From: a virus
Reading direction: 5' to 3' (one strand)
Virus record (IMG/VR): IMGVR_UViG_3300036980_000028
Span: 1 to 32,015 of that record
DNA length: 32,015 nt
In this document: piece after piece, positions 1 to 32,015 of the stretch
How the letters are laid out: the number at the start of each line of letters is the position of its first letter
Numbering within the stretch: the stretch's first letter is position 1
The notes under the pieces: generated by a model
What the model was told of the DNA's origin: nothing
What the model saw: the letters and a program-made list of their open reading frames with translations, nothing else
Databases searched by the model: none
Translations under genes and position numbers: made by a program

Positions 1-273
1 ACTATTAGGAATGCTATTAGGGAGTGGAGAGCAGAATTAGAGATCAAGATCAAGTGTAAATCTATGAAAGCTATTATGACTGCTTCTTTAATAGATGACA
101 CTAAAGGGTTACAAGCTGCTAAGTACCTTTCTGATAAAGGATATGCTCCTCAGAGAGGTAGACCTTCTAAAGAAGAAGTAGAACGTGAACGTAAGATCAC
201 AGCAGGAGTCAATAAAGATCTAGAGGATGATATGACTCGTCTAGGTCTATCTATCGTGAATGGGGGTAAATAG
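1..273 (+). CDS. Probable terminase small subunit, C-terminal part (partial)
   Basis: The frame is open from the first base of the window, so the gene starts upstream. About 90 residues are visible, ending at TAG 271-273; the first internal ATG (64) need not be the start. The visible part is charged, with the stretch APQRGRPSKEEVERERKI and an acidic helix ending near RLGLSIVNGGK. From memory, the GRPSKxEVxRExKI tail followed by an acidic helix is common at the end of small terminase (DNA maturase A-like) proteins of T7-like phages, which recognise DNA for packaging. A nearby HNH-type gene fits a packaging neighbourhood, but the large terminase lies 10 kb away. It could be another DNA-binding phage protein, because the N-terminal domain is not visible. 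Confidence 0.45.
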   Translation, partial: TIRNAIREWRAELEIKIKCKSMKAIMTASLIDDTKGLQAAKYLSDKGYAPQRGRPSKEEVERERKITAGVNKDLEDDMTRLGLSIVNGGK

Positions 274-275
274 TT

Positions 276-464
276 ATGTCTATGATGAAATTACCTAAAA
301 ATGATACCTTTGTAGATTATTGTGCTATTAAGGGTTATCCTACTGAATACAACGATGGGCTGATAAAAGCCCTACAAACAGACTTAGTCTCTTCTTTAGA
401 GGTTCTTAATGATTTACTTCGCCTCTATTATCAAACTAATGGTAGTACCTACTTATATCCATAG
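276..464 (+). CDS. Hypothetical protein, 62 aa
   Basis: This is a small protein that I do not recognise. It begins three bases after the preceding stop, with a GGGGG ribosome binding site about ten bases upstream inside the end of the previous gene, so it is probably translationally coupled. The sequence is mostly predicted helix (residues about 22-52, rich in Leu and Asp) with a Tyr-rich end (LYYQTNGSTYLYP). No cysteine pairs, membrane segment or catalytic motif can be seen. Placement between a probable small terminase and an HNH-type protein suggests a packaging or head-tail accessory role, but nothing in the sequence shows this. Confidence 0.6.
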   Translation: MSMMKLPKNDTFVDYCAIKGYPTEYNDGLIKALQTDLVSSLEVLNDLLRLYYQTNGSTYLYP

Positions 465-474
465 GAATTAAATT

Positions 475-729
475 ATGCCTTTTATGACTAATGGTAAGAG
501 AGATTATAAAAAAGAACGCGAATGGGAAAAGAAGAATGGCGATGTTCGAGGGGAAGATCGTAACTCTCGCAATAAAGCTAGGCGTAAGGCAGGCCTAAAG
601 GTTGGTGATCCTAGACATGTAGACCATAAGGACTCTAATCCTCGTAATAATTCAAAAAAGAATCTAAAAGCAGTCTCTGCTAAAGCTAATCTTAAAAAAG
701 AAGCTGAGAGCAAGAAAAGGAAATCATAA
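475..729 (+). CDS. Small HNH-nuclease-like protein
   Basis: An 84-residue, very basic protein. The core HVDHKDSNPRNNSKKNL (residues about 48-64) matches the HNH pattern: a D-H pair, then N-N, then N-L, as seen in short phage HNH endonuclease-like proteins. The zinc-binding cysteines of larger HNH enzymes are absent, which is usual for this short phage type. In some phages HNH proteins act with the terminase during packaging, and the position next to a probable small terminase fits that. The start at 475 follows an AGGA site at 463-466; ATG 484 is a possible alternative. The stop overlaps the next start (TAATG). Nuclease activity is inferred from family resemblance only. Confidence 0.65.
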   Translation: MPFMTNGKRDYKKEREWEKKNGDVRGEDRNSRNKARRKAGLKVGDPRHVDHKDSNPRNNSKKNLKAVSAKANLKKEAESKKRKS

Positions 730-1061
730 TGGCTAAAATCACACTACCAGACATCTCATCTGGTTTTGCTACTAGTACACAACTAAATTCAGCACTTAAT
801 TCTATTGAGGCTGAATTACAGGATAAAGTTCTATATAGGAATAATCCAGTAGGGGAACCTAACCAGATGGAAGGTAATCTGGATATGAATGGTAACTCTA
901 TTATTAATGCAGCTGGTATTGAGGTAGGTGGTATTGACTACTTAGAAGAAATGAATACTATTTATAATAACTATTTATCCATTACACAAAATGTTACTGT
1001 TAGTGTAAATGCTCCATCAGGCGGTGCCGATGGGGATATTTGGTTCCAAGTGAGTGCTTAA
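729..1061 (+). CDS. Small tail-fibre-type structural protein
   Basis: A 110-residue protein. The central motif (residues about 36-62, with QMEGNLDMNGNSIINA) is the 'NxMexDLDMNGxxIxN' signature found in the N-terminal or shaft parts of many podovirus tail fibres. The C-terminal APSGGADGDIWFQVSA also resembles a motif common near the ends of phage fibres and appendages. It is far shorter than T7 gp17 (about 550 residues), so it looks like a stand-alone adaptor or a fibre piece to which other proteins attach. Start ATG 729 overlaps the previous stop, with an AAAAGG site upstream. It opens the appendage gene run. Confidence 0.65.
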   Translation: MAKITLPDISSGFATSTQLNSALNSIEAELQDKVLYRNNPVGEPNQMEGNLDMNGNSIINAAGIEVGGIDYLEEMNTIYNNYLSITQNVTVSVNAPSGGADGDIWFQVSA

Positions 1062-1070
1062 GGATAATAT

Positions 1071-1463
1071 ATGGCTGCCCTATCAGACTACGCAGAAAAA
1101 TTAGTATTAGATTGGTTACTTACTACTGGGGCTGCTACTCGCCCTACAACTTGGTATGTAGCTTTATATACCTCTGCACCTAATGATGCAGGGGGTGGTA
1201 CAGAAGTATCTGGCTTTGGTTATGCCAGACAAGCTGTTACCTTTGGGGCAGGTTCTTCTCCTGGAGGTACAAGTTCAAATACAGGTATCATTAGTTTTAC
1301 AGCAGCAGGAGGTTCTTTTGGTACAGTAACTCATATTGCTATACTTGATGCCTCTAGTGCAGGTAACTTTATCGCTTCAGGAGAATTAACAGTATCTAAA
1401 GTAGTAAGTGATGGAGATAGTCTAGCTTTTGATACAGCAACATTAATTATTACAATAGCATAA
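1071..1463 (+). CDS. Phage tail-fibre-like protein, Gp80 type
   Basis: A 130-residue beta-rich protein. The opening LSDYAEKLVLDWLL, then WYVALYTSAPNDAGGGTEVS and FGYARQAVTF, is the recognisable pattern of the widespread small phage 'tail fibre-like / Gp80' family, a virion appendage protein of unknown exact role. Length is typical for the family. No membrane segment or signal peptide is seen. An AGGA site sits just upstream at 1061-1064. It belongs to a row of short structural genes that all precede the large fibres. Confidence 0.7.
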   Translation: MAALSDYAEKLVLDWLLTTGAATRPTTWYVALYTSAPNDAGGGTEVSGFGYARQAVTFGAGSSPGGTSSNTGIISFTAAGGSFGTVTHIAILDASSAGNFIASGELTVSKVVSDGDSLAFDTATLIITIA

Positions 1464-1472
1464 GGACAAATT

Positions 1473-1634
1473 ATGTCAGAACTAAAAGGACAGGATTCAG
1501 AATTAAGCATGACAATCCAAATCAAACGTGCGGCAACAGGTGAGGTTGAAGAACATATCCTAACCGCAACCGTAACACCAGATCAGCTAGAAGCATTAAA
1601 GGCTGACTATCCAAATTTAAAAGCTAAGGAGTAA
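1473..1634 (+). CDS. Small hypothetical protein, 53 aa
   Basis: A short ORF fills the gap between two structural genes exactly. ATG 1473 is preceded by TAAGGA at 1461-1466, which overlaps the previous stop, and TAA 1632-1634 is followed four bases later by the next start. The protein starts MSELKGQDSELSMTIQIK and continues as a probable beta-hairpin (TIQIKRAATGEVEEHILTATV) before a short helix. The tight spacing, ribosome binding site and protein-like codon use support a real gene. Function is unknown; position suggests a minor tail or appendage component. Confidence 0.6.
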   Translation: MSELKGQDSELSMTIQIKRAATGEVEEHILTATVTPDQLEALKADYPNLKAKE

Positions 1635-1638
1635 CATT

Positions 1639-2025
1639 ATGGCAGTAACACATTCAGTCGCATCATTACAAGCGGCAACAAACGCGGTCGTTGACCAGTT
1701 AGACGGCGCAGGCTCTAAGCTGTGCTTTCGTATCTCGTCAGCAGGCGCAATTGCGGCAACACTAACCTTTGCTACACCAGCTTTCGGTGCGGCGGCGTCC
1801 AGTGGCATTGCAACGGCAACCGCATCAATAACAAGTGATACGAACGCGGCAGGTAATGCGTCTGCGGTCAGTCACGCAACCTTGCAGACATCAGGTGACG
1901 TGGTAGCTATTACTTGTCAGGTGGCGGCATCAGCGTCAGACATCAACATGACGAACGGATTAACAGTAGCAAGTGGCGACACAGTTTCATGCTCTAGTTT
2001 AACTTACCAAGCTATTTCAGCGTAA
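1639..2025 (+). CDS. Beta-rich phage structural protein
   Basis: A 128-residue protein rich in Ala, Ser and Thr with alternating hydrophobic strands. It resembles a common group of short phage appendage proteins with a start like MAVTHSVASLQAATNAVVD and a C-terminal DxVxxxSLTYQAxS strand. No enzyme motif is visible. Codon use is unlike the AT-rich core genes: GCG and GGC are frequent. This change begins at about 1473 and continues to about 3824. A good AAGGAG site lies at 1625-1630. I read it as a virion or appendage protein, with no finer role assignable. Confidence 0.55.
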   Translation: MAVTHSVASLQAATNAVVDQLDGAGSKLCFRISSAGAIAATLTFATPAFGAAASSGIATATASITSDTNAAGNASAVSHATLQTSGDVVAITCQVAASASDINMTNGLTVASGDTVSCSSLTYQAISA

Positions 2026-2067
2026 GGTTTATGATTAGTCCCGAAAGTAATTAAAAAAGGGTAAATT

Positions 2068-2427
2068 ATGCAACGTTGTCATGACAGAACAAAAGAAACT
2101 AGCACAACGACAGGCACAGGCACTATCACCTTGCTTGGCGCGGTTAGCCAGTTTCAAGCGTTTAACCCTAATTTTAGTGTTGGCGACCCTATTTACTACT
2201 GCATAGCAGGGCAAACTGGTACAGAATGGGAAGTAGGACGAGGGACACTTGCTACAAGCTCTACATTACAGCGTGATGTAGTATTTGAAAGCTCAAACAG
2301 CAATGCTTTGGTGAATTTTACAGCAGGCACAAAAGACGTGTTTTCTACCATTCCATCTGAACACATTGAAGAACTATACACAAAAGGGCAGGTAACCGCG
2401 CTAGTTCGCGGTTTTGCTATGCCTTAA
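2068..2427 (+). CDS. Phage appendage protein (TGTGTxxLxGA family)
   Basis: A 119-residue protein. It has the pattern RTKETSTTTGTGTITLLGAV, then YYCIAGQTGTEWEVGRGTL, TLQRDVVFESSNS and VNFTAGTKDVFSTIP. This is a familiar domain in phages, found either as a free small protein or at the N-terminus of tail spikes; its exact role is not established. Start ATG 2068 has an AAAGGG site at 2056-2061. A 42-base gap upstream holds no visible regulatory element. It is probably part of the appendage that carries the adhesins encoded downstream. Confidence 0.65.
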   Translation: MQRCHDRTKETSTTTGTGTITLLGAVSQFQAFNPNFSVGDPIYYCIAGQTGTEWEVGRGTLATSSTLQRDVVFESSNSNALVNFTAGTKDVFSTIPSEHIEELYTKGQVTALVRGFAMP

Positions 2428-2439
2428 AAAGGAGATAAT

Positions 2440-2907
2440 ATGGCGGCAGTTAATACAGACCCAATCTATAGTAAAGTTGGTGATATACAATCAAGCTCAC
2501 TAGCGGCGGCTACCTTATTAGGTCCAACAGCTAACACAGCACAAGATGGTACAGGTACTATCTACCCAATTTGGACAGCAGATGCCACTAATGGCGGATT
2601 CATTCAAAAGCTAACCTTTGAATCAATCACAACCGTTGCGGCTACAGTTTGCCGTATCTTCTTAGTTGATACAGTTCCTACAGTAACGACTGGTGCTTTG
2701 GTATCTAATACCTCACTTAATACACACAAGATTGGCGAGATTGGTTTACCGCAAATCACAGTATCACAAACTGCCGCCGCACCTCACTTAGAGTATGCGT
2801 TAAATATGGCTATTCCTGCGGGTTATCGTATCGCAGTTACATTTGGTACTTCTACAGGAGCGAGTACAACTGGCTGGTCAGTTTTAGGGATTGGTGGGAA
2901 ATACTAA
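2440..2907 (+). CDS. Beta-rich virion/appendage protein
   Basis: A 155-residue protein that I recognise only as a type: small phage beta-sandwich proteins near tail-fibre genes. Visible features are alternating strands (residues about 55-85 and 110-150), no signal peptide and no catalytic motif. AAAAGGAG at 2427-2434 gives a strong ribosome binding site. The stop TAA at 2905-2907 overlaps the ATG of the glycine-rich fibre (TAATG), so the two products are probably made in step and may work together. Confidence 0.55.
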   Translation: MAAVNTDPIYSKVGDIQSSSLAAATLLGPTANTAQDGTGTIYPIWTADATNGGFIQKLTFESITTVAATVCRIFLVDTVPTVTTGALVSNTSLNTHKIGEIGLPQITVSQTAAAPHLEYALNMAIPAGYRIAVTFGTSTGASTTGWSVLGIGGKY

Positions 2908-3824
2908 TGCTTGATATTAGCCACATACCCGAACGTGGTAATGCCAACGTACAAACCTTTATAGGTAATATGCGTACCGTAACAGGTACGACTATGGTAT
3001 GGACTAAACCTCGTGGTATTTCAATGGTTCACATCTTGGCTTTAGGTCAAGGTGGTCATGGTGTTAATGCTACGGCAGGTGCTACATCGGCAGGGGGCGC
3101 AGGGGGTGGTAGTGGCGCACAATCTCACTTAATGATTCCTGCAAGAATGTTACCTGATGTTTTATATATCGGGGCAGGTGCAGGTGGGGCTGGTACGGCA
3201 GTAGCTACTATTGTAGCGGCTCGACCATGTGGGGCTACTTATAACTCTATTCCACTAGCACAAGATACTTATCTAGTGGCTGGTGGCGCAATCGGTAATG
3301 CGGTTACAGCAGGGGCGATTGGTACTCTTGCGACAGCGATACTAGCAGGTAAGGGGATTTCTAATTTCTTAGCAGGTATAGCAGGTGGCGCGGGGGGTGC
3401 GGCCTCAGGTGCAGTTGGTGTGGCGGTTGCGGCTAATACTACAGGCTTAATGGTATCGGCTGGTGGTGGTGGTGGCGGCATGAGTGCTACTACAGCTTTT
3501 GCAGGTGGTGCTGCGTTCACTACAGCGTTACCAACAGGCTTTGTCGGCCACGGAGTAGGTGGCACAGCAGGTACGTCAGGCGTAAAAGGTGGCGTAGGAA
3601 ATAATGGCGCACAGATTCTATCAGGTGCAGATGGTGGATGGGTTCTATCAGGTGGCGGCGGCGGTGGTACAGGCTTTCCTACGACTACAGCGAGTGCCGC
3701 AGGTGATGGTGGTCGTGGTGGCTTTGGTTGCGGCGGCGGGGGTGGTGGTGGGTCTGTAACAGGACAAACTGCTGGTCTTGGTGGCTTTGGTGGTTCGGGA
3801 TTAGTTATAATAACCTGTTGGTAG
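2907..3824 (+). CDS. Glycine-rich tail adhesin / fibre protein
   Basis: A 305-residue protein. After a short beta region containing TTMVWTKPRGISMVHILALG it becomes dominated by Gly/Ala/Thr, with many GGGGG runs (residues about 60-290), and ends in GGSGLVIITCW. The order 'WTxPxG..MVxI...GxGGxG' followed by glycine runs and a closing VII strand is typical of glycine-rich phage adhesins, where such runs can form packed polyglycine helices carrying variable receptor-binding loops. It probably binds the host surface. GCG and GGC codons are common, unlike the AT-rich core genes. The long reverse-strand reading frame opposite is a by-product of the GGN codons. Confidence 0.65.
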   Translation: MLDISHIPERGNANVQTFIGNMRTVTGTTMVWTKPRGISMVHILALGQGGHGVNATAGATSAGGAGGGSGAQSHLMIPARMLPDVLYIGAGAGGAGTAVATIVAARPCGATYNSIPLAQDTYLVAGGAIGNAVTAGAIGTLATAILAGKGISNFLAGIAGGAGGAASGAVGVAVAANTTGLMVSAGGGGGGMSATTAFAGGAAFTTALPTGFVGHGVGGTAGTSGVKGGVGNNGAQILSGADGGWVLSGGGGGGTGFPTTTASAAGDGGRGGFGCGGGGGGGSVTGQTAGLGGFGGSGLVIITCW

Positions 3825-3834
3825 GAGAGATTAA

Positions 3835-5937
3835 ATGCTAGGGTTTGATGCACTCTCAACCAATCCATTAAGTACGCTAGGTACGCTTACAGCAGGTCCT
3901 GTAACGCATAACACTACTGGTGTACTTACAGGACAAGGCTCGGTAGTTGTAGGCTCGGCAGCATCTTATGCAAAACACCCAAGACTAATTCAATCTACCG
4001 CTATATCAGATTGGAATGGTTTAACTAGCTATTCCATAACATTAAATAATGTAAGAGCTGGTTCTACATTAATTCTTATGGGGAATTACCGAGGAACCCC
4101 AACATCCGTAAGTGATGGTACTACTGAATTAACTTTATGTAAGACAGTTTTAAATGCTAATAGTCAGACGGCAGGTGTTTATAAGTTAGTTAATGTAAGC
4201 TCTGGTAATAAGACTGTAACTATAACTTTTGGAAGTGGTTCACAGTACAATTATTACTATTTAGCTGAAATTTATTGTAATAATGTTACTGAAGTAAAAG
4301 ATGTTAAAGATAATGCTCAAGATAATACTGGAACAAGCACCGATGATATAACTTCGGGGCAAATGACTTCTGTTCCTGCTAACGCATTTTTATTAGCAAC
4401 AACAAGCAGTTCTACTAATAATGGTTTCTCTCAATTAGCTGGTACTGGTTGGACACAAGATAGACTAATTGCAGATGCTATCAAAGCAGGTTCCGCTCAG
4501 TATAAATACAATGTTTCAGCAGGCAATTACACAGCTACATTTACAAACACTAGCTATAGTGAAGATACATTTGTATATTTAATTTCTTTAGTTAATTCTA
4601 AGACAAAAGGTGTGCTTGTTGGTAGCGGCGCGGTTATCGCTGGTTCTGCATCTAGAAGCACAGGCGGTGTAACTCACGCGACTACAGGTGTGTTGACAGG
4701 TTCGGGTTCAGCCGTTGTAGGTTCTGCAAGTTCCGCAACGACACGAGCAACATCAGGGGTGCTTACAGGACAAGGTTCGGTGGTTGCTGGCACATCTGCT
4801 CGGACAAGAAACCATGCGAATACAGGCGTTTTAACTGGTCAAGGCACAATTGTAGTTGGTAGTGCCTCATCAGCCACGACTAGAACCTCTACAGGGGTAT
4901 TGGTTGGTAGTGGCGCAGTAATAGTAGGTAGCGCGTCAAGTGCAACGACAAGGGCAACCTCTGGAGTATTAGTTGGCGGTGGTGCAAGTGTAGTCGGTTC
5001 TGCGAATAGGTCAACTGGTGCTGTAACACATAGCACTACAGCCGTTCTATTAGGCGGTACTGGCTCAAGTAGTATTGTAGGCTCAAGCAATAGAACACGA
5101 GTTCATTCTACAACAGCCGTGTTGCTTGGCGGAACAGGTACTATTGTTGGTTCTGCTAGTAGTAAAACAACTCGCACAAGCACAGGTGCTTTAGTAGGTA
5201 GTGGTGCAGTAATAGCTGGTACAGCATCTAGTGCAACCACAAGGTCATCAACAGGTGTTCTAACAGGTAGTGGTGCGAGTGTAGTAGGCTCTGCAAATAG
5301 AAGTACTGGTTTTGTAACCCATGCAACGACTGCCGTTTTACTCGGTGGTACTGGCGCAAGCATAGTTGTAGGTTCAAGTAATCGTACTCGTGTTCATTCT
5401 GCAACAGCTGTTCTACTAGGTGGTACAGGCACTATTGTAGGCTCTGCCTCAAGTAAAACCACAAGAACAAGTTCTGGTGTATTAGTAGGTAGTGGGTCAG
5501 TAGTAACAGGTACAAGTACTCATCTTAGAACTCATACCAGCACAGGTGTCTTACTAGGGCAGGGATCAGTTGTTGTAGGTGCAAGTAATAGGTTTGTTGA
5601 AGGTCTAACTGATTATAGAATTACAGAGAATCTTAACCAAAGGGTTACAGAGAATCTAGATATTAGGATACTAGAATCAGATAGTAGTTCTGCTAATTTA
5701 GTTACAAATTCCTCTTTAGTAGCTCCAGGGAAGTTAAGGAATAAAGTAGGAATAAATCTAGTAAGTACAAGCACATTACAAGCAACAGGAGAGATAATTC
5801 CTTTCTCAGGAGATACTCATAATAAGGTAGCTGGAGTTTGGAAAGATAGTATTCCTTTTGCTAAACATTCAGGAAATTGGACAACTCCTATATTAATAGC
5901 TATTAAAACAAATGGTAGTTGGAAAAGAGTTTATTAA
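3835..5937 (+). CDS. Repeat-rich tail fibre with inserted beta-sandwich domain
   Basis: A 700-residue fibre protein. Residues about 22-45 hold one copy of a 23-residue repeat (TGVLTGQGSVVVGSA). Residues about 46-257 form a non-repetitive beta-rich domain that looks like a jelly-roll or carbohydrate-binding module (SYSITLNNVRAGSTLIL, then NKTVTITFGSGSQ and YLAEIYCNNV). Residues about 258-590 carry about 14 further repeats. The C-terminus has YRITENL/QRVTENL/IRILES repeats and a tip domain with VWKDSIPFAKHSGNW ending WKRVY, a type common at the ends of phage fibres. GGAGAG at 3823-3828 precedes the ATG. The stop overlaps the next gene, which duplicates the tip domain. It is probably a receptor-binding fibre. 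Confidence 0.65.
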   Translation: MLGFDALSTNPLSTLGTLTAGPVTHNTTGVLTGQGSVVVGSAASYAKHPRLIQSTAISDWNGLTSYSITLNNVRAGSTLILMGNYRGTPTSVSDGTTELTLCKTVLNANSQTAGVYKLVNVSSGNKTVTITFGSGSQYNYYYLAEIYCNNVTEVKDVKDNAQDNTGTSTDDITSGQMTSVPANAFLLATTSSSTNNGFSQLAGTGWTQDRLIADAIKAGSAQYKYNVSAGNYTATFTNTSYSEDTFVYLISLVNSKTKGVLVGSGAVIAGSASRSTGGVTHATTGVLTGSGSAVVGSASSATTRATSGVLTGQGSVVAGTSARTRNHANTGVLTGQGTIVVGSASSATTRTSTGVLVGSGAVIVGSASSATTRATSGVLVGGGASVVGSANRSTGAVTHSTTAVLLGGTGSSSIVGSSNRTRVHSTTAVLLGGTGTIVGSASSKTTRTSTGALVGSGAVIAGTASSATTRSSTGVLTGSGASVVGSANRSTGFVTHATTAVLLGGTGASIVVGSSNRTRVHSATAVLLGGTGTIVGSASSKTTRTSSGVLVGSGSVVTGTSTHLRTHTSTGVLLGQGSVVVGASNRFVEGLTDYRITENLNQRVTENLDIRILESDSSSANLVTNSSLVAPGKLRNKVGINLVSTSTLQATGEIIPFSGDTHNKVAGVWKDSIPFAKHSGNWTTPILIAIKTNGSWKRVY
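4609..5603 (+). repeat. Tandem 23-codon repeats with 97-codon higher-order period
   Basis: About 14 tandem units, mostly 23-26 codons, encode variants of GVLxGxGxxVVGSASxxTTR or AVLLGGTGxxIVGSSNRTRVH. Units alternate in a larger pattern: the block from codon GTA 4966 recurs at GTT 5257, exactly 97 codons later, with nearly the same protein but many silent changes. A single separated unit lies at about 3898-3966, before the inserted domain. Confidence 0.85.
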
Positions 5938-6236
5938 TGACAATACATAATGGAACATTTGAACCTTTAGTATTGACATCACCACGAGATACAGAGATCT
6001 CTGATAATAGAATTACAGAGGGGTTAGATAATAGGATAGTAGATGGTTTTAGTATTAACTCTATTGAGAGTTCTCTTACAGCTACTCCTAGATTAATTCC
6101 TTTTAATGGTAAGTTCTTTATTAAAAGAAGTGGTGTATGGAAGGAATCCTTTCCTTCAGTAAAAAGAGCAGGTACTTGGGTATCCCCTTTAAAAATGTAT
6201 AGATATACAAATAATGTTTGGAAAAGGATTTATTAA
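5937..6236 (+). CDS. Duplicated fibre-tip domain protein, 99 aa
   Basis: A small protein made almost entirely of the C-terminal module of the preceding fibre. It has ISDNRITEGLDNRIVDG, then IPFNG, then SGVWKESFPSVKRAGTW and a final VWKRIY, matching YRITENLNQRVTENLDIRI, IPFSG, AGVWKDSIPFAKHSGNW and SWKRVY upstream. I start it at ATG 5937, which overlaps the fibre stop as TAATG, with GGAAAAGAG at 5921-5929 as ribosome binding site; an upstream TTG at 5919 is in frame but lies inside the coupling site. It is probably a fibre-tip or accessory appendage protein that arose by tandem duplication. Confidence 0.65.
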   Translation: MTIHNGTFEPLVLTSPRDTEISDNRITEGLDNRIVDGFSINSIESSLTATPRLIPFNGKFFIKRSGVWKESFPSVKRAGTWVSPLKMYRYTNNVWKRIY

Positions 6237-7339
6237 TGGCAGATATTAAAATATCAGACTTAACGTTAGCAGCTTCGGCTCTAACTACACACCAAATTGA
6301 GGTAAATGAGGCAGGGGTATCTAAGAAGGTCACAGGTCAACAAATTATGGACTTAGTTGATGCTAATTTAGGTACTATAGCACAACAAAACTCATCTAGT
6401 GTAACTATTACTGGTGGTAGTATCACTGGTATCACAGACTTAGCTATTGTAGATGGAGGTACAGGAGCTTCTACTGCTGCTAATGCTCGTAATAATCTAC
6501 TTCCAGCCCAAGCTTTAAATACAGGTAAAGTACTATCTACTGATGGTACAAATGTATCTTGGGTAGATACCTCAATTGCTGATGGGGATAAAGGTAATAT
6601 TACAGTATCTGGTTCTGGAACAGTATGGACAATTGATAATGATGCAATTACTACTACTAAGATTCTTAATAGTAATGTAACAGGAGCTAAATTAGAGAAT
6701 TCAGGGGTAACAGCTAGTACTTATGGTTCTGGTGCTGATGTTCCTGTACTTACAATTGATGCTAAAGGTAGAGTTACATCTGCTTCTACTACTGCTATTG
6801 ATTATACAGGGACATTAATAGGGTATACAGTTTATACTAGTAGTACTTCTTATGTTAAAGCAGTAAATAATCCTTCATTTATTATTGTTGAAGTAGTAGG
6901 AGGTGGTGGGTCAGGGGGTTCAGGTACCTATACAAGAGTTAATGGAGGTACCACCTCCTTTGGAGCCCATTGTTCTGCTACAGGAGGTGTGGCGGGAGGT
7001 ACTACTGCTGGAGGAGGAGCAGGTGGTGTAGGTTCTGGTGGAGATCTTAACGCAACAGGTGAAGCAGGAGGTAATGGTGGCTCAGGACCTTCTCCTAATG
7101 GTGGTTCAGCAGGCTTTTGCGGTACTATTGGTAGTGGAGGTAAAGGTCATAACTATAGTTCAGGTAAAGATACCGCTCCTGCTGGTGCTGGAGGTGGAGG
7201 TGGGTACTCAATGAAGAAGATCTTAAATGCCTCCCTTGCTGGTTCTGAGACAGTTACTATAGGAGCAGGAGGTAATGGCTCAGGAGCTGCTGCTTATGAT
7301 GGAATAGATGGTGTTGTGATTGTCTGGCAATACTCATAG
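6236..7339 (+). CDS. Tail fibre with glycine-rich C-terminal adhesin domain
   Basis: A 367-residue fibre. Residues 1-110 resemble podovirus fibre attachment regions (MADIKISDLTLA, IVDGGTGASTAANARNNL). Residues about 110-195 contain another common fibre motif (GSGADVPVLTIDAKGRVTSA). From about residue 215 it is a glycine-rich adhesin-type domain that starts FIIVEVVGGGGSGGSG and closes DGVVIVWQYS. It probably binds the host receptor. ATG 6236 overlaps the previous stop (TAATG) with GGAAAAGG at 6220-6227 as binding site; the in-frame TTG at 6218 is less likely. Unlike the first glycine-rich gene, its codons match the AT-rich core. Confidence 0.75.
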   Translation: MADIKISDLTLAASALTTHQIEVNEAGVSKKVTGQQIMDLVDANLGTIAQQNSSSVTITGGSITGITDLAIVDGGTGASTAANARNNLLPAQALNTGKVLSTDGTNVSWVDTSIADGDKGNITVSGSGTVWTIDNDAITTTKILNSNVTGAKLENSGVTASTYGSGADVPVLTIDAKGRVTSASTTAIDYTGTLIGYTVYTSSTSYVKAVNNPSFIIVEVVGGGGSGGSGTYTRVNGGTTSFGAHCSATGGVAGGTTAGGGAGGVGSGGDLNATGEAGGNGGSGPSPNGGSAGFCGTIGSGGKGHNYSSGKDTAPAGAGGGGGYSMKKILNASLAGSETVTIGAGGNGSGAAAYDGIDGVVIVWQYS

Positions 7340-7725
7340 TGAAAGCCCTTATATCCCCTAAAGAGAATAATAGGATTCTAGAAGTTAATAATAATGACTT
7401 TCCTGTAGCTTATCCTCTATTTTGGGTAGAGTGCCCTGATATTTGTAATACTAATTGGATATATACAGCAACTGGGGAATTTAAAGCTCCTATTATAAAA
7501 GAAGTAAATACCTTATCTTTACTAGAAAAACTTGAAAGTATTAGACAAACAAGAGGTGATTTACTTAAAGGATCTGACTGGACACAGTTAATTGATGTTC
7601 AAAAAAATAAGTCTGAAGAATGGAAACACTCCTGGCAAAACTATAGAAGTCAATTAAGAGATTTACTTAGTGATCCCTATCTAAATGTAGATGATCCTAT
7701 TTATCCATTAAGACCTGATGAATGA
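7339..7725 (+). CDS. Tail-fibre assembly chaperone-like protein
   Basis: A 128-residue protein directly after the fibre. The C-terminal half, RQTRGDLLKGSDWTQLIDV then WQNYRSQLRDL, matches the phage tail assembly chaperone (Phage_tail_APC) pattern RxxLLxxSDWTQLxD...W..YRxxLRDL. The N-terminal half (KALISPKENNRILEVNNNDFP, FWVECPD) is closely similar to the protein encoded at 8147-8548. GTG 7339 is the start: it overlaps the fibre stop as TAGTG, and no nearer ATG keeps the conserved N-terminus. It probably helps fold or trimerise the fibre. The 3' end overlaps the next start as ATGA. Confidence 0.7.
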   Translation: MKALISPKENNRILEVNNNDFPVAYPLFWVECPDICNTNWIYTATGEFKAPIIKEVNTLSLLEKLESIRQTRGDLLKGSDWTQLIDVQKNKSEEWKHSWQNYRSQLRDLLSDPYLNVDDPIYPLRPDE

Positions 7726-8141
7726 TTATTGCTAAAGTACCTATAGTAGAGGAACAAAAAAAAGTATTTGATAGTTTAAAAATTTTTAAGGTTTCTTCTG
7801 TTAAAGTAGTTGTTGGATATTATGACACAGATTTAAATAAATTTATAGGCGGAGTATATTTACAAGAGGATTATCCTAATAACTTAGTTATGGAATACTA
7901 TACAAATAAATACTCTTTAATCAAAGCAATACGAGACTCTTTTATAGAATTATTTAAATATAAAACAGTATTAACAGCAAAGATACATAAATCTAATTTT
8001 AAGTCTTTAAAAATTGGTAGAATCATGGGATTTAGAACAGTTTATAAAGACAATGAATATTTTTACGTCGAGTTTAGAAAAGAATATTGGAAGTTTAAAG
8101 ATAAGTTTCCACTATTTTATGAAAATAATATAGGATTATAA
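7722..8141 (+). CDS. Possible GNAT-fold protein among fibre genes
   Basis: A 139-residue protein. KVVVGYYDTDLNKFIGGVYL looks like the opening strands of an acetyltransferase fold. The later stretch TAKIHKSNFKSLKIGRIMGF resembles the N-xx-S-xK-xxxx-x-GF segment seen near the end of GNAT enzymes. The acetyl-CoA-binding Q/RxxGxG/A loop is not evident, so it may be a catalytically dead fold. It overlaps the chaperone gene by four bases (ATGA), so expression is coupled. It is more Lys/Phe/Tyr-rich and AT-rich than its neighbours. It could modify a tail fibre or be structural, as with T7 gp13-like proteins. The function is not established. Confidence 0.4.
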   Translation: MIIAKVPIVEEQKKVFDSLKIFKVSSVKVVVGYYDTDLNKFIGGVYLQEDYPNNLVMEYYTNKYSLIKAIRDSFIELFKYKTVLTAKIHKSNFKSLKIGRIMGFRTVYKDNEYFYVEFRKEYWKFKDKFPLFYENNIGL

Positions 8142-8146
8142 ACAAT

Positions 8147-8548
8147 ATGAAAAAAGCACTTATTTACCCTAAAGATAACTTTAGAATTATTGAAGTATCC
8201 AATAAAGAGTTCCCTATTTCTCCTGAGTTTTTCTGGGTAGATTGTCCTGATGCAGTAGAAGCAGACTGGGAATACTCTAACACAGGATTTACTGCGCCAG
8301 TAGCTCCAGCTGATGATAGGTCTGAATGGGAGGTTACTATGAGACAAGCTCGTCTTGCTCTACTCCAGGCCAATCTATTAAAATCGGTTCAAACTACCAT
8401 TAAAGGTAGTTCAGAGGCTTATCAGATTGAATGGGAATACTCCTCTGTAGTAAGGCGTGACTCACCATTAGTTTCAACAGTAGCATCTTACTTAGGTCTA
8501 ACACAGACTGAGGTAGATAATTTATTTATTATTGCATCATCTTTATAA
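8147..8548 (+). CDS. Second chaperone-like protein with shared N-terminal domain
   Basis: A 133-residue protein. Residues 1-47 (KKALIYPKDNFRIIEVSNKEFP, FFWVDCPD, NTGFTAP) align with the N-terminus of the protein at 7339-7725. The remainder differs: MRQARLALLQANLLKSVQTTI, then a helical end with LGLTQTEVDNLFIIASSL. R-x-ARLALL is a common start of phage fibre-associated helical domains. I infer a second assembly or accessory protein made by domain shuffling. No strong ribosome binding site is visible before ATG 8147, which follows the previous stop by five bases, so it may rely on coupling. Confidence 0.55.
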   Translation: MKKALIYPKDNFRIIEVSNKEFPISPEFFWVDCPDAVEADWEYSNTGFTAPVAPADDRSEWEVTMRQARLALLQANLLKSVQTTIKGSSEAYQIEWEYSSVVRRDSPLVSTVASYLGLTQTEVDNLFIIASSL

Positions 8549-8561
8549 AAGGAGTTTTAAA

Positions 8562-8741
8562 ATGAAAGTTTTATTCGCAGTTGTATTATCTTTATTCTTA
8601 GTTGGTTGTGATGACAAGGATGATAATGATTCTGGTGGTGGTGGTGTTGTTCCTCCAAAATGTGCCCCAGGTGAAGTATATGGCATGGGCGGTTGTCAAA
8701 ACCCTAATGGCAACACTTTGCCAATAGGAACTACTCCATAA
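8562..8741 (+). CDS. Small lipoprotein
   Basis: A 59-residue protein with a lipoprotein signal: MKVLFAVVLSLFLVGC, the lipobox being LVGC with Cys16 as the lipidated residue. The mature part is DDKDDNDSGGGG then VVPPKCAPGEVYGMGGCQNP, with two further cysteines that may pair. Asp follows the lipidated Cys, which in Enterobacteria favours retention in the inner membrane. AAAAGGAG at 8547-8554 fixes ATG 8562; an in-frame TTG at 8532 would spoil the signal. It opens the lysis cassette. It could be a lysis helper or a superinfection-exclusion lipoprotein. It is not the usual o-spanin, because a better one is nested at 9962. Confidence 0.7.
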   Translation: MKVLFAVVLSLFLVGCDDKDDNDSGGGGVVPPKCAPGEVYGMGGCQNPNGNTLPIGTTP

Positions 8742-8778
8742 AAATGTATTTCAACCACAATAATAATAAAGGATTATA

Positions 8779-9051
8779 GTGAACAGAGAAGAACACACAT
8801 TAGTGTACATGGTTACTATCGGTGCTTTAGTAGGGCTGGGGCAGTTGCTTGCTTCACAAGAAGTCTTAACTAAGCGCATAGTAATAGGTCGTATGCTATC
8901 CAGCGCAGGGCTAGGAGCTGCTGCGGGTGCGATATTGACATTCATACCTCAATTACCATTTGCGGCACAACTAGGGCTGGCGGCGGCAATGGCAAGTCTA
9001 GGAACAAGTGGACTAGAAAGACTGTTCCAAAAATGGATAAACAAAGCATGA
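8779..9051 (+). CDS. Holin, LydA-like
   Basis: A 90-residue membrane protein with three hydrophobic stretches (residues about 8-26, 38-57, 60-80). The sequence VTIGALVGLGQLLASQEVLT, then RIVIGRMLSSAGLGAAAG and LAAAMASLGTSGLERL, is the hallmark of LydA-type phage holins, which form inner-membrane holes that release or activate the endolysin. The start is GTG 8779 after AAAGGA at 8768-8773; no alternative ATG keeps the conserved N-terminus. The stop overlaps the endolysin start as ATGA. GC-rich codons mark it as part of the lysis block that differs in composition from the core. Confidence 0.85.
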   Translation: MNREEHTLVYMVTIGALVGLGQLLASQEVLTKRIVIGRMLSSAGLGAAAGAILTFIPQLPFAAQLGLAAAMASLGTSGLERLFQKWINKA

Positions 9052-9443
9052 AACTGACTTTAAGACGCAAGCATGGCACAGTTGGATATACACAAGGGAA
9101 GCTATACATTGACCATATTTTCTTTTGTGATACATTAGAAGACCAAGAGCGCGAAGTAAAGATTGATGGTGTGACTGCTATCAAAACAGGGGAATATCGT
9201 GTTATTATAGACATGAGCACACGTTTTAAGCGTAGACTGCCATTGCTATTAGATGTGCCTAATTTCACAGGCGTAAGGATACACGCTGGCAATACAGCAA
9301 AGGATACTGAAGGTTGTATTTTAGTAGGCAAGTTTATAGCAGAGGGCTATGTTGGCAACTCAAGAGTTACTTTTAACACGTTGTTTACTATTTTAGACAA
9401 AGCTATTAAAAGTGGTAGTGGCATTTCAATTCAAATTACTTAA
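9048..9443 (+). CDS. DUF5675 protein, likely endolysin
   Basis: A 131-residue protein that reads LTLRRKHGTVGYTQGKLY, FCDTLEDQERE, TAIKTGEYRV and then VRIHAGNTAKDTEGCILVG. This matches the DUF5675 family, whose IHxGN..DTxGC motif (His79 and Cys90 here) looks like a catalytic pair, resembling the L,D-transpeptidase HxGC arrangement. Its place between a holin and spanins makes it the probable cell-wall-degrading endolysin; the activity is inferred. I choose ATG 9048, which overlaps the holin stop as ATGA and starts at the conserved strand; ATG 9033 would add five residues. No signal peptide is seen, so release depends on the holin. Confidence 0.7.
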   Translation: MKLTLRRKHGTVGYTQGKLYIDHIFFCDTLEDQEREVKIDGVTAIKTGEYRVIIDMSTRFKRRLPLLLDVPNFTGVRIHAGNTAKDTEGCILVGKFIAEGYVGNSRVTFNTLFTILDKAIKSGSGISIQIT

Positions 9444-9454
9444 GGAGATTTACA

Positions 9455-9691
9455 ATGGATTTCAAGAAAATTTTAGGATTATGTTTGGGCGCTGGAATGG
9501 GCTGGTTAGGCACGGCAATTCGCGTAGCTTTAGCTGGCGTGGCAGGATATTTTATCAATAAAGGCTGGATTGATTCAACCGCTGGAGCTGATTTAGTAGA
9601 AAAAACCGTTGGCATTATACTGGTTGTTTTAGCAAGTTTGGGTTCATACCTAAACTCAGATGTTCAGTTAAATAAAACACCGCCAAAATAA
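9455..9691 (+). CDS. Second small holin-like membrane protein
   Basis: A 78-residue protein with two predicted membrane segments (about residues 17-35 and 50-68) separated by NKGWIDSTAGADLVEKT. The pattern 'AxxGxxGyxxxKGWIDsxxAxxlxxxxxxxxxxxxSxxN' is known from small phage holin-like proteins that often lie beside the endolysin. AAGGAG at 9442-9447 gives a strong binding site. It overlaps the i-spanin start as TAATG. With a LydA-type holin also present, it may be an antiholin, a second holin or a pinholin-like regulator; the sequence does not decide. Confidence 0.65.
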   Translation: MDFKKILGLCLGAGMGWLGTAIRVALAGVAGYFINKGWIDSTAGADLVEKTVGIILVVLASLGSYLNSDVQLNKTPPK

Positions 9692-10197
9692 TGTTCGCAG
9701 GGCTTCTAGCACGCGGTATTATGTACGCACTGATAGTTGGGGCTTGCTATATGTATATTGCGAGCCTACAGAGCCGCATTACGCGTGCAGAGGGCAAGTA
9801 TGCCGCTTTAGTTACTGATGTTGAGATTAAGACAGCGATTAGAGAGGCAGAGAACAAGCTCAAGTTGGCGCAAGCGCACTTAGAAGCCGAGAAAACTAAG
9901 TTGGGGCATCTTGCTTTAACGACTGCGCTACTGGTTGATTTAAAGAAAGAGAAGGCAAAAAATGAAAATTTTGAGGTTACTATTGATTATCTCAATTCTG
10001 AGCGCGACATCTTGCGTAACGAAATCGCCAACATTGACCTTAGATTGCCCGAAGGGGGTATCTGCCCCAGCGACCCTGCCGCAAGTGGGCGAAACAGTTA
10101 CGCAACCCTTGTTAGAGCCTGCCAACTAACGACTATCGACTACAACGCCTTGCGTGAAGCCTTTGATACCAACTGCAAACTGACAGGTTGTGAATGA
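9691..10197 (+). CDS. i-spanin (Rz-like)
   Basis: A 168-residue protein with one N-terminal membrane segment (about residues 5-24), a long coiled coil (about 25-110; RITRAEGKYAALVTDVEIK, then AHLEAEKTK) and a soluble C-terminal part with ACQLTTIDYNALREAFDT and CKLTGCE. This is the architecture of an inner-membrane spanin that spans the periplasm and, with its o-spanin, fuses the two membranes at the end of lysis. The ending (ITTIDYNALxxxxDxxC) resembles known Rz-like phage proteins. The o-spanin is encoded inside it in the +1 frame. Its stop overlaps the next start in ATGATGA. Confidence 0.8.
   Translation: MFAGLLARGIMYALIVGACYMYIASLQSRITRAEGKYAALVTDVEIKTAIREAENKLKLAQAHLEAEKTKLGHLALTTALLVDLKKEKAKNENFEVTIDYLNSERDILRNEIANIDLRLPEGGICPSDPAASGRNSYATLVRACQLTTIDYNALREAFDTNCKLTGCE
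9962..10129 (+). CDS. o-spanin lipoprotein (Rz1-like), nested
   Basis: A 55-residue ORF lies wholly inside the i-spanin gene in the +1 frame. It starts MKILRLLLIISILSATSC, a lipoprotein signal with lipobox ATSC and Cys18 as lipid site, followed by a short mature region with several prolines (KSPTLTLDCPKG, SAPATLPQVG, TQPLLEPAN). Nested Rz/Rz1 pairs are well known from lambda. The size, signal and location match an outer-membrane o-spanin that pairs with the i-spanin C-terminus. AAGG at 9952-9955 is a plausible binding site. The ATSC box is slightly weak, since Leu at position -3 is replaced by Ala. Confidence 0.8.
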   Translation: MKILRLLLIISILSATSCVTKSPTLTLDCPKGVSAPATLPQVGETVTQPLLEPAN

Positions 10198-10667
10198 TGA
10201 ATAGAATTTTACATTACTCAATTTTTATGCTAATCATGATTTTTGTGTGGGCGCTTTTATTGCCACCAGCCAAAGCCGCAACTATTTGGACACAGCAACC
10301 TGATGAATATCATTGGTATAAGTCTGGCACAACAAATAAGTATTTATCCACTTCTTTTGTTGATATTCCCACAAACTATATCAAGCAAGATGGTATTTAT
10401 ATTAAATGCACATCAACAGGTGGGGCTAACAAATACTGGCAACAAGGCTATGACTGCTATGGTAAGCAAATTGCACCACAGCCACCTATTGTGACTTACT
10501 GCGATGCAAAGTTTGTTTGCCATGAGAATTGGGGATGGATTGTAGATTTAACACAATTAAAAGCTGATGGTTGCAATCACGTTAAAATCACCAAAGAATT
10601 AGCTTTATTCTATAGTGGTCAACGCGCAACAAGTAGTGGTATAGTTTGCCCAACATGGACAAATTGA
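10194..10667 (+). CDS. Secreted cysteine-rich protein of unknown function
   Basis: A 157-residue protein. It has a signal peptide (basic MMNRILHYS, hydrophobic stretch to ALLLPPAKA) with likely cleavage after AKAA. The mature part has six cysteines (YIKCTST, YDCYGK, YCDAKFVC, DGCNHV, IVCPTW), enough for three disulfides, and many Trp/Tyr. It starts in the ATGATGA overlap with the i-spanin and ends directly before the terminase ATG, so it is co-expressed with the lysis genes. I do not recognise the family. A periplasmic lysis regulator or exclusion factor are possibilities suggested only by location. Confidence 0.7.
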   Translation: MMNRILHYSIFMLIMIFVWALLLPPAKAATIWTQQPDEYHWYKSGTTNKYLSTSFVDIPTNYIKQDGIYIKCTSTGGANKYWQQGYDCYGKQIAPQPPIVTYCDAKFVCHENWGWIVDLTQLKADGCNHVKITKELALFYSGQRATSSGIVCPTWTN

Positions 10668-12200
10668 ATGCAAGATAAAATACAAGCAATTAGAGAATCA
10701 GCCGAAGCAGACCTAACTGTATTTATTAAGCTAGTAGCCCCTCATTTACTTCTTGGATCTATACATAGAGAAGTAATTGAGTGGTGGGCTAGGTCTGATG
10801 CTAAGAATAACCAGTTACTCTTACTCCCGCGAGGGCATCTAAAGAGTAAACTAGTTGCTTATAAAGCAGCTTGGTGGATCACTAAACATCCAGATACTAC
10901 TATTTTGTATGTATCTGCTACAGCAGACTTAGCTGAGAAGCAGTTATATGCAATTAAACAAATTATAGATAGTCCTATATATCGTAGATATTGGCCTGAT
11001 ATGATTCATCCTGAAGAGGGTAAGAGAGAGAAGTGGGCTGTAAGTGAGATTTCAGTAGATCACCCTAAACGTAAACTTGAGGGAATCAGGGATGCCACAT
11101 GTAAAGCTGTTGGTCTTACAAGTAATGCCACAGGTTTCCATGCTGATATTGTAGCTCTTGATGATATTGTAGTTCCTGGGAATGCTTATACAGAAGAAGG
11201 ACGAGATAAAGTATCTGCGGCTTATAGTCAATTAGCTTCTATTGAAAATCCAGGAGCCCATGAATGGGTTGTTGGTACTAGGTATCATCCTAAAGATATA
11301 TATAATACTATGGTTCAGATGAGAGAGTCTATCTATGGTAATGATGGAGAGTTAGAGTCAGAAGAAGAAGTATATGAATTATTTCAACGAGTAGTTGAGA
11401 CTAATAATGAATTCTTATGGCCTAAGCAAGCAAGACCTGATGGAAAAACATTTGGGTTTGATAACAAAGAGTTAGCTAGAATTAAAGCTAAATATGTAGA
11501 TTCAACTCAGTTTTATGCTCAGTATTATAATAATCCTAATAGTATTGAGAATTCTAGAATTGATCCTACTAAGTTTCAATACTATGAAAGAAACCTTCTT
11601 GTAAATAAAGAAGGTGATTGGTATATAAAAGATAGGAAGTTAAACATATATGCAGCAATTGACTTTGCTTTCTCTTTACGTAAGCTAGCTGACTTTACAG
11701 CTTTAGTAACTATAGGTGTTGACCATCTAGGTAACTTTTATATATTAGAGATAGATAGGTTTAAAACTGATAGGATTGTAGAGTACTTTAATCATATCTT
11801 AACTGCTCAACAGAAATGGGGCTTTAGGAAGATTAGAGCTGAGGTAACTGTAGCACAACAAACTATTGTTAAAGAGCTTAAAGAGAGTTATATTAAACCT
11901 AATGGAGTTCCACTATCAATAGATGAATTTAGACCTACTAGAGGTTTAGGTGATAAAGAAGAACGTATTAGTGCTGTACTAGAACCTAAGTATGATAACT
12001 TACAGATCTGGCATTATCGTGGAGGTAACTGTCAATCATTAGAAGAAGAGTTAATAATGCAGCATCCTCCACATGATGATATTAAAGACGCTCTAGCCAG
12101 TGCTATATCAATTGCAACTATCCCTAAACAAAGAGTGAATCCTTATGGTTTAGGAAGTAATATAGTTACCCATTCACGTTTTGGTGGAATAAGTTTTTAA
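10668..12200 (+). CDS. Terminase large subunit (T7 maturase B-like)
   Basis: A 510-residue DNA packaging motor. The ATPase half shows Walker A LLLLPRGHLKSK (residues 50-61) and Walker B DIVALDD (160-166). The nuclease half shows the first acidic motif AAIDFAFS (Asp332) and a late HDDIKDALASA (residues 469-479) that fits the metal-binding site. It pulls DNA into the head through the portal and cuts the concatemer. Length and motif order suit the T7-like group. The start ATG 10668 follows the previous stop with no gap. Codons return to the AT-rich core type here. The presumed small subunit lies at the far left end of the window. Confidence 0.93.
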   Translation: MQDKIQAIRESAEADLTVFIKLVAPHLLLGSIHREVIEWWARSDAKNNQLLLLPRGHLKSKLVAYKAAWWITKHPDTTILYVSATADLAEKQLYAIKQIIDSPIYRRYWPDMIHPEEGKREKWAVSEISVDHPKRKLEGIRDATCKAVGLTSNATGFHADIVALDDIVVPGNAYTEEGRDKVSAAYSQLASIENPGAHEWVVGTRYHPKDIYNTMVQMRESIYGNDGELESEEEVYELFQRVVETNNEFLWPKQARPDGKTFGFDNKELARIKAKYVDSTQFYAQYYNNPNSIENSRIDPTKFQYYERNLLVNKEGDWYIKDRKLNIYAAIDFAFSLRKLADFTALVTIGVDHLGNFYILEIDRFKTDRIVEYFNHILTAQQKWGFRKIRAEVTVAQQTIVKELKESYIKPNGVPLSIDEFRPTRGLGDKEERISAVLEPKYDNLQIWHYRGGNCQSLEEELIMQHPPHDDIKDALASAISIATIPKQRVNPYGLGSNIVTHSRFGGISF

Positions 12201-12209
12201 GGAAAATAT

Positions 12210-13931
12210 ATGGCAGGTAAAGTAGCCCAGATACAACAAATTATTAATAGGGAATCTCTTGCTAGTTCTTTATCAGGATTATATGATAATTGGCGTAGGC
12301 AACGCTCTGTTAAAGAGGCAGAATGGAGAGAATTACGTAACTATCTCTTTGCCACTGATACAACTAAAACAACTAATAGTAAACTTCCTTGGAAGAATAA
12401 GACTACTCTACCTAAGCTTACTCAAATTAGAGATAACTTACATGCTAATTATATGGATGCTTTATTTCCAAATGATAACTGGCTTAAATGGGAAGGGTAT
12501 AACTTAGAATCAGTTACAGCCAAAAAGCGTGTAGCTATTGAAGCTTATATGAAATCTAAACTAAAAGAGTCAGGGTTTAGAGAAACAATCTCAGCATTAG
12601 TTTATGATTATATTGACTATGGTAATGTTTTTGGTGAGATTACTTTTATAAATAAAGTAAGAACAGATCCAATATCAGGAGAAGAGAACCTAATTTATCG
12701 TGGTCCTAAACTAGAACGTGTCTCACCTTTTGATATAGTATTTAATCCTACAGCAATATGTTTTGCTGATAGCCCTAAGTTTACCCGTTATGTTAAGGCA
12801 GTAGGAGAACTTAAAAAAGATATTTCTAATCGTCCTGATCTTAATTATGAAGAGGTTGCTTTTAAAAAGGCAATAGAAACTCGTCGTAGTTTATCTGCCT
12901 TCCGTATGGAAGATGTTAATAAGTCAGAGGGATTTATAGTAGATGGTTTTGGTTCTTTACAAGAAGGTGATGTATATGATGAGGTTAAAGATGTTCTACT
13001 AGAGAATCGTATTGTAACTATCATTGATAGAAGCTATATTATTCGTAATATTGAGAACCCATCATGGTCAGGAAAAGATACTAAACATCATGTAGGTTGG
13101 AGAAATAGACCAGATAATCTTTATGCTATGGGTCCACTAGATAATCTAGTTGGCTTACAGTATCGTGTAGACCACTTAGAGAATCTTAAAGCTGATGCTT
13201 TAGACATGACTATCCATCCTCCTATTGTAATCCAAGGGGATGTAGAACCCTTTACTTGGGCTCCAGAGGCTACTATTCATATACCTGAAGATGGTAATGT
13301 TTCTGTTCTTCCTCCTAATAGTGCTGCTTTTCAAGTTAATAATGAAATTGGTACTCTATTAATGATAATGGAAGAAATGGCAGGGGCTCCAAGAGAAGCT
13401 ATGGGAATACGTAGCCCAGGTGAAAAGACTGCCTTTGAAGTACAACAATTACAAAATGCAGCAGGTAGAATATTCCAACATAAGGTAAATAAATTTGAGA
13501 TTGAGTTTATAGAACCTATAGTTAATGCTATGTTAGAATGTGCTCGTCGTAATATTGATGTAGCAGAGTTAGCTAAGATCATGGACAATGACCTAGGAGT
13601 AACTGATTTCTTATCTATTACTAAAGAAGATATTACAGCTAAGGGTAAATTACGTCCTATAGGAGCTCGTCACTATGCAGCTAGAGCACAACTGGTTCAA
13701 AATATGATGGGTATATTTAATAGTCCTATTGGACAAGTTATTGCTCCTCATGTTTCTAGTAAACGTCTTGCTAATATGGTTGAAGAGTATATGGGTTTTG
13801 AGCAATTTGATTTCATCCAAGATAATGTTGCTATCTTTGAGCAGGCTGAAAGTCAACGTTTAGTTAATCAAGCTCAAATGGATATACAAAATCAATCTAA
13901 TACTCCATTAGAAGAAGATATAGTTCAATAA
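12210..13931 (+). CDS. Portal protein (head-tail connector, T7-like)
   Basis: A 573-residue protein. It opens with a helical region containing WRRQRSVKEAEWRELRNYLF, then WKNKTTLPKLTQIRDNLHANY and WLKWEG. Further on, MGPLDNLVGLQYRVDHLENL and EMAGAPREAMGIRSPGEKTAFEVQ resemble the core and crown-facing parts of podovirus 'head-to-tail connector' portals; GIRxPGEKTAFEVQ is particularly characteristic. It forms the dodecameric ring for packaging and DNA exit. A GGAAAA site precedes ATG 12210, ten bases after the terminase stop. The gene ends just before the promoter at 13936. Confidence 0.9.
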   Translation: MAGKVAQIQQIINRESLASSLSGLYDNWRRQRSVKEAEWRELRNYLFATDTTKTTNSKLPWKNKTTLPKLTQIRDNLHANYMDALFPNDNWLKWEGYNLESVTAKKRVAIEAYMKSKLKESGFRETISALVYDYIDYGNVFGEITFINKVRTDPISGEENLIYRGPKLERVSPFDIVFNPTAICFADSPKFTRYVKAVGELKKDISNRPDLNYEEVAFKKAIETRRSLSAFRMEDVNKSEGFIVDGFGSLQEGDVYDEVKDVLLENRIVTIIDRSYIIRNIENPSWSGKDTKHHVGWRNRPDNLYAMGPLDNLVGLQYRVDHLENLKADALDMTIHPPIVIQGDVEPFTWAPEATIHIPEDGNVSVLPPNSAAFQVNNEIGTLLMIMEEMAGAPREAMGIRSPGEKTAFEVQQLQNAAGRIFQHKVNKFEIEFIEPIVNAMLECARRNIDVAELAKIMDNDLGVTDFLSITKEDITAKGKLRPIGARHYAARAQLVQNMMGIFNSPIGQVIAPHVSSKRLANMVEEYMGFEQFDFIQDNVAIFEQAESQRLVNQAQMDIQNQSNTPLEEDIVQ

Positions 13932-13935
13932 TCAC

Positions 13936-13964
13936 TTGACAAATATGAAAAAGTATGTTATAAT
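13936..13964 (+). promoter_or_regulatory. Perfect consensus sigma-70 promoter with extended -10
   Basis: TTGACA at 13936-13941 and TATAAT at 13959-13964 are separated by exactly 17 bases, and TGT at 13956-13958 makes a TGn extended -10. The first base seven positions after the -10 is 13971, the ATG of the next gene. It lies in the 39-base gap after the portal stop and would drive the small ORF, scaffold and capsid genes with host polymerase. No second match of this quality was found in the window. Confidence 0.9.
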
Positions 13965-13970
13965 TGTTTT

Positions 13971-14195
13971 ATGGATTTAAAATCAGAAAAGGCTAAAGCC
14001 TTAACAAAACATGAAGTGTTTCTAGAATTAAGAGAATATATTAAAGAACAAATTGATTTATCTCAAAGAAAAACACTTGATGAAAAAAGTTTTGAACTAC
14101 CTAGTTGGAGTGAATATCAGGCATTTCAACTAGGCTTTCAAAAAGCACTATCTAAACTTAGTAACTTAATTCCTGACCAAGGAGCATTAGATTGA
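13971..14195 (+). CDS. Small protein upstream of scaffold, 74 aa (leaderless?)
   Basis: A 74-residue, mostly helical, charged protein: KAKALTKHEVFLELREYIKE, then DLSQRKTLDEKSFELPSWSE and FQLGFQKALSKLSNLI. I do not recognise a named family, though a small acidic/basic helical protein between portal and scaffold is common in T7-like phages. There is no Shine-Dalgarno sequence before ATG 13971, and the promoter's expected transcription start coincides with the ATG, so the mRNA may be leaderless. The 3' end carries AAGGAG at 14179-14184, the binding site for the scaffold, which it overlaps. Confidence 0.65.
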   Translation: MDLKSEKAKALTKHEVFLELREYIKEQIDLSQRKTLDEKSFELPSWSEYQAFQLGFQKALSKLSNLIPDQGALD

Positions 14196-14899
14196 CAGAA
14201 ACAACTATATTTGATTCCCAAGATACCAATCAAGGTAATCAGCAAGATACACAACCACAAGGTCTTCAGATTCCTACCGAAGCCTCTGACTTTATTGGTA
14301 GTGGTAAGAAGTATCAAACGCCAGAAGAAGCATTAAAAAGCGTTCCACATGCACAAAAGCATATTCAAACTTTAGAGTTAGAGTTAGCTAGTGTAAAAGA
14401 AGAACTCACAAAACGACGCACGGCACAAGAACTTCTAGATGAGATTAAGTCTGGTCTTCCAACTGAGAATACCCCTCAAGCTGTAGAATTTGACCAAGAT
14501 AGATTAGCACAGATTATTGACCAAACACTAACTGCAAAAGAGCAACAACGAACAGCAAAACAAAATACACAAACAGTAACTGAAGAGTTTACTAAAAAGT
14601 ATGGAGATAAAGCTGAAGAAGTTTATTTTTCAATTGCAAAAGAATCAGGTTTAACTGTGCAACAATTAAACGCACTATCTGCTAATGCACCAAGTGCTGT
14701 ATTGAAATTAGCTGGTTTAAATAAAGGTACTGTAGGCATTGCTTCTAAGAATTCAGGCACTGTTAATACACAAACTTTTAATACAGATCAGCAACAACAA
14801 TTATCAGCTAGGGTTCCTAAAGGAGCCTCTACACGAGACCTAGTCTCAGCTTGGAAAATAGCAGGTGAAAAAGTCAAACAAAAACTTTCTACATCTTAA
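14192..14899 (+). CDS. Capsid scaffolding protein
   Basis: A 235-residue hydrophilic protein directly upstream of the capsid gene. It has a Gln/Thr-rich N-terminus (NQGNQQDTQPQGLQ), then SGKKYQTPEEALKSVPHAQK, a coiled coil (about residues 52-90; QTLELELASVKEELTKR) and a Gln-rich central helix (QRTAKQNTQTVTEEFTKKYG). The 'KYxTPEEALxSVPHAQxHI' segment is typical of podovirus scaffolds, which guide procapsid assembly and then leave. The start is TTG 14192, seven bases after a perfect AAGGAG; its TTGA overlaps the preceding stop. No ATG lies nearby in frame, so the rare start is well supported. Confidence 0.85.
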   Translation: MTETTIFDSQDTNQGNQQDTQPQGLQIPTEASDFIGSGKKYQTPEEALKSVPHAQKHIQTLELELASVKEELTKRRTAQELLDEIKSGLPTENTPQAVEFDQDRLAQIIDQTLTAKEQQRTAKQNTQTVTEEFTKKYGDKAEEVYFSIAKESGLTVQQLNALSANAPSAVLKLAGLNKGTVGIASKNSGTVNTQTFNTDQQQQLSARVPKGASTRDLVSAWKIAGEKVKQKLSTS

Positions 14900-14911
14900 T
14901 AAGGAAATAAA

Positions 14912-15892
14912 ATGCAAAATACAGTAAATACTACTGCCTTTATCGAGGCACAACAGTATTCTCAATTCATTCTGGATAATCTCCATGACTATCTGTTACC
15001 TGAAGGCTTATGGCGTGATGTATCAGACTTTGGTTCTGGTACAACTCTCAACATTAAAACTGTTGGTACAGTAACAATCCAAGATGCTGCTGAGGATACT
15101 CCTTTAAACTTTAGTCCTATTGACACTGGTACTATTACTCTATCTATTACTGACTACGTTGGTGATGCATGGAAAGTAACAGATGACCTTCGTGAAGATG
15201 GCTCACAAGTTGATACTTTGATGTCAATGCGTGCTATTGAATCTACTCGTGCTCTAGGTGAAAACCATGAGACTCGTTTCTTAACAGTTGCTGGTACAGC
15301 TCAAACTGCGGCTAACGTTAACTTAGTTAATGGTCGTCCTCATCGTTGGGTAGCGGGTGGTTCTGGTGGCACTAATCGTATTATGAAATTAGAAGATTTC
15401 ATTGCTATGAAATTAGCTTTTGATAAAGCAGGTGTTCCTGCTGGTGGTCGTATTGCTATTGTAGATCCTATTGTTGAAGCTTCTTTAAACAGTTTGTCTA
15501 ACTTAGTAAACGTATCTAATAACCCAATGTTTGAAGGTATTGTAAATGATGGTTTTGCTCGTGATCATAAATTTGTTAAAAATATCTTTGGTTTCGATAT
15601 TTGGACATCAAACTACTTACCAGTAAAAACAGGAACAGAGGCTTTAAATGCTTCTTCATATGGTCTAGCCAATGATACTGCTGAAATTGGTGATGTTGCT
15701 AATATCTTTATGAGTGTTGCTGATGATTCTACTAAGCCTATTATGCATGCTTGGCGTCGTCAACCACAAACTGAAGGCTGGCGTGATCCAGAAGGTCGTG
15801 GTGATAAATTCCAAGTAACTTCACGTTATGGTTTTGGTGCTCAACGTTTAGACAGCCTTGGTGTTATCTTCACAACTGCTTCAGCTTACTAA
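14912..15892 (+). CDS. Major capsid protein
   Basis: A 326-residue protein preceded by AAGGAAATAAA and placed right after the scaffold. It shows the layout of a HK97-fold capsid protein: N-terminal helical arm (FIEAQQYSQFILDNLHDYL), beta-rich E-loop (GSGTTLNIKTVGTVTIQDA), long spine helix with SMRAIESTRALGENHETR, and C-terminal P-domain strands (AWRRQPQTEGWRDPEGRGD). Assignment rests on position, size and fold-like layout. Codons are strongly biased to GCT/GGT/CGT, as expected for a highly expressed gene. It is the third gene of the promoter-terminator unit. Confidence 0.85.
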   Translation: MQNTVNTTAFIEAQQYSQFILDNLHDYLLPEGLWRDVSDFGSGTTLNIKTVGTVTIQDAAEDTPLNFSPIDTGTITLSITDYVGDAWKVTDDLREDGSQVDTLMSMRAIESTRALGENHETRFLTVAGTAQTAANVNLVNGRPHRWVAGGSGGTNRIMKLEDFIAMKLAFDKAGVPAGGRIAIVDPIVEASLNSLSNLVNVSNNPMFEGIVNDGFARDHKFVKNIFGFDIWTSNYLPVKTGTEALNASSYGLANDTAEIGDVANIFMSVADDSTKPIMHAWRRQPQTEGWRDPEGRGDKFQVTSRYGFGAQRLDSLGVIFTTASAY

Positions 15893-15910
15893 TAGAAAAG
15901 GAAATATATA

Positions 15911-16396
15911 ATGGGAATCGAAATTGACGCAAAGCGTGGTGTAGCTAATAGCTATGGCCCACGTAGTACTACTGGTCAGTATGGTGCAAGTGGTAATTCA
16001 GACTCACTAATTCGTAGTGCTGTCTGGGAATTTACCTATAACACACTACCTGTACAAGGCACTAATAATCTACAGTTTGTTATTCCAGCAAATGCTACTA
16101 TTGTATCTGCTAAACTAGTAATTGATACTGCCTTTACTTCTACATCAGCTACAACTGATTTGGATGTAGGTTTATACACATCAGCAGGTGTAGTTATTGA
16201 TGCAGATGGTTTAATTACAGCTGCTAATGCTACACAAGCTACTATTGGTGTAGCTAATTCTATTATCACAGGTTCTGGTGCCCTAGTTGGTGTTGGTATC
16301 GGTGCTAGTGCTGGTGAATTAGTAATTGCTCCTACTGTTGCTGACTTACTAACAGGTTCTGGTCGAGTTATTGTAGAGTATATCTACAACAAATAA
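15911..16396 (+). CDS. Capsid-associated structural protein (possible decoration protein)
   Basis: A 161-residue beta-rich protein immediately downstream of the capsid gene. It starts MGIEIDAKRGVANSYGPRST and has a strand-rich middle (LQFVIPANATIVSAKLVIDT) and an ending with TVADLLTGSGRVIVEYIYNK. Similar short proteins follow the capsid gene in many podoviruses and are virion components, though a head-decoration role is only inferred from location. AAAGGAAATATATA precedes ATG 15911. A strong terminator follows the stop by 17 bases, so it closes the capsid unit and probably shares its high transcription. Confidence 0.7.
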   Translation: MGIEIDAKRGVANSYGPRSTTGQYGASGNSDSLIRSAVWEFTYNTLPVQGTNNLQFVIPANATIVSAKLVIDTAFTSTSATTDLDVGLYTSAGVVIDADGLITAANATQATIGVANSIITGSGALVGVGIGASAGELVIAPTVADLLTGSGRVIVEYIYNK

Positions 16397-16413
16397 TCAC
16401 CCCTGAGTGATGG

Positions 16414-16446
16414 AAAGGGGAACTTCAAAAGAGTTCCCCTTTTTTG
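16414..16446 (+). terminator. Strong rho-independent terminator after the capsid unit
   Basis: AAAGGGGAACT at 16414-16424 pairs perfectly with AGTTCCCCTTT at 16432-16442, with a 7-base loop (5 if the T-G pair at 16425/16431 forms), followed by a run of T to 16445. It should stop or attenuate transcription from the promoter at 13936. Confidence 0.9.
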
Positions 16447-16468
16447 TAAGAATTGAGAGGGAAATAAA

Positions 16469-17113
16469 ATTACTATCCAACATAAAAATATTGTAGAAGC
16501 AGATCTGCATGAGCCTAAAGGAGTTTCAACTGCTACTGTAGATAAGGTCTATGTATCTAATGGTGCAGGATCAGGGACTTGGCAGAAGCTAGATCCAACA
16601 CAGCTTGCAGGTATAACTACTAATGGTGCAGATGGACAAATTATTACAGTAGATGGTGCTGGTAATTTTGGCTTTACTAGTGCTGCTCATGGACATATTT
16701 ATTTCTATAGTGCTGGTTCTCCTAGTGTTATCACTTATCCTTCAACTGCTACAAAAGTAGCTCCTTCTATGACAGGAAGCAGCTCTAATACTTTAGTAAC
16801 TGAAGGTGCTGGTGCAACACTTACCTATACAGGTACTGACACAATAACTCTAAACATTTCTTATTCTATATCTTTAAGTCAAGCTGATGGAGCTAATAGA
16901 GATATATTAACTGCAATCTATAAGAATGGTACTTTACTTAATGGTCAATCTCTAATTACTTCACAAACAGCTGTTAAAGCTACTATGTCAGGCAAAGCTA
17001 ATGCTTCTTGTGCAACTAGTGATTACTTTGAAGTATATGTCACTAACCTAGGAGCAGGTGGTGATGTTAGTGTATATGCTCTACAAATAACTGCACAAGT
17101 GGCTGGAGCTTGA
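16469..17113 (+). CDS. Virion structural protein with AUU start
   Basis: A 214-residue beta-rich protein. The frame is open from just after TGA 16454-16456 and has no ATG, GTG or TTG until ATG 16769, 100 codons in. The strong GAGAGGG site at 16455-16461 lies seven bases before ATT 16469. From there the protein reads TIQHKNIVEADLHEPKGVST, VYVSNGAGSGTWQKLDP, then ITVDGAGNFGFTSAAHGHIY. 'xxxHxxIxxxxLHEPKGVxxA...VYVxxGAGSGTW' is a familiar opening of phage structural proteins. So I start it at ATT, not at 16769. The C-terminal half looks like a trimeric-type beta domain. It may be a head, neck or fibre component. Confidence 0.7.
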   Translation: MTIQHKNIVEADLHEPKGVSTATVDKVYVSNGAGSGTWQKLDPTQLAGITTNGADGQIITVDGAGNFGFTSAAHGHIYFYSAGSPSVITYPSTATKVAPSMTGSSSNTLVTEGAGATLTYTGTDTITLNISYSISLSQADGANRDILTAIYKNGTLLNGQSLITSQTAVKATMSGKANASCATSDYFEVYVTNLGAGGDVSVYALQITAQVAGA

Positions 17114-17114
17114 T

Positions 17115-17864
17115 ATGTCTAAAATGACCTTATTGGAAGTGGTTCAAGACATCCTTTCTGATATGGAATCAGATGAAGTTAATAGTATTTCAGATACAGT
17201 AGAGTCCTTACAGATTGCTCAAATTGTTAAGTCTACTTATTATAATATTATTGATGGCAGAGATTACCCTTTCCTCCACGAGTTATTTCAATTAGACTCA
17301 TCTACTAGTACAGCTAAACCTACTCACTTAGGTATTCCTGAGACAATAATTGACTTAGATTGGATCAAATATAATAAGAAAAAAGTAACCGATACTAAGA
17401 ACAAATATGAAAAAGTAAAATATAAAGATCCAGAAGAGTTTCTTAATATAGTTAATGGTAGAGATAGTTCAGTAGCTAATGTTTTAGTTGTATTAGACTC
17501 AACAGGAATTCAATTAAATATTTTAACTGATGTAGCTCCAACTTACTACACCTCATTTGATGATGAGACATTAGTATTTGATAGCTATGACTCTGCTCTT
17601 GAGTCAACATTACAGAATAGTAAGACACAATGTTATGGTAAACGCTCAGTAGCCTTTACTCTAGATGATGCTTTTGTTCCTGATCTACCAGTACAAATGT
17701 TTACTTACTTATTGAATGAAGCTAAAGCAACTAGCTTTGCTATCATTAAACAAGTAGCTAATGTTAAAGCAGAACAAAACTCTATTACACAAAAACGTCG
17801 TATGAGCCAAGAGGCTTGGAAACTTAAAAATGGGGTATCGTTCCCTAATTATGGAAGAAAATAA
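17115..17864 (+). CDS. Tail tubular protein A (gp11-like adaptor)
   Basis: A 249-residue protein that I call by position and pattern. The opening TLLEVVQDILSDMESDEVNS is followed by helices with LQIAQIVKSTYYNIIDGRDY, and the end has PVQMFTYLLNEAKATSFAII and RRMSQEAWKLKNG. This matches the podovirus gp11 type, a ring of subunits that connects portal and nozzle. T7 gp11 is about 196 residues, so this one is slightly longer. CTGGAG at 17103-17108, inside the end of the previous gene, is the binding site. It is followed by an overlapping small gene and then the nozzle gene, the usual order. Confidence 0.8.
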   Translation: MSKMTLLEVVQDILSDMESDEVNSISDTVESLQIAQIVKSTYYNIIDGRDYPFLHELFQLDSSTSTAKPTHLGIPETIIDLDWIKYNKKKVTDTKNKYEKVKYKDPEEFLNIVNGRDSSVANVLVVLDSTGIQLNILTDVAPTYYTSFDDETLVFDSYDSALESTLQNSKTQCYGKRSVAFTLDDAFVPDLPVQMFTYLLNEAKATSFAIIKQVANVKAEQNSITQKRRMSQEAWKLKNGVSFPNYGRK

Positions 17865-18064
17865 TGCTAGTAACCCCTAATGGTAAAGAAATAGCAGTAG
17901 TAAATCAACCTGGAACAGGTCATTATAAGATCCAATTCACTTCTGGTGGAGAACTTCCAGAGGAACTTTCAGGACTTTATACAACTACTAATTCAGCTAA
18001 TATAGCTATAGTAAGTTATATTGAAAGACAAAAGCAAAAGCCTAAAAAATCTAAGGAAGAGTAA
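17864..18064 (+). CDS. Small conserved-type protein between tail tube genes, 66 aa
   Basis: A 66-residue protein joined to both neighbours by TAATG overlaps, so it is almost certainly expressed with them. It starts LVTPNGKEIAVVNQPGTGHY, contains FTSGGELPEELSGLYTTTNS and ends in a lysine-rich tail (QKQKPKKSKEE). The 'GGELPxELxGxYT' core is recurrent between gp11- and gp12-like genes in podoviruses; I know no function for it. Likely a small tail assembly protein. Confidence 0.65.
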   Translation: MLVTPNGKEIAVVNQPGTGHYKIQFTSGGELPEELSGLYTTTNSANIAIVSYIERQKQKPKKSKEE

Positions 18065-20292
18065 TGGCTCTTAGTTCTGAAAAACAATACTATACCTTTG
18101 TTAAAGGTTTAGTTACAGAAGCATCACCACTTACCTTTCCAGAGAATGCCTCTCTAGCAGAGGATAACTTTGTTTTAGAACGAAATGGTACTAGAGGTCG
18201 CAGACTAGGATTAGACTATGAAGCTGGATATACTCTTAAGAATAGTACTTTTAATTCTACTGCTCTTGCTGATGCTAAAATTTCCTTCCATCGTTGGGAT
18301 AGCCCTGATGGTATTACTACTTTATCTATTGGTGTTATCAGAGTAATAGATAAACTTTGGTTTATAAATCTTTTAGCTGATGTCCCTAGTAGTGCTTATT
18401 TAAATAGTGGTAATTCTATAACTATTGCTAATCTAACTTCTAGTGAGATAGATACAGCTGTTATTAATAATAAATTAGTATTAGTTTCAGAAGAGTTACC
18501 TCTTCCTATTGTATTATCTTATAATGGTGATACTGATACAATAACTAGTACAAGTATATCAATAAAAGTAAGAGATTTCTGGGGAGTGAATGAAACTGTT
18601 CCAGACTCAGAACGTCCTACTTCATTAACAAATGCTCATAAGTATAATCTAAGAAACCAAAACTGGTCTGATACTAATATAGATACTACAGGAAGCACAC
18701 TAGGTTATTATCCATCTAACTCAGATATTTGGTACGTAGCTCGTTATTCTGATCCTACTACTAGCATTTATAATTTATATAATCCCTCAGCCCTAGTAAG
18801 AAATAATAGCTTTGGAGCTAGAGCTCCTAGAGGTTCTGCTATCCTAGATGCCTTCTATCGTGGATCAAGTAGGTCAGTTTTTTCAGGTATTTCAGGACTA
18901 AATTCTGATATTGAAGAGGGAGCTATATCTACTATCTGTGCTTATGCAGGTAGACTTTTCTATTCAGGAGTAGCCTCTAGAGTAACTACAGGTGATGATA
19001 GTTCCCCTAATTACTCTGGATATATATTCTTTAGCCAAGTTATTACTTCTAATGATCAACTAGGTAAATGCCACCAAGTAAATGACCCAACAGCAGAAGA
19101 GATTTCTGATGTAGTAGACTCAGATGGTGGTACTATCCATATTCCTGATATTACTCGTATTGTTAAGTTAGCTCCTTCTAAAGGATCTGTACTTGTCTTT
19201 GCTGAGAATGGTATATGGGAAGTATTTAGTTCATCTAAAGGTTTTAGTGCTACTACATATCAACTAAGTAAAGTATCTTCAACTGGTGTTCTTAGTAAGA
19301 ATTCAGTTATAGAAGTTAATGGTACATTCTTAGTCTGGACTAATGCAGGTATCTTTGTTATCTTGGAAGATGAGATTACTGGTAGATATAAAGCAGAGAA
19401 TGTATCTTTAAATACTATTCAACACTACTATAATGCTATTCCTGAATTAGGAAAAGCAAATGTTAAAGCCTTCTTCTCTGAAAGAGAAAATCAAGTTAGA
19501 TGGTTATACAATGATACTCCTGAGTATGCTCAAGGGAATTATTTAAATCATTATAATAGAGAACTAATACTAGATCTTACTCTACAGGCTTTCTATACTA
19601 ATTCTTTCTCTGAACTAGAAGCTAATTCCCCTAAAATTTGTGAGTATATTAGTTTCCCAGGATATGTAGTTGCTTCAGCTGATGCCTCTATTTATGCTGG
19701 AGTTGATGAAGTTCAAGTAACTTCTACAGATCAGGTAGTAATAGAAGATAGTATTACCTCAGCTAGGGGAGAACAGTTTGGGTATCTTACCTTTACTGGG
19801 ACTCTATTTACTATTAGTAAATTTACTAACTCTAATTTTGTTGATTGGTCTACAGCAGGTAATGGTACTGGTGCAAACTATGAATCTTATTTAGTAACTG
19901 GTTATGAAATATTTGGGGATGCTTCTAGAAAGAAACAGTCCCCTTATATCATATTTTATTTTGAGAAAACAGAATCAGGATTTGAATTAGATAGTAATGC
20001 TAATCTACAGTTCTCTAATCCTTCTTCCTGTATGGTACAGTCTCAATGGAATTGGACTAACAGTACTCTTAGTAACAAATGGGGAACTCCTTTCCAAGCA
20101 TATAGACTACATAGAACTTATACTCCTACTGGAGAATCTGATACCTATAATACAGGAGATAAAGTTATTACAACTAAAAGTAAACTTAGAGGTTCAGGTA
20201 AAGCTTTAAGTTTAAAAATATCTGCAGAAGCAGGGAAAGATATGAGGTTGCTTGGATGGTCTTTGGCAGTAACAGCGAGTCAGAAAATATAA
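18064..20292 (+). CDS. Tail tubular protein B (gp12-like nozzle)
   Basis: A 742-residue protein close to T7 gp12 in size (about 794). It is beta-rich throughout and opens YYTFVKGLVTEASPLTFPEN then ASLAEDNFVLERNGTRGRRL, the typical podovirus nozzle N-terminus (F.KGLxTEAsPLtfPexa...D.nf.l...G.R.RR). The middle shows WEVFSSSKGFSATTYQLSKV, a blade-like motif shared by this family. It forms the hexameric end of the short tail and carries the fibres. The start ATG 18064 overlaps the preceding stop. The last 37 bases overlap the next gene. Confidence 0.88.
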   Translation: MALSSEKQYYTFVKGLVTEASPLTFPENASLAEDNFVLERNGTRGRRLGLDYEAGYTLKNSTFNSTALADAKISFHRWDSPDGITTLSIGVIRVIDKLWFINLLADVPSSAYLNSGNSITIANLTSSEIDTAVINNKLVLVSEELPLPIVLSYNGDTDTITSTSISIKVRDFWGVNETVPDSERPTSLTNAHKYNLRNQNWSDTNIDTTGSTLGYYPSNSDIWYVARYSDPTTSIYNLYNPSALVRNNSFGARAPRGSAILDAFYRGSSRSVFSGISGLNSDIEEGAISTICAYAGRLFYSGVASRVTTGDDSSPNYSGYIFFSQVITSNDQLGKCHQVNDPTAEEISDVVDSDGGTIHIPDITRIVKLAPSKGSVLVFAENGIWEVFSSSKGFSATTYQLSKVSSTGVLSKNSVIEVNGTFLVWTNAGIFVILEDEITGRYKAENVSLNTIQHYYNAIPELGKANVKAFFSERENQVRWLYNDTPEYAQGNYLNHYNRELILDLTLQAFYTNSFSELEANSPKICEYISFPGYVVASADASIYAGVDEVQVTSTDQVVIEDSITSARGEQFGYLTFTGTLFTISKFTNSNFVDWSTAGNGTGANYESYLVTGYEIFGDASRKKQSPYIIFYFEKTESGFELDSNANLQFSNPSSCMVQSQWNWTNSTLSNKWGTPFQAYRLHRTYTPTGESDTYNTGDKVITTKSKLRGSGKALSLKISAEAGKDMRLLGWSLAVTASQKI

Positions 20293-20591
20293 AAGATGTT
20301 TATAGAGAGGGAGATTCTTTTGTAGGAATCTCTTATAATCAAGAGTTAAAAGGTTATATAATGCATGTAGCTTTATATGATTGGTCTCTATCTGAATATA
20401 AAAGGTACAAAGAAATATTTAAACTTATTAAGAAGTCCTTAAGTAGGCTTACTCCTGAAGTATATAGTTTATGTGTTACTCAAAAACATTTAAAGTTTAA
20501 TAAGATGTTTGGCTTTAAAGATACAGGATTAGTTTCAATAGGACTTGATGGACAACTTGCTAGAATAGCAAAATTAGATTTGGAGGAATAA
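20256..20591 (+). CDS. gp13-like internal virion protein (GNAT-like fold)
   Basis: A 111-residue protein overlapping the nozzle gene by 37 bases in another frame. GAGG at 20244-20247 lies eight bases before ATG 20256. The end reads CVTQKHLKFNKMFGFKDTGL then IARIAKLDL, like the last strand-helix of a GNAT acetyltransferase without an obvious acetyl-CoA loop. T7 gp13, which sits in the same place between gp12 and gp14, is also GNAT-like, so I infer a gp13 equivalent involved in assembling the internal core or tail. Identity is by synteny and weak motif. Confidence 0.6.
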   Translation: MVFGSNSESENIKDVYREGDSFVGISYNQELKGYIMHVALYDWSLSEYKRYKEIFKLIKKSLSRLTPEVYSLCVTQKHLKFNKMFGFKDTGLVSIGLDGQLARIAKLDLEE

Positions 20592-20593
20592 AA

Positions 20594-21064
20594 ATGGCAC
20601 AGGCATTCTTAGCTATTGGGGCTGTAATAAGTGCAGTAGGTACAATCAAACAAATGAAGCAGGCTAAAAAAGCCGAGAAGCTTGAGAAGAAAAGAGCTAA
20701 AGGAGCAATAAGACAGGGCGAAGTAGAGGCTGAATCTGCTCGTCGTAGGTCTGTGCGTCAAAGTATGATTGCTGCTGGCACTGTTACAGCTCAAGGAGCA
20801 GGTCAAGGGTTTGGTCTTCAAGGTACATCAGGAGTTACTGGATCCTTAGCATCAATTGCTTCTCAAAATAATACTAATATTAATCAGATTAATCAAGCAC
20901 AAGGTTCTGCTGTAGCCTTTGGTAGAATAAATACTAAGATTAATGAAGCTCAAAACTCTTCTCAACAATGGGGTCAAATAGGTAGTCTAGGAATGACATT
21001 AATGACTAATGCCGACTCTTTAGGCAAATCTGCTAACTCTATCTTTAAAACTAAACCAGCATAA
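20594..21064 (+). CDS. gp14-like internal virion / ejection protein
   Basis: A 156-residue protein. It has an N-terminal hydrophobic segment (FLAIGAVISAVGTI), a very basic coiled region (KQMKQAKKAEKLEKKRAK, then EVEAESARRRSVRQSM) and a Gly/Gln/Ser-rich middle with TSGVTGSLASIASQNNTNIN. This layout is typical of gp14-type proteins, which leave the virion first and form a pore in the host outer membrane. A GGAGGA site at 20582-20587 precedes the ATG. It lies just before the two large ejection proteins. T7 gp14 is 196 residues. Confidence 0.75.
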   Translation: MAQAFLAIGAVISAVGTIKQMKQAKKAEKLEKKRAKGAIRQGEVEAESARRRSVRQSMIAAGTVTAQGAGQGFGLQGTSGVTGSLASIASQNNTNINQINQAQGSAVAFGRINTKINEAQNSSQQWGQIGSLGMTLMTNADSLGKSANSIFKTKPA

Positions 21065-21072
21065 GGTAATAC

Positions 21073-24000
21073 ATGGAAGTCTTATCAGATTATGAATTAC
21101 CTCCTTTAGAACAGCCTATTGCTGCTTTGCCTGAGAAACAGGCATCAGAAAAAGCTTTCTATACTTCAGCTGTAGCTGAGAATAATGAAGATCCTATCTC
21201 TACTTATCAAGAGGTTAAGTCTGATTTAATGCAAACAGGTGCATCTAAAGCTTTAGTTATAGCTGAACAACGTTGGGTAGATGAGCAAGATTCTTTTGGT
21301 AAAGAGTTCTTTACTGATATGATTCAGAATCCTAATATAGATATGAAGCTAAAAAGGGATGCACTAACTATCTATGCTAATAATGGTTACATATCTAAAT
21401 CATTGAGGGATGAATATATTGAGAAAGTAGCCTCTAAAGGGGGAGCTTTAATCTCTGATAATAAAGCACAGGATGAGTACAATAAAAGTCTGAGTCAAAG
21501 ACTTAGTAAAATTAACTTTGATCTTCTTAATGAAGATATTAATAAAGCAAATGAAGACCCTAGTTTCTCTCAATATGCAGAAGCATTCTATGAAGTTGGT
21601 AAAGATGTAGGAACATCTATTCCTACCTCTCTTATAGGAGCTGTCTATGCTATTACTCAATGGTCTGCAGTAGATGGACAAGAGTTAGCTAATGAGCTTC
21701 TAACCTCTTGGAGAGATAATCCTACTGATCCTACTGTTAATGCTATTAGAGAAAAGATTTTTGATAAACTTAAGTTTCTTGAGATTCCTTATGCTAAGAC
21801 AATGGAATTTACTTATAAATTAACTGGATCAGAAGATGCTGCTATCCTAGCAGGGCTTGCTGCAGAAGGTGGAGTAGGTAGTCTAGCATATAAAGGTTTT
21901 AAAGCTGGAGCTAAGAAAGCATTTAAAAAAAGTAAACCGAAGATTCCAACAGGTTCTCCTTTAGATACTACTCTAGCAGCTAATACTACTATGGCTGCTG
22001 ACCTTGGTAAAGCTGCTGTTAATGATACTACAGGTGAATTAGCTAAGGCTCTTGGTGCTACTAGAGGTGAGATTATAGGTGACTTAGCTTACCCTAGTGC
22101 AGTTAATGAAAATGTTAATGGTCAATGGGCTGAGTTTAAACCTACTATTGATCTTTATAGAGAGGATTTAGCTAAGACTACAGAAGAGTTAGCGGCTTTA
22201 GTAGAAGACTCTCGTTGGGATCCAAGTATCCACAATGTAGAATTAAGACGTAAAGAACAAGAAATAGTATATAAAGTCATATCTCAAGAGCGTACTCCAG
22301 TGTACCAATCGGCTAATTCTTCTATTGCTCCTACAGCATTAGGAACTTGGAATGGATATGCTAGATTTGGTCCAACAAAAACAACAGCTTACTCTTCAGT
22401 AGAGGATGTTGTAACTGCTGCTAAAGGAATTCGTACTGACCTCACAAAGACACCTAATTTAGGTGAACTATCTACAGTAAATATTGTAGATACAGTTACT
22501 GGTAAAAGGTATAATACTCCAAAAGAGTTACTTGATGATCCTAAGTTTAAAACTACTTTAGAGAATTTACCAGAGAAAACAGATGGTGGTATTCCTATTA
22601 AGTATGGTCCTACTGGTAAAACTAGGACTGATGGTAGTAAAGTAAATGCTACTCTTAAGAAAGATGATAAGGGAAATGCCTTAGAGATTGCTATAGATGC
22701 TGATGCTATTAGAGCTTCTTTTGATTCTAAACCTTGGGCTAATCCTAAAGTAGAGGGAGTAGTTCCTTTTCGTAGGGATGCTTTCAAGACAGCAGAAGAG
22801 TATCTACATTTTGTAATTGCCCATGAAGAAGCTCGTATTAAGTATAAAAATAATGGAGCTATGTCAAAATCTGAGTATGAGAACTTCATCAATCAACGTG
22901 CATTAGATGAAATGGATGCTATTCGTGATAAATATAATCTAGATAAACCTACTGCTCCAATACAATTAGTTGTAGAGTGGGCTTGGGAAAGAAAGTATGA
23001 TGATTTATCTATTAATAACTTTGGACCTAATGCTGTAAAAACTAAGATCTTTGGTGTTAATACCAATACAGCTAGAGGTGTTTTATCTCAGTATTTATTT
23101 GGAGGTAGAGGAATATTTCCAAAATGGTTTGAGATGGCTAGTGCTAGGCAGTCTATTAGAGCTGCTAGGCAAGCTAGTAGAGTCATGCAGATCATTAGTA
23201 AAAAGATTGCTAAAACTGACTTCCCTGAAGAGTTACTATCTCTTATTGATAAGGCAGAGACAGATGCAATTGAATTCTTTCCTCTATCACTATTACAAAC
23301 AAGCTTCCCTCATCTAAGTAAAGCACAAGTAGTAGAACTACAGGCAACACATAATCTTTGGAGACGCATTACTCACTTCCAACATGCCTTAGTTAACATG
23401 CAACATAGGAATGACTTAATAAGTGAAGGTTATTCTAAAGGTTTGTATGAGGGAGATAAGTATTTAGGTCCTGCTACAGATACTCCTATATTTGATGATA
23501 AAAATAGGATGCCATATAAAGTTTGGGATATGGATCTAAAGCAAGAGGTAGTCTTTCAATTAAAAACTACTATAGATCCTAAACCTCTAAATACAGTTAT
23601 ATCTGATAAGCCTGCAGGGATTAGGGATGTAGGAGGTAAAAAATTAGTACGTGTACGTACCCCTATACGTGATAATAAAGATTCTCTAACTGATGACTCA
23701 GTTTATGAGTATGTTCTTATTGATGAGTCTAAGAATAGAATTGACAATCTACCTGAACAAGTAGTCCCTAGGACTTCTGGATATAGTCCTATTAAAACAA
23801 AAGCTTATTGGTTTATTGAAAAGACTCCTACTGCTTTAATGGTAAATGGATCACCTTTAACAAGTCCAGATGGTTTAGCTAAATATAGTGAAGTAGTTGC
23901 TGTAGCTAACTCTGAGTTAGAGGCTAATAAGATAAGTGATAATTTATTAGAGGAAAATCCAGGTTTAGCATATAAGCCTCGTCCTGATAGAGAGATTGAT

Positions 24001-26133
24001 GTAGAGCGTGATATTAAAATACAAGAAGTACATAATAGTATTTTACGTCAGTCAATGAAACGTGGAGAAAGTCTTGGTGGTACTGTAGAAGATCGTTTAC
24101 TTTCTCTTATAAATACAACTAAGTCTGTAATTAATAGAGGTAGTTTACAAGCATGGGAAGAAGCTACTCAAAGAGCTTTTGTTAATGCTTATGGTGATTA
24201 CTTAGTTAATGGTGAGTATCCAACTACTATTAATTCCTTTATTAATCGTCCTGGTATGTCTAGGGATGAGGTAAAACAGTTACAAAATGCTAAGACTATC
24301 TTTGAACAACATCAAAAAATTAGAGCATTTAGTACTATGGAGGATAGAGCTTGGGCTAAAACCTTTAATTGGGTAGCAGATATATTTGAGAAGACTCCTT
24401 GGTCTGCTAAGTATCTAATGCCAGGAACAAGAGAAATAGGAAAAGGGAATACTATCTTTGAGGGTGCTCGTAAGGTAGCTTCTACTTTATATATTGCTCT
24501 AAATCCACAGAGACAGTTTATAGTTCAAACAGGTCCTCTTATGGAAATGTTAGCATTAAATCCTTTAAAGGCTCCTAAACGTATAGCAGAGTTACTAGCT
24601 GTTCGTTTAGCTATTCTAGCTGATGCTCCTTTACTTAAGAATTCAGGAGTTAACTTTAATAAAGTTGCTTCTGATATGTCAAATGGTATCTCTCAAGATA
24701 TTGTAGATTTAAAAACTGCCATTTTAAAATCAGGTTTACTAGAGAGTATTGACTTAAATCTATTGGTTCATGGTATTGCTGATGATTTAGATAGAGGACT
24801 TAAAGAGGGTACTTGGGAAAAATATTATAAGAATACTATAGCTGTTCCAAAAGGAGCTACTAAAGTAGTACGATCATTGGGTTTTGGTGCTGCTGAGTCT
24901 CTTAACAGTATTGGTCTATGGATAATAGCAAGAGATAAATGGGTTGATCGCAATCCAGGTAAAGATTGGAGATCTGATACTGCTATTAATGAGATCTCAT
25001 ATGATCAGAATAATATGTCTGGTGCTATGACTAGAGCAGGATCTTTCCCTTATCAATCAGGGGCTTTTGGTTTATTAATGCAGTTTGGTGCTATTACTCA
25101 GAAACTGACTATGAATCTAATTCAGTCAGGGACTACTGTATTAACAGTAGGTGAGAGAGCAAGACTTGCTGTAACAAGAGCACTTCTCTTTGGTGCTCGT
25201 GAAGGCTTACCTTTTGGTGCTCTTGCTTATTGGTACCTAGATCAAACTAAAGATAAAGAGGTTCTAAAAGTTAAAGAGGAACTTAGGCGTGGTCTATATG
25301 ATAGGGGTATGAATCATTTACTTATGGCTCTTACTGACTCAGAGCACTCTGATCTTTATGCAGTTAAAGGTATAACACCTTATGGAGAATCAACTACAGG
25401 TATTCCTTATGTAGAACTTATACGTGAGGTAATGAAGGCTGTAGATGATAAACCTTCTGACCCTAGATTCCCTGTCGTTGGAGCAATAGGTTCTATATTT
25501 AAAGCAAAAGATAACATCAAAGGATGGTTTACAACTCGTGATGTAAAAGATGAAAGTATAGCTTTACAAGTAACTATGGAAGCCCTTACCTTAGCTAGTG
25601 GTATGAATAACTGGGCTAAATCACAATTACTTTTATCCCATAAGGATAAAATGAATAAGTATGGTGCTCCTATGGGTCTTAATGCTTCTAAAGCTGAAGC
25701 TTATGGTCAGTTCTTTGGTATGATAACTTATAGAGAACAAAGTCAAATGGATTCCTTTGGTGGGGAAATGGATAAAGAGAAGGCTATCAAAGATATGGCT
25801 AAAGAAATCTATCTCCAAATACAAAATCAAAGGAAGATTGGTGGGGATACTCACCTTGAACGTATGCAAATGGTTGGTTCTTTTCTTAATGAACTTATTG
25901 ATGGTAAACGTTGGGTTGATGAGGATCGCACTAAGATATGGGACGAGGTTTGGAAATTAGATGGGACTGCTATTACTACTCCTGAGAATAGTTTAGCAAC
26001 TATGGTAGGTAAAGATCTTGCAAGTGCTGACGCTGAAACTCAGAGAACAATTAATCATCTTCGTATATATAGTAAAAACCCAGAAACACATAGATATTTA
26101 GACATACTAGAAGGAAAAGAGGAACAACCATAA
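21073..26133 (+). CDS. Large internal virion protein (gp16-like ejection protein)
   Basis: At 1686 residues, this is larger than T7 gp16 (1318). The N-terminus is helical (SKALVIAEQRWVDEQDSF). Small hydrophobic stretches occur near residues 255-270 (ILAGLAAEGGVGSLAYKG). Around residues 579-588 there is HFVIAHEEAR, like a zinc-protease HExxH with the second His lost. The C-terminal third (FIVQTGPLMEMLALNPL, SGAFGLLMQFGAITQK, ALAYWYLDQTKD) resembles the membrane-active ends of podovirus ejection proteins. No lytic transglycosylase motif was found. It probably forms the channel for DNA entry. ATG 21073 is preceded by AAGG, and the stop overlaps the next gene. Confidence 0.75.
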   Translation: MEVLSDYELPPLEQPIAALPEKQASEKAFYTSAVAENNEDPISTYQEVKSDLMQTGASKALVIAEQRWVDEQDSFGKEFFTDMIQNPNIDMKLKRDALTIYANNGYISKSLRDEYIEKVASKGGALISDNKAQDEYNKSLSQRLSKINFDLLNEDINKANEDPSFSQYAEAFYEVGKDVGTSIPTSLIGAVYAITQWSAVDGQELANELLTSWRDNPTDPTVNAIREKIFDKLKFLEIPYAKTMEFTYKLTGSEDAAILAGLAAEGGVGSLAYKGFKAGAKKAFKKSKPKIPTGSPLDTTLAANTTMAADLGKAAVNDTTGELAKALGATRGEIIGDLAYPSAVNENVNGQWAEFKPTIDLYREDLAKTTEELAALVEDSRWDPSIHNVELRRKEQEIVYKVISQERTPVYQSANSSIAPTALGTWNGYARFGPTKTTAYSSVEDVVTAAKGIRTDLTKTPNLGELSTVNIVDTVTGKRYNTPKELLDDPKFKTTLENLPEKTDGGIPIKYGPTGKTRTDGSKVNATLKKDDKGNALEIAIDADAIRASFDSKPWANPKVEGVVPFRRDAFKTAEEYLHFVIAHEEARIKYKNNGAMSKSEYENFINQRALDEMDAIRDKYNLDKPTAPIQLVVEWAWERKYDDLSINNFGPNAVKTKIFGVNTNTARGVLSQYLFGGRGIFPKWFEMASARQSIRAARQASRVMQIISKKIAKTDFPEELLSLIDKAETDAIEFFPLSLLQTSFPHLSKAQVVELQATHNLWRRITHFQHALVNMQHRNDLISEGYSKGLYEGDKYLGPATDTPIFDDKNRMPYKVWDMDLKQEVVFQLKTTIDPKPLNTVISDKPAGIRDVGGKKLVRVRTPIRDNKDSLTDDSVYEYVLIDESKNRIDNLPEQVVPRTSGYSPIKTKAYWFIEKTPTALMVNGSPLTSPDGLAKYSEVVAVANSELEANKISDNLLEENPGLAYKPRPDREIDVERDIKIQEVHNSILRQSMKRGESLGGTVEDRLLSLINTTKSVINRGSLQAWEEATQRAFVNAYGDYLVNGEYPTTINSFINRPGMSRDEVKQLQNAKTIFEQHQKIRAFSTMEDRAWAKTFNWVADIFEKTPWSAKYLMPGTREIGKGNTIFEGARKVASTLYIALNPQRQFIVQTGPLMEMLALNPLKAPKRIAELLAVRLAILADAPLLKNSGVNFNKVASDMSNGISQDIVDLKTAILKSGLLESIDLNLLVHGIADDLDRGLKEGTWEKYYKNTIAVPKGATKVVRSLGFGAAESLNSIGLWIIARDKWVDRNPGKDWRSDTAINEISYDQNNMSGAMTRAGSFPYQSGAFGLLMQFGAITQKLTMNLIQSGTTVLTVGERARLAVTRALLFGAREGLPFGALAYWYLDQTKDKEVLKVKEELRRGLYDRGMNHLLMALTDSEHSDLYAVKGITPYGESTTGIPYVELIREVMKAVDDKPSDPRFPVVGAIGSIFKAKDNIKGWFTTRDVKDESIALQVTMEALTLASGMNNWAKSQLLLSHKDKMNKYGAPMGLNASKAEAYGQFFGMITYREQSQMDSFGGEMDKEKAIKDMAKEIYLQIQNQRKIGGDTHLERMQMVGSFLNELIDGKRWVDEDRTKIWDEVWKLDGTAITTPENSLATMVGKDLASADAETQRTINHLRIYSKNPETHRYLDILEGKEEQP

Positions 26134-28826
26134 TGGCACAACAACCACCAAATTTTCAACCTATTTTAACTGAAAGTGGCTTTGCCGCTGACTCAAAAGC
26201 CTATACAAATAAGCTTGCAGGGTCTAGCTCTAGCTTAGGTGCTGTAGCAGGATTAGCTGAAGCAGGTATAGTAGGTTTATCTGCCTATGGTAAGATAAAA
26301 GCTGAAGATGATTTATTAAAAACACAGCAAGAAATTGATGCTGCAGTAGAACCACTTATTAAGGAGGCTGAAGAAAGATCTCCTTACTATCAAGGAGAGG
26401 CAGCTAAATCTCTAGTAAGGTATAATCAAGTATTAGAGCAATTACCTTCAGTAGATGGAGGGGATGATCCTGAAGAGCTAGATAACTTTGTAGGTGGAGT
26501 ACAAAGTGCTATAGAAGAGAAAGTTACCTTTTTAGAGAAAGCAAAAGAACAAGGTCGTATGGATCCCTTTACTTTTGATATGAGACTACGTGATATAACT
26601 AAGAAATTTATATCCGATAATCCAGGCCTACGCCCTGAGATTTTAGAACTTGTTAAGAATAAATTACAAGATGCTCGTATTATTGATGTACTTAAATATG
26701 ATGAAAGTAATGAAGAAAAGGTAGCTAAAGCACAAGAAGAAGAACTCAAAGAAGTTAGACAAGAATTAGATAAAAGAAATATACCAGAGCATTTAGCTTA
26801 TGTAAATGGTGAGTTTAATTTAAATGTAGCTAAAGGACTTAGAGATAAAGGACGTGCTAATGATCTAACTCTTAGTGAATTTGAGCGTGGCTCTAAAGTT
26901 GGAAAGATACTTAGTGATGCAGATGTAGAAAAATTTTCTAAAGATGGTACTGTTAATCATATGATTAGTGCCTCTTTTCAAAAAGATTCTCTAGAGTTAA
27001 ATCAGATCTTTGCAGACTTTCCTAATAATTTTGCTGGAGGTAAGAAAGCAGCCATTGAATATATTGCAAGAAAAAAAATAGAGTTTATGTCTACTCCAGG
27101 TTTGTCTAAATATATGGCAAATGCTGAGGTTAAAGGCTCTGTTGAATTATATATGAAACAACTGGATGTTTTACAAGAAAGTTTACAATCTTTTAATTCT
27201 GGAGCTGACTTAAAATTAGCAATGGAAAATATAGCTGGTACTCTAGATAGTGCATCAACAATAGAACTTTTAACTAAGATCCCTAACCTTAAGGGAATAG
27301 AGTTGGCAGTAAAAATGTCCCAAGTTCCAGGAGTATTAGCATCGTCTGATGGAGCAAAAGTAAGGGCTGATTTGGCTAAATTAGTTTCTGATGTTCTTAC
27401 TAACACAACAATAGGCTCTTCTAATGCTTTTAAAATTACTCCAGGACAGCCCCTTTCTCAAGCAGGCCTATTACTAAATGGAGCTACTGAAGCAGCTAAA
27501 GATGGTAATCTAGAAGCTCAAGATAATTTATCAAAAGCTGTTGAAGCTATCTTTAAAGGTTTGGAAGATCCTAAAGTATTAAATAATCGTGATTCACAAA
27601 TAAAAGCTTATGATGAGATTATTAATTTAGTAGGACTACCACAAAATGTAAGTTCTTTTATAGATATTAGTCCTCAAGCTGCTAGTAAATATAAAGAGGG
27701 TCTAGACAACTATACCTATCAAATTAGTGCTTCTCTAGATAAATATATAGCTACACATCTGAGAGATAAAGAGATTAATATTGAGATTAATCCTAAGACA
27801 GGTAGATTACTTGTTACTGGTAAAGATGTAGATGAGAAATTTAATAGAGACTTTACTACTCGTATTGACAGGGCACTTAAAGCTTATGCTAATCTTCGTG
27901 TAGATACTCCAGCTAATGTAGCTAAAGACTTCTATACTGAATACTTTTCTGATGTTCTTTTAGGTAATACTGCTGAAAAGAAAGCAAAATCTAACAATCC
28001 TGGACAACTACCAGATAAAGAAGGTAAGCCTCAAGTCTTTACTACTCCTAAAGATGGGATAGAAGCTTTAGAATCAAGAATATTAGATATTGCTGGAGGC
28101 ACTGTTGGAGCAACCAAAGCTGAGAAAATAGAAGTAGAAGAAGAGGCAGCCCAAGAGTTTAGAAGGAATAAGGAAGAACTTAAAAAAGGTAAAATAAGTA
28201 AAGAGGAATATGGTAATAGAGCTTCTTCTTTAAATAGAACTCTTAAACAAAAACTCTATGATTTAGATGCTAAATATAAACAACCTAAAAAAGTAACTCT
28301 TAGATACTTAATTGATGGTCTTAACCCTGCTGGTTCTAAAACAGATATGGATAGCTCTAATTCAGAATTAGTTGATTATATAGCTGAACATATGGGAGTA
28401 AAAAAGAATGAGCATTTAGACTTAGAAGATAAAGGTACTCTATCTAAATTTATGGCAGCTTATTCTAGTTCTAATGGGTTTGAGATAAATTCTATGAGGA
28501 TAGGTAAAGATCTTAAAACAAAAGGTGATCCATTAAAAGCTTTCCCTGATTTCTTGGATCCTCAAGTTAAAGCCGCTAGAGAAAATAAAATAAAGAATAT
28601 GGAAAGTCAATTAGAACTTAGTAATGATCCTAAGTATAAAGCACAATTAGAAAATAAAATAAAGAATATGGAAAATCAATTAGAACTTAGTGATAATCCT
28701 AAATTTAAAGATCAATTAGAAGCTGAGATTAAAAAACAAAAAGAGTTACTTGATAATCCTAAGTTTAGAGCTCAATTAGAAGCTGAGATTAAAAAACAAA
28801 AAGCTTTATTGAAAGATGGTAATTAG
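26133..28826 (+). CDS. Internal virion protein (gp15-like) with P5-like wall domain
   Basis: An 897-residue, mostly helical protein, placed like an internal-core protein although it follows the gp16-like gene. Near residues 619-652 it reads SNNPGQLPDKEGKPQVFTTP then KDGIEALESRIL, and near 720-790 LRYLIDGLNPAGSKTDMDSS with YIAEHMGV. Together these are like a P5-type lytic domain ('NNPGN...F.tpeeGi.Al' and 'tlxxxIxxxxPxxxN'), here separated by a 70-residue charged coil. It may loosen the cell wall during injection; the activity is inferred. The C-terminus is a run of coiled-coil repeats. ATG 26133 overlaps the upstream stop. Confidence 0.65.
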   Translation: MAQQPPNFQPILTESGFAADSKAYTNKLAGSSSSLGAVAGLAEAGIVGLSAYGKIKAEDDLLKTQQEIDAAVEPLIKEAEERSPYYQGEAAKSLVRYNQVLEQLPSVDGGDDPEELDNFVGGVQSAIEEKVTFLEKAKEQGRMDPFTFDMRLRDITKKFISDNPGLRPEILELVKNKLQDARIIDVLKYDESNEEKVAKAQEEELKEVRQELDKRNIPEHLAYVNGEFNLNVAKGLRDKGRANDLTLSEFERGSKVGKILSDADVEKFSKDGTVNHMISASFQKDSLELNQIFADFPNNFAGGKKAAIEYIARKKIEFMSTPGLSKYMANAEVKGSVELYMKQLDVLQESLQSFNSGADLKLAMENIAGTLDSASTIELLTKIPNLKGIELAVKMSQVPGVLASSDGAKVRADLAKLVSDVLTNTTIGSSNAFKITPGQPLSQAGLLLNGATEAAKDGNLEAQDNLSKAVEAIFKGLEDPKVLNNRDSQIKAYDEIINLVGLPQNVSSFIDISPQAASKYKEGLDNYTYQISASLDKYIATHLRDKEINIEINPKTGRLLVTGKDVDEKFNRDFTTRIDRALKAYANLRVDTPANVAKDFYTEYFSDVLLGNTAEKKAKSNNPGQLPDKEGKPQVFTTPKDGIEALESRILDIAGGTVGATKAEKIEVEEEAAQEFRRNKEELKKGKISKEEYGNRASSLNRTLKQKLYDLDAKYKQPKKVTLRYLIDGLNPAGSKTDMDSSNSELVDYIAEHMGVKKNEHLDLEDKGTLSKFMAAYSSSNGFEINSMRIGKDLKTKGDPLKAFPDFLDPQVKAARENKIKNMESQLELSNDPKYKAQLENKIKNMENQLELSDNPKFKDQLEAEIKKQKELLDNPKFRAQLEAEIKKQKALLKDGN
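28581..28826 (+). repeat. C-terminal coiled-coil tandem repeats
   Basis: Four direct repeats: 28581-28649, 28650-28718 (both 69 bases), 28719-28778 (60 bases) and 28779-28826 (partial). The first two encode ENKIKNMExQLELSx-(D/N)P-K and are nearly identical in DNA; the last two start EAEIKKQK. They end the gp15-like protein. Confidence 0.85.
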
Positions 28827-28827
28827 T

Positions 28828-29619
28828 ATGCCTATTAATCCAGGTAAATATTTAAAAGAAATGTTTAATGAAGTAGGAGCATCGGTTAGAGAAGGTATGG
28901 CTGGTGTTGCTGGATATAAAGAATCATCTGATAAAGCTGAAGATATATCCTCATCTGAATTTGATTTGGATTCTCAGTATCTAGGTGAAGGTGATGCTAT
29001 GAGGCATATAGTATTCTCAGCTCTTGCTACTAGAAAATATGGTGGTGAGGGTATACCTAAGACTTTATCATGGTTAAATGAAAATGTTAAAGGAGCTTTT
29101 GCCTCAGATGAAGATAAAGAAATGGATCTATTTAATGATACTTTAGGTAGAAAAATTGGATTAGAAGCTAAAGATGAAGAAGAAGTTTATATGATGGCTA
29201 GACAGCATATTAGTTCAGGTAAAGCTAAAGTAGTTAATAAGTCTAAAAAACAGGGTGATGAAAGTACTGATGAGATGGAAGCTAGAATTAGCTTTGAAAA
29301 GATGAAATCTGATGTAGACAACAATGTTGAGTTTGATCCAGAGGGTAATAATTATGATTATAAGACAGCAAAAGCTAGTGGCTTAGGTCCAGATGGTACT
29401 GGTGAAAATAAAGGACATTGGGGATCAGTAACACAGGCTAGTGATGTGGATAAAAAGAAATATAAATTGCCTAATGAGAGTTATGTTATACTCAAAGGGA
29501 GAAAACATGAGACATGGGATAAAGCTGTCAAGGGAGAAACAGATCGAGGCTTCATTGTTAAGAAATATGGCAATAGATACTATTCAGTTCCAGCAGACAC
29601 AGATAAATCAAAAAAATGA
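28828..29619 (+). CDS. Virion-associated protein with DUF6973-like motif
   Basis: A 263-residue protein ending the late gene run. GEGDAMRHIVFSALATRKYG, then MDLFNDTLGRKIGLEAKD, resembles the 'GDAxRHxxWSxxxxxxxG...MDxxNNxxGRxxG' pattern of DUF6973-type domains known from phage and secreted-toxin contexts. The end (PNESYVILKGRKHETWDKAV, then GFIVKKYGNRYYSVP) resembles ejection-protein C-termini. The start is uncertain: ATG 28828 follows the previous stop by one base, while ATG 28816 adds MVIS. The gene sits before the late terminator. It may be a virion enzyme acting on the cell envelope; no function is proven. Confidence 0.6.
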   Translation: MPINPGKYLKEMFNEVGASVREGMAGVAGYKESSDKAEDISSSEFDLDSQYLGEGDAMRHIVFSALATRKYGGEGIPKTLSWLNENVKGAFASDEDKEMDLFNDTLGRKIGLEAKDEEEVYMMARQHISSGKAKVVNKSKKQGDESTDEMEARISFEKMKSDVDNNVEFDPEGNNYDYKTAKASGLGPDGTGENKGHWGSVTQASDVDKKKYKLPNESYVILKGRKHETWDKAVKGETDRGFIVKKYGNRYYSVPADTDKSKK

Positions 29620-29645
29620 CCTTCACAATCGCGCTGTAGCGCAAT

Positions 29646-29680
29646 AAAAAAGCCCACCTAATACAGTGGGCTTTCTTTTT
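29646..29680. terminator. Bidirectional terminator between convergent gene groups
   Basis: AAAGCCCAC at 29649-29657 pairs with GTGGGCTTT at 29666-29674 around an 8-base loop. The + strand has TTTCTTTTT after the stem, and the complement of AAAAAA at 29646-29651 gives a T-run on the - strand. It should therefore end both the late genes and the RNR operon. A smaller hairpin, GCGCTGTAGCGC at 29631-29642, precedes it. Confidence 0.88.
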
Positions 29681-29707
29681 AACTAAAATTAACTACAGCT
29701 TCTAAAA

Positions 29708-30109
29708 CTATTCTTCTTGGGCATTTGCCTCAATTTTAGGTAGTTTTATTACAGTAATTTGTTTATCTTTCATTTGAGCATACCTAATTGCATATTCTAC
29801 GTCTTTACAGTCACCATTATAAAGAAATAAAATAACATCAGCATTATCTACTAACTGTTTATTCCTAATAAAAAAATATTTATTAGAGAAGTCAACTTTA
29901 TTATCTAATAAAAAGTAAGGTAGGAATTCTACAAAGTCTATCTTTTCTTTTTTACAGAAATTTTTAACAATCATAGGGAGACCTTTACCTCCACCTCCTA
30001 GTATTACATTTACTTTAATAGTATTTTGATGGTAGATTACTTTATTAAGGATTCTAGCTACTGCTTCCTCATCTTGGATTGTGTTACTACCTATGACACT
30101 TAACTTCAT
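29708..30109 (-). CDS. SLOG-like (DUF2493/YspA-type) nucleotide-binding protein
   Basis: A 133-residue protein. The start MKLSVIGSNTIQDEEAVARI, then VNVILGGGGKGLPMIVKNF and VEFLPYFLL, RNKQLVDNADVILFLYNGDC and ITVIKLPKIE match the SLOG/DUF2493 layout: a Rossmann-like first strand, a GGG loop and the RNxxxxxxAD motif. Such proteins bind or process nucleotide-related ligands; the ligand here is unknown. AAAGGA lies ahead of the start on the - strand. It follows the RNR and a small ORF in the same direction, so a role in nucleotide supply or signalling is plausible. Confidence 0.6.
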   Translation of the reverse strand: MKLSVIGSNTIQDEEAVARILNKVIYHQNTIKVNVILGGGGKGLPMIVKNFCKKEKIDFVEFLPYFLLDNKVDFSNKYFFIRNKQLVDNADVILFLYNGDCKDVEYAIRYAQMKDKQITVIKLPKIEANAQEE

Positions 30110-30110
30110 C

Positions 30111-30242
30111 TTAGTTTCCTTTTACTACAATTAATCTAATAATTAATAGATCAAGAATCATAATATGTTCTTGTTCTTGTTTATCAAATATAAATTCTAT
30201 TCCTATAGACATACCATTAATAAGAGATAATGAGAATATCAT
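30111..30242 (-). CDS. Small ORF between RNR and SLOG gene, 43 aa
   Basis: This ORF on the - strand fills the RNR-SLOG gap exactly. Its ATG (30242-30240) overlaps the RNR stop as ATGA, and its TAA (30113-30111) lies one base before the SLOG start. It encodes MIFSLSLINGMSIGIEFIFD and ends DLLIIRLIVVKGN: two hydrophobic stretches with an acidic middle (DKQEQEH). Short phage proteins with an IGIEF...DLLIIRL-type layout seem familiar, but I can name no function. The neat overlaps argue that it is translated. Confidence 0.55.
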   Translation of the reverse strand: MIFSLSLINGMSIGIEFIFDKQEQEHIMILDLLIIRLIVVKGN

Positions 30243-32015
30243 AAGGTGATCTCACAAGCACCACCTTGACAAGCTAGATTATCTTTAGCTTCTGTATTGT
30301 CATCTTTTTCTATTACTTGTGTTAAATCTATAGTTGTTAAGTGCGTAAATAATTCTTCAAAAGTCTCTTTAGTACAGTCTTCAAAAGGTGCTTGCTTATA
30401 CGTTCCACCATCATAAGGTAGTACTGAAATCCCTGTATAGAATTCTTTATTTTCCCACATCCATTCGCCACACTCTTTCCATTCATTATCTTTTAAAGAT
30501 ATAGTACAAGATACATTATGTTTATTATTACCAGATACATGCCCAGGGGCTACCCATTCTAAATTAAAACGTTTAACTCTCTTAAGAGTCTTTTTAAAGC
30601 TCTCTGTTCTTAAAATAGCTCCTTCAGGAGCCTTTTGAGGGAAGGACATAACAGCTTCTAAGTGAGGTTTAAAATAACAATCCTCAATTAGTTCAGGTAC
30701 ATTAAGGACCATGTAAGCATACAAAGGTTCGTTTTTTCCAACTCGCATGCGGCGTATATAATAGTCATTGTGCCAAGCATGAATCCCACTAGAGCTGCCA
30801 ACGACAAGAGAAGTCGTACCTGCGGGTTTGACAGTAGTAATTCTAGCAGAACTATTAATACCAATAAGATCAGCAACACGTTTATTTTCCTCTATAGTAA
30901 GTTTAGCAGCAAGTTCAAGATCAAGATCAAGAACAGTACCTGAACCAATACCTGTCATAGATACACCAAGCAAGGCTTCTTTCTCAGTTTGTTCTTTCCA
31001 GATGTCTCTTAGGTAATGGAAGTCAGTATATCCTGCTTGTAATGTACCAATCAGAGTAGCGGCGACAACCCTAGCATTTAACTCTTCTTGTGTAGTTACA
31101 TCAGATACATTCACTTCTACTAAGTTACAGTATTGATTAGAGTTCAAACTAATCTCAGCACAAGGGTTAGTTCCAATTTCGTAGTCGTTTGTCCAAAAGA
31201 TTCCAGGTTCACCTGCTTTAGAGGCTTGTATTTTTCCCCATAGTTCATCCCATTCTTCTTTAGTGATTTCATCACGTTTAAGAATAACTGAATTATTTGC
31301 TCTACCTCGTTGAGGATTAAGCTCCCACCAAGCTTCTGATTTAGAAGACAACATATCCATGTCATCTTTATCAAATAAGCTAATTAGAGCAGCCCTACGG
31401 ATACCACCTGATAGAACAGCGTCAGCTATATGACAGATCATATCATGTACTTCAATAGGTTGTAGTTGTCTACCCATTGCATTATTAAGTACACTACGTA
31501 GTTTATCTAAACAAATACGTAAAGGATCAGGTCCAGGAGCCTTACCTCCACTTGTTACTAGTCTACTACCTTTAGGTCTTATATCTCTAAAATCAAATAC
31601 AGGATCTGATTTATTTTGAGTATAAGCTTTAATTAAAACCTTAACCGAGTCAGCCCAACCTTCAATAGAGTCACCGATAAGGAACCTACGGCTTTTGCCA
31701 TTTGTACCCACAATAGGAGGAATTTGAGATACATGCCGCTTTTGTACACTAAATCCGACTCCACTTCCTCCAAGTAGATTGAACATAGTCTCAAAAAAGA
31801 TTGCTGGATGGTTGGCAGCGGAGAAAGCACAATTAAACATGCGGTTATTAGCAAGTTCAATAGGTGTCCCGCCAAACTGTAGGCTACGCATAGAAGGTAG
31901 TACTTTACGTTCATATACAAAATGGTAAGCATGTTTAATTTCATCCTTTAGGTTAGGGTATTTCTTAATGTGCATGGCTAGATTGCGGTCTACAATTTCA
32001 TCCCATGATTCTCTA
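30239..32015 (-). CDS. nrdJ: Adenosylcobalamin-dependent ribonucleotide reductase (class II), N-terminus missing
   Basis: About 591 residues are visible; the frame continues past the window end (upstream of Met 31975 it reads RESWDEIVDRNLA). It makes deoxyribonucleotides for phage DNA using a B12-derived thiyl radical. Counted from Met 31975: Cys49 (RMFNCAF), the radical site NPCAEI with Cys272 and Glu274, and Cys283 (QYCNL), with Cys272-Cys283 spacing as between C408 and C419 of the Lactobacillus monomeric enzyme. The C-terminal CQGGAC (Cys569 and Cys574) is the shuttle pair that is re-reduced by thioredoxin. Cys49 to Cys272 is shorter than in Lactobacillus (about 223 versus 289). Transcribed opposite to the virion genes. 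Confidence 0.92.
   Translation of the reverse strand, partial: RESWDEIVDRNLAMHIKKYPNLKDEIKHAYHFVYERKVLPSMRSLQFGGTPIELANNRMFNCAFSAANHPAIFFETMFNLLGGSGVGFSVQKRHVSQIPPIVGTNGKSRRFLIGDSIEGWADSVKVLIKAYTQNKSDPVFDFRDIRPKGSRLVTSGGKAPGPDPLRICLDKLRSVLNNAMGRQLQPIEVHDMICHIADAVLSGGIRRAALISLFDKDDMDMLSSKSEAWWELNPQRGRANNSVILKRDEITKEEWDELWGKIQASKAGEPGIFWTNDYEIGTNPCAEISLNSNQYCNLVEVNVSDVTTQEELNARVVAATLIGTLQAGYTDFHYLRDIWKEQTEKEALLGVSMTGIGSGTVLDLDLELAAKLTIEENKRVADLIGINSSARITTVKPAGTTSLVVGSSSGIHAWHNDYYIRRMRVGKNEPLYAYMVLNVPELIEDCYFKPHLEAVMSFPQKAPEGAILRTESFKKTLKRVKRFNLEWVAPGHVSGNNKHNVSCTISLKDNEWKECGEWMWENKEFYTGISVLPYDGGTYKQAPFEDCTKETFEELFTHLTTIDLTQVIEKDDNTEAKDNLACQGGACEITL

Follow-up and report, generated by a model that had tools for sequence, protein, structure and literature searches.

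The window, by which we mean the whole stretch of 32,015 nucleotides analysed here, is a 32-kb virus record of the IMG/VR type and possibly a fragment. Between its portal and scaffold genes lies a 74-residue gene preceded by an extended -10 sigma-70 promoter (Table 1). The original prediction had read TTGACA, a 17-base spacer, TGn and TATAAT as all exact and had placed a gene without a Shine-Dalgarno (SD) sequence at 13971, and both readings hold: no SD lies upstream of the small gene, whereas SDs of the AGGA/AAGGAG type precede most of the other window genes that leave a gap upstream. Sigma-70 polymerase prefers to start 7 bp after the -10, with a purine at +1 and a pyrimidine at -1, and starts more than 1 bp upstream or more than 2 bp downstream of the modal position are rare (PMC5730371). 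Judged by the placement of the -10, +1 is predicted to coincide with the start codon or to fall no more than about 3 nt from it, although the pyrimidine-rich TGTTTT could shift it 1–2 bases into the ATG.

Table 1 Features of the capsid region of the window
Feature	Position	Strand	Basis or remark
Portal gene, own SD	12210..13931	+	stop 4 bases before the -35
-35 element TTGACA	13936..13941	+	sequence read directly
Spacer, 17 bp	13942-13958	+	last three bases TGT (extended -10)
Extended -10, TGt-TATAAT	13956..13964 (TATAAT 13959-13964)	+	spacer 17
Discriminator TGTTTT, six bases	13965..13970	+	
Predicted transcription start, A of ATG	13971	+	7 bp downstream of the -10; T at -1; from spacing and the rule in PMC5730371
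74-aa gene, predicted leaderless, PHROG 8956 family, predicted helical hairpin	13971..14195	+	ORF; pN/pS
SD of scaffold gene, AAGGAG	14179..14184	+	
Scaffold protein gene (PHROG 7931); its TTG start codon overlaps the stop of the small gene	14192..14899	+	synteny with MEP401/402 scaffold
Major capsid protein gene	14912..15892	+	PHROG 267, PF25209
161-aa gene, last of the operon	15911..16396	+	
Intrinsic terminator, 14-bp hairpin and T-run	16412..16446	+	closes the capsid operon

This promoter is the sole 12/12 sigma-70 site in the window. It is also the sole exact TTGACA(15-19)TATAAT, for which dinucleotide shuffles give a mean of 0.07 (n = 100, without TGn). With TGn about 0.001 such sites are expected per window, and about 3e-5 when an ATG at exactly N6 is required too. 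A chance consensus match might be suspected in an A+T-rich genome in which partial sites are common (60 at 9/12 against 48 expected), but the expectation and shuffle figures, together with conservation of the site at one position across a whole clade, refute this explanation, and we regard its probability as negligible.

The nearest annotated relatives of the window are ctOsX528 and the Methylophilales phages MEP402 and MEP401, at about 70% DNA identity and with portals 68–70% identical to that of the window. The MEP phages are Zobellviridae according to their database records and are placed there in the literature (PMC10580990); ICP2 and similar Zobellviridae are more distant from the window. 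Homologous portal, scaffold and capsid genes stand in the window in the order of the Zobellviridae capsid module, and the phage is, by these similarities, related to marine Methylophilales phages. A host search in genome contigs matched five distant fragments and gave no host. The original prediction had found a host promoter unusual here on the ground that T7-like phages read their late genes with their own polymerase. That comparison does not carry over: a T7-type RNA polymerase (PF00940) was not found in seven relatives, with the T7 positive control detected, so these seven show no sign of the phage-encoded single-subunit enzyme of T7-like phages (Autographiviridae). As the relatives belong to Zobellviridae and no T7-type polymerase was detected in them, host promoters are expected. 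T7-type late transcription is similar in that the late structural genes all lie on one strand; it differs in that no phage RNA polymerase was detected in the relatives of the phage described here and that host-type promoters stand at several operon heads.

To follow the arrangement across relatives, portal-containing loci were gathered from viral contigs and phage records, giving 144 distinct borders and, at 95% identity, 93 portals for a tree; the ICP2 portal as search query yielded one locus. All promoters at the portal/small-gene border fall in a single clade of 66 representatives (support 99): 61 of 66 carry one, plus one weaker case, against 0 of the 27 representatives outside. The -35/-10 spacer is always 17 among clade promoters. 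The gap from -10 to ATG is 6–9 bases in 48 representatives (exactly 6 in 37, the window included, and 7–9 in 11) and 10–12 in three. Six others, all in one subclade, keep the promoter with leaders of 32–85 bases, most without an SD; in two more it lies inside the small gene, and in two before an unrelated inserted frame. The remaining members have a weak -35 (one), no promoter (two) or unrelated sequence after the portal (two). Separately, we observed that L066, L075, L079, L083 and L252 keep the promoter but have, ahead of the small gene, a very A+T-rich leader of 67–85 bases in which no clear SD is seen.

Among the 37 N6 representatives TTGAC is invariant and TG and TATAAT are almost invariant, and the discriminator, constant in length, takes 20 different 6-mers. 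In 34 of the 37 a T stands directly ahead of the ATG, and this T at -1 and the A at position 7 agree with the start preferences of sigma-70 (PMC5730371). The MEP402 gene gp45 likewise shows TATAAT-N6-ATG. On the portal tree, 10 changes are needed for the -10-to-ATG gap and 25 for the distance from portal stop to -35. Comparison of the same gap in related phages, proposed as a check on the original prediction, thus finds both promoter and start position conserved, and the kept relation between promoter and start codon, with the kept absence of an SD, strongly supports the claim that the gene is likely leaderless.

If instead the transcript began upstream of the ATG, or the protein truly started elsewhere, the gene would not be leaderless, and the N10–N12 gaps of some members and the long leaders of the one subclade lend this some plausibility. 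However, the modal start for TATAAT-N6-ATG is the A itself, and starts more than 1 bp upstream are rare (PMC5730371). The N-terminal MDLK is conserved exactly from the ATG at 13971, with no conserved in-frame codons or start upstream among relatives, so that the homologue alignment, which the original prediction had named as a possible refutation, offers no other gene start. We therefore hold this alternative to be very improbable. In Lactococcus cremoris leaders of 4–14 bases were not seen (PMC10986495), an absence that fits the gap between the N6–12 and N32+ groups.

The 74-residue protein matches the PHROG 8956 profile (E 1.7e-6), as do 49 of 53 relatives, and is under purifying selection, with a pN/pS of about 0.40. 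A special synonymous constraint is not indicated at its first codons, where pS is slightly lower. A structure model gives a helical hairpin (pLDDT 88), for which fold searches of PDB and of viral structures returned nothing at E<=0.001; Pfam likewise gave no match for the window's protein.

Promoter and terminator in the window bracket the small gene, scaffold, capsid and 161-aa genes, an operon with a defined end that the original prediction had missed. The terminator region (16397-16460) folds at -22.6 kcal/mol (z -3.1). We found the hairpin by reading and a custom scan; a standard terminator scan missed it, presumably by absorbing A-T pairs into the stem. Hairpins of -10 kcal/mol or better follow the ~160-aa gene in 31 of the 41 clade members for which data exist (controls: 2/41 after the capsid gene, 0/41 after the portal, 0/41 shuffles). 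An equivalent terminator occurs in ICP2 and others outside the clade; none was found in MEP-like members. Taken together, the promoter, the bracketing terminator and their conservation point to a capsid operon that would be read by host sigma-70 polymerase and whose first cistron would be leaderless.

The start signals of the small gene vary with the position of the promoter. An SD precedes the small gene in 2 of 45 leaderless clade members and the scaffold gene in all 45 of the same loci. Outside the clade the start of the small gene mostly coincides with the portal stop or lies within it, and in ICP2 and its close kin it has an SD rather than this overlap. Several members outside the clade (ICP2, L165, L166/L168) have promoter-like sites between small gene and scaffold; that of ICP2 was annotated by its depositors, and that of L165 is TTGACA-18-TATAAT. 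Within the clade, L082 has lost the promoter and its small gene has GAAGGAG, L085 has the promoter plus a 32-base leader with AAGGAAG, and L115 and L141 have a perfect promoter within the small gene, the ATG of which overlaps the end of the portal gene at its stop. These four exceptions support a rule linking promoter position and small-gene start signal: the kept feature appears to be a promoter ahead of scaffold and capsid, and the start signal of the small gene would follow from where that promoter sits.

The same observations bear on a further alternative, in which the promoter serves scaffold and capsid, the small gene is mainly translated from read-through mRNA by reinitiation after the portal stop, and the leaderless geometry reflects tight packing. 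The portal-stop-to-ATG gap is just 39 bases, the gene start overlaps the portal stop in most representatives outside the clade, and 70S scanning is a known route (PMC9031893). However, the gap is without an SD in 43 of 45 members, the -10-to-ATG distance is held tighter than the upstream distance, and two members (L123 and L140) have moved the ATG by one extra codon (MIDLK) and kept N6. The overlap with the portal is, moreover, present where the promoter lies inside the gene. We consider reinitiation as the main route unlikely.

The explanation we favour, and consider probable, is a host-read capsid operon with a leaderless first cistron, in which insertion of an extended -10 sigma-70 promoter replaced a portal-linked start. 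The strong promoter would let host RNA polymerase make a separate mRNA of the four bracketed genes, ending at the terminator. Transcription would begin on the A of the first ATG; ribosomes would bind this 5' AUG, and scaffold and capsid would start by ordinary SDs. In the clade ancestor the start of the small gene would have been coupled to the portal stop; a promoter inserted between these genes would have taken over from that signal, and the -10-to-ATG distance would have been kept since. Promoter, spacing, SD absence, conservation and terminator rest directly on sequence, and from them we infer the actual start site, leaderless translation, high capsid output and the order of evolutionary events. 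Several points count against this explanation: late transcripts reading through from upstream may include the small gene as well, and portal ribosomes could reinitiate on them 39 bases on; an ideal promoter should be active early, while capsid genes are late; one subclade has leaders of 32–85 bases; and the terminator was not found in MEP-like members.

Ten relatives with complete or long sequences were examined, and each has the same promoter class 2–5 times; ICP2 does not have it. A strict promoter-N6-9-ATG pattern gave 23 hits in 20 records (reversed control 0). In MEP401/402 the ribonucleotide reductase region is preceded by a DUF3310 gene that is leaderless by sequence, with TATAAT-N6-ATG (L086:11524-11774 in MEP402, L087:10759-11009 in MEP401); its homologue in G004 and G006 has an SD leader. 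The first late gene (PHROG 8035 type) has a near-consensus promoter at N6 or N8 from the ATG in G002 and G003 (L092-L097), and leaders of 34–270 bases in other relatives. The clade might use leaderless starts for regulation, with 70S ribosomes initiating on the 5' AUGs at the heads of its main operons: those of the capsid, of DUF3310 and the nucleotide genes, and of the first late gene. We think this doubtful; if true, the head cistrons would evade, or profit from, shifts in initiation factors or in SD competition in the course of infection, and scaffold and capsid would stay SD-dependent.

Leaderless genes as such are already known. Phage transcripts are often leaderless, as remarked in PMC5312081, and in bacterial sigma-70 'TA-led' genes the -10 is adjacent to the ORF (PMC3160421, PMC12340547). 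The gene described here shares with the latter a TATAAT six bases before the ATG, no SD and a predicted start on the AUG, but it has a near-perfect full set of -35, TGn and -10 and heads a phage capsid operon with ordinary SD-led cistrons behind it. The classic leaderless phage transcript is the lambda cI mRNA (cited in PMC9031893), also a phage gene with a host-type promoter and an mRNA beginning at the AUG, as predicted here; cI, however, is the lysogeny repressor of a temperate phage, whereas the present gene is small, conserved and part of a structural module. The Zobellviridae ICP2, CW02, CVT22 and PA11 have the same order of portal, small gene, scaffold and capsid, several with promoter-like sites before the scaffold and several with a terminator, but where a promoter is seen in them it follows the small gene, and the start of that gene either overlaps the portal stop or is preceded by an SD. 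In a literature search whose coverage leaves out many journals, no virulent phage was found described with a conserved leaderless cistron at the head of its capsid operon, and the MEP401/402 paper (PMC10580990) makes no mention of promoters or leaderless genes.

A promoter whose RNA is predicted to begin on the first gene's start codon would be an unusual and testable start for a major phage operon. Within one phage family the same gene occurs overlap-coupled, SD-led, leadered and, by prediction, leaderless, and the promoter follows it, lies within it or precedes it; with this natural series, cultured phages (MEP401/402) could be used to test how translation-start signals are exchanged. The arrangement also indicates how a podovirus group without a detected T7-type polymerase could express its capsid genes, from a host-type promoter and terminator that bracket them.

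Three minor features were seen in the window. A weak promoter-like site, TTAACA-16-TAGAAT (14001-14028), lies inside the small gene at LTK codons, near the position of the perfect promoter in L115 and L141. The gene after the terminator (16469-17113) seems to start on a rare ATT codon, which is why the ORF listing gives just 16769-17113; ctOsX528 also has ATT there, and 21 relatives have ATG. A strong hairpin with a T-run at 29649-29674, where late genes and opposite-strand reductase genes converge, is likely a terminator.
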